This document shows positions 1-64,000 of a stretch of 64,000 nt of DNA, one piece after another (position 1 is the first letter of the stretch; every line of letters begins with the position of its first letter). The DNA is from an uncultured Dehalococcoidia bacterium (GTDB lineage Bacteria; Chloroflexota; Dehalococcoidia; Lucifugimonadales; GCA-2712585). A model generated the notes under the pieces. The model was not told the origin of the DNA. It saw only the letters and a program-made list of their open reading frames with translations, and did no database searches. Both the position numbers and the translations under genes were made by a program. Location of the stretch: assembly GCA_951812825.1 (NCBI GenBank), contig OX638324.1, forward strand, positions 692,459-756,458, written 5' to 3'.

Positions 1-150
1 CTTCGCCAGAAAAGTATAGTTGGAACCCACCGGCGTCAGAATGCAGGAGGCCACCTCCCCCTCCCTCAGCAACCGCGACTGGTTCGCCTCGTCATCGAGG
101 GTCAGGGACGGTTCTTCCGCCTGTTCAGGGGTGCAGCGCTTGGTGGCCAT
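1..150 (-). CDS. SCO1664-like family protein, N-terminal 50 residues (runs off window)
   Basis: Partial gene read leftward from an ATG at 150 and still open at the window edge. Its start lies inside the last codons of the DUF3090 gene (26-base overlap), which indicates translational coupling. The visible peptide has LLREGEV followed by VGSNYTFLAK. This resembles the start of the SCO1664 family, a distant kinase-like family known to sit next to DUF3090 in actinobacteria and some Chloroflexota. The family call rests on this short segment plus the neighbour. No catalytic region is visible. Confidence 0.55.
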   Translation of the reverse strand, partial: MATKRCTPEQAEEPSLTLDDEANQSRLLREGEVASCILTPVGSNYTFLAK

Positions 151-649
151 TGGAGCGAACGCACATGTGCCCTTCCGGGTCAATTGCTAGGCCGCAGAGC
201 ACGCAGCGGGGTCTGCCGGCGGCGCAGACCTCCAACGCCTCCTTAGATAGCTTCAACGCCATATCCTGCGGTACCCAGAAGCAAAGGTCCGGCGTATCCT
301 CCCCCACAGCCTCTCCGTCGTGGACAAGGAATAGGAACGAGTTAATGTCGGCATCGTGACCCATGGAAAGACTGCCAACCTTGAATTCCAGCCTCACGTA
401 CCCGCCGTCATACGTAGGCTCGGGCTCCCGCCCTCTATCCTTCCTCCTCCCGCGCCTCGTGCCCTCCTGGTCGATCTCTTCTATATATACCGCCAGCTGC
501 TGAAGCTGCTCCTTCTCCAGCCAGAGTTGGGCGAAAGCCGCCCCCGATTCCACCAAAAGGCGGAACGTCCTCTTCCCCGGCTCACCCAGCGCCTCTGCGC
601 TTATCTGAGTTACTGTGCCAAAGTTGTTGTTCGCTTCAAAGGGCGGCAT
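125..649 (-). CDS. DUF3090 family protein
   Basis: 174-residue protein matching the DUF3090 (TIGR03847) pattern. The N-terminal part has GEPGKRTFRLLVESG, and a central acidic and basic stretch follows. The C-terminus is a zinc-ribbon-like CVLCGLAIDPEGHMC segment ending in RSNGH. The family's function is unknown. It is conserved in actinobacteria and some Chloroflexota beside a SCO1664-like gene, and that arrangement is seen here. No signal peptide or membrane segment is visible. The last 26 bases overlap the downstream gene. Confident as to family, not as to function. Confidence 0.85.
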   Translation of the reverse strand: MPPFEANNNFGTVTQISAEALGEPGKRTFRLLVESGAAFAQLWLEKEQLQQLAVYIEEIDQEGTRRGRRKDRGREPEPTYDGGYVRLEFKVGSLSMGHDADINSFLFLVHDGEAVGEDTPDLCFWVPQDMALKLSKEALEVCAAGRPRCVLCGLAIDPEGHMCVRSNGHQALHP

Positions 650-924
650 TCCCTACTTCCCCTCTATATCTTCCACCCGGAAACCCGGGACCGAAGCCCC
701 TCGTCCTGGGCGCAGCGCCGGCATCTGACGCTTTTCTCGCCTATCTTAAATGCTAGCCCCAACCCTGACAAGAACTAATCTCCCTCTCCCTTCTTCAACC
801 TTCACCCTCTTCACCCTCCACTCCCATCTCACCCTGAGCGCAGCCCACCGCAGCCGAAGGGTCTCGCCGCCTCCCTTGTTCCTGTGAAGGCAGGAACCCA
901 CTCTGAACCCACGTCCAACACCTC
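650..924. repeat. Intergenic gap with interspersed repeat copies
   Basis: The gap is pyrimidine-rich on the + strand. It holds one copy of the 'CACCCTGAGCGCAGC...CCGAAGGGTCTCGCC' repeat family at about 830-868, followed by a 'tgtgaaggcaggaaccca' fragment (about 882-900) of the Cxx-GGAACCC family. Other copies of both are found throughout the first 48 kb. No gene was recognised. Confidence 0.7.
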
Positions 925-1158
925 CTACGTGGTGGCTGTGGGAGCAGGGTCACTCATGGCCGAATTATCACTCACTCCTAAGGCAAAGAGATCCAGACCG
1001 CTCACGTCACGGGGATCACAGTTGCCATGGGAACAGGGCGGGATAGCCGCCAATGATTTGGTTTGTTCTTCACTGCTGTTGCTGCATCCCGCTTGAAGAA
1101 GCACGACCACTACTATGATGACAAGTCCGACCTTGGGAACGAAGACCTTAAGTCTCAT
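925..1158 (-). CDS. Small putative lipoprotein
   Basis: Short protein of about 77 residues from the ATG at 1158, which is preceded by an AAGG ribosome-binding site. A second ATG seven codons upstream (1179) would overlap the preceding gene. The N-terminus is a hydrophobic signal (VGLVIIVVVVLL) ending in QAGC, a lipobox, so the mature protein would be lipid-anchored at Cys. The remainder is polar with no recognised domain. It lies 7 bases after the TolB-like gene and is probably co-transcribed with it. No function can be assigned. Confidence 0.5.
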   Translation of the reverse strand: MRLKVFVPKVGLVIIVVVVLLQAGCSNSSEEQTKSLAAIPPCSHGNCDPRDVSGLDLFALGVSDNSAMSDPAPTATT

Positions 1159-1165
1159 AGTACCT

Positions 1166-2491
1166 TCATCTACCTTCATCCCTGAATTTCAGGTATTCTT
1201 CCCTCGAGACTTTCTCCTGTGAACTCCCCCAAAGCAATATCTGCATGTCGGACCCGTCAGGCGCCATGGTCGATAGGTCGTGTACAACGCCGTAATTGTA
1301 GTGGTGCGCTACGGCTATCCTGGACCCGTCGGGTGACCAGGAGGCCCAAGTTCCAGTCCCAATCTCCCGCAGGTCCGTTCCGTCCACGTTTACAAGGTAT
1401 ATGGTTCCTTTGGCTTCTTGAACTGCGGACGAGTCACCGAGACCTCTACGTTTACTCCAAGAGAAGAGAATCTCCTTGCCGTCGGGAGACCAATCCACTA
1501 CACCATAGTAACCCCGGCTCGTGTCCTCTATTTTGGTGACCTTCCCTAGGTCTGAGCCATCGGCATCGATGATGTTTAGGGTTAAGCCCCTGTACGAACC
1601 AACGTCGTCGTAATTCTCGAGTTGTAGAAACGCCAATCTCTGGCCATCCGGCGACCAGCTAGGAGCGTCAACTATCGTGTGGCGGTCGTCGTAGTCCCTC
1701 CCATCAAGCAATGTCGTCAGTCCATGAACGTTCAAGCCGTCATCCAATTCCAATGCCCATATCGACCGTTGGTGTCGCGGGTTTTCTTCCACAAAGGCAA
1801 GCTTTCTTCCGTCGGGAGACCACGCTAGTGGTGTGATGATATCGAGCCCGTATGTGGGACCAAAGTAGTCACTTATGTAATGGATGAACTGTGCCTCGGA
1901 TTCCCCGTCGGCATCTGCAATGTATATTCGATCTCCAATTCTGGATGGGACATGTACATAAGCTATGTAGGAACCGTCCGGTGACCAAGTAGGGGCGAAG
2001 TTATGGGTGTCTGAGTCTGTAAGAGTTCTCTTGTCAGATCCGTCCAGGTTTGAAATCTCTATTTCAAAAGAGTCACGCATCCCTTCCTGTGGATTGGAAG
2101 TGGCGTAGACCAAGCGATTACCGTTAGGAGAAATGTCTGGTGAAGTATCCAACTCATACCGGTTCTCTCCCTTGGAAAGGCGATGGCTCTCTGAACCATC
2201 TGTTCTTGCTACCTCTATGGTTCCATACACGGCATGACGACGTACGGCCGTCACTATAGATTCACCATCAGGCGTCCACTGAGGCGCAAGCGACTGGGAC
2301 GCATACAAAATCGAATCGTCCCAGTGTTCGTAATCCTCTTCGATGATGTTGTAACTTAGTAGATTTTTCGCCGCGATGACGGAAAGAATGATACTCGTCA
2401 CCGACAACACCGTAACCACCACTATCACACCGATAACAAGCGGCCAGCGTATACTCCATTCTCGTTGATAATCTCCATTCGCCGCCTTCAT
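1166..2491 (-). CDS. Membrane-anchored TolB-like WD40 beta-propeller protein
   Basis: About 441 residues from the ATG at 2491, which has an AGGAAGAG ribosome-binding site. An upstream in-frame extension to 2590 has no such support. One transmembrane segment lies near residues 16-40 (WPLVIGVIVVVTVL...). It is followed by six to seven PD40 blades with the signature WSPDG (for example PTWSPDGSYIAYV, LAWSPDGRKLAFV, VDWSPDGKEILFS). The propeller is predicted to face outside the cytoplasm. Such PD40 propellers usually mediate protein interaction, and the substrate or partner is unknown. Base composition is less C-biased than the nearby enzymes, like the other propeller and LRR genes of this window. 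Confidence 0.75.
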   Translation of the reverse strand: MKAANGDYQREWSIRWPLVIGVIVVVTVLSVTSIILSVIAAKNLLSYNIIEEDYEHWDDSILYASQSLAPQWTPDGESIVTAVRRHAVYGTIEVARTDGSESHRLSKGENRYELDTSPDISPNGNRLVYATSNPQEGMRDSFEIEISNLDGSDKRTLTDSDTHNFAPTWSPDGSYIAYVHVPSRIGDRIYIADADGESEAQFIHYISDYFGPTYGLDIITPLAWSPDGRKLAFVEENPRHQRSIWALELDDGLNVHGLTTLLDGRDYDDRHTIVDAPSWSPDGQRLAFLQLENYDDVGSYRGLTLNIIDADGSDLGKVTKIEDTSRGYYGVVDWSPDGKEILFSWSKRRGLGDSSAVQEAKGTIYLVNVDGTDLREIGTGTWASWSPDGSRIAVAHHYNYGVVHDLSTMAPDGSDMQILLWGSSQEKVSREEYLKFRDEGR

Positions 2492-3036
2492 CTTGACTCT
2501 TCCTGATAAAGGGCGTAGATCGCCATCAAATCGAAGGGATGAGGCGAGCAGTCTGGTTCGTTGAGCGACGAAGAAGCCTGCGTTGCCCAATCAACCGCAC
2601 AATCCCCAACCTCCAAAATCCCACTCGCAAATGCCCGTTTCAATAATCCAATCCTCAGTTCTAGTCCTGAGTCATAGCATAGCCAGCAGGTGGCCTCTAA
2701 AGCAACTGAGTTGCCCAACCGCAACGCCTTCACCCTCCACCCCCATCTCACCCTGAGCGCAGCGCACCGCAGCCGAAGGGTCCCGCCTCCGGTTGAAACC
2801 CAACCCTACCTGTGCCCCCGCCAAGGGAAGCCTTTGAACAACCGTCATTCCGGCGGAAACCGGAATCCAGAATTGCATCATTTAGCTATGGATAAGGCAG
2901 GCCAATGCCGTAATCTGAACCTGCTTCGGCAGTTACGCAAAGCTCTCCGCATGCGGAAACCCACTCTTCATCCCCAACCCTACATCCCTTATAGTAAGGT
3001 TAGTCTTGCATCGATACTCTACCCGGAGGCTCCCCC
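2492..3036. repeat. Divergent intergenic region with two repeat copies
   Basis: 545 bases between divergently transcribed genes. Around 2745-2790 is a 'CACCCTGAGCGCAGCGCACC...GAAGGGTC' repeat. Around 2842-2872 is 'CATTCCGGCGGAAACCGGAAT', a palindromic copy of the CATTCC...GGAAT family. A TATAGT box at 2990-2995 could serve the rightward gene. No gene was recognised. Confidence 0.6.
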
Positions 3037-4053
3037 ATGCCCAAAGTCAGATTCGGCATCCAAACCGGCCAGCAGGAGACCACATGGCCCCAGCTCAGAG
3101 ACACCTGGCTCGAACTGGAACAACTCGGCTTCGACGACCTCTGGGTCTACGACCACTACCTCCCAACAGGCACCGAATTGCAAGACGGCCACGTTACCGA
3201 CGCCTGGAGCCTCCTCGCCGCCCTCTCCCAAGTGGTGCACCGCCCCCGCATCGGCACCCTCGTCACCAGCGCCACCTTCCGACATCCCGTCGCCCTCGCC
3301 AAAGCCGTCACCACCGTAGACCACGCCAGCAACAGACGCGTCATCCTCGGCATCGGCACAGGCTGGCACCGTCCCGAACACCACGCCTACGACATCTACT
3401 TCCCCGGCAATGCCGAACGCATCCGCCGACTCGAAGAGACCATCCGCGTCATACGCCTCCTCTGGACCCAAGACCGCGCCAACTTCGAAGGGCGCTACTA
3501 CAACCTCCGCGACGCCCCCTTCCAACCCAAGCCCCTCCAGAAACCCCACCCGCCCATCCTCGTCGGCGGCGCCGGCGAGCAACTTACCCTCCCCATGGTC
3601 GCCCGCGTCGCCGATGACTGGAACTGGAACATCACCGGCACCCCCGCCGACTACCGTCGCAAACTCAAAATCCTCCATAACCACTGCAAAAAAGCCGGAC
3701 GAGACCCCTCCGAAATCGCCCTCTCCCTCAACATGGACTTCCTCATCAGCGACGATCCCAATAGAATCGCCTCCGCCCTCTCCGTCAACGCCAAAGATGC
3801 CGGAATCTCCATCGAAGAGGCCCAAAAGACAACCCTCGTCGGCAACCCTGACCAGGTCCGACAGCGACTCGAAGAATTCATCGACCTCGGCGTCACCACC
3901 TTCATGTTCAGTCTACGCGCCCCCTTCGACGAGGCCGGCACCCAGGCCCTCCCTGACATCCACCAACGCGCCCTCCGCTACCACACAACCATGGACGACG
4001 TTCGCCGAATGGCCAGCGAAGTCCTACCACCCCTCCGCCAACAACTTGCGTAA
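3037..4053 (+). CDS. LLM-class (luciferase-like) flavin-dependent oxidoreductase
   Basis: 338-residue luciferase-like monooxygenase-fold protein, probably F420- or FMN-dependent. Family markers are the N-terminal FGIQTGQQ strand, GFDDLWVYDHY, the GIGTGWHRPEH loop, the substrate-side PPILVGGAGE strand, and a C-terminal helix with VGNPDQVRQRLEEF. The start is supported by a CGGAGG site. It is a soluble cytoplasmic TIM barrel, and length fits the family. The substrate cannot be told from the sequence. Expansions of this family in SAR202 bacteria are thought to attack recalcitrant organics. It is monocistronic here, with repeat-bearing gaps on both sides. Confidence 0.9.
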   Translation: MPKVRFGIQTGQQETTWPQLRDTWLELEQLGFDDLWVYDHYLPTGTELQDGHVTDAWSLLAALSQVVHRPRIGTLVTSATFRHPVALAKAVTTVDHASNRRVILGIGTGWHRPEHHAYDIYFPGNAERIRRLEETIRVIRLLWTQDRANFEGRYYNLRDAPFQPKPLQKPHPPILVGGAGEQLTLPMVARVADDWNWNITGTPADYRRKLKILHNHCKKAGRDPSEIALSLNMDFLISDDPNRIASALSVNAKDAGISIEEAQKTTLVGNPDQVRQRLEEFIDLGVTTFMFSLRAPFDEAGTQALPDIHQRALRYHTTMDDVRRMASEVLPPLRQQLA

Positions 4054-4272
4054 CCGCCATCCGAGCGCAGGTGGGAATCCCTCCCTCCACCTCTTTTTTC
4101 TGAGGAGGCCCCGCGACGAAGAATCTGGTGGCGGGGGGCGCTTCCCCCGCCCGTCCCTTCCCCTCGATGGGGGTCATGGGAGTGATGCGGGCGAGGTGTG
4201 TGCACATTTGGCGGTTGCACAGACTCTTCCTACTCTCAGAGAACCTCTCAAGATCAATAAAGGAGCCTCTAA
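4054..4272. repeat. Interspersed repeat copy
   Basis: Contains 'TTCTGAGGAGGCCCCGCGAC' with 'GAAGAATCT' (about 4098-4126), the most frequent repeat family of the window. A G/C hairpin-like stretch (about 4128-4151) follows, then a 'CCCTTCCCCTCGATGGGGG' fragment. A GGAG site at 4261-4264 belongs to the next gene. Confidence 0.7.
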
Positions 4273-5001
4273 ATGACGCAAACCCAAAAGCTGGCACCTC
4301 TACCCGAAGACTGGCAACGCTGCCTCGCCGTCGCCGCCCACCCCGACGACCTCGAATACGGCGCCGCCAGCGCCATCGCCCGCTGGACCGCCCAGGGCAA
4401 AGAAGTCGTCTACCTCCTCATCACCAGCGGCGAGGCCGGAATAAGCTCAATGCACCCCGACCAGGTCGGCCCCCTCCGCGAAGGGGAAGAAATACGCAGC
4501 GCCGCCGCCGTCGGCGTCGATACCGTCGAGTTCATTCATCACAAGGACGGCGTCATCGAATACGGCCCCGTCCTCCGGCGCGACATCGCCCGCGCCATCC
4601 GCAAACACCGACCCGAAGTCATCCTGGCCCCCAACTATCACCTCACCTGGGGCGGCTCCAGCTTCAACTTCGCCGACCACCGCGCCGCCGGCCTCGCCAC
4701 CCTCGACGCCTCCCAGGACGCCGGCAACCCCTGGATCTTCCCCGAACTCGCCGAAGAAGGCCTCGACCCCTGGAACGGCGTAAAGATGGTCTGCATCTGC
4801 GGCTCCCCCCAACCCACCCACGCCGTCGACGTCACCGACTCCTTCGACAAAGGCGTCGCCTCCCTGGAAGAACACCGCGTCTACCTCCAGAACCTCCCCT
4901 TCGAAGTCAACCCGGACGCTATGCTCCGCTCCCACGCCGAATCCGTCGGTAAACAATTCGGCGCCCCCCTAGCCGTCTCCTTCCAGGTCTTCACCCTCTA
5001 A
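4273..5001 (+). CDS. PIG-L family deacetylase (LmbE-like)
   Basis: 242 residues of the PIG-L/LmbE zinc-dependent N-deacetylase family, which removes acetyl groups from GlcNAc-type substrates. The metal and catalytic motif AHPDDLEYG is at residues 22-30. The RxxE segment (LREGEEIRSAAAVGV) and the third metal-site histidine in NFADHRAAG are present. No signal peptide is seen, so it is cytoplasmic. A ribosome-binding site (AAAGGAG) lies 9 bases upstream. The substrate may be a low-molecular-weight thiol precursor or a sugar conjugate; nothing nearby decides this. Confidence 0.9.
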   Translation: MTQTQKLAPLPEDWQRCLAVAAHPDDLEYGAASAIARWTAQGKEVVYLLITSGEAGISSMHPDQVGPLREGEEIRSAAAVGVDTVEFIHHKDGVIEYGPVLRRDIARAIRKHRPEVILAPNYHLTWGGSSFNFADHRAAGLATLDASQDAGNPWIFPELAEEGLDPWNGVKMVCICGSPQPTHAVDVTDSFDKGVASLEEHRVYLQNLPFEVNPDAMLRSHAESVGKQFGAPLAVSFQVFTL

Positions 5002-5345
5002 CCAACCCCATCCTCCGAATAACCTCTTCCCCATCACCTAGAATGTCATTCTGAACGCAGCGGAGCGGAGTGAAGAATCTCGCCCCAAAAGGACACTACA
5101 CACCCGTTCCTCCGCGAAAGCGGGGGGCCCACTCTACATCCTTAAACCAACACCCAACTCCCCCTATCTCCCGCACGGGCGGTTTGCGAACCGCCCGTGC
5201 CATCCCTTCCCGTCATTCCGGTGAAAACCGGAATCCAGTCCCTCCTTTGCCCTCCACCCTTCATCTACCCAACCACATCTCTCTCAAACGCTATGGAACC
5301 ATTCCCCCACAAACCACATAATATCAGTTAGAGGCAACACCGAAA
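5002..5345. repeat. Intergenic region with three repeat types
   Basis: Holds a 'GTCATTCTGAACGCAGCGGA...GAAGAATCTCGCC' copy (about 5043-5088), a near-perfect palindrome 'GGGCGGTTTGCGAACCGCCC' within 5173-5200, and 'GTCATTCCGGTGAAAACCGG' (about 5211-5236). No gene was recognised. An AT-rich TAATAT near 5319-5326 may be the promoter of the LRR gene. Confidence 0.7.
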
Positions 5346-8054
5346 GTGGCTCACATCCCAAAGCAGGCACTCCGACACAGCACCCAGCTGAGCCTATTTC
5401 TCGTCGTCGCCCTTCTCATCCTCCTCATTACCTCCTGCACCTCCGAAGAAGAAACGCAACTTTCTCCCATATCCACCAGTCCTACTCCCATAGCATCCCC
5501 CATCCCAACACCAACGGAACCTCCAACTCCAACCTCAACTCCCCAACCAACGCTCCCAGTAGCCCTCACGCCTTCACCAACACCTACATCTCCACCAACT
5601 CCGACTCCGACACCCACGCCTACTCCGACTCCCACGCCTACGCCGACACCCATGCCCACACCTACGCCCACGCCCACACCCATGCCCACGCCCACGCCGA
5701 CACCGACGCCCACACCCACACCTAAACCTATTTCACCTCCCACACCCACACCCACCCCTCAGCAATTGGACCGCGATGCCCTCATCGCCCTCTACGAAGC
5801 CACTAACGGCCCAAACTGGACCAACAACACCAACTGGTCCTCCGACAAACCACTCAGTGACTGGTTCGGAATAACCACCGATTCCGATGGTCGAGTGATC
5901 GAGTTAAGGCTTGGCGAGAATGGCTTAGACGGTGAACTTCCCCCGGAACTGGCCACCCTACCCCACCTGCAAGTGTTGTACCTCGGCGGCAACCAACTCA
6001 CAGGCTGCGTCCCCTCAGACCTCGCAACCGTATCCGTTGGTGACGTAACCGCTCTTAGCCTCCCCCTCTGTGAAACCCTCCAAAACTCGCAAGACACAGA
6101 CAGAAAAGCCCTCGTCGCCCTCTACCACGCCACTAACGGCCCAAACTGGACCAACAACACCAACTGGCTCACCGACAATCCCCTCAACGCCTGGTTCGGC
6201 GTCACCACCAACACCGACGACCAAGTGACTGAACTGGACCTCGGTTGGAACGGGGTTAGAGGGGAGATCCCACCGCAACTAGGCAACCTCTCCAATCTAC
6301 GAGTGCTTGATCTGAGGGGCAACCCATTGAGCGGCCTAATTCCGCCGGAATTAGGCAACCTCTCCAACCTGGAATCGCTACGGCTTAGCAATAGCCAATT
6401 AAGCGGGGAGATCCCGCCGCAACTAGGCAACCTCTTCAATCTCACAATCCTGGATCTTACGGAAAATCAGCACACTGGAGAAATCCCATCGGAATTGGGG
6501 AATCTTGGAAGCCTAATTTGGCTGCCCCTCGATGGTAACCAGCTGAGCGGCCAGATACCGCCGGAATTGGGGAACCTCTCAAACCTGACCCATCTACGGC
6601 TGGAAAATAACCAATTGAGCGGAAAAATCCCCCACGAACTGGCAAATCTCGCCATGCCGTTGGAATTGAAACTCAACGGTAACAGGTTAAGCGGGCAGAT
6701 ACCGCCAGAACTGGGAAATCTCTCCAGCCTGGAATGGCTTTTCCTTCACGATAATCAATTGAGCGGAAATATTCCGCCGGAATTGGGTAACCTCTCCAAT
6801 CTCACGCACCTATGGCTTAATGGAAATCAATTAAGTGGTGAGATTCCATCAGGGTTGGCCAGCCTCGACAACCTGGAATCGCTGTGGCTCACTGGAAATT
6901 CGTTAAGTGGTTGTGTGCCACCTCGCTTGCAGGGTGTACCCCAAAACGACGTTTCCGCCCTCGGCTTAACCCTCTGTAGCAATGATCCATCCACTCCAGC
7001 AACTCCCACTTCCCAGCCAACGACTGACCGGGATATGTTGGCTATTCTCTACCACGCCACCAACGGCACCATCTGGAAATACAACTCCAACTGGCTCAGC
7101 GAAATGCCTCTCAAGGAGTGGTATGGAGTCATCACTAATGACGATGGAAGGGTTGTTGAACTGGACCTCAGTGGGAACTGGATAAGAGGACAGATCCCAC
7201 CGGAACTGGGTAGCCTTTCGCGTCTAAGTGAGTTAAACCTCTCGAATAATCAGTTAAGCGGCGAAATCCCTCCTGAATTGGGAGACCTCTCAAACTTGGC
7301 ATCGTTGGACCTCAGGTACAACCAATTGAATGGACAGATTCCCCGAGGGCTCGGCAACCTCTCCAATCTCGCTTTCCTGTTTCTAAACAGGAATCAGTTA
7401 AGCGGTGAAGTCCCCTCGGAATTGGGTAATCTCACCCGACTTCAGAAGCTATACCTTGACGACAATCAGTTGAACGGCGAGATACCTTCGGAACTGGGGA
7501 AACTTGTCAAGTTATCGCTTCTCTTGCTTAGCAATAACCAGTTTAGTGGAAAAATCCCGTCAGAACTGGCCGACCTCACTGGTCTGCAATGGTTATTCCT
7601 CGGGAATAATCGGTTGAATGGCACGATAATGCCCGCTATAGGCAGTTTCTCTGAGCTGAAGGTTCTGAACCTCGCTGGTAACCGGTTGAGCGGCAAGATT
7701 CCGATTGCTTTGGGCAATCTTTCAACCCTGGAAGCGCTCTGGCTAAGCCATAACAAGTTAAATGGCGAGATTCCGTCTGTGCTTGGTAACCTCTCCAACT
7801 TGGAATCCCTCTTGCTAAGTGACAATCAGTTAAGTGGCGAGATTCCATCAGAACTGGGTAACCTCTCCAACTTGGAATCCCTCTTGCTAAGTGACAATCA
7901 GTTAAGTGGCGAGATTCCATCAGAACTGGGTAACCTCTCCAACCTTGAAACACTGAGTATCAGTCGCAATTCCCTCACCGGCTGCATCCCCGCCAACCTT
8001 CAGAAGATACATAATAACGACCTCTCCTCCCTCAACCTCCCCCTTTGCCCCTAA
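5346..8054 (+). CDS. Large leucine-rich-repeat lipoprotein
   Basis: 902 residues with a GTG start. The signal peptide is followed by a lipobox ending at Cys31 (LLITSC), so the protein should be lipid-anchored outside the cell. Residues about 45-138 are a Pro/Thr-rich linker of repeated PTPTPTP. Three copies of a module DRxALxxLYxATNGPNW...NW precede blocks of 24-residue plant-type LRRs ([24 protein letters not shown]). Such proteins are typically surface binding or adhesion factors; the ligand is unknown. Codon use is more AT-rich than the flanking enzymes. An exact 72-bp tandem duplication near the 3' end shows recent LRR expansion. Confidence 0.9.
7785..7943 (+). repeat. 72-bp exact tandem repeat (one LRR unit) inside the LRR gene
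   Basis: The sequence from 7785 recurs exactly 72 bases later and continues into a partial third copy. One period is 24 codons, that is one LRR ([20 protein letters not shown]). Absence of silent differences between copies indicates very recent duplication or gene conversion. Confidence 0.9.
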
Positions 8055-8136
8055 CCCCCCGCTTGCCCCAGCCACTCCCACCCCCTACAATAAACCCAAC
8101 CCCAAACGTCGAAAACCGCGGAAGGGAGCGGCAATC

Positions 8137-9123
8137 ATGAACAAAAACATAACCGTCCTCGTAGCCACTGCAGGCCAAGGCGTCATGCGGTCCTCAAACG
8201 GCGGTCATTCCTGGTCACGCGCAGGCATTGACCAGGGCATGCACTCCGACGCCATCGTCCGCTGCCTCTCCACCGACCCAGACTCCCCCCAAACCCTCCT
8301 CGCCGGCACCGACAAAGGCCTCTACCGCACCCCCAACGCCGGACGCTCCTGGCAAATGCTGGACACCCCCCTCTCCGACTACAGCGTCTGGAACCTCACC
8401 CGCAACCCCCGCAACCCCAACGTCATATACGCCGGCACCGGCACCCCAACCCCCGCCGCCCTCTTTAAGTCCGAAGACCGCGGCCAGTCTTGGCAGAAAC
8501 TCCCCGTCCAAGTCGCCGAAACCTGCCCCAACGTCGGCGTCCCCCGCTTCACCGGCCTCGCCGTCGACCCCCACGACCAGGACCGCATCTGGGCCGGCAT
8601 CGAAGTCGACGGCGTCCGCCACAGCAACGACGGCGGACGAACCTGGCGCGACGTCAACGGCGCCATCTCCAACAAGGACGTCCACAGCCTTGCCATCACC
8701 GCCGGTCCTCCCAAGTCCGTCATAGTCGTCGTCAACAACGGCTCCTTCACCTCACAGGACGACGGCCATTCCTGGGACAGAAACCTCGCCAAAGACGTAT
8801 TCCCCCTCAACTACCCCCGCTGCATCACCGTCAAGCACGGCAACCCAAACACCGTCTTCCTCGGCCTCGGCGACTTCACCCCCGGGCGCACCGGCGCCAT
8901 TCTCCGCTCCCGCGACGGCGCGGAAACCTGGGAAAACCTCACCCTCCCCGTCGAGCCCAACTCCGCCATCTGGGCCTTCGGCACCCACCCCTCAGACCCA
9001 CAGCTGATCTTCGCCGGCAGCCGCTACGGCTACCTATACCGAAGCGACAACGGCGGCGACTCCTGGACAAAAGAATGGCGCGAATTCTCAGAAATCGCCG
9101 CCATCGCCTGGCTCCCCTCCTAA
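8137..9123 (+). CDS. BNR/Asp-box beta-propeller protein (VPS10/sialidase-like)
   Basis: 328 residues with repeated Asp-box motifs of the form SxDxGxxW: RSSNGGHSW, KSEDRGQSW, HSNDGGRTW, TSQDDGHSW, RSRDGAETW and RSDNGGDSW. This predicts a six- to seven-bladed propeller of the 'WD40/YVTN/BNR-like repeat' group. No signal peptide is seen. The catalytic residues of true sialidases are not obvious, so a binding or structural role is more likely than hydrolysis. The ATG has a GGGAG site upstream. Function is not assignable. Confidence 0.8.
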   Translation: MNKNITVLVATAGQGVMRSSNGGHSWSRAGIDQGMHSDAIVRCLSTDPDSPQTLLAGTDKGLYRTPNAGRSWQMLDTPLSDYSVWNLTRNPRNPNVIYAGTGTPTPAALFKSEDRGQSWQKLPVQVAETCPNVGVPRFTGLAVDPHDQDRIWAGIEVDGVRHSNDGGRTWRDVNGAISNKDVHSLAITAGPPKSVIVVVNNGSFTSQDDGHSWDRNLAKDVFPLNYPRCITVKHGNPNTVFLGLGDFTPGRTGAILRSRDGAETWENLTLPVEPNSAIWAFGTHPSDPQLIFAGSRYGYLYRSDNGGDSWTKEWREFSEIAAIAWLPS

Positions 9124-9419
9124 CCCCCTACCCTTCTCATCATCCCTGGTAGAGGCGGTTCGCAAACCACCCTCTAATCTTTGTGGCAGAAGCCGGAATC
9201 CAGTCCCCTCCCTTCCCCCTTCCATGAGGGAAGGTTGGAGCCTGCCCCGAGCTTTTCGATGCGATGGGGATGGATGTCCCCCGTCCACCTCCCCCCGTTG
9301 ACTCCCTCCCCCCACAACGCTAGCATTGCCCCTACAACCAAACCCCCATACGCCCACCCAATACCGGTAGGGGCGACCGGCCGGTCGCCCTCCACCCACC
9401 AAAAATCCAGGAGGCCCCC
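9124..9419. repeat. Intergenic repeats
   Basis: Contains a 'TAGAGGCGGTTCGCAAACC' palindrome variant (about 9149-9174), a 'CCCTTCC...ATGAGGGAAGG' element with its 'CCTGCCCCGAGCTT' tail (about 9209-9272), and the palindrome GGGCGACCGGCCGGTCGCCC (9371-9390). The Shine-Dalgarno AGGAGG at 9409-9414 belongs to the following gene. Confidence 0.7.
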
Positions 9420-10595
9420 ATGGAAATAAAATTCGGTCTCATCAGCTGCGACAGCCACGCCCAGGAAAACCCCCAAACCTGGACCAGCCGCATGTCAAAG
9501 TCCAAATGGGGCGACCGCATCCCCCGCGTCGTCGAAACCACCGACCCCTCAGCCTCCGTCGCCCCCTTTGAAGGCGAAATCGAGCGCTGGTTTATCGACG
9601 GTAAATTCACCGAGACCCGCGGCACCGTCAACTGCCCCACCGCCATGGGCGATCCCCTCCGCAAGACCTACCCCCAGCGCTGGGAGGAAGTCCCCCCCTT
9701 CGTCTACGACCCCAAAACCCGCCTCGAAGCCCAGGACAAGGACGGCATCGACGCCGAAGTCCTCTTCCCCAACATCGGCGGCCAGTCCGGCGAACTCTTC
9801 GTCCGCTACGACAAAGACTTCGAACTCGCCTGCGTCCAGGCCTACAACGACCACATCAGCGAAGAATGGATCGCCGCCAGCGACCGCTACGTCGGCCTCG
9901 CCATCATTCCCTACAAGTCCGGCATCGACGCCACCGTCGCCGAAATCCGCCGTTCCGTCAAGAACAGACACAAGGGCATCGTCATGCTCGCCGAGCCGAG
10001 CCAGAACGACGACGCACTCCCCCACATCAATGACCGCTTCTGGGACCCCGTCTGGGACGCCTGCCAGGACCTCGACGTCCCCGTCCACTTCCACGCAGGC
10101 GCCGGCATGAGCAAGCTCGCCCTCGACCGCTGGGACGGCTACACCCGCAACCAGCTTCAGGCCATGGGCCCCGCCGCCGGCTTCAGCCTCCAGGCCCAGT
10201 CCATCCCCAACATGCTCCTCTCCGGCACCCTTGAACGCTTCCCCCAACTCAAAATCGTCTGCGCCGAAACCGGCCTCGGCTGGGTCAACTACATCATCGA
10301 AGCCTGCGACCACGAATGGGAACGACGTCACCTCTGGACCGAAGGCCTCGTCAACCGCCCCAGCGACGTTTTTCACCGGCAGATCTTCGTAGACTTCTGG
10401 TACGAGTCCGCCGGCGTTGAACAGCGACACAGCATCGGCATGGAAAACATCATGTGGGAGTCCGACTTCCCCCACTCCACCTCCACATGGCCAGACTCCT
10501 GGACCTTCATCGAACGCACCCTCAAGGACGTCCCCCAGGAAGAACGCTTCCCCCTAATGGCCGGCAACGCCATCCGCATCTACAAAATGTCCTAA
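9420..10595 (+). CDS. Metal-dependent amidohydrolase (PF04909 family)
   Basis: 391-residue TIM-barrel amidohydrolase. Metal-site residues are visible: Asp11 and His13 in CDSHAQE, His residues in PVHFHAG, Glu in CAETGLGW, and the catalytic Asp in WESDFPHS. The family hydrolyses or decarboxylates cyclic or aromatic acids and amides; the substrate is unknown. No signal peptide. It has a close tandem paralogue 230 bases downstream that lacks these residues, which suggests either a heteromeric enzyme or decay of the second copy. The start is supported by AGGAGG. Confidence 0.88.
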   Translation: MEIKFGLISCDSHAQENPQTWTSRMSKSKWGDRIPRVVETTDPSASVAPFEGEIERWFIDGKFTETRGTVNCPTAMGDPLRKTYPQRWEEVPPFVYDPKTRLEAQDKDGIDAEVLFPNIGGQSGELFVRYDKDFELACVQAYNDHISEEWIAASDRYVGLAIIPYKSGIDATVAEIRRSVKNRHKGIVMLAEPSQNDDALPHINDRFWDPVWDACQDLDVPVHFHAGAGMSKLALDRWDGYTRNQLQAMGPAAGFSLQAQSIPNMLLSGTLERFPQLKIVCAETGLGWVNYIIEACDHEWERRHLWTEGLVNRPSDVFHRQIFVDFWYESAGVEQRHSIGMENIMWESDFPHSTSTWPDSWTFIERTLKDVPQEERFPLMAGNAIRIYKMS

Positions 10596-10824
10596 CCCCC
10601 CAAACCGTGAAAATACCAAATCCAATGGCTAGACGTGTAGGGGCGACCGGCTGGTCGCCCTTCTCCCCCCTCCCACATGTCATTCTGAGGAGGCCCCGCG
10701 ACGAAGAATCTCGCCGCAGGAGCCATCCTTCTCCCCGATTCTTCTCCCTTCCCCCTTCAACTACGTAGGGGCGGTTCGCGAACCGCCCTCCCTTTTTCAA
10801 AAAATCCACCCAAAGGAGCCACCC
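10596..10824. repeat. Intergenic repeats between the amidohydrolase paralogues
   Basis: Holds GGGCGACCGGCTGGTCGCCC (10641-10660), the common 'CATTCTGAGGAGGCCCCGCG...GAAGAATCTCGCC' element (about 10678-10716), and the perfect palindrome GGGCGGTTCGCGAACCGCCC (10769-10788). Confidence 0.75.
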
Positions 10825-11955
10825 GTGAACCTGACCCACGGCCTCATCAGCGCCGCCGACCGCGTCCAGGAAACCCCCGAAACCTGGACCGCCTACATCT
10901 CCTCCCAGCAATGGGGCGACAATATCCCCCACCTCGAACAACGTGACGACGGCTCCCAGTTCTGGGTCGTCGCCGATCAAACTCTCGACGACCGCCCCCT
11001 CGCCGAAACCGGCGCCCTCATGCCCGACCGCAACCAGCTCCCCCAACACTGGGACGACGTTCCCCCCGCCGCCTACGACCCCGCCCAACGTCTCCGCGCC
11101 ATGGACGCCGATGGCGTCGACGCCCAGGTCCTATACCCCACCCTCTCCGGCGGCTCCGGCGAAGTCCTTGGCGCAATATCAGATCCCAAACTCCAGCTGG
11201 CCTGCGTCCAGGCCTACAACAACTGGCTCATCGACGCATGGGCGAACCACAGCCCCCGATTCATCCCCCAGTGCCTCGTCCCCATCAACGATCCCAACAC
11301 CGCCGCCACCGAAGCCGCCCGCGCCCTCGAACTCGGCCACCGCGGCGTCATCCTCCCCGGCACCCCATGGGACCTCCAGGACGTCCCCCATATCAACGAC
11401 CCCGCCTGGGACCCCCTCTGGACCGTCTGCCAGGACGCTAACGTCCCCGTCTGTTTTAACTCCGGTGCCACCGAAAAGCTCCGACTCCAGGCCTGGGAAA
11501 ATTTCTCCCCAGTCCTCACCGACGCCATAAACGCCATAACCGGCCCCGTCAGCAGCGTCCCCATCCTCGCCAACCTCCTCTTCTCCCGCATCCTCACCCG
11601 CTTCCCCACCCTTAAATTCGTCCTCTCCGACACCTCCCTCGCCTGGGGCGCCTACCTCGTCGAGACCGCCGACCACCAATTCGAACGTCAACGCCTTCAC
11701 CTCGAAGGCTACGACCTCAAACCCTCCGAACTCTTCCGACGCCAGTGCTACATGACCGGCTGGTACGACCGCGCCGGACTCCAGGTGCGAAGCTACCTCG
11801 GCGTCGAAAACATCCTCTGGCAGACAAACTTCCCCCGCGCCACCTCCACCTGGCCCAACACCCGCCAATACATCCAACGCTCCTTCGCCAACATCCCCAA
11901 ATCCGAACGCGAACAAATCCTAACCACCAACCCCACCACCCTCTACCACCCCTAA
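10825..11955 (+). CDS. Amidohydrolase paralogue lacking metal ligands (probable pseudoenzyme)
   Basis: 376 residues from a GTG start with an AAAGGAG site. It aligns along its length with the preceding amidohydrolase (shared PETWTxxxSxxxWGDxIP, YDPxxRLxAxDxDGxDAxVLxP, and an ENIxWxxxFPxxTSTWP segment). Every ligand position seen in the paralogue is replaced: Asp-x-His becomes Ala-x-Arg (SAADRVQE), HFHAG becomes CFNSG, AETG becomes SDTS, and ESDFPHS becomes QTNFPRA. The frame is intact, so this is not ordinary decay. A regulatory or structural partner of the first enzyme is a plausible inference. Family assignment is sure; activity is doubtful. Confidence 0.85.
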   Translation: MNLTHGLISAADRVQETPETWTAYISSQQWGDNIPHLEQRDDGSQFWVVADQTLDDRPLAETGALMPDRNQLPQHWDDVPPAAYDPAQRLRAMDADGVDAQVLYPTLSGGSGEVLGAISDPKLQLACVQAYNNWLIDAWANHSPRFIPQCLVPINDPNTAATEAARALELGHRGVILPGTPWDLQDVPHINDPAWDPLWTVCQDANVPVCFNSGATEKLRLQAWENFSPVLTDAINAITGPVSSVPILANLLFSRILTRFPTLKFVLSDTSLAWGAYLVETADHQFERQRLHLEGYDLKPSELFRRQCYMTGWYDRAGLQVRSYLGVENILWQTNFPRATSTWPNTRQYIQRSFANIPKSEREQILTTNPTTLYHP

Positions 11956-12045
11956 CAAACCTCCAAACGCACCGTACCTGACCTGAATAGTCCACCGACT
12001 CAAAACATCCAAGCCACCTACGCTATCGATTAGCCAGCGGACTAG

Positions 12046-14262
12046 ATGATTACATTGCAGAACAATCGACTTACTATATTCGGCCTGAAAATCATTGCGA
12101 TAGTTTTGGTTCTTGGTTCCATTGGCTGCCAGGCAGAAGAGGCGACTCCCCCTGAAAGTGTTGCAACCCCCGCTCAGAGAACAGCCACAACGCCAACTCC
12201 AACTTTTGACCCAACGCCTACGCAAAGCTCGGCGATTCCCACACCCCCCGCTCAGAGAACAGCCACAATGCCAACTCCCACAAGACCCCCAATTGATGGA
12301 AGCCTACCCTGCATTGAGTATTTTTCTATCCCAATACCGCCTCATCAAGAAGATTTCCTCCGCTGGACTCCCAACGGCGCCCAGCTCGTTCTAAGCTCCG
12401 GTAATAACCTGAAGATAGTTGCTGTAGATGCCAGCAGGCAACGGACTTTGGCAGACGCGAATCCACTTCCAGGTAGATTCCTGTACAGCTTCTATGCTCA
12501 TGTTTCTCATGATGGTTCCCACATAGTTTATTCCACCTGCCAGTACAGGTCAGAGAGTATCAAGGACCCCTACAACTATTGGGGAGAACAAAAACAGCAC
12601 AACTACGAACTAGCCGTGATCAACGCTGATGGAACAATCCAGGGGCGGCTTACCGATAACGAATTCCTGGACCACTATCCGGTGTGGTCCCCTGATGGAA
12701 AACGCATTGCCTTTCTGCGAAGCACTGAGTCTGACGGTTTCTACAATTCAAGTTCTACCTCTCTATTTACCATGAACGCTGATGGCGCAGAGGAGAGTCT
12801 GGTAACTGATGGAAGGATAGCCTTGTATCCACCGGTGTGGTCACCCGACGGCCAGAGACTGGCCTTCATTGCTAATGAGGAAGAGCGTCTACCCTACACC
12901 AAGGTCCTCCACACCGTAAGCGTTGACGGCACAGAACTGACGCGAATAGGGGGGACTACAACCCTGGGTAGCTGGACTGCCGATAGCGAGGAGGTGACCT
13001 ACGCCGTCATGGAAGACCAGGAGGCGGTCATCTACTCTGCAAAACCTGACGGCACGGATAAGCGGGAGCTATGGAGGAGCGGGCAGGATGAGGAGGTTGA
13101 GGTTGAGGATGGCACGCCGGTAATCCAGGTGTCCTGGTCTCCCGACGGTTCGGAGCTAATGTTCATCTATGACTGGCTCTACGTCATTGAGAAGGGTGGA
13201 GAAGAACCCCAGAGGGTGGTAGAGGTGCATGAGTATCTGGCGCCTCTGGCCGCCTGGTCCCCCGATGGAAGCAAGATAGCCATCTACTACCCCGAAGGAG
13301 ATCTCTTCACTGTAACAAGGGACGGTTCGGACCAGCGCACCCTGGGAAGAGCCACCAAAAACGGGAACTTTATCCTCCATAGACCTCCTCCCACTCCACC
13401 TCCGGTAGACATTGGGGCCTGCTCCGCTGGCGTGGTGGTGCCGCAGCCGGAGGCTAATCCGGAACTGGTACAGGATTGTGAGGTCCTCCTGGGCATGCGC
13501 AACACCCTCGTCCGACATGGGCCACTGATCATCAATTGGAACGAGGAGACCCCCCTGTCAGAATGGGCTGGGGTTGTCATAGCTGGGTCTCCGCCGAGGG
13601 TGCATGAGCTGGAATTGTGGCGGGGTGGCCTGAAGGGGTCCCTTCCTCCAGAAATCGGCCAATTGACAGAATTGCGAGTAATCGATATCAGAGGGGGGTC
13701 AGGAGTCGATGCCAATGAGTTGCAAGGGCCTTTACCCAAAGAGTTAGGCGATCTCACGAATCTAGATAGATTGGTAATAGGGAGGCATGCCCTGAGTGGC
13801 CCCATCCCGCCGGAGTTGGGAAAGCTCAAGAATCTAACCTGGTTAAACCTCTATGGAAACCATCTCAGCGGCAGCATTCCGCCCGAATTGGCCCAGATGG
13901 AGAGCTTGAAAGGCTTATTCCTGACCCTTAACAACCTCCGCGGAAACATACCAGTTGAGTTGGGTCAATTGCAGGAACTAAATTATTTGAGGCTAGACGG
14001 CAACGAATTCAGCGGGAGCATACCGGTGGAGTTGGCAGAACTAGTTCGTTTGCGTACCTTGTATCTGAACGACAACAACTTGGGCGGAGAAATTCCAGTG
14101 GAGCTGGCTCAAATGCAGTCCCTGGATGACCTAAAGCTTGAGGGTAACGATTTTAGTGGCTGCATAGCGAAGGAGTTTACGGAGCTATGGTTGCAAGCCA
14201 GCTGGCTCCCCCGGTGTGAACCGGAGGCAACACCCACCCCGCAGGCAACGCCGACACCATGA
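12046..14262 (+). CDS. Lipoprotein with TolB-like propeller fused to leucine-rich repeats
   Basis: 738 residues. Signal peptide with a lipobox ending at Cys28 (VLGSIGC), then a Thr/Pro linker containing a direct repeat (PAQRTATxPTPT). A PD40/TolB propeller follows (VWSPDGKRIAFL, VWSPDGQRLAFI, SWSPDGSELMFI, AWSPDGSKIAIY). From about residue 490 to 725 there is an LRR block (LKGSLPPEIGQL, LSGPIPPELGKL). It ends in a bare TPTPQATPTP tail, as though a further C-terminal domain had been lost or never existed. It should sit on the outer face of the membrane. Composition is much less C-biased than the flanking enzymes, which suggests an inserted module. Confidence 0.8.
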   Translation: MITLQNNRLTIFGLKIIAIVLVLGSIGCQAEEATPPESVATPAQRTATTPTPTFDPTPTQSSAIPTPPAQRTATMPTPTRPPIDGSLPCIEYFSIPIPPHQEDFLRWTPNGAQLVLSSGNNLKIVAVDASRQRTLADANPLPGRFLYSFYAHVSHDGSHIVYSTCQYRSESIKDPYNYWGEQKQHNYELAVINADGTIQGRLTDNEFLDHYPVWSPDGKRIAFLRSTESDGFYNSSSTSLFTMNADGAEESLVTDGRIALYPPVWSPDGQRLAFIANEEERLPYTKVLHTVSVDGTELTRIGGTTTLGSWTADSEEVTYAVMEDQEAVIYSAKPDGTDKRELWRSGQDEEVEVEDGTPVIQVSWSPDGSELMFIYDWLYVIEKGGEEPQRVVEVHEYLAPLAAWSPDGSKIAIYYPEGDLFTVTRDGSDQRTLGRATKNGNFILHRPPPTPPPVDIGACSAGVVVPQPEANPELVQDCEVLLGMRNTLVRHGPLIINWNEETPLSEWAGVVIAGSPPRVHELELWRGGLKGSLPPEIGQLTELRVIDIRGGSGVDANELQGPLPKELGDLTNLDRLVIGRHALSGPIPPELGKLKNLTWLNLYGNHLSGSIPPELAQMESLKGLFLTLNNLRGNIPVELGQLQELNYLRLDGNEFSGSIPVELAELVRLRTLYLNDNNLGGEIPVELAQMQSLDDLKLEGNDFSGCIAKEFTELWLQASWLPRCEPEATPTPQATPTP

Positions 14263-14292
14263 GTACGAAGGACTTTACACAAAAAGTCGTTC

Positions 14293-14342
14293 ACCGGCGT
14301 CGAAACCATCCTCTGGTAGACCAGATTCTCCCTCCCCCACTC
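14293..14342 (+). pseudogene. Fossil fragment of a third amidohydrolase copy
   Basis: About 50 bases resemble the 3' part of the second amidohydrolase (near 11806-11855). They would encode GVETILW, a stop (TAG for the CAG of the paralogue), then diverged sequence. The first 24 bases match with two differences. It lies just after the TolB-LRR lipoprotein gene, so that gene may have been inserted within an older amidohydrolase array. Confidence 0.5.
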
Positions 14343-14355
14343 CCCAAAATTCCTC

Positions 14356-14361
14356 TATAAT
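14356..14361 (+). promoter_or_regulatory. Putative -10 box (TATAAT)
   Basis: Perfect TATAAT 31 bases before the ATG of the ThDP enzyme gene. No good -35 is seen at the expected spacing. Confidence 0.4.
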
Positions 14362-14391
14362 CACCCCCATCCTAAACCCCAGGAGCCTCCC

Positions 14392-16029
14392 ATGCCCCTC
14401 ATGACCGGCGGCAAAGCCGTTGTCGAATGCCTCAAGGCCCACAACGTCGATACCATCTTCGGCATCATCTCCACCCACACCATGTACATCTACGACGCCC
14501 TCTACCATGAGCAGGCCAACATCCGATTCATCGGCGGCCGCCACGAACACGCCCTCGGCTTCATGGCCGACGGCTACTCCCGCGTCACCGGCAAGCCCGG
14601 CATCATGTTTACCAGCGGCGGCCCCGGAGCCGCAGACAGCATGGGCTCCATGGGCGAGGCCTACCACGCCTCATCCAAGGTCCTCCAGGTCACCGCCAAC
14701 GCCGAACAGGGCCTCATCGACTCCGGCAAAGGCGCCATCCACGAAGCAAAAGACCAGCTCGGCATGTTCCGCTCCGTCACCGGCTGGAACGCCCTCATCA
14801 ACGACCTCGAAGCCATGCCCGACTACTTCCTCGAAGCCTTTCAGCGCTTCGAATCCGGTCGCCCCCGGCCCGTCGAGCTCGAAGTCCCCACAGACCTCTT
14901 CGCCAAGGAAGCCGATGTCGAAGTTATCCCGCCCCGCGACGCAGCCGCTCCGACCCCCGACCCAGCCGCCATCGAAAAAGCCGCCAACGCCCTCAAGAAC
15001 GCCCGACGCCCAATAATCTGGGTCGGACGCGGCGTCATGCTCGCCGACGCCACCGACGAACTACGTCAGCTTGCCGAAACCCTCGGCGCCCCCGTCACCT
15101 GCGCCACCACCGGCAAAGGCGCCTTCCCCGACGACCACCCCCTCGGCCTCGGCGTCGGCGAATTCGGCGGCATCCGCGGCGACAGCCCCCTCGGCGACTT
15201 CCTAGACAAGGCCGACCTGCTCCTCATCATCGGCTCCACCATGGCCTACCACCGCACCATCCAGCAGGGCCTCACCCTCCCCGACAACATCATCCAGATA
15301 GACGCAGACCCCGCAGAAATCGGCAAGAACTACCCCGCCTCCATCGGCGTAACCGCCGACGCCAAAGTCGCTCTCAAGCAGATAATCTCCCTCCTCGATT
15401 CCAAACCCGTCTCCACCAACCCCGGCTACGCCCAAGAAATCGCCGATCTCAAAGAAGGCATCTACCGCAGCTTGGTGGAACAATACCCCAACGAAACAAG
15501 GACCCTGGAAGGAATCCGCAGCGTCCTCGACCGCGACGCCATCGTTGTCGGCGACGCTACCGTCCCCAACTACCGCGCCTCCCGCTGCATGCCCTTCTAC
15601 GAACCCAACACCTACATAGGCCCCAACTCCTGGGCCGGCCTCGGCTTCGGCTTCCCCGCAGGCCTCGGTGCAAAAGTCGGCGCGCCAAACAAGCAGGTCG
15701 TCGTCATAACCGGCGACGGCGGCTTCCAGTACAACATCCAGGAAATCGGCACCGCCCTCCAATACGGCATCAGCCCCGTTGTCCTCATCTTCAACGACAA
15801 CGCCTGGGGCGTCCTCAAGGGCGTTCAACGCGACACATTCAACGGACGCTACATCGGCACCGACCTGCGCAACCCCGACTTCGTCAAGCTCGCCGAAGCC
15901 TACGGCGCCCCCGCCACCCGCGTCCACAACCTCAACGAACTAACCACCACCCTCGCCGAAGCCCTCGCCTCCGACACCATCCACCTCATCGAAGTCGCCA
16001 CCCCAAACGGCTTCCCCGCCTTCCGCTAA
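14392..16029 (+). CDS. Thiamine-diphosphate-dependent enzyme, acetolactate synthase-like
   Basis: 545 residues with the three-domain layout of the ThDP decarboxylase/acetolactate synthase superfamily. The N-terminal Pyr domain carries the catalytic Glu in GGRHEHALGFMADGYSR. A central domain begins near residue 185 (ARRPIIWVGRGV). The C-terminal PP domain has the Mg/ThDP motif GDGGFQYN...FNDNAWG. It is cytoplasmic and the length is normal. The start has an AGGAG site and a TATAAT box upstream. The substrate (pyruvate-like 2-oxoacid or oxalyl-type) is not determined; no IlvH-like small subunit is nearby, which argues against a housekeeping acetolactate synthase. Confidence 0.88.
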   Translation: MPLMTGGKAVVECLKAHNVDTIFGIISTHTMYIYDALYHEQANIRFIGGRHEHALGFMADGYSRVTGKPGIMFTSGGPGAADSMGSMGEAYHASSKVLQVTANAEQGLIDSGKGAIHEAKDQLGMFRSVTGWNALINDLEAMPDYFLEAFQRFESGRPRPVELEVPTDLFAKEADVEVIPPRDAAAPTPDPAAIEKAANALKNARRPIIWVGRGVMLADATDELRQLAETLGAPVTCATTGKGAFPDDHPLGLGVGEFGGIRGDSPLGDFLDKADLLLIIGSTMAYHRTIQQGLTLPDNIIQIDADPAEIGKNYPASIGVTADAKVALKQIISLLDSKPVSTNPGYAQEIADLKEGIYRSLVEQYPNETRTLEGIRSVLDRDAIVVGDATVPNYRASRCMPFYEPNTYIGPNSWAGLGFGFPAGLGAKVGAPNKQVVVITGDGGFQYNIQEIGTALQYGISPVVLIFNDNAWGVLKGVQRDTFNGRYIGTDLRNPDFVKLAEAYGAPATRVHNLNELTTTLAEALASDTIHLIEVATPNGFPAFR

Positions 16030-16393
16030 CCCCCTTCCCTCAAGTCCCCCTCAAACCACATGTCATTCCGAGCGCAGCGAAGCGTATCCGAGGAATCTCG
16101 CCCCAGGTTGACGCTCAACCCTACCCGTGCCCTCCCGAACGCGGGGGCCCACTCTTTCTTCCCTCTCCACCCACATGTCACCCTGAGCGCAGCGCAGCGG
16201 AGCCGAAGGGTCTCGCCACCGGACCACGCCCTCCCCCTCCCACTCTTGTTCCTGCGAAGGCAGGAACCCAGCCCTCAACCCGCGCCCATCCCTCCCTCCA
16301 GACCACCCAACTTCCCACACCCCACTTGCTCCCGCGAAGGCGTGAGCCCATCTCCCTATACCTTCGCTCCTTCTTATCTAGCACCCCACCCCC
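16030..16393. repeat. Convergent intergenic region filled with repeats
   Basis: 364 bases between convergent genes. Copies seen: 'TGTCATTCCGAGCGCAGCGA...GAGGAATCTCGCCC' (16061-16103), 'CACCCTGAGCGCAGCGCAGC...GAAGGGTCTCGCC' (about 16179-16217), 'TTGTTCCTGCGAAGGCAGGA' (about 16246-16270), and a diverged copy 'CTCCCGCGAAGGCGTGAGCCC' (about 16329-16350). No gene was recognised. Confidence 0.75.
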
Positions 16394-17431
16394 CTACAAC
16401 GGCAACCCCACCGCCCGTCCTCCCTGAGCGCTCCGCGACACCGCCTCCGTGAACTCCATATACCGCACCCCGTCTTCGAACGACGTGTGCGTCACCTTCT
16501 CCAACCCCAGAATCGCGTTCACAAACTCCTCCTCCACCCGCCAACCCCCCTCCTTCTCCGGCTCAATCTCAATCTCCCGCATCCCCTCGTCGACGCGACG
16601 TCCTCCCATCAGCTTCCCCGCCCCCATGTCCAGGTGCAGCGTCCCCTCGCTCCCGAACAGCCACACCTGCGATGGCGGCGCGTGCCCCGTCACCGAGCTG
16701 AACCTCAGCCGCGCCTGCGCCCCGCACGCCATACGGCACAACACCTCCACGTGGTCCGGCACCGTCACCCCCTTCAACCACCCATTCTCATCCCGACGCT
16801 GACGCACGTTCACCGTCGACATCGCCTGCACCGCCGTCGCTGGCCCTATCCAACGCATCAACGTCTCGTACCAGATTCCCATGTTCATAATGTTGTACCC
16901 GCTCAAGTCCCTGTCCTGCCGCCAGTGCATCGGACTGTCCCAGTCCACGAACTCCCCGCCATGACCCTGCAGGTCCACCGCCAGAATCTCCCCAAGGAAT
17001 CCGCTCGCAATCAGGTCCAGAATCGTCCTGTCGAACTTCAACGTCATCGGTGCCGGCACAATCTGCGTTACTAGCTGCGGGCTCGCCACCGACGCCGAAA
17101 GCATGTCGTGGGCCTCCTCCGCCGTCATCGCCATCCGCGCCTCCGTCAGTACGTGCTTCCCCTCGTCCAGCGCCGCCAGCGTCACCGGGGAGTGCAGGTA
17201 CGGCCACGTCCCAATGCAGATAGCGTCCGTATCGTCCGCCTCCACCAGCTCTTCCCAGTCCTCGTACACCACCGGAATGCCGAACTCCTCCGCCACCCGC
17301 TCGCTCGATTCTCTGCTCCGGTTGCACACGCTCACCACCTCCACCCCCGGCAGCGCCTTAAACCCCGGAATGTGGTGACGACGCGTGTTCGCCCCCGCAC
17401 CTACGATCCCTATCCGAATCGGTTCATCCAT
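16394..17431 (-). CDS. Gfo/Idh/MocA family NAD(P)-dependent oxidoreductase
   Basis: 345 residues. The N-terminal Rossmann fold has IGIVGAGANTRRHHIPGF, and AICIGTWPYLHSPVTLAALDEGKHV is at the family's usual position. The conserved EKP that follows in most members is replaced by TEARMA. The C-terminal GFO_IDH_MocA_C-like domain includes FSSVTGHAPPSQVWLFGSEG. The start codon overlaps the stop of the upstream aminotransferase by one base (TGATG), so the two are coupled. The family oxidises sugars, inositols or other polyols. The altered EKP lysine makes the reaction uncertain. Confidence 0.85.
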   Translation of the reverse strand: MDEPIRIGIVGAGANTRRHHIPGFKALPGVEVVSVCNRSRESSERVAEEFGIPVVYEDWEELVEADDTDAICIGTWPYLHSPVTLAALDEGKHVLTEARMAMTAEEAHDMLSASVASPQLVTQIVPAPMTLKFDRTILDLIASGFLGEILAVDLQGHGGEFVDWDSPMHWRQDRDLSGYNIMNMGIWYETLMRWIGPATAVQAMSTVNVRQRRDENGWLKGVTVPDHVEVLCRMACGAQARLRFSSVTGHAPPSQVWLFGSEGTLHLDMGAGKLMGGRRVDEGMREIEIEPEKEGGWRVEEEFVNAILGLEKVTHTSFEDGVRYMEFTEAVSRSAQGGRAVGLPL

Positions 17432-18825
17432 CAGTAGCCAAGCTCCTTCTCGATGTAGCTGATGCCGTCGCTCACGATGTCTGCAATTTCGTCCACCTCC
17501 GCCGCCGAAAGCGTCAGCGCCGGCGTCAGGTTCAGATACGGCACCGTCCGCGTCAGCAGACCGTTCTCCGCCAGCCGCGCCGACAGCTTGTCCCCCGCTC
17601 CCGGCACGGACGAAAGCGACTCCTTCGTAGCCTTGTCCTTCACCAACTCAATGGCGCACATCAGCCCCAGACCCCGCACGTCGCCGACAATGGGCGATTC
17701 CTTCAGCGCCGTCAACCGGTCCAACAACCGCTGACCCATCACCGCCGAATTCTCCACCAGTCCTTCCCGCTCGATGATCTCCATGTTGACCAGCGCCGCC
17801 GCCGCTCCCGCCGGGTGCCCACTGTACGTGTAACCGTGCCTGAACGTCACATCTCCCTCTCCCACAAACGCGTCCGCCACCTGGTCCCTCGCGATGCACG
17901 CCCCCACCGCCTGGTAACCGCTCGTAATCCCCTTCGCCAGCGTCATGATGTCCGGCTGCACACCGAAGTGCTCGATGGCGAACATCTTACCCGTTCGCCC
18001 GAATCCGTTGATTACCTCGTCCGCAATCAGCAGCACCCCGTGACGGTCGCAGATCTCCCGCAGCATCGGCCAGTACTCCGGCCCCGGAATCGCCACCCCG
18101 GACGAAACTGAAACCGGCTCTGCAATCACCGCCGCCACCGTCTCCGCCCCCTCCTCTAGGATGATATCCTCCACCGCCTGTGCGCACCTGATGTTGCATT
18201 CCGACGCTGTCTCTCCTTCCAACGCGCACCGATACGGATACGGCTGCGGCGCAACTCTCACTATCGGCAGCATCGGCTGGAAGATGTCCCGATTCACCCA
18301 CGGCGCCTGGTTCACCGCCAGTGCCCCCAGGCTTACCCCGTGGTACGACCCTTGACGCGAAATGAACTTGATCCGCTCCTTGTCTCCTCGGTTGAAGTGG
18401 TACTGACGCGCCATCTTCATCGCCGTCTCCACCGAGTCCGACCCCCCGCTCGTGAAAAACACCCGGTTCAGGTCCCCAGGCGCCAGCGACGCCAGCTTCT
18501 CCGCCGCCTTGATCGCCGGAATCGTCCCATACGAGAAAGTGTTGGCATAGTGCAGGGTAGCCAGCTGGTCACGAACTGCGTCGGCAATCTCCTCCCGTCC
18601 GTACCCCACGTTCACCAGCGCCAGCCCCGCGAACCCATCGTAATACTCCCGCCCCTCAAAATCGGTTATCTTCGCTCCCTGGCCCGACCTCATAATCTGA
18701 AGGCCACCCTCTTTCGCCACGTCATTCAACTGCTGCATCGGGAACCACAAATTCGAAAGCGCAGCCTCCCGCAAGCCGTCAAAAGTCTCCGTCTCCAACC
18801 AACCGTCCAACCCTTTATAACTCAT
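17431..18825 (-). CDS. Class III PLP-dependent aminotransferase
   Basis: 464 residues. PLP-binding motifs are present: [20 protein letters not shown] (phosphate cup), the ring-stacking [19 protein letters not shown], and the Schiff-base lysine in [11 protein letters not shown]. Class III enzymes transfer omega-amino groups from amino acids, polyamines or beta-alanine-like donors. The ATG is preceded by GGGAGGG. It is the middle gene of an amidase-aminotransferase-Gfo/Idh operon; a pathway of amide hydrolysis, transamination and oxidation is an inference from this order. Confidence 0.92.
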
Positions 18826-18868
18826 GCCAACCCTCCCAAATGAACATCAGTAGATTCCGAAAAGGCTA

Positions 18869-20320
18869 TCACGCCTTGAATATTTCAGGCCTCTGCCGGT
18901 GCCACGGCGTCGCCTGCTCATACGCGTGCGCCGTCGCCAGAATCACATCCTCCCGGAACGGCCGCCCAATTAGCTGCATCCCAATCGGCATCCCGCCCGC
19001 CTCCGGCCCAGCGAACCCGCACGGCACGTTCATCGCAGTAACGTTGGAAAGCGGCACCGTCGGCGTCTGGTCCGGCCCCCGCACCAACAGGTCCGCCGAG
19101 TCCTCCTTGCTCGCAGGCATCACGTTCGGCCTGATTCGCGGCGCCGTCACCCGCATAGTCGGCGACGTTAACACGTCAAACTGTCCCAGCGCATCGTGCA
19201 CCTGTCGACGCAGCATCGTACGCAGCCGCTGCACCTTCACGTACAACTCCCCCGGCACCAGACTCCCAGTCAAAAACTTCACCTGCTGGTCGTAGTCAAA
19301 CTCCGTCAACCGTTCGTCCATCCACTCCTTGTACCGCGCAGGCATCTCCACGTACATGTGCGTATAGAAAATGAGACGCGCCCACGGAGCCAGCGGCACC
19401 GAAACCTCCTCCACCTCCGCCCCCAGGTCGACAAGCATCTCCACCGCTCGCAGAAACGCCCGACGCACCTCCGGCGTCACCTGCTCATCCTCCGTCAACT
19501 CCCTGATGACTCCCACCCTGAGCTCTTCGCCGGAACTGCCCATCGGAAGTGACCCCGTCAGCGCCTTCCGAAAGTCCGGCACCGGCACGTCCGCCGTGTT
19601 CGGGTCCTTCGGGTCGTGCCTGCAGATAGGTTGAAGCGTAATCGCCGCATCTTCCACCGACCTCGACATCGGCCCCGCCTGGTCCATCGACCAAATTATC
19701 GGCATCAGCCCGTACCTGCTTACCCTGCCCCACGTCGGACGCAGCCCCACCACTCCGCACCACGACGAAGGATGCCGTATCGATCCCGACGTATCCTCCC
19801 CCAAAGAAGTGGCGCACATCCCCGCAGCCACCGCCGCCCCCGAACCCGAACTGGAAGACCCCGGCTCATAGTCCGTGTTCCACGGGTTGCGAGTCCGACC
19901 GTAAGGGAACATGAACCGCCCGCCCGACGCGAACTCGCTCATGTTCAGCTTCCCCAGCAGCACCACCCCCGCCTCCTTGATCCGCGAAATAACCGTCGCG
20001 TCCTCCTCCGGCACAAAGTCCCGCAGCAACACCGACGCGTTCGTCGTCCGAATCCCCTCCGTCCACATCTGGTCCTTCACCGCAATCGGTATCCCGTGCA
20101 GCGGCCCCCGGTACTCCCCACGCCCAATCTCCTCCTCCGCTCGCCGCGCCTGCTCCAACGCCCTCTCCGCCGTCACCGTTATATAAGCAAACAACCGTGA
20201 ATTCAGCCGCTCCGTCCGCTCAAGGTACGCCTCCGTCAGCTCCACCGGAGAAAGTTCCCGGTCCCGCAGCAACCTACCCTGCTCAACCACGGAAAGGAAA
20301 TGTAGGTCCTTCTTATTCAC
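18869..20320 (-). CDS. Amidase (GatA-like amidase-signature family)
   Basis: About 483 residues from a GTG at 20320, chosen because GGAGG lies 5 bases before it; an upstream in-frame extension to 20335 would include the ribosome-binding site. The Ser-cisSer-Lys triad is visible: Lys in IAVKDQ, cis-Ser in the PGSSSSGSGAAVAAG stretch, and the nucleophile in GEDTSGSIRHPS. The C-terminus has the family's GMPIGMQLIGRPF. No GatB or GatC gene is nearby, so it is more likely a catabolic amidase than the tRNA amidotransferase subunit. It is followed after 43 bases by the aminotransferase. Confidence 0.9.
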   Translation of the reverse strand: MNKKDLHFLSVVEQGRLLRDRELSPVELTEAYLERTERLNSRLFAYITVTAERALEQARRAEEEIGRGEYRGPLHGIPIAVKDQMWTEGIRTTNASVLLRDFVPEEDATVISRIKEAGVVLLGKLNMSEFASGGRFMFPYGRTRNPWNTDYEPGSSSSGSGAAVAAGMCATSLGEDTSGSIRHPSSWCGVVGLRPTWGRVSRYGLMPIIWSMDQAGPMSRSVEDAAITLQPICRHDPKDPNTADVPVPDFRKALTGSLPMGSSGEELRVGVIRELTEDEQVTPEVRRAFLRAVEMLVDLGAEVEEVSVPLAPWARLIFYTHMYVEMPARYKEWMDERLTEFDYDQQVKFLTGSLVPGELYVKVQRLRTMLRRQVHDALGQFDVLTSPTMRVTAPRIRPNVMPASKEDSADLLVRGPDQTPTVPLSNVTAMNVPCGFAGPEAGGMPIGMQLIGRPFREDVILATAHAYEQATPWHRQRPEIFKA

Positions 20321-20694
20321 ACATACCTCCAACAAAACCCTTCAGTATCCGTCATTCCAGGCCCCTATCCATCATTCCTGCGAAAACAGGAATCCACCGC
20401 GGGGCGATTGCGCGGGGTGGAATTCTCCTCCACCCGCATGTCATTCTGAACGCAGCGCAGCGGAGTGAAGAATCTCGCCGCCGGTCGACGTCCAATTCCC
20501 CATCCGTCATTCCGACCTCCGAGCCCAAGTCCATCTTCGTCCCTTCCCCCTCGAAGGGGGAAGGTTTGGATTGGGATGATTCCCTCTCTTGCCCAATATG
20601 ATCACTCACTGGTGGAAATCAAGATTCCCTTATGGGGCAACCCCAAAGTAACAGAAATTGTGCCCACACCCACATATCGTGTCAACCGCAAGAA
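20321..20694. repeat. Convergent-side intergenic region with repeats
   Basis: 374 bases. Includes 'CATTCCTGCGAAAACAGGAA' (about 20372-20393), 'TGTCATTCTGAACGCAGCGC...GAAGAATCTCGCC' (20439-20480), and 'CCCTTCCCCCTCGAAGGGGG' with AAGG (about 20541-20564). No gene was recognised. Confidence 0.7.
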
Positions 20695-21024
20695 CTACTT
20701 CGAAGGCAGCGACAACGCGAACCCCACACCTCTATCCACCCAGTCACTCAGGTCGACATCAGACGCAATCCCCTCGGCCTCCACAACCACGAACCCCCGC
20801 ATCGGTCGACCCGTAAAGTCCATCGGCCCGCAGTGCGGTTCGGCCAGTACTTCCTCGTACGCCTCCTTCCCCACCCTCACCATCAGCCGGTCGCCCAGAA
20901 TCCCCGCCGCCATATTCCCTCTCACCATGAACGCCATCCCGCCAAACATCTTCTTCTCCACCACACCGTCGACTCCCGTAAGCGCCTCAGCAACCCGACA
21001 GGCTAGTCCCTCGTCGTACGCCAT
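20695..21024 (-). CDS. TfoX N-terminal domain protein
   Basis: About 109 residues from the ATG at 21024, 7 bases after the FIST gene's stop. The sequence MAYDEGLACRV...VEKKMFGGMAFMVRGNMAAGI fits the TfoX/Sxy N-terminal domain (KKMFGGxxFMxxGNM), followed by VGKEAYEEVL and PMDFTGRPMRGFVVV. In gammaproteobacteria TfoX regulates competence; isolated N-domains elsewhere have no known role. It is presumably co-transcribed with the FIST gene. Confidence 0.85.
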   Translation of the reverse strand: MAYDEGLACRVAEALTGVDGVVEKKMFGGMAFMVRGNMAAGILGDRLMVRVGKEAYEEVLAEPHCGPMDFTGRPMRGFVVVEAEGIASDVDLSDWVDRGVGFALSLPSK

Positions 21025-21031
21025 CAGCCCG

Positions 21032-22216
21032 CTACTCCGCGGCCCTGAACAATCCGAAGGAACTCGTATACCCGTGAAGGTACGTCGTCCCCTGCACCGG
21101 CCCAATCTCCCCGTTGCAGAAAAAGCCCCCCACCGGAATCTCCCCCATCATGTCTCGAAAAATCCCCGTGTCGTGGTCCGGCTGGCCGTACAGATACTGC
21201 CCCCGCCCAAGGCAAGAAAAGAGCAGCGCCCCCTCAACCCCCGTCTCTCGGTACCTGTCCCGGTACTGGTCCACCATCGCCGTCAGGTCTTCAGTGGAAG
21301 TCTGCGCGTCCCTCAGGTGAAACTGCACAATCTGACCCTCCCGCAGCCTCTCCCCAATCGCCAACGCCCCATGCCGGGGGTCCATCCCGACTATGTTGCG
21401 AATCAAAAAATCGCCCAGCTGCGGATACTCCTGGAACTCGTCCATCACCACCCCCAGAAACAGCGAATGCCGCGCCAGCTCCTTGTCCCGATCACTCAAC
21501 ACCCCGTACAGCTCCCGAAGCGCCTCCAGCGCCGTCGACCCGTCCAGCTCCAGCAACACGTTATTGCTGCACTTCGTCACGTTCATCGGCTTGCCGATGG
21601 GCCGGCACCCCTGCGCCACAATTGTGTCAATGACCACGTCTCCGTGAAACGCCAGGCCCACCGCCCCGGAGCGATGCGCCTTGCCGTCCAGCATCAGCAC
21701 GTTGGCCCCCGGATGCTGTCCACCGCTCGCCATTCCACCCACCTTCACGCTGTAGCGGAACGCGTAGTCCAAACCCAGCAACAGGTTGTCGCTTCGAATA
21801 GTGAAAGGGTCCGTTACTAGCAGAAACTGCGGTCTCTCCTCCGCCGTCGTGCCCACCAGCGTCTCCCACGCGCTTGGCGATGCATCCAGGTCCGGCAGCG
21901 ACTCGTTTGCCACGTGAAACGGCTTTATCGACACTCCCGGAAGCGACGCAGCCGTCAGCGAGAATCCCGCCCGCTGCTCGATCTCTTGTCCGCCCCCGAT
22001 AACCCCGCCTGCCGAGCAGCCAATCAGATGCTTCGCCCCTAGCCGCTTCGCCACCATCCCCGGTATCCGCTCGTACGACTCCCCGTGATGCGGCGAAGCA
22101 AACACCACCGCCAGGTCCACCGACTCCGACCCCAACTCCCCTCTAATCGACTCGGCGCACGAATCCAGAGCCTCATCCAGCATAGAACTCTCAGATGCAG
22201 CAGAAGCCCACTTCAT
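21032..22216 (-). CDS. FIST signal-sensing domain protein
   Basis: About 394 residues from the ATG at 22216, which is preceded by GGAGGG. Longer upstream reading runs through repeat DNA and is rejected. The FIST N domain holds AVVFASPHHG and HLIGCSAGGVIGGGQEIE. The FIST C domain holds GGFFCNGEIGPVQGTTYLHGYTSSF near the end. FIST domains bind small ligands, perhaps amino acids, in signal transduction. Here the protein has no kinase or GGDEF output, so it is a stand-alone sensor. No signal peptide. Next gene: TfoX-like, 7 bases away. Confidence 0.88.
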   Translation of the reverse strand: MKWASAASESSMLDEALDSCAESIRGELGSESVDLAVVFASPHHGESYERIPGMVAKRLGAKHLIGCSAGGVIGGGQEIEQRAGFSLTAASLPGVSIKPFHVANESLPDLDASPSAWETLVGTTAEERPQFLLVTDPFTIRSDNLLLGLDYAFRYSVKVGGMASGGQHPGANVLMLDGKAHRSGAVGLAFHGDVVIDTIVAQGCRPIGKPMNVTKCSNNVLLELDGSTALEALRELYGVLSDRDKELARHSLFLGVVMDEFQEYPQLGDFLIRNIVGMDPRHGALAIGERLREGQIVQFHLRDAQTSTEDLTAMVDQYRDRYRETGVEGALLFSCLGRGQYLYGQPDHDTGIFRDMMGEIPVGGFFCNGEIGPVQGTTYLHGYTSSFGLFRAAE

Positions 22217-23028
22217 CGCACCCTCCAGCAAAGCATACTTCCGCGAGTATACCAAATCCCCTCCCAACCCACACCCGCTCCCTATTCTTGTTCCCGCGAA
22301 GGCAGGAACCAATGCCTTATCCACAAACCACTCCAACCCCAGCGCCACAATATCTCCCCCTCCCTCCTCGCACCCCCATGTCATTCTGAGGAGGCCCCCC
22401 GACGAAGAATCTCGCTCCCGCAGCAGTCCTTCTCTGCTTTCATCACCTGTAAGGAAGGTTCGCAAACCGTCCGTCCCACATTCCCACACGCCACCCCAGA
22501 CTTGGCAAGCCCCCCAAAGTGACAACTTTCCCTTGCCATGATTCCCCACTCTCTGCTATTCTTCTTCAAATGGAACATATAACCGTACTTCACAACTCCA
22601 CGGCAGGCTCCGCTGAACTCCTCCTCCGCGCCGTCTATTCCCTTCCAAAGGCAATTCTTCCTCTGGTTAATGCGCCATTCGTTTTCACTACAGCAAATAA
22701 CGAATCCCCGTTTACGAAGGAAAACACCCTTCGTTTCCACCACCCAATATAACGAATCACGCTGAAACGAATAATCCCACTACAACAACCAGCAGTCATC
22801 CTGCCGATCGAGCCGGAATCCACTCTTCACCCTTCCCCTCGATGGGGCAGGCCTGGGCCTGCCCTGAGCTTGTAGAAGGGTTGGGGGTTCCCCCTACTCT
22901 TGTCCTCGCGAAGGCGGGGACCAATCTTCTCTATCTGAGTACCGCCCGCACCACCACAACACCCCCCTCCCCCTAGCCTCTTCCCTTCCCATCGTGCACA
23001 ATAGGACAAAACTCCCCACGGAGGCCCC
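22217..23028. other. Gene-free region: repeats plus an AT-rich patch with AACGAAT motifs
   Basis: 812 bases between a leftward and a rightward gene. Repeats: 'TTGTTCCCGCGAAGGCAGGA' (about 22283-22306), 'TGTCATTCTGAGGAGGCCCC' (from 22379), a CCCTTCC...GATGGGG element (about 22831-22892), and 'CTTGTCCTCGCGAAGGCGGG' (about 22900-22920). From about 22520 to 22800 base composition drops to AT-rich. The motif AACGAAT occurs at 22699, 22751 and 22766, and its complement ATTCGTT at 22677. A 7-bp inverted repeat (ACGAAGG/CCTTCGT) lies at 22714-22734. No gene was recognised; the patch may be a protein-binding region or a remnant of acquired DNA. Confidence 0.5.
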
Positions 23029-25080
23029 ATGCCCAACCGACTCGCCAACGAGACCAGCCCCTACCTCCTCCAGCACGCCAACAACCCCGTCGACTGGTTC
23101 CCTTGGGGACCCGAAGCCCTCGAAAAAGCCCGCTCCGAAGATAAACCCATCCTCCTCAGCGTCGGCTACTCCGCCTGCCACTGGTGCCACGTCATGGAGC
23201 GGGAGTCCTTCGAAAACCCATCCATCGCCCGCCTTATGAATCGCAGCTTCGTCAACATCAAGGTCGACCGCGAGGAGCGCCCCGACATCGACGCCATCTA
23301 CATGCAGGCCGTCCAGGCCATCACCGGCCAGGGCGGCTGGCCCATGACCGTCTTCCTCACCCCCCAGGCCGAACCCTTCTACGGCGGCACCTACTTCCCG
23401 CCCGAAGACCGCGGCCCCATGCCCGGCTTCCCACGCATCCTCCTCACCATGGACCAGATCTACCGCACCCGCCGCTCCGAAATCACCAAAGCCTCCACCG
23501 AAATCGTCAACCGCCTCAAACAGACCAGCCGGATGAAGTCCGACTCCACCCTCCTCTCCCCCGACATCCTCAACGAAGCCTTCCTCCACATGGCCGCCGG
23601 CTTCGACGCCCAGAACGGCGGCTTCGGCGGCGCCCCCAAGTTCCCCCAGCCCATGAACTTCGACTTCCTCCTCCGCTACCACGACGCCACCGGCAACGCC
23701 GAGGCCCTCCACATCCTCAACCTCTCCCTCGAAAAAATGGCCCTCGGCGGCATGTACGACCAGCTCGGCGGCGGCTTCCATCGCTACTCCACCGACAGCT
23801 ACTGGCTCGTCCCCCACTTCGAGAAGATGCTCTACGATAACGCTCTCCTCAGCCGCCTCTACCTCCACGCCTACCTCGCCACCGGCCACGACCTCTACCT
23901 CCGCATCCTCCAGGAAACCCTCGACTACGTCCTCCGCGAAATGACCTCCCCAGAAGGTGGCTTCTACTCCAGCCAGGACGCCGACAGCGAAGGCGTAGAA
24001 GGCAAGTTCTTCCTCTGGTCCCCCGACGAAATCCGCGCCGCCCTCGGCGACCGCGACGCCGACATCTTCTGCGCCTACTACGATGTGTCCGACCAGGGCA
24101 ACTTCGAGGGCAAGACCATCCTCAACGTCCCCATTGCCGCCGAGGAAGTCATCGACCGCCTCGACATCGAACCCCGGGAACTCGAAGACGCCCTCCAGCG
24201 CGGCAAGACTGCCCTCCTCCCCGTCCGCAACGCCCGCATCGCCCCCGACCGCGACGACAAAATCCTCACCGCCTGGAACGGCCTCATGCTCCGCAGCTTC
24301 GCAGAGGCCGCCGCCTCCCTCCAGCGCGACGATTACTACGACGCCGCCGTCAACAACGCCCGCTTCATCACCGAAAACCTCCAGTCCAACGGGCGTGTCC
24401 TCCGCACCTGGAAGGACGGACAGGCCCGACTCAACGGCTACCTGGAAGACTACAGCTTCCTCGCCGACGGCCTCCTAGCCGTCTACGAACTCACCCTGGA
24501 CGACCACTGGCTCAACGAAGTCCAACGCCTCACCAACGATATGCTGGACCTCTTCTGGAACCCCAACGAGGAAATCTTCTACGACACCGGCACTGACCAC
24601 GAAACCCTCCTCGTCCGCCCCCGCGACATCTTCGACAACGCCACTCCCTGCGGCTCCTCCGTCGCCGCCGACGTGCTCCTCCGCATGGCCCTCCTCACCG
24701 GCAACGAAAGCTATCGAAACGTCGCAGCCACCTCCCTTCGCGGCCTCGGCCCCATGCTCTCCCAATACGCCAACGGCATGGGACGATGGCTCGCCGCCCT
24801 CGACTTCCATGTGGGCCGGCCAAAGGAAATCGCCCTCATCGGCGACCTGAATACCGACGCCGCCCAGGACCTCCTGGACGAAATCCACCTCCGCTACCTC
24901 CCCAACCGCGTCCTCGCCGCCTCCGAGCAGGGCGACCCCTCAGGAAGCCACCCCCTCCCCCTCCTCCGCCACAAAACCCTCATCGAAGGCCAACCCACCG
25001 CCTACGTCTGCCGCAACTACGTCTGCAACCTCCCCGTCACCACCCCCCAATCCCTCTCCACTCAGCTCGAATCCACCTGA
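23029..25080 (+). CDS. Thioredoxin-domain protein YyaL/DUF255 (Spermatogenesis-associated protein 20 family)
   Basis: 683 residues. The N-terminus is the family's [20 protein letters not shown]-type start, followed by a thioredoxin-like motif CHWCHVM (Cys50, Cys53) and [13 protein letters not shown]. The central and C-terminal parts are a six-hairpin (N-acyl-GlcNAc epimerase-like) helical domain with GGxHRYSTDxxW, [10 protein letters not shown] and [12 protein letters not shown]. The protein is cytoplasmic and its biochemical role is unknown, although the family is widely conserved. Length is typical. The ATG has an upstream GGAGG. It stands alone in strongly C-biased sequence. Confidence 0.92.
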
Positions 25081-25147
25081 GCCTGAAACCCACCGGCACC
25101 ATAGACGACCTCGCCGTCAAACTCACCGCCTGGCAGCGTGGGTAATA

Positions 25148-25831
25148 GTGCTTGAATCCTGGAAAAGGCGCGAAAAGCTTGCCTCCGAATTCGGGCGAAC
25201 CTTCTTGACTCTTGAGTGGGCCATACAATCTGTATCGATGGTTTATGCGTTCACACCTGCGTCACCAGGAACACTGAGTGAAAAGGCCGAATCAATCGTG
25301 AAGAAGTGGTGCATCAAGGAAACAGACCACAGAAGAAAGCTGCATCAGATCCTCGAAAAACAAAGTGAGTCGTCACCGTCGCTGAACTCAACTAAAGAAT
25401 ATGAGAGCTGGATATTAAAGGAGTGGATGAACCAAGTCGAATTGATTAGATCGCCAACAAGGTTAACCGAGGAGGAAATTAGACAATTCGATGAGTTTAC
25501 TTCGAACAAACTGAAGCTAATTCCCCTAGGACGCCAATTCAATTACGCCAGATGCTTTCGAAATATGTTGGCTCACAGTAGTTGGGAATTAATCAAAGAG
25601 GATGACACTGCTCAACTAATTTATGTGCCAGATAAAGGCGGTCTAAAATCATTAGCAAGTCTACGGATGTTCGACCTTGACTGTCCGCCATTACCTTGCC
25701 CTTGGGAACATATAACCAAGTCACCGGTCTATTTCATCGGAGAACGTGAGTTAAAACTGATGAAGCAGGTGGCAGTCGATCTAATGGCAGGTTTGAACCG
25801 TGTCGAATGCAAGATTGATGAGATCTCGTAG
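25148..25831 (+). CDS. HEPN-like protein of unknown function, atypical composition
   Basis: 227 residues with a GTG start. It is clearly more AT-rich, with different codon use, than the genes on both sides, which suggests horizontal gain. It appears all-helical and soluble. R138NMLAH143 in ARCFRNMLAHSSW fits the R-x4-H motif of HEPN ribonuclease-like domains, which are common in toxin-antitoxin and abortive infection systems. No partner antitoxin (MNT nucleotidyltransferase) is next to it: upstream is the YyaL gene, downstream the SelW-like gene. The HEPN assignment rests on the motif and helical pattern only. Confidence 0.5.
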   Translation: MLESWKRREKLASEFGRTFLTLEWAIQSVSMVYAFTPASPGTLSEKAESIVKKWCIKETDHRRKLHQILEKQSESSPSLNSTKEYESWILKEWMNQVELIRSPTRLTEEEIRQFDEFTSNKLKLIPLGRQFNYARCFRNMLAHSSWELIKEDDTAQLIYVPDKGGLKSLASLRMFDLDCPPLPCPWEHITKSPVYFIGERELKLMKQVAVDLMAGLNRVECKIDEIS

Positions 25832-25933
25832 TTGGCCACACTAAGGCTCAAGCACCTCAAGACCCTGCCGCCCCTTGACTCTCCCCTAATTCCCCCTTAA
25901 CTTCACCCTACACCCCCCAAAGGAGCCTCCCCC

Positions 25934-26197
25934 ATGCCCAACCCCAAGAAACACGCCATAGAAATCGAATACTGCCACGACTGAGGCCACGCCCTCCGCG
26001 CCGCCTGGATGGCCGGCGACACCCTCAACCGCATCGGCGACCGCATCACCTCCTTCACCCTCATCCCCGGCGGCCACGGCAAATTCGACGTCCGCATTGA
26101 CGGCCAACTCGTCGCCGAGCACCGCCACGAACCCAACGCCCACATCTTCCCCGACCTCCAGGACCTCCTCCAAGCCTTCGACCAACGCTCCGACTGA
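25934..26197 (+). CDS. SelW/Rdx-family selenoprotein (in-frame TGA read as Sec17)
   Basis: 87 codons from an ATG with a strong AAAGGAG site, interrupted at codon 17 by TGA (25982-25984) and closed by TGA at 26195. Sequence on both sides of the internal TGA belongs to one SelW/SelT/SelH (Rdx) domain: IEIEYCHD-U-GHALRAAWMA, then FTLIPGGHGKFDVRIDG, then FPDLQDLL. The family has a redox CxxC or CxxU motif at exactly this place, and here it is C14-H-D-U17. Rdx proteins are thioredoxin-fold, probably thiol oxidoreductases. Codon use does not change across the TGA. Alternative: Cys mutated to stop, with only the 3' fragment left; the intact SD and frame argue against it. The PLP enzyme follows after 31 bases. 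Confidence 0.8.
25985..26014 (+). promoter_or_regulatory. Candidate bacterial SECIS hairpin after the in-frame TGA
   Basis: Directly after the TGA, GGCCA (25985-25989) can pair with TGGCC (26010-26014), and TCC (25995-25997) with GGA (26007-26009), leaving a 9-base apical loop and a 5-base bulge. Bacterial SECIS elements lie immediately 3' of the Sec codon and bind SelB. The pairing was found by eye; the fold was not computed. Confidence 0.4.
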
Positions 26198-26228
26198 CCC
26201 AACCCCCACCAAGAAAGGCCCAACCGCC

Positions 26229-27482
26229 ATGACCACCCAAGACAACTCCGAAACCGCTGTCGCTGCCCCACCCCAAGACTACCCCCGCGGCCAGATCCTC
26301 GCCACCTCCGCCGACGAAGCCCGCAAGTCCACCCAGGGCCGCCGCCTCGTACGCGACCGCGTCCTATCCCTCGGCAAAGACGCAATCTACAACATGACCG
26401 GCCTCGTCCGCGCCTTCCCCCTAGACCCTGAAGACCTCCCCACCCTGGAAAACCAGTTCACCTACTACACCCACTTCCTCGGACGCGCCGAAGCCATGGC
26501 AATCGAATTCACCGGCGCCAACCCCCGCGACCACAACGCCGTCATGTGCAACCGCGTCACCTCCGCCATGCTCGCCATCATGCTAGGGACCCTGAAGCCC
26601 GCTGACTCCGTCATCTCCCTCGTCGGCAAAGGCCGCTCCCACCCCTCCGTTCAGCAGGCCGTCGAACTCGTCGGCGCCGACTTTATCGAAGTCGAAAGCA
26701 TAGAAGCCCTCGAAGATAACCTCCCCCTAAAGTCCTGGAAAATGCTCGTCATCACCCCTCTCACCCCCTCCAAGCACCACGTCCCCGCCGACCAGGTCCG
26801 CCGCGCCATCCAACTGGCAAAGGATCGCGACATGCTCGTCTTCATGGACGACGCCCACATGATGTCCCGCACCATCTTCTTCGACGAACCCCCAACCTTC
26901 CAGCTAGGCGACGTCGACCTCTCTGTCTGGTCCCTCGACAAGCACGTCCCAGGCCCCCGCGGAGCCGCCATCGTCGGACGCAAAGACCTCATGGAGCAGG
27001 TTTCCGCCCAGGCCTTCCAGTTCGGCCTGGAAGCCCAGTCGGGACACTACGTCGCAATGGTCAGGGGCATGGAAGCCTTCGATCCCGAACCCATCAAGCG
27101 CGCCTCCGCCCTCGCCCGCACCCTGCACAAGAAATTCCAGTCCCGCTTCGGCCCCACCGTCTATCAGGCCGGCCCCGGGGTCGCCCTCACCGCCGAAGAC
27201 TTCACCGAAGTCGTCTTCCAGCAGACCACCTCCCGCGAAACCACCCTCGCCCCCTCGGAAGTCTCCGTCGCCGCCAGCTTCCTCCTCCTCAAGAACTACG
27301 GCGTCATCACCATCCCCATCACCGGCTACCCCGGCGCCGCCCCCACCTTCCGCCTCATGATGCACCCCGACGGCGAACGCTTCGGCGCTGATCCCCTCGT
27401 CAGCGCCGTCGAAGACACCATCGCACAAACCGCCACCCTCCTCCAACACCCCAACGCCGTCCGCACCCTACTCCTCGGCTAA
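26229..27482 (+). CDS. PLP-dependent enzyme, fold type I (SelA/DgaE-like appearance)
   Basis: 417 residues from the ATG at 26229; an upstream reading of 44 codons overlaps the SelW-like gene in another frame and is rejected. PLP-site features: the acidic VFMDDAHMM strand and the Schiff-base Lys238 in SLDKHVPGPRGAAIVGRKDL. That segment looks like the SxDKxLGGPQ...GRKDLI of SelA and related D-glucosaminate-phosphate ammonia lyases. The SelA tRNA-binding N-terminal domain is not evident, so a true selenocysteine synthase is doubtful. Neighbour of the selenoprotein gene (31-base gap), which may be chance. Reaction unknown. Confidence 0.6.
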   Translation: MTTQDNSETAVAAPPQDYPRGQILATSADEARKSTQGRRLVRDRVLSLGKDAIYNMTGLVRAFPLDPEDLPTLENQFTYYTHFLGRAEAMAIEFTGANPRDHNAVMCNRVTSAMLAIMLGTLKPADSVISLVGKGRSHPSVQQAVELVGADFIEVESIEALEDNLPLKSWKMLVITPLTPSKHHVPADQVRRAIQLAKDRDMLVFMDDAHMMSRTIFFDEPPTFQLGDVDLSVWSLDKHVPGPRGAAIVGRKDLMEQVSAQAFQFGLEAQSGHYVAMVRGMEAFDPEPIKRASALARTLHKKFQSRFGPTVYQAGPGVALTAEDFTEVVFQQTTSRETTLAPSEVSVAASFLLLKNYGVITIPITGYPGAAPTFRLMMHPDGERFGADPLVSAVEDTIAQTATLLQHPNAVRTLLLG

Positions 27483-27679
27483 CCCCTTCCCCCTCGATGG
27501 GGGAAGGCTGGTGCCTGCCCTGAGCTTGCCGAAGGGATGGAGGTAATGTCCCTCACCCCCGCGTCGTTCCGCTGATTCCTCCCCCGCTTCACAACCCCCA
27601 TCCCCCACCCATGTATAATCCCAACGCCGTCTACCCGCCCCGCCCTGAATCGTGATACACTGAAACACAAGAGCGAGAA
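27483..27679. repeat. Repeat element and putative promoter upstream of the ABC operon
   Basis: A 'CCCTTCCCCCTCGATGGGGG...GCCTGCCCTGAGCTTGCCG' element spans about 27485-27540. A TATAAT at 27614-27619 lies 61 bases before the ABC ATPase start and could be its -10 box. Confidence 0.55.
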
Positions 27680-28571
<892 letters not shown>

Positions 28572-28585
<14 letters not shown>

Positions 28586-29378
28586 CCTCTTCCTCAAGTC
28601 CCTCCTCGACCACCGCCGCGGCCTCGGTTGGTGGATCATGGGGATCATCCTGCTCTGCGCAGTCATGACCTCTTTCTACCCCAGTATCTCCACCAACGAA
28701 GCCATTCAGGACTACGTGGACGCCTTCGACCCCGACCTGCTCGCCCTCTTTGGATTCTCCGAAATGACGGACATAACCTCCGGCGCCGGATACCTGAGCG
28801 CCGAGATGTTCAGCCTGATGATCCCCCTGCTGCTCATAATATTCGCCATCAGCCTCGGCGCTTCCGCCATCGCAGGCGAAGAGGACAAACGCACCATCGA
28901 GATTCTCCTCTCCGAGCCCGTCAGCCGCCAGCGCGTACTTCTGCAAAAATACGCCTTCCTCCTCGCTGCAAGCATCCTGCTGGCCGCCGTAGTTTGGATA
29001 TCCCTGGCCATCGGCTCCCCCATCGTTGGCATGGACGTTAGCATGTTCAACCTTGCCGCAGCAGTCATAAGCTCCTCGCTCCTCGGCATCGCCTTCGGCT
29101 CGCTGGCCTTCACAATCGGCGCCATTACCGGCAACCGCGGGCTCAGCGTTGGCGTCTCCGCCGGGACCGCCGTCGCCACCTACGTAATCAACACCCTCGC
29201 TTCCATTGTGGACATTCTGGAGCCGGCCAAGTGGCTCTCACCCTTCTTCTACCACGGCGGCAACTCCCCCATCCTGAATGGCCTCGACCCCCTGCACGTC
29301 ATTCTGCTGATTGCCGTAATCGTAGTACCCGCAATAGCCAGCTACTTCGCCTACCAGCGCCGTGACCTCCGGTTGTAG
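28572..29378 (+). CDS. ABC-2 type transporter permease
   Basis: 268 residues from the ATG at 28572, placed 6 bases after GGAGG; an ATG two codons earlier abuts the SD. Six membrane segments are predicted: residues ~18-38 (WWIMGIILLCAVM), ~80-100, ~125-145, ~155-180, ~195-215 and ~235-255. The conserved GEEDKRTIEILLSEPVSRQRVLLQK segment between segments 2 and 3 is the hallmark of ABC2_membrane permeases. It pairs with the ATPase just upstream to form the exporter. Confidence 0.92.
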
Positions 29379-29606
29379 ACCCTAAGCCCTCCGCGAAACA
29401 CGCACCCATCCCACTCTTGTTCCTGCGAACGAAGGCTTGTGCCCGCGGAAGCGGCTAAAGGAACCCACTCTACCCATACCAAACTCACAATCATCCCGTA
29501 GGGGCGGCTCGCGAACCGCCCGTCTTCCCACGCTTAAACCTGCCGTACCCCCTCTCCACACCACCCATCTCCCTACGCCGAAAACCACCCCCCAACTCAA
29601 AAAACC
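29379..29606. repeat. Convergent intergenic repeats
   Basis: Contains 'CTTGTTCCTGCGAACGAAGG' with a following GGAACCCAC end (about 29415-29470) and a palindrome variant GGGCGGCTCGCGAACCGCCC (29502-29521). Confidence 0.7.
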
Positions 29607-29933
29607 CTACGAAAGCGGCAACGCGCTCTTCACAGTCCCTCCCCCAATCGCAATCACCCCATAGGCCCCCAAACCACCTATCGAAATCACGCCGACTGAA
29701 TTGATACCCCCAATAGCCACCACACCCACCGCATTCACCCCTCCTATGGCCACAAACCCCACGGCGTTCACTGGACTGAAGGAGACCAGCCCTATCGCGT
29801 TCAGGAAGGATATCGCCACCATCGCGATGGCGTTCCAAGTTCCAGCCGCCACAACCCCCACGGCTGTGTTGCCCACTGCTATATTGTCAACCGTCACCCA
29901 ACTCAGAAGAGACGAACCTTTAGCTTCTCCCAT
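29607..29933 (-). CDS. Small Gly/Ala/Val/Asn-rich repeat protein
   Basis: About 108 residues from the ATG at 29933, which has GAGGAGG 11 bases before it. From residue 20 onward the sequence is a ten-residue repeat approximating xNAVGVVAIGG (NAVGFVAIGG, NAVGVVAIGG, NSVGVISIGG, AYGVIAIGG). The repeats are hydrophobic with regularly spaced Gly, so a beta-solenoid or membrane-associated structure is possible. No signal peptide. Proteins with similar IGG repeats are known as hypotheticals; no function can be assigned. Confidence 0.6.
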   Translation of the reverse strand: MGEAKGSSLLSWVTVDNIAVGNTAVGVVAAGTWNAIAMVAISFLNAIGLVSFSPVNAVGFVAIGGVNAVGVVAIGGINSVGVISIGGLGAYGVIAIGGGTVKSALPLS

Positions 29934-30074
29934 TGTCTTAACTACCTCCTCATAGTTTCGCGCACAGGAAAATAGCACTTCCCTTGTGGCTAATCAACAT
30001 TCCATGCCGAATGACTACCCTCCACCCCAAATAGCCTTCCCGGCAGGGGTGATTCGCGAAACTACCAGACTCCC

Positions 30075-30713
30075 CTACCCCACCACCGTCTCAGGCGTCA
30101 ACGGCCTCGAAACCCCCACCATCGAGTCCCGCGTCACCAGCCGCGCCAGCTCCACCTCGCTCCACCCCTCCGTCCCAGCCGGACGCTGCGGCAGCACCAA
30201 ATATCGAACGTCTGCCGTGCTGTCCAACACCTTGACCACCACCCCCTCCTCCAACTCCAACCCGAACTCCCCCATCACTCCTCGCGGATCAATCACCGCC
30301 CTCGACCGATAAGTCAGGCTCTTGTACCAGTCCGGCGGACGTCCAAGCAGCCACGTCGGGTAGCACGAACACAGCGTGCAAACTACAAGATGATGTACCC
30401 CATCCGTATTCTCCGCCACCACCACGTCCGGCAGGCTCTCCGACTCCGAATACCCCATCTCAGCCACCGCCGCCTTCGCGTCTGCCAGCAGCCTATTCTT
30501 GAACCCCGGGTCCGTCCACGCCCGGGCCACAATCCTCGCCCCGTCCGCCGGCGTTCGTGCCTCTCCTTCCGCAACCAGACGCTCAACCTCCTCGCCGCTC
30601 ACAATCCCCTTCTCCACAAGCACCGCCTCCATGGCCCTCACCCTCCGGGCGTAGTACCCCAACTCCTCGTCGTGCGCCATCCCTGGATGTTCATGTCCGT
30701 GAGACTCGCTCAT
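30075..30713 (-). CDS. Nitrile hydratase alpha / thiocyanate hydrolase gamma-type subunit (cobalt type)
   Basis: 212 residues. The metal-binding claw VCTLCSC (Cys112, Cys115, Cys117) with Thr is the cobalt-type signature, followed by YPTWLLGRPPDWYKS and the RAVIDPRGVMGEFG segment of the NHase alpha family. The His-rich N-terminus (MSESHGHEHPGM) precedes the helical start YYARRVRAMEAVLVEKG. It is the third gene of a set in which the beta subunit is encoded as two separate chains, as in thiocyanate hydrolase (ScnC being this subunit) and toyocamycin nitrile hydratase. Substrate: a nitrile or thiocyanate. Confidence 0.9.
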   Translation of the reverse strand: MSESHGHEHPGMAHDEELGYYARRVRAMEAVLVEKGIVSGEEVERLVAEGEARTPADGARIVARAWTDPGFKNRLLADAKAAVAEMGYSESESLPDVVVAENTDGVHHLVVCTLCSCYPTWLLGRPPDWYKSLTYRSRAVIDPRGVMGEFGLELEEGVVVKVLDSTADVRYLVLPQRPAGTEGWSEVELARLVTRDSMVGVSRPLTPETVVG

Positions 30714-30730
30714 TTGCTCCTCCTCTGTCG

Positions 30731-31024
30731 CTATGCCGGCTCCAGCCAGTGCTCGAAAACGTCCGCCAGCAGCTTGTCCCCCTCCCGGCCCTCATACCCT
30801 TCCCACAACTGCCTCTGGCTGAACTCCACCAGGTACAACGGCATCGCCGGCTCCCCCGACCCGCCGTACGCCAGCGATTCCGGGTTCGGGTACGCCCCAT
30901 GACACCTCTCCACAGTCCCAACCTTGCCCCTGATGAACCACGGCGTCCGGTTGTGCCCCTTCACATTCAAACAACGCACTCTCACCCTATCCCCCGCGCC
31001 AAACTTCGGCTGCTGCTCTGCCAT
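30731..31024 (-). CDS. Nitrile hydratase beta C-terminal-half subunit (ScnA-like)
   Basis: 97 residues from the ATG at 31024; an extension to 31129 would overlap the preceding gene. It corresponds to the C-terminal SH3-like half of nitrile hydratase beta: FGAGDRVRVRC, NVKGHNRTPWFIRGKVGTVE, HGAYPNPE and LYLVEFSQRQLWEG. The gene stands 5 bases after the N-terminal-half gene and 17 bases before the alpha-type gene, giving the order found in scnBAC. It has its own start and stop, so the split is real and not a frameshift. Confidence 0.85.
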   Translation of the reverse strand: MAEQQPKFGAGDRVRVRCLNVKGHNRTPWFIRGKVGTVERCHGAYPNPESLAYGGSGEPAMPLYLVEFSQRQLWEGYEGREGDKLLADVFEHWLEPA

Positions 31025-31029
31025 CGGCA

Positions 31030-31332
31030 CTAACCCGCTCCTCCCGAAAGCTCCCCCATTTTCCCGTCGATCTCTTCCCGCGTGAAAATACCCTTCTCCG
31101 CAAGAATAGACTCCACCGATTCCGCCCACCTTGCATAGTAGCCTATAGACTCATACCTGCTCGGATCGATGCTCTCGATGCCACGGCGCATTTCGTCCGT
31201 GCGCATCAACCCCTTGCCTCGCAACGCTCCAAGAAGGGCGCTCATCCGAACCTCCCAGTCCATCACTGGATGCTCCTCCTGGTCGATGGGATCGTCAGTT
31301 GGCCAACCGCCCCGGTCATGGACTCCAGGCAT
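31030..31332 (-). CDS. Nitrile hydratase beta N-terminal-half subunit (ScnB-like)
   Basis: 100 residues with an AGGAGG site before the ATG. The start MPGVHDRGGWP matches the family's MxGxHDxGG opening. The rest (DWEVRMSALLGAL, YESIGYYARWAESVESILAEKGIFTREEI) is the helical N-terminal half of nitrile hydratase beta. First gene of the three-gene set. The stretch YYARWAESVESILAEKGIF resembles the N-terminal helix of the alpha-type subunit, as is usual for accessory and subunit genes of this family. Possibly co-transcribed with metK upstream. Confidence 0.85.
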   Translation of the reverse strand: MPGVHDRGGWPTDDPIDQEEHPVMDWEVRMSALLGALRGKGLMRTDEMRRGIESIDPSRYESIGYYARWAESVESILAEKGIFTREEIDGKMGELSGGAG

Positions 31333-31650
31333 CGCTCCACCTCCTCAAAAGACTGCATCGCCCCCACTATAGCACACCTTCCTCATCCCCCTCCCCACAT
31401 ATCCTTCCCCCTGCCCCAAATGTCATTCTGAGGAGGCCCCGCGACGAAGAATCTCACTCACACCCGCGCCAACCCCTCCCAACTCTTGTTCCTGCCAACA
31501 AAGGCTTGCGCCCGCGGAGAGCCTGCCCCGAACCTGATACCGGGATGGGGTTCCCTCTTCCACCACCCTTCTACCCCCGCCCCTGGGAAGCGCCCCACCC
31601 AACCAACGCCCAACCCCAAACCCTGTCCTGAGCGAAGCCGAAGGTTCTCG
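31333..31650. repeat. Intergenic repeats between metK and the nitrile hydratase set
   Basis: 318 bases. Holds the common 'TGTCATTCTGAGGAGGCCCC...GAAGAATCTCAC' element (31421-31456), a 'CTTGTTCCTGCCAACAAAGG' element (about 31483-31510) and 'GTCCTGAGCGAAGCCGAAGG' (about 31624-31645). No gene was recognised. Confidence 0.7.
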
Positions 31651-32880
31651 TCACGCAGTGACCCCGAAAGCCTCCGCCCGTAGCGCCGACGCCTTGTCCG
31701 TCCGTTCCCACGGCACGTTCAACTCCTCCCGTCCGAAGTGCCCATACGCCGCCAGCTCTCCGTACATCGGCCTCTGCAAGTCCAGGTCCCTGATGATCGC
31801 CGCCGGTCGCAGGTCGAAGTGCTTGTCCACCAGCTCCTGAATCAGATCGTCCGTCACCTTCGCCGTCCCGAAAGTCTCCACGCTCACGGAGATAGGCCTC
31901 GCCACCCCGATGGCATAAGACACCTGCACCTCCGCCCGGTCCGCCAGCCCCGCCGCCACGATGTTCTTCGCCACGTAACGCGCCGCGTACGCCCCCGACC
32001 GGTCCACCTTCGTCGGGTCCTTCCCCGAAAACGCCCCGCCTCCGTGACGCGCCAGTCCGCCGTAGGTGTCCACCAGTATCTTCCGTCCCGTCAGCCCCGT
32101 GTCCGCCGCCGGCCCACCGTTCACAAACCGCCCGCTCGGATTCACGAAAATCTTCGTGTCCTCGTCCATCAAATGCGCCGGCGCCACCTCCCGCACCACC
32201 TGCTCCGTCACGTCCCTCGTCAATGTCTCCTGCTCCGTTTCCGGCGTATGCTGCGCGCTCACCACAATCGTGTCGATCCGCTTCGGCTCCCCGTATGCGT
32301 ACTCCACCGTGACTTGCGACTTCCCGTCCGGCCACAGATACGGAATCATCCCCTCCTTCCGCACCATCGCCAGCCGCTTGCATAGCCGGTGCGACAGCGC
32401 ATGAGGCAAGGGCAGCATCTCCGGCGTCTCGTTGCATGCGAACCCCACCATCATCCCCTGGTCCCCCGCGCCGATTAAATCGAGGTTATCCTCTCCCTGC
32501 GCCGAACGTCCGTCGTCCCGCACCTCCAGTGCAGTGCTCACCGCCGAGCTGATGTCCGACGACTGTTCCTGTATCGACACCATCACGCCACAGCTCTTGT
32601 AATCAATGCCTCGCTCGGCGCTGGTATACCCCGCCCGCTTCAGCGTCTCCCTTGCCAGCGACTGCGCGTCTATCGTTGCGCTGGTCGTTATCTCTCCCAT
32701 TATCACCACCAGTCCGTTGGTGGTGCACGCTTCACAGGCGATGCGAGCCTTGGGGTCCTGAGCCAGAATTGCGTCCACGACGGCGTCAGATATCTGATCG
32801 CACAGCTTGTCGGGATGCCCCTCCGTCACCGACTCAGAGGTGAGTAGGTATTGTGATGAATTCATAAATGCGTTAGACAA
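31651..32880 (-). CDS. metK: S-adenosylmethionine synthetase
   Basis: 409 residues, the usual MetK length. It makes SAM from methionine and ATP. Motifs: [20 protein letters not shown] at the N-terminus, [12 protein letters not shown], and [25 protein letters not shown] (P-loop-like, split here for length only in nature of citation: [19 protein letters not shown]). The start is a TTG at 32880 with AAGGAG 9 bases upstream; the next ATG, five codons in, lacks an SD. Last gene of the SAM-cycle run, 22 bases after ahcY. Confidence 0.97.
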
Positions 32881-32902
32881 TTGGTGGCTCTCCTTAGATG
32901 AA

Positions 32903-34177
<1,275 letters not shown>

Positions 34178-34188
34178 CTAATCTTAAG

Positions 34189-35148
34189 TCAGATAACGCT
34201 GGCCATCTTACGCCACGGCAGATCCTCGCTCGACTCCAGCCCTTCGAATCTCGTCAGTTCCACGTATCCCCTCAACCGCTCCTCCACCTCCCCACGCGTC
34301 AGCGACGCTAACCTCTCAACGCTTAGCGCCTGCACCGTAAACGACCCCATCACCGTACCCACCACCGCCGCCCGACGCAGGTTCTCGCTGCTAAGTTCTC
34401 CCGTCTCCGCCAGATAACCCATAAACCCGCCGGCGAAGGAGTCCCCCGCCCCCGTTGGGTCAACCACGCTATCCAGGGCAAAGGCCGGTGCCGCAAACAT
34501 CGAGTCCCTCTGCACCATCAGCACCCCGTGCTCTCCCCGCTTCGCTACCACCGCAACCGGCCCCAGGTCCAGAATCGCCCGTGCGGCCCGCACCAGGTTC
34601 AATTCCCGCCCAAAGGCCCGCACCTCACCTTCGTCCATGAACACCACGTCCACCGACTTCAACACATCAGTCAGCCTTCGCCGCCTCGTCTCAATCCAGA
34701 TGCTGATAGTGTCCGCCGCCACCAGCTTGGGCCGCGACTCCATCTGCGCCAGCGTCTTCAGTTGCTGCTCCGGATCAATGTTCGCCAGAAACAGGTAGTC
34801 AGCCCGCCTCTGCTCAGGACTGAGCACCGGGCTGAACTCGTCGAAAACGTTCAACTGCAGGTCCAGCGTGTCCCGCAGATTCACGTCCTCCGTACCGTAC
34901 TTTCCCGTCCACCGAAACGTCTTCCCCGCCACCCGCTCCAGCCCACTTATGTCAACCCCCCGTCGCACCAGCAAGGCCTCGTCTTCAGGGGAAAAATCCT
35001 CCCCCACCACCCCAATCAGCGTCACCGATGAATAGTACCCCGCCGAAATGGCGAAATACGTGGCCGACCCCCCTAGCAGGTCCTTGCCCGTGGTCTGCGG
35101 GGTGATGATTGTGTCATACCCCACCGAACCAACTACCAGCAGAGACAT
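34189..35148 (-). CDS. PfkB-family kinase, candidate adenosine kinase
   Basis: 319 residues. The PfkB fold is shown by GGSATYFAISAGYYSSVTLIG near the N-terminus and the anion-hole and catalytic motif DPTGAGDSFAGGFMGYL near residue 240. The family phosphorylates sugars or nucleosides. Its place directly before ahcY and metK makes adenosine the attractive substrate, since removing adenosine pulls SAH hydrolysis forward; this is inference. It begins 11 bases after the rhodanese gene. Confidence 0.88.
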   Translation of the reverse strand: MSLLVVGSVGYDTIITPQTTGKDLLGGSATYFAISAGYYSSVTLIGVVGEDFSPEDEALLVRRGVDISGLERVAGKTFRWTGKYGTEDVNLRDTLDLQLNVFDEFSPVLSPEQRRADYLFLANIDPEQQLKTLAQMESRPKLVAADTISIWIETRRRRLTDVLKSVDVVFMDEGEVRAFGRELNLVRAARAILDLGPVAVVAKRGEHGVLMVQRDSMFAAPAFALDSVVDPTGAGDSFAGGFMGYLAETGELSSENLRRAAVVGTVMGSFTVQALSVERLASLTRGEVEERLRGYVELTRFEGLESSEDLPWRKMASVI

Positions 35149-35159
35149 CGAAGCTCGTC

Positions 35160-35510
35160 CTACGGATATTCCGTCGGCAGCCCGGCCTCAATCCAGGCGG
35201 GCGTGCCGTCTTCGATGTTATACAGCAACGCAGGGTCAACCCCCATCGAAGCCATGTATTCGCAGGCCAGACCGCTGCGGACACCGGCGGCGCAGATGAA
35301 CAGCAGCTTCTTCCCTTCCGGCACCTCGTCCATCCGGTCCAGCAAATCGTCAATGGGAATGTGAATGGCCCCGGCCGCATGGCCCGTCACCCACTCGTCG
35401 TCACGACGCACGTCCACAATCGCCGCTCCGTCTCCCTCGGCGTCCAAAATCTCCTTCGCCTCCGGCGAATCTACCCTCAAAAAAGGCTCTCCCGGTTCCT
35501 GTCTAGCCAT
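35160..35510 (-). CDS. Rhodanese-like domain protein
   Basis: 116-residue single rhodanese domain. The active-site loop is CAAGVRS with the catalytic Cys; DVRRDDEWVTGHAAGAIHIP is the CH2A-like entry motif. Such proteins carry persulfide sulfur. The cytoplasmic single-domain form within a methionine/SAM gene run suggests a role in sulfur handling, but the acceptor is unknown. No signal peptide. Confidence 0.9.
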   Translation of the reverse strand: MARQEPGEPFLRVDSPEAKEILDAEGDGAAIVDVRRDDEWVTGHAAGAIHIPIDDLLDRMDEVPEGKKLLFICAAGVRSGLACEYMASMGVDPALLYNIEDGTPAWIEAGLPTEYP

Positions 35511-35793
35511 CTCTGGACCTCCTCACTTTGCTATCAATAAACGTGTAACACCCCAACCCCACAAGCAGTTGCGGTTCCCGAACCTCCCACTCCATCTTCG
35601 CCCTTCCCCCTCAACCCACATGTGGTTCTGAGGAGGCTCTGCCACGAAGAATCTCGCCCCCGGACCACACACAACTCCCTTATCAGTTCTTGTTCCTGCA
35701 AACGAAGAGCCTGTGCCCGCGCAGAGCCTGCCTCCGTGAAGGCGGGGGCGGGCACAGGAACCCTCTCTCAACCCACGCCTGCGTGTCCTCTCT
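35511..35793. repeat. Intergenic repeats inside the SAM gene run
   Basis: A diverged 'TGTGGTTCTGAGGAGGCTCT...GAAGAATCTCGCC' copy (about 35620-35658) and a compound 'CTTGTTCCTGCAAACGAAGA...GAAGGCGGGGGCGGGCACAG' element (about 35690-35762). No gene was recognised. Confidence 0.65.
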
Positions 35794-36654
35794 CTAAACA
35801 TACTTCCCTATAATCGGCGCTAGCTGCGCCTTGTACTCCTCCGAAACCAACTCCGGCGAAGTCAGAATCGCGTTCTCCAGCGCAGAACCGCAGGAACAAT
35901 TCCGCCCCATCGGAACTGCCGGAATCAAATTCCGCAAGATGCTTATCGACGTATCCACGTTACGCATCAGATTCGCCACCACCATCTCCACCGTCACCAC
36001 CTCCGTCGCCTCCCGCCAGCAGTCGTAGTCCGTCACGCACGCCAGCGTGGAGTAACAAATCTCCGCCTCCCGCGCCAGCTTCGCCTCCGGCAATGCAGTC
36101 ATCCCGATGATGTCCGCCCCCCACTGACGATACAAATGAGACTCCGCCCGAGTCGAAAACGCCGGCCCTTCCATCACAAGGTATGTCCCCCCTTCGTGCA
36201 TCGAAGCCCCCGCCTTAACCCCCGAGTCATACACAAGCTGGCTCAGCGTGGGACAGAACGGGTCGGAAAACGCCACGTGCACCACCAGACCCCCGTCGAA
36301 GAACGTGTTCCCCCGAAGCCGCGTCCGGTCGATTATCTGGTGCGGTACCACCATGTCCAGCGGCTTCATCTCCTCCTTCAAGCTCCCCACCGCGCTCACC
36401 GAAACAATCCTCTCCACCCCTAAAGTCTTCAGCGCAAAGATATTGGCCTTCACCGGCAAGTTCGTCGGCGATATCCGATGCCCTCGCCCGTGTCTCGGCA
36501 GAAACGCCACCCTAACACCGTCCAGCGTCCCCACCACAATCGCGTCGCTCGGACTCCCGTACGGCGTCGAGACCTCCACCTCTTCCACATTCTGGAGCCC
36601 CTCCATGGAGTACAGCCCGCTGCCGCCAATAACCGCGAACCGAGGCTTATCCAT
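35794..36654 (-). CDS. mtnP: S-methyl-5'-thioadenosine phosphorylase
   Basis: 286 residues from the ATG at 36654, chosen for its GGGAGGAG site. Cleaves methylthioadenosine with phosphate to adenine and methylthioribose-1-phosphate. Family motifs: FAVIGGSGLY, FLPRHGRGHRISPTNLPVKANIFALK, VSAVGSLKEEMKPLDMVVPHQ, and MEGPAFSTRAES followed by IGMTALPEAKLAREAEICY. The Met-Thr-Ala context near IGMTALPEA fits MTA rather than inosine specificity. Next step, MtnA, is encoded by the preceding gene. Confidence 0.95.
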   Translation of the reverse strand: MDKPRFAVIGGSGLYSMEGLQNVEEVEVSTPYGSPSDAIVVGTLDGVRVAFLPRHGRGHRISPTNLPVKANIFALKTLGVERIVSVSAVGSLKEEMKPLDMVVPHQIIDRTRLRGNTFFDGGLVVHVAFSDPFCPTLSQLVYDSGVKAGASMHEGGTYLVMEGPAFSTRAESHLYRQWGADIIGMTALPEAKLAREAEICYSTLACVTDYDCWREATEVVTVEMVVANLMRNVDTSISILRNLIPAVPMGRNCSCGSALENAILTSPELVSEEYKAQLAPIIGKYV

Positions 36655-36848
36655 CAGACTCCTCCCCCAGCGCGAGTCCCGTCGTCGTAAGTAAACTTGA
36701 ATCTCTGCATCCATTCACACCGCTCCTCGTTCCTGCGTAAGCAGGAACCCACTCGCAATCCACGCCACACCCTCCCCCATAGCCACCCAACTCCTCCATC
36801 TCCCTCATTCCCGCGACGAAGAATCTCGCTCCAATCAGACTCACCACC
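36655..36848. repeat. Intergenic repeats between mtnA and mtnP
   Basis: A 'CTCGTTCCTGCGTAAGCAGG' copy with AACCCAC (about 36726-36752) and the tail 'CCCGCGACGAAGAATCTCGC' of the common element (about 36811-36831). Confidence 0.6.
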
Positions 36849-37904
36849 CTAACCCTCCCCCTGCCCACGAGTCACCGCAGCCCTCAAATTCTCTACGTAA
36901 GGCGGTCGAATCACCCCCACCTCCGTGATTATCGCGTCCACGTACTCATTTGGCGTCACGTCGAAGGCCGGGTTCCGAATTCCTATCCCCTCCGCCGCCG
37001 TCCGAACACCCCCCAACTCCGACACCTCCGCAGCGTCCCGCTCCTCTATAGGAATCTCATCCCCAGAAGCTACTCCCAGGTCCACCGTGCTGGTCGGCGC
37101 CGCCACGTAGAAGGGCGCGCCATTCTCCCGAGCCAGCACCGCCAAGCCATACGTCCCAATCTTGTTAGCCGTATCCCCGTTCGCCGCAATCCGGTCCGCG
37201 CCCACCACCACGCACCCCACCGCCCCCTGGCGCAGAATCAGCCCCGCCGCCGAGTCCACCACCATCGTGGCCGGTATCCCCAGCTTCACCAGCTCCCACG
37301 CCGTCAGCCGCGCCCCCTGTAGGAAGGGCCTCGTCTCCGTGTGAAATACGTCAAACCGTTCCCCCTGCTCCCACGCCGCCCGAATCACCCCCAGCGCCGT
37401 CCCATACCCCGCCGTCGCCAGCGCGCCCGTATTGCAGTGTGTCAACACCCCCTGCCTCCCCCTCAGCAGCGACGCTCCATGTCTCCCGATCTGCCGGTTA
37501 GCCTCCACGTCTCGACGCTGTATCTTCTTCGCTTCCTCCAACAGTGTCTCACACGCCATTGATGGCTCCGACTCACCCTCCGCCACTCCCAAAAGCCGCT
37601 CCACCGCCCATGCCAAATTGATAGCCGTAGGTCGAGCCGCCTTTATCTCCTCCGCCGCCTCCCTCAACCGAGACAGGAACCCCCCATCGCCGCCCTCAGC
37701 AACCTCCCTCGCAGCCAACACCATCGCGTAAGCGCCGGTAACGCCGATTGCCGGCGCCCCCCGCACTCGCATCTCTTGTATCGACGCAATCACCTCCCGA
37801 TAGTCCGAAGATTCCACCACCACCTCTTCCCTAGGCAGCCGCGTCTGGTCCAGCAGACTCAGCCTGCCAGACTCCCACAAGATCGGTTGAATCTCACCCT
37901 GCAA
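36849..37904 (-). CDS. mtnA: S-methyl-5-thioribose-1-phosphate isomerase
   Basis: 351 residues of the eIF2B-like sugar-phosphate isomerase family. Converts methylthioribose-1-phosphate to methylthioribulose-1-phosphate. Motifs: MRVRGAPAIGVTGAYAM, the catalytic Cys in LTHCNTGALATAGYG, the HTETRPFLQGARLTAWEL segment, and the catalytic Asp in VVGADRIAANGDTANKIGTY. First gene after the SAM riboswitch, 147 bases from its terminator. Later salvage genes (mtnB-D) are not in the window. Confidence 0.96.
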   Translation of the reverse strand: MQGEIQPILWESGRLSLLDQTRLPREEVVVESSDYREVIASIQEMRVRGAPAIGVTGAYAMVLAAREVAEGGDGGFLSRLREAAEEIKAARPTAINLAWAVERLLGVAEGESEPSMACETLLEEAKKIQRRDVEANRQIGRHGASLLRGRQGVLTHCNTGALATAGYGTALGVIRAAWEQGERFDVFHTETRPFLQGARLTAWELVKLGIPATMVVDSAAGLILRQGAVGCVVVGADRIAANGDTANKIGTYGLAVLARENGAPFYVAAPTSTVDLGVASGDEIPIEERDAAEVSELGGVRTAAEGIGIRNPAFDVTPNEYVDAIITEVGVIRPPYVENLRAAVTRGQGEG

Positions 37905-38050
37905 CCTTCAATCTCCTCCACTTTCTCCCATCCCATAAAATCCCTTCCCCCTCGACGGGGGAAGCCTAGGATGGGGGTGAACCCCGTATCCAACTACATT
38001 CTTTCCGCTCGTACGCCTCAATCTCATCCCACAACCCTCACGGCCCCCAA

Positions 38051-38076
38051 ATAAAAAACTTCTCGCAAAGAGAAGC
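38051..38076 (-). terminator. Rho-independent terminator of the SAM riboswitch expression platform
   Basis: Minus strand: stem CTTCTC/GAGAAG (38070-38075 with 38059-38064), 5-base loop, then a run of six T. A second small hairpin GCTCAAA/TTTGAGC lies between it and the aptamer (38077-38096). The layout suits a SAM-induced terminator. Confidence 0.85.
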
Positions 38077-38096
38077 TCAAATTATTACCTTTGAGC

Positions 38097-38217
38097 CTCC
38101 CTCATCTTTCACCCCAAACCGGGGCGCCGGAATTGGCACCTTCCCAAGTCGTTTTACAACGCCGGTAGGTTGCCAGGCTTCACAGGGCCGTTCCCTCTGC
38201 CTATCTGGATAAGAGAG
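38097..38217 (-). promoter_or_regulatory. SAM-I riboswitch aptamer (S box)
   Basis: On the minus strand the sequence carries all conserved blocks of RF00162 in order: CTCTCTTATCCAGAT, GGCAGAGGGAAC, GGCCCTGTGAAGCCTGGCAA with CC, AGGTGCCAATTCC, and GAAAGATGAGGGAG. The two ends pair to close P1 (CTCTCTTATC with GATGAGGGAG, two G-U pairs). It faces mtnA and the SAM gene run. When SAM is plentiful it should terminate transcription. Confidence 0.93.
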
Positions 38218-38522
38218 GACAATCTATCTGATTTTTCACCATAAATCCTATTCCCCATCACCCGCCCTGTCAACCAACCCCCTCCCCTCTTTTTTCCGAG
38301 GAGGCCCCGCGACGAAGAATCTGGAGGCGGGGCTCCCTCCCTTCTTCCCCCTCTCATCCAAATGTCATTCCGAGCGAAGCGCAACAGCGCCGAGGAATCT
38401 AGCTGCCGGTAACCAGCCTATTCCACCCACACCCTCTCGCTCCTACACACAGGGGCGGTTCGCGAACCGCCCTCCTCCTCAACCCACGCCCAACCCCAAA
38501 CTTGCCGTCATGCAATGACCCG
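38218..38522. repeat. Intergenic repeats upstream of the riboswitch
   Basis: 305 bases. Two copies of the common element, 'CCGAGGAGGCCCCGCGACGA...AATCT' (about 38296-38322) and 'TGTCATTCCGAGCGAAGCGC...GAGGAATCTAGC' (about 38361-38404), and the palindrome GGGCGGTTCGCGAACCGCCC (38453-38472). Promoter of the riboswitch transcript must lie in its left part; none is obvious. Confidence 0.65.
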
Positions 38523-39245
38523 TCACGCAGTGACCTTCCTCCCCCAATGCAAATGCACCGCTCCAAACCCCGTCGACTCCCGCCCCACATCAACCAAGCC
38601 CACCCGCGCAAACACCCCCTCCAGCTCCTCCGGCGAAACAAACCCCTCCACCGACCTGGGCAGGTACGTATACGCCGACATATCCAGCGCCACCACCGCC
38701 CCCACCAGCGGAACCACCCGACGAAAATAGAACTTCACAAACGGACGCAGCGCCCCCCGCTCCACCGGCATCGTCTCCAGCGAAAGCACCCTCCCACCCG
38801 GCCTCACAACCCGCGCCATCTCCCGCAGCGACTGCTCCAAATCTGGAATGTTCCGCAAACTGAACGCCGAAGTCACGCACGCAAAGCTATCATCCCGAAA
38901 CGGCAGCGATAGCGCGTCTCCCATCGCAAAGCTCACCCGCCGCCGCCTACGCCTCCCATCCCCCTTCACCGACGCCCGACTCACCATCGGCTCCAGCAGG
39001 TCCATACCGATAACCTCCTCCGCCCCCGGCGTTCGCTCCAGCTCCAGCGCCAGGTCCCCCGTCCCCGTCGCCACGTCCAACACCGGCCCCTCCAACCCCT
39101 CCAACGCCAACCTCGCCGCCTTCCTCCGCCACCGGCTGTCCATCCCGAACGTCATCAAGAAGTTCATCAGGTCGTACCGGCCCGAAATACGAGAAAACAT
39201 CGCGGCTACGTATCGCCGCTTCTCCGAACCCCGTAGCCCCGCCAT
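38523..39245 (-). CDS. ubiE: UbiE/MenG quinone methyltransferase
   Basis: 240 residues. SAM-dependent C-methylation of demethylmenaquinone (MenG) or the ubiquinone precursor. Motifs: VAAMFSRISGRYDLMNFLMTFGMDxRWR at the N-terminus, glycine-rich LDVATGTGDLALEL, DALSLPFRDDSFACVTSAFSLRN, and GGRVLSLETM. Menaquinone is more likely than ubiquinone in this lineage. Last gene of the ubiD-ubiA-ubiX-ubiE operon, 2 bases after ubiX. Confidence 0.94.
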   Translation of the reverse strand: MAGLRGSEKRRYVAAMFSRISGRYDLMNFLMTFGMDSRWRRKAARLALEGLEGPVLDVATGTGDLALELERTPGAEEVIGMDLLEPMVSRASVKGDGRRRRRRVSFAMGDALSLPFRDDSFACVTSAFSLRNIPDLEQSLREMARVVRPGGRVLSLETMPVERGALRPFVKFYFRRVVPLVGAVVALDMSAYTYLPRSVEGFVSPEELEGVFARVGLVDVGRESTGFGAVHLHWGRKVTA

Positions 39246-39247
39246 CC

Positions 39248-39850
39248 TCAGTAGCGCGGTTCCCGGTCCGAACTGCCCCGATAAACGTGCCGATCCGAAA
39301 GCCCGGGTTCCACGTCCAGCGACACCAAAATCCGTTCCACAAAGTAGTCCACCACCTCGTCGATCCCCTTCGGCTTCAAATAAAACGGCGGCTCCGGTGG
39401 CATCACCTGCACCCCCATCCGCGCCAGCCTCGCCATGTTCTCCAGGTGGATGGCATGAAGCGGCGTCTCACGAGGCACAATCACCAGATTCCGACGCTCC
39501 TTCAGGCACACGTCCGCCGCCCGCAGCAGCAAGTTGTTCGCCATCCCGTTGGCTAGGGAAGCTACGCTCGCCATGCTGCACGGCACAATAACCATTCCCC
39601 CCGTCGGGTACGTCCCGCTCGCTATCGGCGCGCTCATTTCGTTAATCCCGTACGACGTGAAAAATGGACTCTCCCGCCACGCCGATAGGTAGCTCGCGAA
39701 CGACTCCGGCATCTCCTCCTGCCACACCATCTTGGCCGCGTTCGTGCACACCAGCGCCGTCGGAGTCTCCCGCGTCAGCAGCGCCTCCACCAGCTGCTCG
39801 GCAATGACTGACCCGCTCGCCCCCGATATGCCCACCACCACCGGCTTCAC
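39248..39850 (-). CDS. ubiX: Flavin prenyltransferase
   Basis: About 200 residues from a GTG at 39850 that overlaps the ubiA stop (GTGA); a longer in-frame reading to 40084 runs antisense-free through ubiA and is rejected. Makes prenylated FMN, the cofactor of UbiD. Motifs: VVVGISGASGSVIAEQLVEAL, IVPCSMASVASLANGMANNLLLRAADVCLKERR-type region (GMANNLLLRAADV), and LVIVPRETPLHAIHLENM. Its partner ubiD is in the same operon. Confidence 0.95.
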   Translation of the reverse strand: MKPVVVGISGASGSVIAEQLVEALLTRETPTALVCTNAAKMVWQEEMPESFASYLSAWRESPFFTSYGINEMSAPIASGTYPTGGMVIVPCSMASVASLANGMANNLLLRAADVCLKERRNLVIVPRETPLHAIHLENMARLARMGVQVMPPEPPFYLKPKGIDEVVDYFVERILVSLDVEPGLSDRHVYRGSSDREPRY

Positions 39851-40716
39851 GCGAACACCGCCAGAGACACCGCCAGCAATAGCACCAGCCCCACGTAGCT
39901 GTTGAACTTCAGCGCCGCCACAGGAACTTTCGACAGGTCCGAAGGCTTCACCAGCGAGTTCTGGTACACCAGCACCGCCGAAGCGATCCCCCATCCCACG
40001 AAGTAGAACACCCCAAGTTCCATCCAGATCCCCAGCGCCAGCAAACAGCCCGAAGTTACTACGTGCATCAGCCGCGCCGTCCACAACGCCCCCGCAATCC
40101 CGAACCGTCCTGGAATCGAATGGATGCCATATTCCTTGTCAAACTTGAAGTCCATGCAAGCGTAGATAATGTCGAATCCCCCTACCCAGAACGCCACCGC
40201 CCCCGCCAGCAGCACCGCCTGCGGCTCCAGCGTCCCCGTCACCCCCACCCACGCCCCCGCCGGCGCAATCGCGTCCGCCCACCCCAAAATCAGGTGACTC
40301 CCCCACGTGAAATACTTCGCGTATGTATAAAGGAAAAGCACCGCGATCACCAGCGGCGAAAGCGCAAACGCCAGCGTGTTGAGCTGCGACGCCGCAAACA
40401 CGAACACCCCCATCGAAACAAGCATCATCAACAGCATGTCCCGACGCTTCAGCAGCCCTATCGGAATATGCCGGTCCTTGGTGCGAGGATTCGCCGCGTC
40501 CTCCTTCGCGTGCACCAGCCGGTTCGCCGTCATCGCCACCGTCCGCGCCCCCACCATCGCCACCGTTATCCAGATGAACTGAGAAAGCGTCGGCAGCCCG
40601 TCCGCCGCCAGAAACATCCCGATGTAAGCGAAAGGCAGCGCAAACAGGCTATGCTCGAACCGAATCGAAGCCAGCACAAGCCGCACCTTGTGAGGAAGCG
40701 CCGCTGCGGGGTTCAT
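39847..40716 (-). CDS. ubiA: UbiA-family prenyltransferase (4-hydroxybenzoate/MqnP-like)
   Basis: 289 residues from the ATG at 40716, overlapping the ubiD stop by four bases (ATGA). Integral membrane protein with about eight helices. The first polyprenyl diphosphate/Mg motif region is NRLVHAKEDAANPRTKDR and the second aspartate motif is DIIYACMDFKFDKEYGIHSIP. In the futalosine menaquinone route the equivalent is MqnP, followed by UbiD- and UbiX-like decarboxylase partners, which matches this operon. The futalosine assignment is inference; no mqnA-E genes are in the window. Confidence 0.92.
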   Translation of the reverse strand: MNPAAALPHKVRLVLASIRFEHSLFALPFAYIGMFLAADGLPTLSQFIWITVAMVGARTVAMTANRLVHAKEDAANPRTKDRHIPIGLLKRRDMLLMMLVSMGVFVFAASQLNTLAFALSPLVIAVLFLYTYAKYFTWGSHLILGWADAIAPAGAWVGVTGTLEPQAVLLAGAVAFWVGGFDIIYACMDFKFDKEYGIHSIPGRFGIAGALWTARLMHVVTSGCLLALGIWMELGVFYFVGWGIASAVLVYQNSLVKPSDLSKVPVAALKFNSYVGLVLLLAVSLAVFA

Positions 40717-42167
40717 ATCCCGTAACTCTCCCATTTGGAGTCCACCATCTCCTTCACCTCCGGGCTCATCACAATGTCCGGCGGCCACTCCCGGTGATAT
40801 CCTTCACCCGGCCCCTTCGTCGTCGCGTCAATCCCCACCTTGCTGCCGAACTTTGGCGCCGTCGATGCGTGGTCCAGGTCGTCCACCGGCCCCATCGCGA
40901 AGAAAATATCCCGCTCCGCATCCAGATTGTTCGTCACCCGCCACGCCACTTCCGACACGTCGTGCACGTTCACGTTGTCGTCCACCACAATTATCGCCTT
41001 CGCCAGTGCCATCAACCCCATCCCCCACAGCCCGTACACCACCTTCCGCGCCTGACCCGGATAGTCCTTCTTCACCGAAACGATTACCAGGTTGTGGAAC
41101 ACCCCCTCCGCCGGCATGTTCATGTCCACCACTTCCGGCAGCACCAGCTGAATGATGGGCAGGAAGAACCGCTCCGTCACCTTCCCCATGTAATAGTCCT
41201 CCATCGGCGGCCTCCCGACGATGGTCGTGGGATAAATCGGCTCTCTCCGGTGCGTGATGCACGTTATGTGAAATACTGGGAACGTGTCCGCCAGCGAATA
41301 ATACCCCGTGTGGTCGCCGAAAGGCCCTTCCGTCCGCTCGTCCCCCGGAGTCACGTACCCCTCAAGAATAATCTCCGCCTGCGCCGGCACCTCCAGGTCC
41401 ACCGTCTTCGCCCGAACCATCTCCACCGCCTCCCCCCGAATGAACCCAGCCGCCATCATCTCGTCCACGTTGGGAGGAAGCGGCGCCGTCCCCGACCAGA
41501 TCGTCGCCGGGTCTCCTCCCAGCGCCACCGCCACGTCCAACCGGTCCCGACCCTGCTCTTTCGAAGTCCGATAATGCGCCGTCCCAACCTTTTGCGTCTG
41601 CCAGTGCATCCCGCACGTACGCTTGTCGAAAACCTGCATCCGGTACGTCCCCACGTTCCGCACCCCCGACTCCGGGTCCTTCGTGATAACCAGCGGCAGC
41701 GTGATATATCTCCCGCCGTCCTCCGGCCAGCACTTCAGAATCGGAAACTTGGTCACGTCCACCTCGTCCCCCTCCAGCACCACCTCCTGACAGGGCGCGC
41801 TCCGCACAATCTTCGGACGGACGGAAGCCACTTTCATAAGCTGACCCAGCGCCCGCACCTTCTCCATCACACCCTTTGGCGGCCCCTGTGCCAGCCCCAG
41901 CAGCCCCCGCACCTTGTCACCCAGGTCCTCCAGGCTCTCGGCGCCCAGCGCCCACGCCATCCGAGGCTCCGAGCCGTACATGTTTATCAGCACCGGAACA
42001 TCGTACCCCTCCACATTCTCGAACAGCAGCGCCGGCCCGCCGCTCTTCGTCACCCGGTCGCAAATCTCCGTAATCTCCAGGTCCCAGGTGACCGGCGTGC
42101 TTATACGACGAAGCTCGCCCCTGCTCTCCAGAAAATCAACAAAATCCCTGAGATTCCTATATTTCAT
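40713..42167 (-). CDS. ubiD: UbiD-family decarboxylase
   Basis: 484 residues. prFMN-dependent decarboxylase acting on the prenylated aromatic acid. Markers: LRDFVDFLESRGELRRI start, GGRYITLPLVITKDPESG, the catalytic EGPFGDHTGYYS segment, HRREPIYPTTIVGRPPMEDYYMGK, and KAIIVVDDNVNVHD. The normal length and intact motifs suggest an active enzyme. First gene of the operon, coupled to ubiA. Confidence 0.95.
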   Translation of the reverse strand: MKYRNLRDFVDFLESRGELRRISTPVTWDLEITEICDRVTKSGGPALLFENVEGYDVPVLINMYGSEPRMAWALGAESLEDLGDKVRGLLGLAQGPPKGVMEKVRALGQLMKVASVRPKIVRSAPCQEVVLEGDEVDVTKFPILKCWPEDGGRYITLPLVITKDPESGVRNVGTYRMQVFDKRTCGMHWQTQKVGTAHYRTSKEQGRDRLDVAVALGGDPATIWSGTAPLPPNVDEMMAAGFIRGEAVEMVRAKTVDLEVPAQAEIILEGYVTPGDERTEGPFGDHTGYYSLADTFPVFHITCITHRREPIYPTTIVGRPPMEDYYMGKVTERFFLPIIQLVLPEVVDMNMPAEGVFHNLVIVSVKKDYPGQARKVVYGLWGMGLMALAKAIIVVDDNVNVHDVSEVAWRVTNNLDAERDIFFAMGPVDDLDHASTAPKFGSKVGIDATTKGPGEGYHREWPPDIVMSPEVKEMVDSKWESYGI

Positions 42168-42411
42168 GCGTCTACCCTGACGAAAACGAGGTTTGGAATA
42201 GCGCCGAAAATCTTCAAGGCAACCTCAATTATACCCCAAACCCGCCCTTACCAACCCCCACCCCCTCTTACGCAGGGACGAACCTTGTGGCAGTCCGCCA
42301 CCTTTAAACGTGCAATCGACTCCCCTTTAGGCCGTTCGCGAACCGCCCGCCAGACGCACCTATACCAGAGAGAGTGCGCCCTCTGGCGCAAAAGCTAACT
42401 ACAGTGGGGGT
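42168..42411. repeat. Intergenic with one palindrome copy
   Basis: A degenerate copy of the palindromic repeat (GCCGTTCGCGAACCGCCCGC, 42331-42350) lies between the ubiD start and the zinc-ribbon gene. Nothing else was recognised. Confidence 0.5.
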
Positions 42412-42720
42412 CTAGTAGCCGGCAGATCGCTGGCGGGTAAAGCAGTCCTGACAGTAAACAGGACGAATGCCCCGTGGCTGGAAGGGGACCGTGGTCTCCA
42501 CTCCACACTCAGCGCAAATGGCGTCGTACCGCTCTCGCTGGTACCCGCCGTCTCCGCGCTGGGATCGCCGCGACGATCGGCAGCTCGCGCACCGCTTAGG
42601 CTCGTTCGTGAAGCCTCTCGTCGCAAAAAATTCTTGCTCTCCGACAGTGAAGACAAAGGGTGTTCCACAGTCCACACAGGTGATGGTCTTGTCCGCTAGT
42701 TCCACAGGGCTATTCCTCAA
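42412..42720 (-). CDS. Small double zinc-ribbon protein
   Basis: 102 residues with four CxxC pairs: CVDCG and CASC form one probable zinc site, CAECG and CQDC the second. The first half (ITCVDCGTPFVFTVGEQEFFATRGFTNEPKRC) matches the 'probable zinc-ribbon' (zf-trcl) family, widespread in Chloroflexota and plants; the function is unknown. The second half (FQPRGIRPVYC) is a second ribbon of the CxxCxREPVYCxxC kind. Probably cytoplasmic nucleic-acid- or protein-binding. Confidence 0.8.
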   Translation of the reverse strand: MRNSPVELADKTITCVDCGTPFVFTVGEQEFFATRGFTNEPKRCASCRSSRRSQRGDGGYQRERYDAICAECGVETTVPFQPRGIRPVYCQDCFTRQRSAGY

Positions 42721-43303
42721 TTTTTGGCCGCAAGGCCAGTATCAGTGCGTCCCTCGACGCAACCCCAACATTATACACGTTTTTCTTCATACCACAACCA
42801 CCCAAATTCCTCCTTCTGACACCTCCCTCTTGCCTCAATCCCCTTTATCCTTTACACTTCCTAACATGAAAACACATGAACGCATACGCACTTATATCAC
42901 AAGTCTCATGGACCCCCGGATCTTCCTCACCACCTCCCCTGGCCCCTCCACCCCCTCTCCATGTCCGTCGATGTTCGGGAGCTCCACCCCCACCTATTGG
43001 CAGACTCTGTATCACACCTTTTCGCCAAAATCCTCCATCTTTTTTTTGGAACGAATTTCGAACCCACAATCAGCCGATTTCACGCCTGCAACAGCCTCAA
43101 TACCTCACTATTCGTTTTGAATAACCATTCTCTCCCACGCCTGAAATTCTTGAAACGAGTCATTCGTCTCGGCTTCGTTCCCCATTTGTTCTTGATAGCC
43201 AGTCTCGCCAAATCCATCGACCCACCCCTCACGCCGACCTACTACCCATGCACACCAACTTCCCCCTATAATATCCCCCAACCCAACCCATAGGAGTAGC
43301 AGC
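42721..43303. other. Divergent gene-free region
   Basis: 583 bases between the zinc-ribbon gene and the SDR gene. It is more AT-rich than the surroundings, especially 42760-43200, with a T-run at 43040-43047. AACGAAT at 43050 and ATTCGTT at 43110 echo the motif of the 22.7 kb region. A TATAAT at 43267-43272 lies 32 bases before the SDR start. No gene or remnant was recognised. Confidence 0.45.
43267..43272 (+). promoter_or_regulatory. Putative -10 box of the SDR gene
   Basis: Perfect TATAAT followed after 32 bases by the ATG, with an AGGAG ribosome-binding site between. No convincing -35. Confidence 0.4.
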
Positions 43304-44056
43304 ATGAGACTCAAAGGCAAGGTCGCCCTCATCTCAGGCGGTGCCCGCGGCATGGGCGCCGTGGAAGCAAAACTCTTTGCCTCAGAGGGCGCTAGCGTCG
43401 TCATCGGCGACATCCTCCAAGATGAAGGCCGCCAGGTCGCCGCCGATATCAACGCCGACGGCGGCAACGCCCGCTTCATCAAGCTCGACGTCACCCGCGA
43501 AGACGACTGGCAGGCCGCCGTCGACCTCGCCGTCTCCGACTTCGGTAAGCTCGACGTTCTCGTTAACAACGCCGGCATCGGCGGTACCCACTTCCTAGGC
43601 GACATGTCAAAGAAAGCCTGGGACGCCATCATGGACGTCAACTCCACCGGCGTCTACCTCGGCACCGTCGCCGCCATCCCAGCCATGCGACAAGCCGGCG
43701 GCGGCTCCATCATCAACATCTCCTCCCAGCTCGGCATCGTCGGCGCCGACACCGGCCATCCCGCCTACCAGGCCTCCAAGGGCTCCGTCCGCATCTTCAC
43801 CAAGTCCATCGCCATCCACCACGCCGGGGACAACATCCGCTGCAACTCCGTCCACCCCGGCCCCATTGAGACCCCCATGACCCAGAACATGAACGACAAC
43901 AAGGAGTTCGGGCAACGCATGCTCTCCAAAATCCCCATGGGACGCGTCGGCCAGCCGGAAGAGGTCGCCTACGGTGTCCTCTACCTCGCCTCCGACGAGT
44001 CCTCCTACGTCACCGGCTCCGAACTCGTCATAGACGGCGGTTGGGTCGCCCAATAA
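43304..44056 (+). CDS. Short-chain dehydrogenase/reductase (SDR)
   Basis: 250 residues, classical SDR. The cofactor motif is SGGARGMGAVEA in place of TGxxxGIG; NNAG is NNAGIGG; the catalytic Ser is in INISSQLG, with Tyr and Lys in YQASKGSV. The end LASDESSYVTGSELVIDGGW is typical. Asp at the end of beta-2 (VIGDI) suggests NAD(H). Alcohol or 3-oxo substrate unknown. Monocistronic; the start is fixed by AGGAG. Confidence 0.93.
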   Translation: MRLKGKVALISGGARGMGAVEAKLFASEGASVVIGDILQDEGRQVAADINADGGNARFIKLDVTREDDWQAAVDLAVSDFGKLDVLVNNAGIGGTHFLGDMSKKAWDAIMDVNSTGVYLGTVAAIPAMRQAGGGSIINISSQLGIVGADTGHPAYQASKGSVRIFTKSIAIHHAGDNIRCNSVHPGPIETPMTQNMNDNKEFGQRMLSKIPMGRVGQPEEVAYGVLYLASDESSYVTGSELVIDGGWVAQ

Positions 44057-44345
44057 CCCCAATGCCATCCCAACCTATCTTCTCCCTTAACTTACATGTC
44101 ATCCTGAAGAGGCTCCGCCTACATGTCATCCTGAGGAGGCCCCGCGACGAAGGATCTCGCCCCCGTGACTACCCCCTCTCCTCATTACACCCTTCCTTCC
44201 ATTCTGGTAGGGGCGGTTCGAGAACCGTCCGACCTCCCACACCCAATTACCGCCCATCTCTTGTTCCTGCAAAGGCAGGAACCCACTCTCAGCCTGAGCC
44301 CCACTGTCCCCACAACCAACTAACCACCTCCCTCACTACGGCCCT
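44057..44345. repeat. Intergenic repeats, including a nested tandem pair
   Basis: Two head-to-tail copies of the common element lie at 44097-44160, the first truncated ('TGTCATCCTGAAGAGGCTCC'), the second full. A palindrome variant GGGCGGTTCGAGAACCGTCC (about 44211-44230) and a 'CTTGTTCCTGCAAAGGCAGG' copy (about 44259-44286) follow. Confidence 0.7.
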
Positions 44346-44352
44346 GAAACAG

Positions 44353-44381
44353 TTGATTGAATCTCCATCCCTTCCTATAAT
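44353..44381 (+). promoter_or_regulatory. Sigma-70 type promoter of the hotdog-plsX-fabG operon
   Basis: TTGATT (44353-44358), 17-base spacer, TATAAT (44376-44381). Transcription would start near 44388, leaving a very short leader before the GTG at 44400, which also lacks a clear ribosome-binding site. Confidence 0.6.
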
Positions 44382-44399
44382 TTCTCCACCCTGCTGAGC

Positions 44400-44810
44400 G
44401 TGAATTCATTGACCTCCACCACCAGACCAAGAACCCTCTCCTTGGGACAATGGACCGCCACCCCCGAATTCGTGGCCGAATACCTTTCCACCCTGGATTC
44501 CCAGTCCAGCCTCTACTCCGACCACAACCTCGTCCCCCCAATGGCCCTCGCCGCCCGCACCCTGGGCCTCCTCATCGAAAAGCTCGGCCTCGCCTCCGGC
44601 ACCGTCCACACTTCCCAGGAAGTAACCGCCCTCAAGCCCGTATACCTCGGCCAGGCAATCTCCGCGCAGGCCAAACCCTCTCGCCCCCTCCGACGCGGTC
44701 AGTGGAAATTCCTCTCCGTAGCCTTCACTCTATACGAAGAAAATGCCGATGGCCCGGGACAAAAAATCCTGAAGGGCAAGACCACCGTCATGTCCCCCGT
44801 GGAGGCCTGA
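44400..44810 (+). CDS. Hotdog-fold dehydratase-like protein, first of a pair (HadA/FAS1-type N-terminal)
   Basis: 136 residues from a GTG. Sequence such as VPPMALAARTLGLLIEKLGLASGTVHTSQEV and PVYLGQAISAQAKPSRPLRRGQWKF fits the non-catalytic 'MaoC-like N-terminal/FAS1-type dehydratase' hotdog domain. It lacks the D-x4-H catalytic pair. Partner of the catalytic hotdog protein encoded 5 bases downstream; together they resemble the HadA/HadB (3R)-hydroxyacyl dehydratase heterodimer. First gene of an operon with plsX and fabG. Confidence 0.7.
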   Translation: MNSLTSTTRPRTLSLGQWTATPEFVAEYLSTLDSQSSLYSDHNLVPPMALAARTLGLLIEKLGLASGTVHTSQEVTALKPVYLGQAISAQAKPSRPLRRGQWKFLSVAFTLYEENADGPGQKILKGKTTVMSPVEA

Positions 44811-44815
44811 TCCAA

Positions 44816-45244
44816 GTGCCTTCCCTTGACTCCAGCGACAGCCTTCCCGCCATACAGAAGACCATCACCCGCGAGCAGATCCAACGCTACAGCCACGCCT
44901 CAGGCGACTTCAACCCCGTCCACCTAGATGAAGAATTCGCCGCCCAAAGCTCCTTCGGCCGCATCGTCGCCCACGGCATGATGACCCTCGCCTTCCTCTC
45001 AGAGATGCTCACTGAACGCTTCGGCGTAAACTGGCTCTCCACCGGCAGCCTCAAGGTCCGTTTCAAGCGCCCCGCCTATCCCGGCGACATCCTCTGCACC
45101 TGGGGCAAAGTCACAGACCGGAAGGAAGCCTCCGACCATACTCTGGTAAAATGCGACGTGGCCCTACGCAACTTGGACAACGATGAAGACCTGATAACCG
45201 GCGCCGCCACCCTGCGCCTGCCCAAAGTCCAGGAGAATCAATGA
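44816..45244 (+). CDS. MaoC-like dehydratase (HadB-like)
   Basis: About 142 residues from a GTG 10 bases after GGAGG. The hydratase/dehydratase motif is SGDFNPVHLDEEFAAQSSFGRIVAHGMM, with catalytic Asp and His (D-x4-H) and the G-x-HGM tail. The C-terminal part has VRFKRPAYPGDILCTWGKV. Acts on (3R)-hydroxyacyl thioesters in chain elongation, with FabG encoded downstream in the same operon. Its stop overlaps the plsX start (ATGA). Confidence 0.88.
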   Translation: MPSLDSSDSLPAIQKTITREQIQRYSHASGDFNPVHLDEEFAAQSSFGRIVAHGMMTLAFLSEMLTERFGVNWLSTGSLKVRFKRPAYPGDILCTWGKVTDRKEASDHTLVKCDVALRNLDNDEDLITGAATLRLPKVQENQ

Positions 45245-46356
45245 CCGGCTCCAACGACTACGTCCATCTTCTAGGTCATTCCGATCGCACCCCCTCATGT
45301 CATTCTGAGCGCAGCGAAGAATCTCGCCCTGAAGGTGACCCACCCTACCGCGTAGCCGTCGACGCCATGGGCGGTGATTTCGCCCCGGCGGAAATCGTAG
45401 AAGGCGCCCTCCTCGGCGCCCGACTTCACAACATCCATGTAATCCTGGTCGGCGACCCACCCACCCTCCGGTCCGAACTCGAAAGACTGCAAGTCTCCCC
45501 CGACTCCGTTCCCCTCGCCCCCTCCCAGGGCAGCATCACCGAGGGCGAACACCCCGCCCGTGCCCTCCGCAAGAACCCCCGCGCCTCCGTCGCCGTCGCC
45601 ACCGGCCTCGTCAAGGCCGGCAAGGCCGATGCTATGGTCTCTCTCGGCTCCACCGGCGGCGCCATGGCAAGCGCCGCCCTCGGCCTCGGCCTCCTCCCCG
45701 GCGTCGAACGCCCCTGCGTTGGCGGCCCCTTCATCTCTCTCGCCCCCCACACCGCCATCCTCGACGTTGGCAGCAACATCGACTGCCGCCCCCAACAGCT
45801 CTTGAGCTTCGCCGTCATGGGCTGCGTCTTCGTCCGCAAGTTCCTCGGCATCCCAAACCCCACCGTCGGCCTCCTCAGCGTCGGCCAGGAAGAGGGCAAG
45901 GGTAACCGCCAGGTTCAGGAAGCCTACCCCATCTTCAAGGAGAGCGGCCTGAATTTCGTAGGCAACGTGGAGGGATCCGACATCCTCTCCGACAAGATCA
46001 ACGTCGTCGTCTGCGACGGCTTTGTCGGCAACGTCCTCCTCAAGTTCGCCGAGTCCCTCGGTGGCTCCGCCGCCTCCTTCCTCCAGGACAAGCTCCGCGG
46101 CAAGCTCCCCGACGAAGATCTCCGCCGCCTATCCCAAAGCCTCTACGACCTCACTAACCGTTCCCGCAAGACCAGCGGTCCCCTCTTCGGCGTCAACGGT
46201 AACGTCATCGTCGGCCACGGCGCCTCCAGGAGCCGTGAGGTCGCCGGCGCCATCGAGACCGCCAAGCGCTGCATCCAGCTGGACATGGCCAACAGCATCA
46301 GGCAAGAACTCACCCAATTCGAAGAATTCATCGGAGCACGCCAGAATGGCCCCTAA
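45241..46356 (+). CDS. plsX: Phosphate acyltransferase PlsX, with a repeat-derived N-terminal insert
   Basis: 371 residues. PlsX makes acyl-phosphate from acyl-ACP for membrane lipid synthesis. Family core starts at about residue 35: YRVAVDAMGGDFAPAEIVEGA, then SLGSTGGAMASAALGLGLLPGVERP, GNVEGSDILSDKINVVVCDGFVGNVLLK and FGVNGNVIVGHGAS. The first 34 residues are extra relative to normal PlsX. Codons 20-29 (CHSERSEESR) are a copy of the dispersed 'TGTCATTCTGAGCGCAGCGA' repeat in frame. The ATG at 45241 is kept because it overlaps the upstream stop (ATGA). Confidence 0.93.
   Translation: MTGSNDYVHLLGHSDRTPSCHSERSEESRPEGDPPYRVAVDAMGGDFAPAEIVEGALLGARLHNIHVILVGDPPTLRSELERLQVSPDSVPLAPSQGSITEGEHPARALRKNPRASVAVATGLVKAGKADAMVSLGSTGGAMASAALGLGLLPGVERPCVGGPFISLAPHTAILDVGSNIDCRPQQLLSFAVMGCVFVRKFLGIPNPTVGLLSVGQEEGKGNRQVQEAYPIFKESGLNFVGNVEGSDILSDKINVVVCDGFVGNVLLKFAESLGGSAASFLQDKLRGKLPDEDLRRLSQSLYDLTNRSRKTSGPLFGVNGNVIVGHGASRSREVAGAIETAKRCIQLDMANSIRQELTQFEEFIGARQNGP
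45298..45329 (+). repeat. Interspersed repeat captured inside the plsX coding sequence
   Basis: A full copy of the common intergenic element (TGTCATTCTGAGCGCAGCGA, then AGAATCTCGCCC) lies within the 5' end of plsX and is translated as CHSERSEESRP without breaking the frame. Confidence 0.85.
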
Positions 46357-47095
46357 TCTTGAAGGCCACGTAGCCCTCGTCACTGGCGCCTCCCGGGGCA
46401 TCGGACGCGCCGTCGCCCTCCGCCTCGCCGCCGAAGGCGTCAAAGTCGCCGTCAACTACAACTCCGGCGAAGCTCCCGCCCAGCAGCTCGTTGACAAAAT
46501 CTCCGCCCAGGGTGGCGAGGCCCTCCCCCTGCAGGCCGATGTTGCCGAAGAAGCTCAGGTCAAGTCCATGGTCGCCCAAGTCCGCAAGCAGTGGGGCCGC
46601 GTCGATATCCTAGTCAACAACGCCGGCATACGCAAAGACCGTCTTCTGATGCGCATGACTACCCGGGAATGGGACGACCCTATCAACGTGAACCTCAGAG
46701 GCGCCTTCTTCTGCACCAAGGCCGTCCTGCCCCTCATGGTCCGGCAGCGACGCGGACGCATCATCAACATGTCCTCCGTCGTGGGAGTCGCCGGCAACCC
46801 CGGTCAGGCCAACTATGCCGCCTCCAAAGCCGCCCTCATCGGCCTTACCAAGTCCGTCGCAAAAGAAGTCGCCCGAAGAAACATCACCGCCAACGCCCTC
46901 GCACCGGGCTACATCCTCACCGGCATGGTCGAAGAACTTTCCGACGACTTGAAGCAGATGATCCTTGACCGCGTACCCATGAACCGTCTCGGCGTCCCCG
47001 AAGATATAGCTGGAGTCGTCGCCTTCCTCTGCACCGACGAGGCCGGCTACATTACCGGACAGGTAATCCGCGTCGACGGCGGCTTGGCCATCTAA
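46346..47095 (+). CDS. fabG: 3-oxoacyl-ACP reductase
   Basis: 249 residues from the ATG at 46346, overlapping the end of plsX by 11 bases. Classical SDR with TGASRGIGRAVA, NNAGIRKD, INMSSVVGVAGNPGQANYAASKAALIG (Ser-Tyr-Lys) and FLCTDEAGYITGQVIRVDGG. The NAGIxKD and GNPGQANYAASK segments are characteristic of FabG. Reduces 3-oxoacyl-ACP in fatty acid elongation; genomic partners are PlsX and the hotdog dehydratase pair. The stop overlaps the end of the convergent ygfZ gene. Confidence 0.93.
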   Translation: MAPNLEGHVALVTGASRGIGRAVALRLAAEGVKVAVNYNSGEAPAQQLVDKISAQGGEALPLQADVAEEAQVKSMVAQVRKQWGRVDILVNNAGIRKDRLLMRMTTREWDDPINVNLRGAFFCTKAVLPLMVRQRRGRIINMSSVVGVAGNPGQANYAASKAALIGLTKSVAKEVARRNITANALAPGYILTGMVEELSDDLKQMILDRVPMNRLGVPEDIAGVVAFLCTDEAGYITGQVIRVDGGLAI

Positions 47096-48111
47096 CCCCC
47101 AAAAAGCTTCGGCAAGCCGACAATCTCCATCCATCGCCCCTGCGCTTCCTCATCCTCAAACCGACTGCCCACCTTTGCCTCGCCGAGCCGAACATACCCC
47201 AACCCCGCTGACTCCCCTTCACTCAGCATTCTCGCCAGCGAAGTTATCTCCCCAACTCGTCTGCCTTCAACCATCAGGTGGTCTCCCTCGTCCCAACTCC
47301 CCCCAACCCTCAGCGACACCAACGCTCGTTGTATCTTCTTGTACGTGTCCAGACGGGCAATTACTTCCTGCCCGATGTAGCACCCCTTCGCAAAGTCAAT
47401 CGCCCCAATCAACCCCGCCTCCAACGGATTGCGGCTCTCGTCCAACTCCTTCCCATACACCGGCACCCCTGCCCCAACCCGAAACGCCTCCCAAGCCTGC
47501 GCGCCCACAGGCGTAGCACCTTGGGCAGCCAGCTTCTCCAACATCCATTGCTTGTCCCCATCATCCACCAACATCTGAAATCCTTGCACTTCCCCCACGT
47601 CCATCCGCACCACCCAACCCCTCAATCCTCCCACATCAAATACGCACGAGTCATAAGCCCCCAGTCCGGCCAACTCCAAGCCCGTCACCGCCTCCAACAC
47701 ATCTAACGCTCTTGGCCCCGCCACCGTCATCATCGACATCGCGTCCGACACGTCCTCCAACGTCGAATCTTCCATGAAGGTGTACCTGTCCAGCCACTCC
47801 ATCACCCGCCCCTGCGCTCCACCACCCGTAAGCAGAAGCACAAAATCCCCCAGATTCAGCACGTACACCAGGTCAATGATGCGACCCTTCTCGCTGGTGA
47901 GAATCGTAGGCGCGCCCTCGCCTACCCTCAGACGGTCCACACTGTTCGTCGAAAGCCGGTTCAGCAGATCAAGAACGTCCGCCCCCACCGCCTTCACATT
48001 GCCCCTGCCCACATCCTCATACACCCCCGCCCCCTCGACAAACGCACCATACTCCAGAACGGCATCCCTCGCAGAGATAACTGCCTCGGAAGACTCAACT
48101 GGAATAGTCAT
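47092..48111 (-). CDS. ygfZ: Folate-binding protein YgfZ (GcvT-like)
   Basis: 339 residues from the ATG at 48111 with AGGAGG upstream. GcvT-fold domain with TSEKGRIIDLVYVL and the YgfZ signature KGCYIGQEVIARLDTYKK including its Cys. YgfZ proteins assist iron-sulfur enzyme maturation with tetrahydrofolate. Its upstream neighbour is an IscA-type carrier, 78 bases away, which strengthens the Fe-S role. The last codons overlap fabG tail to tail. Confidence 0.88.
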   Translation of the reverse strand: MTIPVESSEAVISARDAVLEYGAFVEGAGVYEDVGRGNVKAVGADVLDLLNRLSTNSVDRLRVGEGAPTILTSEKGRIIDLVYVLNLGDFVLLLTGGGAQGRVMEWLDRYTFMEDSTLEDVSDAMSMMTVAGPRALDVLEAVTGLELAGLGAYDSCVFDVGGLRGWVVRMDVGEVQGFQMLVDDGDKQWMLEKLAAQGATPVGAQAWEAFRVGAGVPVYGKELDESRNPLEAGLIGAIDFAKGCYIGQEVIARLDTYKKIQRALVSLRVGGSWDEGDHLMVEGRRVGEITSLARMLSEGESAGLGYVRLGEAKVGSRFEDEEAQGRWMEIVGLPKLFGG

Positions 48112-48189
48112 ACCAGCCTCCTGTAAACCCCTTCGCTCACCCCGCATGGCACTCTGAGAAAGCCCCGCGACGGGGAATCTCCCCAAACC
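48112..48189. repeat. Degenerate repeat copy between iscA and ygfZ
   Basis: A diverged common element ('TGGCACTCTGAGAAAGCCCC...GGGGAATCTCCCC', about 48147-48184) fills the gap. It is the last copy of the family seen when reading rightward. Confidence 0.6.
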
Positions 48190-48552
48190 CTAAACAGCGA
48201 AAGAATTACCGCAGCCGCAGGCCCTCGTGGCGTTGGGATTCTGGAACACAAAGCCCTTTCCGTTCAACCCGTCGGAAAAGTCCAGCTCCGTCCCCGCCAG
48301 ATAAACATAGCTGCGCTTGTCAATGAAAATCCGCAATCCGTTGTCATCCACCACCCGGTCCGTCTCCAGCGGCTCATTCTCAACAATAGACAGCACGTAC
48401 ACAAGCCCGGAACACCCGCCACCCTTAACCCCTACACGCAGACCAAAATCCTCACCTTCGTGCCCCTCCCTCACCGCAATCCGTCGCACCGCCTTGGACG
48501 CCTTGTCCGTAACCTGAATCCCAATCGACTTCTGCTCCGTCATAGTTACCAT
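48190..48552 (-). CDS. Iron-sulfur cluster assembly accessory protein (HesB/IscA/ErpA type)
   Basis: 120 residues from the ATG at 48552, which has GGGAG at suitable spacing; upstream (48573) and downstream (48543) ATGs are alternatives. A-type carrier with the three conserved cysteines in GGGCSGLVY and ACGCGNSF. The segment LRIFIDKRSYVYLAGTELDFSDGLNGKGFVFQNPNA is diagnostic. Transfers Fe-S clusters to apoproteins. Followed by ygfZ. Confidence 0.93.
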   Translation of the reverse strand: MVTMTEQKSIGIQVTDKASKAVRRIAVREGHEGEDFGLRVGVKGGGCSGLVYVLSIVENEPLETDRVVDDNGLRIFIDKRSYVYLAGTELDFSDGLNGKGFVFQNPNATRACGCGNSFAV

Positions 48553-48652
48553 ATCATCTCCCGAAACAACCATACTCGCGCCGTGCTAATTCCCAATCTT
48601 ATAGCCCGCACCGTCCCCGCGTCAATCACACCCCACCGGCACAATCCCTGAT

Positions 48653-49777
48653 CTCGTTCAGATAGATATGAGACGGATGGAGTTGTAAGGGAAATAGAAA
48701 GGGACCATCCTTTGGGTGAGATAGACCGAAGGAGGTCCCTTTCATGAGGGTAGTAGGACTACCCAAATCATTCTATCGGCTTTCGAAGAGGACACCAGCA
48801 CAGCTGACGTTGAAAGCGCAAGATCGGATGAGGTGGGTGAGTGGCTGGAATAGGTTGAGGCAACGGGGAGTGACGGCATCGGAAGCAGCAGAGGCACTGG
48901 GACTGTCACGCTGTAGCCTGTACCGGTGGGACAAAGCCCTCAGGGAGGAAGGGCCGGCGGGCTTAGTAGACAAGAGTCGACGACCCAAGAGGGTGAGGCG
49001 GCCTACGTGGACTGTTGAGTTAGCTAGGGCAGTGCTAAAGCTGAGGGAAGAGTATCCTAGATGGGGGAAGGACAAGCTGGCGCCGTTGCTCAGGGATAAG
49101 GGCTGGGAGGTGTCCACATCCATGGTGGGCCGCATTCTGACTCGCTTGAAGGCCCGTGGGGTGTTGAAAGAGCCGCCCCGTGACGGTATATCGGCCCGTA
49201 GGCGCACGCGTCCGCGTCCCTATGGGGTACGGAAGCCGAGGGAGTATCAGGTCATAGAACCGGGGGACATCGTGCAGGTGGACACTTTGGACGTGCGCCC
49301 TCTGCCTGGCATGGTGCTCAAACACTTCACCGCTCGGGACATGGTCTCCAGGTGGGACGTGCTGGAGGTGCACACAAGGGCCACGTCCACACTGGCGGCC
49401 CGGTTCCTTGAGTCCATGCGGCGACGGTTTCCCTTCCCCATCAAGGCAGTTCAGGTGGATGGAGGCTCCGAGTTCATGGCGGACTTCGAGACCGCTTGCC
49501 AGAAGTTCGATATCAAACTCTTCATACTGCCGCCGCGCTCTCCCAAGCTCAACGGCCATGTGGAGCGGGCCCAGCGTACTCATACCGAAGAGTTCTACGA
49601 GCTCTATGATGGCGAACTGGATGTCTCTACCCTCAACCGGGCTCTGCTCAAATGGGAGCAAATCTACGACACCTTCCGACCTCATCACTCCCTGGACGGA
49701 CTAACCCCTTTGCAGTATCTTCTCCAGTGCCACCCATCCTTGGTCCCTTCTAATCTGTCTCACATGTACTGAACGAG
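48653..49777 (+). mobile_element. IS481-family insertion sequence
   Basis: One transposase gene between imperfect terminal inverted repeats: left end CTCGTTCAGATAGATATGAG (from 48653), right end, reverse complement, CTCGTTCAGTACATGTGAG (to 49777). The inner parts (AGACGGAT and AGACAGAT) also match with one gap. No clear target duplication flanks the ends. The transposase frame is intact, so the element may be active. Confidence 0.85.
48744..49772 (+). CDS. IS481 family transposase
   Basis: 342 residues. The N-terminal helix-turn-helix domain includes GVTASEAAEALGLSRCSLYRW. The rve-type catalytic core contains D (VQVDTLDV), D (VQVDGGSEF) and E (NGHVERAQRTHTEEF), with the FRPHHSLDGLTPLQYL end common to IS481 and IS3-like enzymes. 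Start ATG at 48744 after GGAGG. No frameshift is needed for expression, unlike IS3. Confidence 0.93.
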   Translation: MRVVGLPKSFYRLSKRTPAQLTLKAQDRMRWVSGWNRLRQRGVTASEAAEALGLSRCSLYRWDKALREEGPAGLVDKSRRPKRVRRPTWTVELARAVLKLREEYPRWGKDKLAPLLRDKGWEVSTSMVGRILTRLKARGVLKEPPRDGISARRRTRPRPYGVRKPREYQVIEPGDIVQVDTLDVRPLPGMVLKHFTARDMVSRWDVLEVHTRATSTLAARFLESMRRRFPFPIKAVQVDGGSEFMADFETACQKFDIKLFILPPRSPKLNGHVERAQRTHTEEFYELYDGELDVSTLNRALLKWEQIYDTFRPHHSLDGLTPLQYLLQCHPSLVPSNLSHMY

Positions 49778-49786
49778 TACAATACC

Positions 49787-49816
49787 TTGTTTACCCCCGC
49801 ACCCAGGCGGTATAAT
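49787..49816 (+). promoter_or_regulatory. Promoter of tRNA-Ile
   Basis: TTGTTT (49787-49792), 18-base spacer, TATAAT (49811-49816), 11 bases before the tRNA. The IS element ends only 9 bases upstream of the -35. Confidence 0.6.
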
Positions 49817-49827
49817 CCCTAAGCTGT

Positions 49828-49904
49828 GGGCCCGTAGCTCAGGTGGTTAGAGCGCGGTCCTGATAAGACCGAGGTCGATAGTTCGAGTCTATCCGGGCCC
49901 ACCA
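49828..49904 (+). tRNA. tRNA-Ile (anticodon GAT)
   Basis: 77 bases with encoded CCA. Acceptor GGGCCCG/CGGGCCC, D arm GCTC/GAGC, anticodon stem CGGTC/GACCG with loop CTGATAA, variable loop AGGTC, and T arm GATAG TTCGAGT CTATC. All stems pair. Housekeeping tRNA-Ile(GAU) is usually inside rRNA operons, but no rRNA is present here. Confidence 0.97.
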
Positions 49905-50125
49905 CACTATATGACAGGTTGGTTGGACGACGACTGTGACTGTTTTTGAGGAGTTTGGCCACATCCTGCGTATACTTTACCAAGATCATCTGCGATTGCT
50001 GGACACTCCTTGCTAACCTACCGAGTGTTCGATCTGTTGGCGTGGGAACTAACCTAAACACCCAGGAATCAAGGCAAACTGCATGAATTTCACTTCTAGA
50101 AGTTTGTCCTCCCCGGGAGTATGAG

Positions 50126-50593
50126 ACGGTAGGTACTGTCCTACTTGTAGAAGAAGATCCATCGGTCGTTGAGATCGCACAGACGTCGCTGGCGCTCGAC
50201 GGACACGATGTGTTAGTTGCTGGTGACGGGTTGGAGGGGCTTCGCCTCGCCCAAGAGAGAACGCCGGACATTCTCGTCCTGGACCTCATGCTCCCCAAAA
50301 TGGACGGCGTGGAGCTATGCCGCGTTCTCAGAGAGGAGTCGGATGTTCCATTCGTGATGCTGACCGCGAGATACAGCGAAGAGGACCGGTTGGCCGGTCT
50401 CGACCTGGGCGCCGACGACTACATAACCTAGCCGTACAGCCCCAAGGAGTTGTGCTCGCGGGTTCGGGCGGTGTTGCGGAGAGTGGTCCGGCGCGTGCTA
50501 ACCGAGGACCAGACGCATGCGCTCCTAGCCCAGTTCTGGGGCGATGACTCCGCCGAGGACATCGGCGGAGTCATCGCCCTGGCGCGGGCGTAA
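50126..50593 (+). pseudogene. Broken response regulator receiver domain
   Basis: Reading in one frame gives TVGTVLLVEEDPSVVEIAQ, the phosphoacceptor segment DILVLDLMLPKMDG, VMLTARYSEED and GADDYIT, then TAG at 50429, then PYSPKELCSRVRAVLRRV. In the family the residue after DDYIT is the conserved lysine (KPYS/KPF), so AAG became TAG. There is also no usable start codon before the receiver: the frame opens at a TGA (50084) and the first GTG is at 50210. After VLRRV the DNA-binding domain is missing and an unrelated 35-codon tail runs to TAA at 50591. Confidence 0.8.
50539..50579. terminator. 18-bp perfect hairpin, probable terminator of the cox operon
   Basis: GGCGATGACTCCGCCGA (50540-50556) is repeated in exact inverse at 50562-50578, with one more G-C pair outside and a 5-base loop. 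It is 26 bases after the stop of the last leftward gene of the cox operon. No T-run follows on either strand. Confidence 0.65.
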
Positions 50594-50604
50594 GGGAGGG
50601 GCAG

Positions 50605-51327
50605 CTACGGCGCTTCGACAACCGTCAGCGTGCCCGTCATGCCGTCCTCATAGTGAGTTCCCTCGTCTACGAAGCAGCCGATTTCCCAGACGCCTTCTTT
50701 GTCGTCAGGAATCTCCACAACCACCACAACTCCGTCGACGCCGGCAAGCTGAGAGACCATGAAGCCATGGTCATCTGCCATGCCCTCTGAGTCCTCGCTG
50801 TGGTCGTCGTCCATGGCCATACCCCCTGAGTCCTCGCTCTCGTCGTCGTCCATGGCCATGCCCCCTGAGTCCTCGCTGTGGTCGTCGTCCATGGCCATGC
50901 CCTCTGAGTCCTCGCTCTCGTCGTCGTCCATGGCCATGCCCCCTGAGTCCTCGCTGTGGTCGTCGTCCATGGCCATGCTGCCGTTCCTCGTGAGCATTGC
51001 TTCGCCGGCCATGACCATCCCGCCCGGATCTCCGATGACTTCAACGTTAACGCCGTGGAAGAAGTCCGTCTCGAACGTGTCCGGGTATCCTGGGGCACTT
51101 GACACGGTCCGTCCAATCATGAATTCATGCTCTTCAGCACCAACGTTGTTCAGGACAAACCGTACAGTGGTGCCCGCAGTCACCTCAATATTGCTGGGAG
51201 TGAATAAAGACTCGGAGAGTTCAATGGTGACGGTCCCACTGGAATCCGGTTTTGCGGGTTCCTCACCGCAGCCTGCAATCAACAACACCAAGACGCCAAA
51301 TGCCATAGCAATGATCACGTAACGCAT
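50605..51327 (-). CDS. Cupredoxin-domain lipoprotein with Asp/His/Met repeat insert
   Basis: 240 residues from the ATG at 51327 with AGGAGG. Signal peptide with lipobox (LLIAGC). Cupredoxin strands: VTIELSESLFTPSNIEVTAGTTVRFVLNN, first Cu ligand His in EEHEFMIG, and Cys, His and Met in CFVDEGTHYEDGMTG. Between them lie five 13-residue repeats close to MAMDDDHSEDSGG. Asp, His and Met in these repeats could bind copper. It is the fourth gene after cox2, cox1 and cox3, so a role in copper delivery or electron transfer to the oxidase is a fair inference. Confidence 0.85.
   Translation of the reverse strand: MRYVIIAMAFGVLVLLIAGCGEEPAKPDSSGTVTIELSESLFTPSNIEVTAGTTVRFVLNNVGAEEHEFMIGRTVSSAPGYPDTFETDFFHGVNVEVIGDPGGMVMAGEAMLTRNGSMAMDDDHSEDSGGMAMDDDESEDSEGMAMDDDHSEDSGGMAMDDDESEDSGGMAMDDDHSEDSEGMADDHGFMVSQLAGVDGVVVVVEIPDDKEGVWEIGCFVDEGTHYEDGMTGTLTVVEAP
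50780..50980 (-). repeat. 39-bp tandem repeats encoding MAMDDDHSEDSGG units
   Basis: About five copies of a 39-base unit within the cupredoxin gene, differing at a few positions (DDDH or DDDE; SGG or SEG) in an alternating pattern, as if a 78-base double unit had been duplicated. Confidence 0.85.
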
Positions 51328-51361
51328 TATCGCACCTCCTATTTCCTTGTGTGACTTCTCT

Positions 51362-51916
51362 TCAAACGAGATAGAGCGTTGGGAATACGGTGAGCCATAC
51401 GGCATCAACAAAGTGCCAATAGCGGACCACGCCGGTGACGCCCCAATGGTCTGTCGCGCCAAAGCCTCCCCGCCAACCGACCAGCCAGACGAAGCACAGG
51501 GCAATGAGCCCGGTGACCATGTGGGTTGCATGGAGGCCGGTTAGAGAGAAAAACACAACCCCAAACAGGTCCGGCGGGGCAAAGGCGTGAGCAGCCTCTC
51601 GCCACTCCAGCCCAACGCCAACCAGGAACAGCGCACCCAGCACAATGGTCCCTAGCGTGAGCCAAAGGAAACCACGCCGGTCTCCCTTTGCAATCCGCCT
51701 CTCCGCCCCGTATGCAAGAAGGCTGCTGGAGAGAAGCACTGCGGTAATGGCGTAGCCAAGGCCAATATTCAGCTCGCTTGGCTGGTCTGTTCCCGTGAGG
51801 TAGTAGCGAGCGAAGATGAAGGCAGAGAAGAGGGCGGTCTCCGATACGATAAACAACCACAGCCCCATGCTGTTTATGGCGTGGCTATCGTGGGCAGTGT
51901 AGGTCGAGGTGGACAT
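51362..51916 (-). CDS. Cytochrome c oxidase subunit III
   Basis: 184 residues, five membrane segments, matching the short (CyoC-like) form of haem-copper oxidase subunit III. Markers: GLWLFIVSETALFSAFIFARYY near the N-terminus, GVVFFSLTGLHATHMVTGLI, and the C-terminal RYWHFVDAVWLTVFPTLYL. Starts 2 bases after the subunit I stop. It has no metal and stabilises subunit I. Confidence 0.95.
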   Translation of the reverse strand: MSTSTYTAHDSHAINSMGLWLFIVSETALFSAFIFARYYLTGTDQPSELNIGLGYAITAVLLSSSLLAYGAERRIAKGDRRGFLWLTLGTIVLGALFLVGVGLEWREAAHAFAPPDLFGVVFFSLTGLHATHMVTGLIALCFVWLVGWRGGFGATDHWGVTGVVRYWHFVDAVWLTVFPTLYLV

Positions 51917-51918
51917 AG

Positions 51919-53787
51919 CTACCCTGCCCCATCCGGATTGGTCGACGCGCCGAAGACTGCGTGGGCCGTAGATGGGCTTCCGTAATCGTACGGCCCACTA
52001 ACCACCCGCGGCGCTTCTGTAAAGTTCTCCACAGGTGGGGGCGACGAGGTCTGCCATTCCAGGGTGCGCGCACGCCAGGGATCCGCCTCGGCGACGGGAC
52101 CTCGAATCCACGACTTGAGGATGTTGTAGAGGAATACCAGGAAGCTGGCCCCAAGAGAGAAGCCTCCCAGGCTGACCAGCAGGTTGAGGAACTCCAGCTC
52201 TTCAGGGTAAACAGCGATTCTACGGTTCATGCCGTTGAGGCCCAACCAGAACATGGGGAGAAACGTCAGGTTGAATGACAAGAACGTCCACCAGAAGTGC
52301 AATTGCGCGAGATGTTCTGAGTAGGTTCGGCCCGTGATTTTGGGGAACCAATAATAGATGCCTGCGAAGAGCCCGAAGATGCCCGCCCCGACGATGGTGT
52401 AATGAAAGTGTGCAACCACAAAGAAGGTGTCCTGTAGGTGGATGTCTGTAAAGACGTCCGCCAAAAAGATCCCGGTGAGGCCGCCGATGAGGAAGTTGAA
52501 GACCACTGCAAGCGCAAAGAGCATTGGGGTCCGAAGCCACAGCCGTCCTCTCCATATGGTGCCCAAGGCGCCCAGGAAGATCAGGCCAGTGGGAATCGAG
52601 ATGACCTCAGTGGTAGTAATGAAGAAGAACAGCTCAGCAGTGCTTAAGCCTGCCGTGAACATGTGGTGAGCCCAAACTATGGCGCTGAGGGCTGTAATCC
52701 CCAGGATCCCGCCAACAACCCACCGGTATGCGAACAGGGGTTTACGGGAAAAGTGTGAGATGACCTCCAAGGCCAGCGCAAGGCCGGGTACGCCCATGAT
52801 GTAGACCGCGGGATGGGAGTAAAACCAGAAGATGTGCTGGTAGAGAAGGGGGTCTCCACCTTCAGTGAAGTCAAAGAACGCCATCCCGAACACCCGGTCC
52901 AAGAGGGTCATGAGCATGGCTGCCGCTATGTACTGGGTGAAGAAGAAGCCCAGAAGAGACATGGCAAAGACTGCCCAGACAAAGATTGGAAGCCTATCGA
53001 ATCCCATGCCGTGCGCACGAAGCTTTATCACCGTGACGATGAAGTTTATTGAGCCTGCTATCGACGATAGCCCCAAGGTGATGAAGGCGAGGTTGAAGAG
53101 GACTTGTCCGTCACTATTTTCGGTGGAGAGAGGCGCGTACGCCGTCCATCCCGCATCAAAGCCGCCTGCGAAGAAGGTGGCGGCCAACAGAACGGGGACG
53201 GCCGCCGCCAACCAAAAGCTCAGCGCGTTCAAACGCGGATAAGCCATGTCCTTGGCGCCTATCAAAATTGGCACAGCATAGTTGCCAAAGCCGCCAATGA
53301 CCGCGGCGACGGCCACAAAAACCATAGTTATGCCATGGAGACTCATCACGTAGTTGTACTGGGCAGGGGAGAACAGCACCTGATCGCCACTCATGTGCTC
53401 AATCCGCATCAACATGGCCAGGACCCCGGCCAGCAGGAACATGCTCAAGAAGGTAACCAGATACTGGACGCCAATCACTTTGTGGTCGGTCGTGAAGTCG
53501 AAGTACCGTTGCCACCCCGTTTTCATGGTTCGGTCTACAGGAAGGCCCAGCCACTCCTTGGCCCATTTGCTCCACACTCCTATGCCCAACAACCACCCGG
53601 CGAGACCAAACCAGTAGGCCCCGAGAACCACGGGCCCAAAAGCGACCGGCTCTGTTCCGGCCCATGCGCGCACGCCCATGATCAGGCCGGCCGCCGCAAA
53701 GAACATGACAAGGCCAACGAGCATCCCAAAGGCAAGTGGGCCAAAGGCCCAGTCTCTAAGAAATGCTGTTGGTGCAAGCTGCATCAC
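51919..53787 (-). CDS. Cytochrome c oxidase subunit I (A2-type haem-copper oxidase)
   Basis: 622 residues. Haem and CuB ligands are visible: YVMSLHGITM (low-spin haem His), YSHPAVYIM (CuB His and the cross-linked Tyr), AHHMFTAGL (two CuB His), and VVAHFHYTIVGAGIF (haem ligands). The D-channel glutamate of HPEVY is Ala and is preceded by Tyr-Ser, the YS pattern of A2-type oxidases. The N-terminus has two additional membrane helices (residues about 17-38 and 50-70). It reduces oxygen and pumps protons. The start overlaps the subunit II stop (ATGA). Confidence 0.95.
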   Translation of the reverse strand: MMQLAPTAFLRDWAFGPLAFGMLVGLVMFFAAAGLIMGVRAWAGTEPVAFGPVVLGAYWFGLAGWLLGIGVWSKWAKEWLGLPVDRTMKTGWQRYFDFTTDHKVIGVQYLVTFLSMFLLAGVLAMLMRIEHMSGDQVLFSPAQYNYVMSLHGITMVFVAVAAVIGGFGNYAVPILIGAKDMAYPRLNALSFWLAAAVPVLLAATFFAGGFDAGWTAYAPLSTENSDGQVLFNLAFITLGLSSIAGSINFIVTVIKLRAHGMGFDRLPIFVWAVFAMSLLGFFFTQYIAAAMLMTLLDRVFGMAFFDFTEGGDPLLYQHIFWFYSHPAVYIMGVPGLALALEVISHFSRKPLFAYRWVVGGILGITALSAIVWAHHMFTAGLSTAELFFFITTTEVISIPTGLIFLGALGTIWRGRLWLRTPMLFALAVVFNFLIGGLTGIFLADVFTDIHLQDTFFVVAHFHYTIVGAGIFGLFAGIYYWFPKITGRTYSEHLAQLHFWWTFLSFNLTFLPMFWLGLNGMNRRIAVYPEELEFLNLLVSLGGFSLGASFLVFLYNILKSWIRGPVAEADPWRARTLEWQTSSPPPVENFTEAPRVVSGPYDYGSPSTAHAVFGASTNPDGAG

Positions 53788-54650
53788 TCATTCCCCACGA
53801 TGACTGGCTCCAAACCACCCAACCAGATGTCAAACTCCTGCTGGTCAACGATGGAAACACGCACCTGCATGCGGGGGTGGCCGGTGCCGCACAGCTCAGC
53901 GCATTGAACGCGTACATTGGGGTCTTCAGAAAAGGAGATGGGTTCTCCTGTGGTGAGATAGATGTGGTTGGTGCGGCCTGGGACGGCGTCAATCTTCATC
54001 CGGTACATGGGCAGCCAAAGCGAGTGGACGACGTCTCTGGAGGTAACATCAAACCGGATCCTGGTGCCTTGGGGGAGCATGAGGTCATTGGCCTTGTCCA
54101 GCTTTACCCCATGCTCCGGGAAGGTGAAGTTCCAGCTCCATTGGGCCGCTAGGGCTTCCACAACCATATCCTGGTGGCGGTCCGCAGTGAGCTCCCGCAA
54201 ACCGGTGAATCCAGGATGAATAAGGACGGCTATGGTCAGCCCGGAGGTTACAACCAGCCAGCCCCAGATAACGCCGCCGTGGCTATGGAAGGTGTGGGGC
54301 GGGGTATCGTCCGCATCGGTCTTCCGCCGGAAGCGGACCATGGAGTATACAAGGATAGTAACGACGAATGTAAAGACTGGGACTGCCAGCATCATGAGCA
54401 ACCGGAACGCGTCGTCCACTTGAGAGGCCAAGTGGTTGCCTGCTATGGGGTAGATGTCCGCGTGGTACGCACCAAACACCCCCAGGACGGTGAGCCCTAG
54501 CCAAATGACAAAGACTGTAACCACGTTCCGGCCGTTGAGCAAAGTTTTTCTCTCGTGCGCCTGCGGTTCCGATCCTGTTAGGTCGATAACTGTAGTGGTG
54601 CCTGATGATGTTGTCAAGATACTGCTAGTCTTGTGGCATATCTCTGCCAT
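53784..54650 (-). CDS. Cytochrome c oxidase subunit II (CuA)
   Basis: 288 residues. Two membrane helices (about 44-62 and 84-106), then the CuA cupredoxin domain. CuA ligands: His in VVHSLWLP, and CAELCGTGHPRM with two Cys, His and Met. Aromatic patch QWSWNF is present. No cytochrome c domain is fused, so the electron donor is separate; the cupredoxin encoded at the operon end is a candidate. First gene of the operon. No clear SD before the ATG at 54650. Confidence 0.95.
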   Translation of the reverse strand: MAEICHKTSSILTTSSGTTTVIDLTGSEPQAHERKTLLNGRNVVTVFVIWLGLTVLGVFGAYHADIYPIAGNHLASQVDDAFRLLMMLAVPVFTFVVTILVYSMVRFRRKTDADDTPPHTFHSHGGVIWGWLVVTSGLTIAVLIHPGFTGLRELTADRHQDMVVEALAAQWSWNFTFPEHGVKLDKANDLMLPQGTRIRFDVTSRDVVHSLWLPMYRMKIDAVPGRTNHIYLTTGEPISFSEDPNVRVQCAELCGTGHPRMQVRVSIVDQQEFDIWLGGLEPVIVGNE

Positions 54651-55220
54651 GAGTGTTCAATTGGAGTACGTGAACGGGCGCCACCTTTCACTCACTGTCG
54701 ATTTTCGTAATCGGCCCTCTCTGACAATGACAGGGCAACTCGTCCGCGCTACAATGCACAAACGTCGCCAGGGGCGCATGGGCCGTATGTCGTCGTTGCT
54801 CTTCTTGTCGATGAAGGCTCTCGGCTTTGTCCGGTCTGGTGGGCGCACGGAGACGAAACCAGCTTGGCGAAGGATTTGGCTGGGAACCGGCGTTTACAAG
54901 AAGACCATGGGTTCAAGAGTGGTTCTTGCACAGGAAATCCAGGCCCACCAAGCTGGACTCTTTATATCTGCACCTCCCACCGAAAAGTTCGCAAATCGGT
55001 ACGCCTTGACCCACCATCTTGGCACCAATCCGCCCCACCTTCAAACTCGCCCATCCGTGCAGCAGAAGACTGTGATATAACTCCTCTACACATCCCCCAC
55101 TAAGACACCGAAACTGTTTGGTTGTAGTCCAGGCTATTCCCGTATTTCCTCGAACTTTTAAGAGTCAAGAATCCAGGCCGCCTTAATTAGCACGGGTGAG
55201 TAAAGCGCACTCCGAAGGTT
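54651..55220. other. Gene-free region upstream of the cox operon
   Basis: 570 bases. No recognisable gene, RNA or copy of the left-side repeats. Short open frames on both strands match nothing known to me. The promoter of the cox operon must lie in the left part; no good -35/-10 pair was identified by eye. Confidence 0.4.
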
Positions 55221-56003
55221 CTACCGCTCCATCATAGCTATGGCGCGCATTGGTGAGCCGGAGCCTCCCTCTATTTTCAGTGGCAGAGCAATGACAACGG
55301 CGCCGGATTCGGGCAGCCTGTCCAAGTTGGTGAGACTTGTCAGGCCCATGCGTCCGGCCCCATGCATGATGTTATGGTTGGGAAAGGGAGGGTCGAATGT
55401 CGCAGCCAAGCCTGCATCAGTGCCTACAGTCTCCACACCCACGCCGAGGATATCTCTCTCCGTCGTCAGGAACTCCGCAGCCTCCTTCTATATGCCGGGA
55501 GAGTGCGGCATGCCGTCGTCTCCAACGTTTCAGTAGGCTTCAGCGTCATTGAACCGGGCATCCCAGCCGGTTCGGACAAGGATCCATGCCCCGGAAGGTA
55601 TGGGCCCGTTGCGTTCTTCCCAATTCTTGAGGTGCTCCGGCGTCAACAGCGTGTCCGGATTCCGCTCACACTCTTCCGCAAGGTCCACTACAACGGCGGG
55701 TCCAATGAGGGACTTGGGGGGGATGGCGTCCACGGTTTCCAGCTCACGCCCGGTGGCCCAGTGGCACGGGGCATCCAGGTGCGTTCCCGTATGCTCTCCC
55801 GTCTCAAAGGCGTTCCAGTACCAGAACGGGCCAGACTCTTCGTAGCGAGAGAGTTCACGCATTCGGAAGGGCGGCGTCTGGGCCCATTGCTCCGGCAGAG
55901 AGATAATCGGCGTATCGTGGTTGAGTGGCTGAGTCAGGTCTATTACCTCCAATCCTCCTCCCTGAATGCCGTTAATATGAGCAACCAAAATGTCTTTCAT
56001 CAT
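55221..56003 (-). pseudogene. Cyclase family (kynurenine formamidase-like) gene with two in-frame stops
   Basis: Reading 56003 to 55221 in one frame gives a near full-length cyclase-family protein. The N-terminal part has GLEVIDLTQPLNHDTPI and the metal site EHTGTHLDAPCHW. A TGA (55530-55532) follows FNDAEAY, then NVGDDGMPHSPGI, a TAG (55488-55490), then KEAAEFLTTERDILGVGVET and a normal end. Relatives have a Leu at the TGA position. The ATG overlaps the stop of the preceding gene (ATGA) and has GGAG upstream, so the gene was once part of this operon. Confidence 0.8.
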
Positions 56004-56572
56004 CTCTCCTCCAAAGATCTTATGTGGCGCTGAAACTGAAACCGGTTTTCCAGCAAAGCAAGGTCCATGTGGAATCCCGGTGGGCCCACCGCTTCCACCT
56101 TAGTCACAAGCACAGTGAGGTCGTCGGTGTTTAGGGCGTTCTGGAATCTGTCTGCGAATTCCCCCACAGATCTTGCCGTTCCGGTCTGCGGCACCTCGGC
56201 ATCACGAGCTATTCCCTCCAGATCGGTCCCGGTGGATGTGGCCGTCGGAAAGCCGCCCACTGACAACAAGCTTTCATTGTCAAAGATGACTATCGTGAGG
56301 TTGCGCGGACGATAGCGGGCCAGGGTGCTGAGACTTCCCAGGTTTATCAGCATCGATCCGTCCCCATCGAGGACTATCACCTTCTTGTTCGGGAGTGAAA
56401 GGGATAGACCGAGTCCTGTGGAGGAGGCCAGCCCCATTGCGTGCTCGAGATAGAAGAAATTGGGACGATGGCCTAGGGAATACAGTTCCGCCGCCACTGC
56501 GCCCATGATGGTTACCACCAATTAGTCTTTCAGAATCGGGTGGATCTCCCTTAGCGCGTCTATACGGAGCAT
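56000..56572 (-). pseudogene. Sulfopyruvate decarboxylase beta-like subunit with a nonsense codon
   Basis: ThDP-binding subunit. From an ATG at 56572 that overlaps the alpha stop (TAATG): MLRIDALREIHPILKD, then TAA (56522-56524), then LVVTIMGAVAAELYS. Homologues read LxDELVVTxxGA here, so GAA (Glu) has become TAA. The rest is intact with the ThDP motif GDGSMLINLGSL...FDNES. A TTG immediately after the stop (56521) could restart translation and give a 173-residue product holding the whole cofactor motif. Called pseudogene with that reservation. Confidence 0.75.
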
Positions 56573-57084
56573 TAGTCCTCCCACATGAGGTCGCGGGTAA
56601 GGAGAAGGGCAACTGGGCGTAGTGAACTTTCCGCCAGTACGTGGGCCTCCTTTATACGATGGGTCACGGTGTCCCGTGAGTCGAGCATAGTGTAGTTGAT
56701 TCCCAGTGCCTGGAGCACCGGCTCTGTAACTCTCCCGCCTTCCGTTTGCCACGTATCCCGCTCGCCCATGCCGCCGCGGTAGCTGATAATCATCAGCAGG
56801 GGGATGCGGTATAACATGGCGAAGGAAACGATGCCGTTTATGGAGGCAAAAAAACCGTGGTTCTGCATCAGCATCGCAGAGGTTTTTCCGGCCAGATGCG
56901 CTCCGGCCGAAATTCCCACCGCCTCTTCCTCCTTGTTTACGCGCACCAGGGTCATGTCTGGGTCCTCTTCCGCCAAGCGGATGAGATGTACAAGCCAAGT
57001 CTCGGGCAGCGCCGATACCAGCTGAACGCCCACACCCTTGAGGGAATTGTAGACTGTCCGGGAAGATTCTTCGGATACGACCAT
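56572..57084 (-). CDS. Sulfopyruvate decarboxylase alpha-like subunit (ThDP Pyr domain)
   Basis: About 170 residues from the ATG at 57084. Pyr-domain of split ThDP decarboxylases: LVSALPETWLVHLI, the catalytic Glu in VRVNKEEEAVGISAGAHLAGK, and QNHGFFASINGI. ComD (sulfopyruvate decarboxylase alpha) and phosphonopyruvate decarboxylase relatives look like this. Needs the beta subunit encoded next, which carries a stop. Substrate may be sulfopyruvate or another 3-substituted pyruvate; coenzyme M synthesis is unlikely in this organism. Confidence 0.8.
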   Translation of the reverse strand: MVVSEESSRTVYNSLKGVGVQLVSALPETWLVHLIRLAEEDPDMTLVRVNKEEEAVGISAGAHLAGKTSAMLMQNHGFFASINGIVSFAMLYRIPLLMIISYRGGMGERDTWQTEGGRVTEPVLQALGINYTMLDSRDTVTHRIKEAHVLAESSLRPVALLLTRDLMWED

Positions 57085-57171
57085 TTCAAACTCGTCTGAG
57101 GGTGTCCGGCCATTATCGGAGTCGCTCCCAGTGCAGTCAAAACCAGTTCCGGTTGTGGATTGGTCTAATCT

Positions 57172-57200
57172 TTGAGGCTCTCGCAAGTCTCTGATATAAT
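57172..57200 (+). promoter_or_regulatory. Promoter for the alpha/beta hydrolase gene
   Basis: TTGAGG (57172-57177), 17-base spacer, TATAAT (57195-57200). Start of transcription near 57207. Confidence 0.6.
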
Positions 57201-57242
57201 GCGGACTGATACCCTTTCTTCTTGGAGTCTAAGAGCCAGAGA

Positions 57243-58097
57243 ATGGCCAGGACGTTCAAGCCCCAAGAGCTAATGTCTGCCGATGCCGAGGCCTACTCTG
57301 CGGAAGCATTCAGACTGTCAAGAGAGGTCCAGAGAAATACCAGATGCGAGTTGGATATTTCTTACGGCCCCGACGAAGAGCAGAGACTGGACATCTACTT
57401 TCCCTCAGTAGAATCTTCAAAGTCGCTGCCTACGTTACTGTTTATGCACGGCGGAGGTTGGGCCAACGGGTATAAGGAATGGATGGGCTTCATGGCCCCG
57501 GCCATCACTTGCCTCCCGGCCATTTTCATTTCCGTCGGCTACAGGTTGGTCCCCCGGGCTCATTTCCCCGATCAACCTGACGACTGCTGGGATGCTCTGA
57601 AGTGGGTCCACGACAATATCGAACGCTACGGCGGCAACCCGAACAGGCTCTTCATAGGCGGGCATTCTTCCGGTGGGCACCTGGCGGCCCTTCTTGCTCT
57701 GCGGCCTGATGTAGCCGTGAAGCGCGGATTGCCGGCCGATGTCATCAAGGGTTGCTTTCCCATCAGTGGGGTGTTCGACCTTCCGTCGGGGAATCCCGTC
57801 AGCGTTGGGGGATTTCTTAGATCTCCCGATGAAGCGGTCATCGCAAGTCCCACCCATTACGTAAAGGGAAACCGCACCCCCTTCTTTATCACCATTGGAG
57901 AACATGACCATCCCTTCATTCGGCATCACTGTGACCTCATGGAGCCGGCGTTGGAGCGGGAGGTGGGGCCGGTGGAGGTTATGGAAGTGAAGGACGCCGA
58001 TCATTATCAAGTGCACTTGCAGGGAGGTGATGCAAATGGGAAATGGGCCACCACAGTCCGACGGTGGATGGCCAATCCCCCCAAGCCCGGAAGCTAA
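57243..58097 (+). CDS. Alpha/beta hydrolase (BD-FAE/arylformamidase-like)
   Basis: About 284 residues from the ATG at 57243; a TTG at 57222 seven codons earlier is the alternative. Carboxylesterase fold with oxyanion HGGGWANGYKEW, nucleophile Ser in GHSSGGHLAAL, acid in TIGEHDHPF, and catalytic His in DADHYQVH. Such enzymes include N-formylkynurenine formamidases and feruloyl-type esterases; the substrate is unknown. Followed after 15 bases by an amidohydrolase, so the pair may act in sequence. Confidence 0.85.
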   Translation: MARTFKPQELMSADAEAYSAEAFRLSREVQRNTRCELDISYGPDEEQRLDIYFPSVESSKSLPTLLFMHGGGWANGYKEWMGFMAPAITCLPAIFISVGYRLVPRAHFPDQPDDCWDALKWVHDNIERYGGNPNRLFIGGHSSGGHLAALLALRPDVAVKRGLPADVIKGCFPISGVFDLPSGNPVSVGGFLRSPDEAVIASPTHYVKGNRTPFFITIGEHDHPFIRHHCDLMEPALEREVGPVEVMEVKDADHYQVHLQGGDANGKWATTVRRWMANPPKPGS

Positions 58098-58112
58098 TCA
58101 GGAGGTGGCGAA

Positions 58113-59258
58113 ATGAGAAACGGGTTTCGAGTGATAGATGCGGATGCTCACTTCTACGAGCCCGCCGATATTTGGGATAGGTACATGGAGGCGGAATGCT
58201 ACGATCTCAGGCCTCGAGTAGCCAAGGTGCACGGCAAGACCCTCTTTGAGTACGAGGGGAACCTGAGCTTGGGAATCTTTGACGATGTGCTGGAAGCCGA
58301 GCCTCTTTTTTCTCAGATGGAAAGCAAGTTCGGCCACGCCTTCAGAGATGGATGGACCCTGGAAAGCCGCTTGAAGGATATGGATACCGAGGGTTGGGAC
58401 ATTCAGGTGTGCCTTCCCACCAACGGGTTCATGGCCCCTGCCCACAGTATCCCGGAAGTGGGTACGGCCATGTGCCGCGCGTACAACAACTGGGCCAACG
58501 ATTTCTGCCGGGACGCCCCGGACAGGGTCAAGTTTACTGCTATAGTTCCGGGAAAGAACATCGATGAGATGGTTTCAGAGATTGTACGAGCAGTGGAAGA
58601 ACTGGGAGCCGTTTCCATCGTAATGCCGCCGGCCATTCCCGACAAGATGTGGCATCATCCGGACTACGATCCGGTGTGGAAGCTGGCCGAAGACCTGGAG
58701 TTTCCCCTCTCCATTCATGGTACTTCCAGCGGGTCTCCCAACGCCAACTCCCGGTACGACGGAAAGGGCGGCGCTTTCATATCCCTGTCAGAGGCGATAC
58801 GGTTCCCCTTCGAGAATATGATATCCATGGGACACTTCATCTATGCCGGCATTATTGACAGATATCCAGACCTGAAACTGCTGATACTTGAGAGCACATC
58901 AGGCTGGGTCCCCTTCTGGCTGAACCGGATGGAGAAGTATTGTGAAGGACGACAGTCGGTATTTTTCGATGAGCAGCCTCTGGGTCTAACGCCGTTGGAG
59001 TACTTCAAGCGGCAATGTGCCGTCGCATCGGACGCCGATGAGCCGACCATCAAGTACGTGGTGGACTACATTGGCGATGACAACATCGTTTTCAACACGG
59101 ATTACCCCCATCCCGACGCGCCGGGCACCACGGAGCCATTGCACAATATGATGGAGCAGCCCCTTTCCGATGAGTCCAAGCGCAAGATTCTCTGGGACAA
59201 CTCCGTCAAAGTCTATGGAGAAAGGCTGATCTCAGGACATTCATTGGCTAAGGTGTAG
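58113..59258 (+). CDS. Metal-dependent amidohydrolase (PF04909 family)
   Basis: 381 residues with an AGGAGG site. Metal motif VIDADAHFYEPADIW, His in SIHGTSSG, Glu in ILESTSGW, and catalytic Asp in NTDYPHPD are all present, so it should be active. It is only distantly like the pair at 9.4-12 kb. Cytoplasmic TIM barrel; decarboxylase or hydrolase of an aromatic or cyclic acid. Second gene of the operon with the alpha/beta hydrolase. Confidence 0.9.
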   Translation: MRNGFRVIDADAHFYEPADIWDRYMEAECYDLRPRVAKVHGKTLFEYEGNLSLGIFDDVLEAEPLFSQMESKFGHAFRDGWTLESRLKDMDTEGWDIQVCLPTNGFMAPAHSIPEVGTAMCRAYNNWANDFCRDAPDRVKFTAIVPGKNIDEMVSEIVRAVEELGAVSIVMPPAIPDKMWHHPDYDPVWKLAEDLEFPLSIHGTSSGSPNANSRYDGKGGAFISLSEAIRFPFENMISMGHFIYAGIIDRYPDLKLLILESTSGWVPFWLNRMEKYCEGRQSVFFDEQPLGLTPLEYFKRQCAVASDADEPTIKYVVDYIGDDNIVFNTDYPHPDAPGTTEPLHNMMEQPLSDESKRKILWDNSVKVYGERLISGHSLAKV

Positions 59259-59304
59259 AGTTACACTATTCTCAAGTTTGTCGGCATAAGGTAGAGAAAG
59301 AGAT

Positions 59305-59868
59305 ATGATTCAGATGCACAGCAAGCTCGGCAATCCCTTGGTATACATAACCGTGCTGGTACTTTCTATTCTGGTAGTGATGGCATGTGGAGGGGGAGAT
59401 GACTCCAATGGGTCCACACCTGCCTCTACTGTGGCAACAACGGTTGCCCCAGCTACCACGGCTGCCCCGACGGCCGCCGGTACTGATGCTGCCCCTCCCC
59501 CTCCAACGGACGCGCCCGCAAAGTCCGCGTCCTTTTCCGGCTCTGAGTCGCTGTTTATATCGGCCAACAAAACCGGGGAGGTCACTGTAGATTTAATGGC
59601 AAGGGACGTTCTGGAAGTAACTTTTGATGTGGAGTCCAATGTCACGGGCGGTCAAAACTTCATGTCCGGAGAAGGCAAGGCTACGGGGGGTGTTCAGGTG
59701 GTCATATCAGATCCTTTGGAAACCTCTCTGCTGACCATAGATGAAATCACGGACTCTGGAACTGTGTCTGTGGAGGCCGAGGTGAACGGTGAGCACGTGA
59801 TAATTTTCTTCAACCCCTTCCCACTGCAAGCTCAGAGTGTTGAGGTGTCTTATACCGTAAACCCCTAG
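59305..59868 (+). CDS. Putative lipoprotein with Thr/Ala/Pro linker
   Basis: 187 residues. Signal peptide and lipobox VVMACGGG, then a low-complexity Thr/Ala/Pro linker (residues about 38-72), then a compact beta-rich domain of about 110 residues (VTVDLMARDVLEVTFDVESN...VEVSYTVNP). The domain is not recognised. It lies 46 bases after the amidohydrolase gene and may share its transcript. The linker and CGGGDD motif match the lipoproteins nearby, for example the substrate-binding protein downstream. Confidence 0.6.
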   Translation: MIQMHSKLGNPLVYITVLVLSILVVMACGGGDDSNGSTPASTVATTVAPATTAAPTAAGTDAAPPPPTDAPAKSASFSGSESLFISANKTGEVTVDLMARDVLEVTFDVESNVTGGQNFMSGEGKATGGVQVVISDPLETSLLTIDEITDSGTVSVEAEVNGEHVIIFFNPFPLQAQSVEVSYTVNP

Positions 59869-60041
59869 ATCTAACGGTTCAGGATCTTCAAGAGAGATAT
59901 TTGTACGGGAATGGCAGGCGATCACCGGATTCAACCATGGTTATAGGTCGACAAGGGCCAAGGTTACTTTGCGGAATACGTAGCTTATCATCCAATAACT
60001 TGCTTTATTCCACCATGTAAAGTTCTGGTTTGAACTAGGGA

Positions 60042-60071
60042 TTGACAAAGGTGAATTGTCGCTATTAGTAT
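60042..60071 (+). promoter_or_regulatory. Putative promoter of the substrate-binding protein gene
   Basis: TTGACA (60042-60047), 18-base spacer, TAGTAT (60066-60071), in an AT-rich gap. About 66-80 bases before the possible starts. Confidence 0.5.
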
Positions 60072-60136
60072 GTAGCGGATTGTTTGATTAATAGTCGAGT
60101 CACCACATGCCCTTGACCTACTGCCAAGCATAAAAT

Positions 60137-62101
60137 TTGGAGGTGTCTACCATAACGTATTCACATAGATTATTGAGTTGGAAAGTGCCCCTGTTACTGG
60201 CAAGCCTAATAGGGTTGGCCCTTTTCATTCTGGCCTGCGGCGGGGATGATGAAACCGCAGCCACGCAGGCCCCAGCTACTGCCGCGCCGGCCCCGGCGAC
60301 ACAGGCTCCTGCGCCGGCCACGGCTATGCCGGCCACGGCTATGCCAGCCACGCAGGCCCCAAGAGCTACAGCGGCTCCAACGGCCACGGCTATGCCGGCC
60401 ACGGCTATGCCAGCCACGCAGGCCCCAAGAGCTACAGCGGCTCCAACGGCCACGGCAACACAAGCAATGGTCGAAAAAATTCCTGTGTCCCCGCGGCTTA
60501 TAGTATCCGTAGTTCCTCCTTCGGACCAGTTCACTATGGCCCACGCCCAGGCCCAGACATCAGAAAAGATAATGCCAATCTACGAACACCTTGTGGGGAG
60601 ACATTATCAAACAGACGTCGAAGGGCCGGAGCTAGCTAGCGACTGGTCGGTGTCCCCCGACGGGAGGGTCTGGACCTTTAATCTTCGGGATGACGTTCCC
60701 TTTTATAGGAATGGCATACCCACGGATATGATGTTCAGCGCCCAAGACGCTGTTCTTGCATTCAACCTCTTGACAGGGAATCTGACTGACCGATCGCGAA
60801 GTCCCGGCCTCTGGGTCGGAAGGCTGGGTACCGATGAGAACGCCTGGATTGTAGAAAATGATCACCGTCTTAGAATTGAGTTGCCTAAGATTGTCTTAGA
60901 TTTCCCATTCTTTGTCTCTGAAAAGTGGAACACGGGCATACCGAGCAAGGCTTGGTGGGACACCGTTGGCGGTGAGGACGGATACATGGAGGACCCAATA
61001 GGCAACGGACCCTGGAGCTATATTGATTTGAACCTCAACGTGAATGTGCTCCATGAGCGGGTAGACAATCATTGGAGGAAGACACCGGAGTTCCACGAGT
61101 TTGAGATCCTCTTCATCAAAGAGGCCGCCACCCGCCTAGCCCAGCTGATAAACGGAGAAGCAGCCATTGCCAGTCTCCCGCGAACTTTACGAGGCCAGGC
61201 GGAAGCAGCTGGGATGGTGACGGCAAGGAGCACCTTGCCGGGATATCATCCCCATTTGCGCATCCCCTTCTACCAGCCTGAAAACTACTGCCCAGGTGGA
61301 GAACCAACGGTAGGAGGTCGTGAGTGTGGCCCAACTCCTGGATACGATGTCAACGACCCAATGCGGAACCCCAAGGTGCGATTGGCACTGAACTACGCGA
61401 TAAATCGAGAGGAAATTAACGACGCTTTCTTCTTCGGAGAAGGATTCCCATTAGTGGACTACTTCCCACCTTGGCGGGAAGACTTCCTGGATGAATGGGC
61501 ACCCTATCCGAACAAAGACGGGAAGACCGGACGCGAAGGTGGATGGCCTTATCCTTACGACCCTGAGAGAGCAAAGGAGCTCCTGGTTGAAGCAGGCTGG
61601 CCCGATGGGTTCAAGACTCAGCTCTGGTTTGCAACCTCCAGCGGGACAGTACCGGAGCAGGGAGAGATTGTAGAGACTCTTAAGAACTACTGGGAAGTCA
61701 TTGGAATCGAGACTGAGCTCGTACCCTTTGAAGGTAGTTTGACGAGGCGAGCTAGGGGCGCCGACGTATCCAACTGGTCCTTCTTTGCCGCCCCCTCGCT
61801 AGACCCAATCTGTGTGGCGCCTTCCTTCTGGTGGCGGGACCAAGGTGTTGGATACCGTGAGTGGCCTGAGATATCCGAGTATAAACATGCCTGCGACGCC
61901 ACTGCCGACCCGGCAGAGCGCATAAGGCTAGCTCAGGAGTTTGGTACGTGGTGGATTGAAAACGCCATTAGCGTGCCGCTGCTATGGATATTCGGCGAAG
62001 GCACCTATGATCCCGAAATCGTGTCCGAGTACAATGTCAACCAGCTCCACGTGGGGCCCATCCGATACCACGAGTGGACTGTACCGGTGTATCAGCAATA
62101 G
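60137..62101 (+). CDS. ABC transporter substrate-binding protein, oligopeptide/nickel family (SBP_bac_5)
   Basis: Up to 654 residues. Lipoprotein signal (LIGLALFILAC), a 75-residue Ala/Pro/Thr linker with a 66-bp tandem duplication, then a family 5 binding fold: IYEHLVGRHYQTDVEGPELASDWSVSPDGRVWTFNLRDDVPFYRNG, VRLALNYAINREEIN, and YPYDPERAKELLVEAGWPDGF. It captures peptides or other solutes outside the membrane. Start unclear: GGAGG at 60139-60143 is correctly spaced for codon ATA (60152), which is not a normal start; TTG 60137 and GTG 60143 overlap the SD. No permease or ATPase genes are in the window. Confidence 0.9.
   Translation: MEVSTITYSHRLLSWKVPLLLASLIGLALFILACGGDDETAATQAPATAAPAPATQAPAPATAMPATAMPATQAPRATAAPTATAMPATAMPATQAPRATAAPTATATQAMVEKIPVSPRLIVSVVPPSDQFTMAHAQAQTSEKIMPIYEHLVGRHYQTDVEGPELASDWSVSPDGRVWTFNLRDDVPFYRNGIPTDMMFSAQDAVLAFNLLTGNLTDRSRSPGLWVGRLGTDENAWIVENDHRLRIELPKIVLDFPFFVSEKWNTGIPSKAWWDTVGGEDGYMEDPIGNGPWSYIDLNLNVNVLHERVDNHWRKTPEFHEFEILFIKEAATRLAQLINGEAAIASLPRTLRGQAEAAGMVTARSTLPGYHPHLRIPFYQPENYCPGGEPTVGGRECGPTPGYDVNDPMRNPKVRLALNYAINREEINDAFFFGEGFPLVDYFPPWREDFLDEWAPYPNKDGKTGREGGWPYPYDPERAKELLVEAGWPDGFKTQLWFATSSGTVPEQGEIVETLKNYWEVIGIETELVPFEGSLTRRARGADVSNWSFFAAPSLDPICVAPSFWWRDQGVGYREWPEISEYKHACDATADPAERIRLAQEFGTWWIENAISVPLLWIFGEGTYDPEIVSEYNVNQLHVGPIRYHEWTVPVYQQ
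60315..60456 (+). repeat. 66-bp exact tandem repeat in the linker of the substrate-binding protein
   Basis: Two identical 66-base copies (60315 and 60381) plus a 10-base partial third. One copy encodes 22 residues (ATAMPATAMP then ATQAPRATAAPT). Confidence 0.9.
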
Positions 62102-62124
62102 ACCTCTAAAATCCAAGGTATCAA

Positions 62125-62160
62125 AAGGAAGGCCTGGGATTTCAGTCCCAGGCCTTCCTT
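62125..62160 (+). terminator. 15-bp perfect hairpin after the substrate-binding protein gene
   Basis: AAGGAAGGCCTGGGA pairs with TCCCAGGCCTTCCTT around a 6-base loop, 23 bases after the stop codon. No T-run beyond the TT of the stem end. Confidence 0.75.
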
Positions 62161-62351
62161 CATGTCAAGGGGCAGTCCTTAATCTGGGAGATAAACGGCT
62201 GTTCCTTCGCTTTAGACAGGGGAAATTCCAAGTTTCAGGCCATCAACCCACAGGACGGCTCCCCCCAACGCGGCGTAAGCTACATCCCCCAACGTCCGGG
62301 CGGTGAACGTCAAGCGGTCAAACGTCTCCCTCCTCCCGCCTACCTCGCCAT
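62161..62351. other. Unassigned stretch downstream of the terminator
   Basis: No gene was recognised. On the + strand, frame starting near 62241, an open stretch reads INPQDGSPQRGVSYIPQRPG and continues to a TAA at 62378. It looks like the end of a protein without a start and could be a gene remnant displaced by transposition. Confidence 0.3.
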
Positions 62352-62636
62352 CTACACCAACTCCAGCGCACCGAAGTAAGGCCCCGGCCCCTTGATCAGC
62401 TCATCACTTTTTGTTGTGTCCTCGGGCACGTGGTGGTTGACGGCTTCTTTCCTCTCTGTGCCCGTGAGCCACGGCAGCAACCCCTCCTCTCTGTATGCTG
62501 CCAGTAGTCGCCACCAATGGCCCTCCCTCACTCCCATCAACCCAGATGCCTCAGTCACCGTCACCTTGCCCTCCATCACTCCGTTCAACATCTGTATCCT
62601 TGACTGTTCCTTGGTTGTCAACGCCAGTCCTTTCAT
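62352..62636 (-). pseudogene. Truncated transposase, N-terminal helix-turn-helix part
   Basis: 94 codons. The first 70 match the N-terminus of helix-turn-helix transposases of the ISNCY/IS481-like kind: LTTKEQSRIQMLNGVMEGKVTVTEASGLMGVREGHWWRLLAAYREEG. After HHVPEDT the family sequence stops and unrelated codons lead to TAG. The catalytic core is absent. It differs from the IS481 transposase at 48.7 kb. Confidence 0.7.
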
Positions 62637-62750
62637 AGACTGAAATTGTCATTGAACATCTACATAGATTCAAATGGTACTTATATACTTGACACAAGGT
62701 AAGGAATCAGCTGCTATGACGATTTAATCGGGCCAGAGCGACAACGAGAA

Positions 62751-62781
62751 GCGGGTCCCCAAAATCATTGGGGACCCGCTC
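62751..62781 (-). terminator. 13-bp perfect hairpin after the leftward substrate-binding protein gene
   Basis: AGCGGGTCCCCAA pairs with TTGGGGACCCGCT around a 5-base loop, 24 bases beyond the stop at 62806 on the minus strand. No T-run follows. Same design and spacing as the hairpin at 62125. Confidence 0.75.
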
Positions 62782-62805
62782 AAAGCGCCTGTTCCGATTA
62801 TGGAG

Positions 62806-64000
62806 CTACTTGTACACGGCCTTGGTGTATTCGTGGTGACGGACCGGCCCGTAGTGGAGGTGGTTGGCTTGATATTCAGCCACCACTTTGGGGTCGATAA
62901 GAACTTGAGGGAAGATGTAGAAGAGGGGGACGACCAAGTAGTTATTGTATACCCAATCGGCCATTTCCCGGGTCCTCTCGAGGAGGTCGGGAGGAGCGAC
63001 GGCCTCCTTCATGTAGATGTATATATCGTCCAACTCCTCAATTTCCCACTGTGAAGAGCCGCAGCCGCCGGCAACGTTACTCATTGGGAAGCAGGCGGCG
63101 ATGGCAAAGTGTCCCATGGAGTAACGCACAACCCAGACTCCCTGCAAGTCCCTGTCTCGAACGCGGCCGAGGATATTTCCAAAGTCCTGGTCCTTGATTT
63201 GGGGATCAAGGCCGATGGCCTTCCAATCTGCCGCAAGAACTTCGGCAATTTCAGGAGCCTCCGGTGTGCCGGACATTTTCGCCACGTGGAGATCAAACGT
63301 AAAGCCGTCGGGATAGCCGGCCTCGGCTAATAGCTGCCTGGCTTCATCGGGAGAGTAGGGATAGGGCTGCCAATCGTCCTTGAACTCGGGCATGTAAGGA
63401 GCGATGGCCCACATCCCCTCTGGAATGACGCCCCCTTGTGCGTAATAGGCCTGCTGAATCGCGTCTCGGTTCACTGCGAGGTTGAGAGCTTTCCGGACCT
63501 TCAGGTCACGGAGTGGGTCATCGGCGCTAAAGCCCGGGGCCAGGGGTTCAATTTCGCCGGCTCTGGGACCTATGCGCACTTCCTTGGGTTCGTCATAGTA
63601 CAGGCCTAGGAAGGCAAACATGTGAAAACCGGGAAGGGTGCTGGTTGCGACGGCATAGCCTCGTTCTATGGCTTGGGGATGGAGGGTCCTGGGGGCGGCG
63701 GCAATATGGACATCTCCATTAAGGAGCATGGCCAGCCGGGTAGCTTCTTCCGGCACGTAGTGGATTTGGAGTTCGTGGAACTCTGGGACCTTTCTCCAGT
63801 GATCCTCTACACGCTCCTGGAGAATGTATTCATTGATGACGAGCTCGAGAAACTGGAATGGGCCAGTGCCTACCGGGTGTTCTAGGTAGCCTTCCTCACC
63901 CACCGCGTCCCAGTAGTCTTTGCTGATGATGGCGGCAGTCCATTGCTCGCTGACGTGGCGCACCAGCAGCGGCTCCGGCCGGTCCAGGTTCCAGGTAAAC
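62806..64000 (-). CDS. ABC transporter substrate-binding protein (SBP_bac_5), C-terminal part; N-terminus beyond window
   Basis: About 398 residues are visible; the frame is open to the right edge (TWNLDRPEPLLVRHVSEQW). It is a homologue of the convergent gene at 60137: shared VGTGPF, ERVEDHWRKVPEFHEL, EATRLAMLLNGDVHIAAAPRTL, LPGFH and KVRKALNLAVNRDAIQQAYY. The C-terminus ends NHLHYGPVRHHEYTKAVYK, parallel to NQLHVGPIRYHEWTVPVYQQ of the other gene. The two probably serve different solutes. GTG at 63963 is not the true start because homology continues upstream. Confidence 0.9.
   Translation of the reverse strand, partial: FTWNLDRPEPLLVRHVSEQWTAAIISKDYWDAVGEEGYLEHPVGTGPFQFLELVINEYILQERVEDHWRKVPEFHELQIHYVPEEATRLAMLLNGDVHIAAAPRTLHPQAIERGYAVATSTLPGFHMFAFLGLYYDEPKEVRIGPRAGEIEPLAPGFSADDPLRDLKVRKALNLAVNRDAIQQAYYAQGGVIPEGMWAIAPYMPEFKDDWQPYPYSPDEARQLLAEAGYPDGFTFDLHVAKMSGTPEAPEIAEVLAADWKAIGLDPQIKDQDFGNILGRVRDRDLQGVWVVRYSMGHFAIAACFPMSNVAGGCGSSQWEIEELDDIYIYMKEAVAPPDLLERTREMADWVYNNYLVVPLFYIFPQVLIDPKVVAEYQANHLHYGPVRHHEYTKAVYK

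Follow-up and report, generated by a model that had tools for sequence, protein, structure and literature searches.

SelW-like selenoproteins are known from the Sargasso Sea (PMC1088965), and in the GOS data they constitute the most abundant selenoprotein family, with 427 Sec against 56 Cys forms and a CxxU motif (PMC1088965, PMC2398784, PMC1794560). In Sec-using organisms, few or no Cys forms of this family occur (PMC1794560). In the bSECIS model, the hairpin has its apical loop 16-37 nt past the UGA, a G among the first two loop nucleotides, a stem of 4-16 bp and an MFE of at most -7.5 kcal/mol (PMC13188914). A full-text search of the literature outside the subscription journals turned up no study of selenoproteins in SAR202 or Dehalococcoidia. 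Here we describe a gene of the SelW type in a 64,000-nt stretch of DNA (the window, by which the whole stretch analysed is meant) whose organism is, by inference from sequence comparison, a SAR202-type member of the Dehalococcoidia.

Reading frame and translation signals

The Rdx/SelW-like gene lies at 25934-26197 on the forward strand and, with its in-frame TGA taken as Sec at codon 17, has 87 codons and a product of 87 residues (MPNPKKHAIEIEYCHD-U-GHALRAAWMAG...QRSD), the N-terminal part of which reads MPNPKKHAIEIEYCHDUGHALRAAWMAG.... The true stop is a second UGA at 26195-26197. The redox motif C14-H-D-U17 (CxxU) is encoded at 25973-25984 (forward strand; Sec UGA at 25982-25984), and a Shine-Dalgarno sequence, AAAGGAG, is found at 25919-25925 on the same strand, 8 nt 5' of the ATG. 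A codon-use score trained on the long ORFs of the window is above zero before the UGA as well as after it (+4.6 for the 16 codons before it vs +22.9 for the 3' part). Under translation table 11, the sole ORF in this frame is a 62-codon 3' piece starting from the ATG at 26009. A first-pass annotation had claimed the AAAGGAG and ATG before the frame, similar codon use on both sides of the TGA and a gene caller's reduction of the gene to its 3' 62 codons, and all of this is borne out. The other read-through candidates of the window were rejected, as in our own reading they look like antisense shadows of real genes.

Family, fold and active site

The Pfam Rdx domain (PF10262) covers residues 9-81 and runs across the UGA (7e-14; 52.2 bits against a cut-off of 22.6), and the earlier observation of one Rdx/SelW domain read through a UGA at codon 17 is thereby confirmed. 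The NCBIfam model TIGR02174 (CXXU_selWTH) scored 33.9 bits against a cut-off of 34.2, a narrow miss of 0.3 bits, so that rule-based annotation may fail to rescue the gene even where Sec is handled. With 38.5 bits against a cut-off of 88, the match to the Campylobacter equivalog NF041051 is much too weak for the gene to belong to that orthologue group.

In the alignment and the predicted structure, C14 and U17 lie between strand 1 (residues 7-14) and helix 1 (19-37). The AlphaFold model, built from the alignment of 13 orthologues, has a pLDDT of 92.8 and a pTM of 0.81, and its best 21 PDB matches in Foldseek are bacterial SelW-related proteins; thioredoxins come next in rank. The SelW-related matches have a TM-score of about 0.8 and 30-36% identity, with 2fa8, 2oka, 2obk and 2p0g at the top. 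These four and 3dex are Cys-type Rdx proteins that share the fold of the window protein and align with it by profile, and 2fa8 of Agrobacterium and 2oka of Pseudomonas have Cys where the window protein has Sec. Rdx/SelW proteins have been proposed in general as thiol/selenol oxidoreductases or redox switches. The window protein is probably a small thiol/selenol-disulfide oxidoreductase or redox switch, with a presumed redox activity and partner.

Relatives and exchange of Sec and Cys

When 84,980 species genomes were scanned with peptides that leave out codon 17, 13 orthologues of 53-78% identity emerged, all from Dehalococcoidia, Chloroflexi or SAR202 assemblies, and all 13 have TGA at codon 17. 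This agreement among independently fetched orthologues excludes a chance origin of the frame. A search of the same order added further orthologues that likewise have TGA, and this codon is TGA without exception in the 20 distinct relatives whose identity is 50% or more; Cys forms of Rdx are first seen at about 43-44% identity to the window protein. Two sequences are identical around the UGA to sequences of the other collection, namely L069 to L053 (same genus) and L072 to L056 (SAR202 cluster, same order), and these matches point to a SAR202-type member of the Dehalococcoidia as the source of the window. The gene is not universal in the genus, as the window-type Rdx is missing from the near-complete genome G403, which has only the second Rdx described below.

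Across the class, 61 distinct Rdx genes were compared at codon 17: 33 have TGA there, 28 have TGC or TGT, and no other codon occurs. This strict exchange agrees with the earlier claim, for which an alignment of SelW homologues had been proposed as a check, that the TGA holds the second position of the CxxC/CxxU motif. On a protein tree built without residue 17, the Sec/Cys label needs three changes, and one Cys gene, L086, is nested within the Sec clade with support of 97/86.

A hairpin kept at silent positions

The candidate bSECIS hairpin, CGCC-GCC [UGGAU] GGC-(C)-GGCG, lies at 25999-26018 on the forward strand and has 7 bp and one bulged C (-11.0 kcal/mol in a local fold). Its apical loop, UGGAU (26006-26010), begins 21 nt past the UGA and has G at the second position. 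In the close Sec genes this stretch codes for A23-A24-W25-M/I26-A27 with the same UGGAU loop, and two pairs of third positions carry the evidence for it. At the silent pair A23/A27, Watson-Crick combinations occur in 28 of the 33 Sec genes (14.4 expected from shuffles) and in 4 of the 28 Cys genes; all four Watson-Crick types are represented in the Sec genes (C-G 18, U-A 5, G-C 4, A-U 1), the remaining five being C-C. The pair formed by A24 and residue 26, which is silent or nearly so, is Watson-Crick in 29 of the 33 Sec genes (C-G 22, U-A 7, with G-G in four) vs 18.8 expected, and in 6 of the 28 Cys genes. Stacked on each other in the hairpin, these are the top two Watson-Crick excesses among 120 third-position pairs.

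The Fisher p-values for Sec vs Cys genes are 2.5e-8 (A23/A27) and 2.5e-7 (A24/26), but the test treats related genes as independent, and owing to kinship among the sequences both the shuffle and the Fisher values overstate significance. The tree offers just two or three independent Sec/Cys contrasts, too few for a sign test. The first four pairs of the hairpin are intact in 27 of the 33 Sec genes vs 1 of the 28 Cys genes, and L086, the Cys gene inside the Sec clade, has lost both silent pairs.

The window gene and one family member, L074, have C-C at A23/A27, the best-covarying pair, so the window helix must form with one bulged C. Its stem without the bulge amounts to only -4.1 kcal/mol, and because of this mismatch the window sequence falls short of a strictly read model, which asks for an upper stem with at least 4 bp in unbroken succession next to the loop, here UGGAU; the stem of the clade has 4-5 uninterrupted base pairs with silent covariation. 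If the bulge is allowed, the window hairpin lies within the limits of the bSECIS model (21 nt, UGGAU, 7 bp, about -11 kcal/mol). For the window alone, the 57 nt that follow the UGA do not fold better than shuffled sequences in a plain fold (z 0.55), and the corresponding folds of 12 orthologues gave z near zero in most. The first-pass annotation had noted that a hairpin can form right after the TGA, and the pairs that covary in Sec and not in Cys genes uphold this through comparison, not through folding energy. On these sequence comparisons we regard the hairpin as real; the evidence for it is comparative and does not come from single-sequence energy. In the distant Sec genes L038, L050 and L051 and in the second Rdx, local folds gave other hairpins in the same place.

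One could suppose that the TGA is a sequencing error, or that a Cys-type rdx gene has lately acquired a nonsense mutation and become a pseudogene, since UGA is one base from UGC and UGU and the window is known from a single assembly. However, the same TGA stands in all close orthologues from independent assemblies, the clade alignment shows a conserved protein before as well as after codon 17, and the hairpin covaries; for the clade this explanation is refuted, and for the window gene we consider it extremely improbable.

Selenocysteine machinery and other selenoprotein candidates

The host genome is a single contig of 2.47 Mb (95.65% complete, 3.89% contamination). It contains a tRNA-Sec at 1743062-1743154 (75.7 bits against a cut-off of 47), which ARAGORN also reports as tRNA-SeC with anticodon tca (UCA), together with selA at 2188473 (550 bits), selB at 1942814 (350 bits) and selD at 1058509 (375 bits), each above its curated cut-off. 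The earlier suggestion that this organism makes selenocysteine thus finds all four of the genes named for its check in the genome; selB and tRNA-Sec are present, and the codon at 25982 is TGA and neither TGC nor TGT. As 132 of the 147 sampled genomes of the order have selB, its presence provides little contrast. Of the 17 genomes whose TGA orthologue reaches 54% identity or more, 16 have selB; it was not found in the remaining one, an incomplete assembly of 610 contigs.

Codon 18 of selD is itself an in-frame TGA (NCAG-U-ASKF), and a hairpin with a GGU loop, AAGACCUGGUGCAGGUCUU, comes after it. Six of the nine genes of the AhpC-TSA family have one TGA inside the domain, in contexts that include FATW-U-PAC, FWTYC-U-INC and NNTPG-U-N; these AhpC/Prx-Trx-like loci are at 681331, 1726899, 2131808, 2202770, 2203937 and 1790073 of the host contig, and an AhpD-like gene with an in-frame TGA (CRY-U) is at 944094. 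Hairpins of the bSECIS type with GGU or GUU loops follow several of these TGAs. A second Rdx gene, Rdx2, lies at 1414326-1414538 on the reverse strand and, like the window gene, has TGA in its CxxU motif (YCVP-U) followed by a hairpin, CGCCA CGUGGA UGGCG. Its product is 29% identical to the window protein, is without the His-rich insertion described below, and belongs to a separate group that is more widespread in the order. The genome thus has at least ten selenoprotein candidates, made up of the window gene and at least nine others with a TGA inside a redox domain or SelD; this tally is a minimum from targeted searches. The apparent selenoproteome is unusually rich.

The occurrence of frames with one read-through TGA in many genes of the genome might also be taken to mean that selenocysteine plays no part, and that UGA in this lineage either has become a Trp or Cys codon or is decoded by a near-cognate tRNA. 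Against this, the window gene itself ends with UGA, the full Sec machinery including the tRNA-Sec with anticodon UCA is present, the TGAs inspected stand where redox motifs such as CxxU or UxxC would have them, several with a SECIS-type hairpin behind, and codon 17 alternates with Cys codons only, so there is hardly any room for either reading. Just as improbable is a functional product consisting of the 62-aa ORF from 26009, with the UGA as the ordinary stop of a leader peptide, which matches the gene as given by table 11 but would have neither strand 1 nor any of the CxxU motif, both conserved across the clade, is at odds with the continuous Cys homologues, and has no Shine-Dalgarno sequence adjoining its ATG on inspection.

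In short, we put at about 96% the probability that the gene encodes a small thioredoxin-fold, Rdx/SelW-like selenoprotein in which the UGA at 25982 is read as Sec by way of a SelB-bound hairpin. Computation has established the frame, the family, the conservation of the UGA at a single codon, the presence of the whole machinery and the covariation in the hairpin. Ribosomes would start at 25934 and reach the UGA at 25982, where SelB on the hairpin at 25999-26018 would deliver Sec-tRNA(UCA); Sec insertion would create a C14-x-x-U17 active site immediately ahead of helix 1, and the second UGA would terminate translation.

Neighboring genes

The downstream gene (26229-27482, forward strand) begins 31 nt past the stop of the selenoprotein gene, and its product is a PLP enzyme from the MJ0158/UPF0425 family, which is SelA-like. 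Its score for TIGR03576 is 206 bits, below the cut-off of 304, its UPF0425_C score is above the cut-off, and the true selA is located elsewhere in the genome. A functional link to this gene was considered and rejected, as the two are not adjacent in the fetched relatives with flanks; the contig of the closest relative ends before the region that would show it.

On the upstream side, only the closest relative (L053/L069) has the DUF255/DsbH gene beside its orthologue. In the window, an ORF of 227 aa (25148-25831, forward strand) is inserted between the DUF255/DsbH and selenoprotein genes, and it is missing in L053, where these two adjoin. This ORF is visibly more A+T-rich than its neighbors, and it has no match in Pfam or NCBIfam. 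Farther downstream (30075-31129, reverse strand), a nitrile hydratase alpha subunit is encoded beside a small protein with the C-terminal domain of the beta subunit.

A histidine-rich insertion

The gene's one unusual point is a predicted His-rich beta-hairpin. The insertion, H63-R-H65-E-P-N-A-H70, is encoded at 26120-26143 (forward strand), is specific to the clade in the alignments (consensus H63-x-H65-E/L-P-x-A/T-H70) and is predicted by the model to form an extra beta-hairpin (strands E64-66 and E69-71). A further residue, H48 (codon at 26075-26077, forward strand), lies within P-G-x-H-G-K-F and is invariant in the clade; H48, H63, H65 and H70 are all invariant in the 13 aligned orthologues. 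The HxH...H insertion is missing from 2fa8, 2oka and the Cys-type Rdx rows of the alignment. It is conceivable, albeit rather unlikely, that the clade is a separate SelW subfamily in which H48, H63, H65 and H70 act with C14 and Sec17, for example in a metal-binding or proton-relay site. If so, SAR202-type bacteria would have in this protein a selenol enzyme linked to a metal, or a metal carrier, and not a plain SelW redox adaptor.

Comparison with known SelW-like selenoproteins

The value of the locus is in its setting: a SAR202-type Chloroflexota lineage encodes the Sec machinery and apparently many selenoprotein genes, and standard gene calling truncates these genes. The comparison of 61 Sec and Cys genes also provides a clean, experimentally testable case of a bacterial SECIS whose pairing is preserved by silent bases and disappears where Sec gives way to Cys. 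The gene itself is a further member of SelW/Rdx, a kind of protein already known; as SelW-like proteins go back to the Sargasso Sea survey, in kind this is an ordinary find. The SelW-like proteins of the Sargasso Sea and GOS data resemble it in the CxxU motif, the in-frame UGA, the bSECIS directly 3', the marine setting and the dominance of Sec, and the window clade may already be among the GOS SelW-like sequences. In a comparison at the level of the family, what distinguishes the window clade from these proteins is its His-rich insertion.
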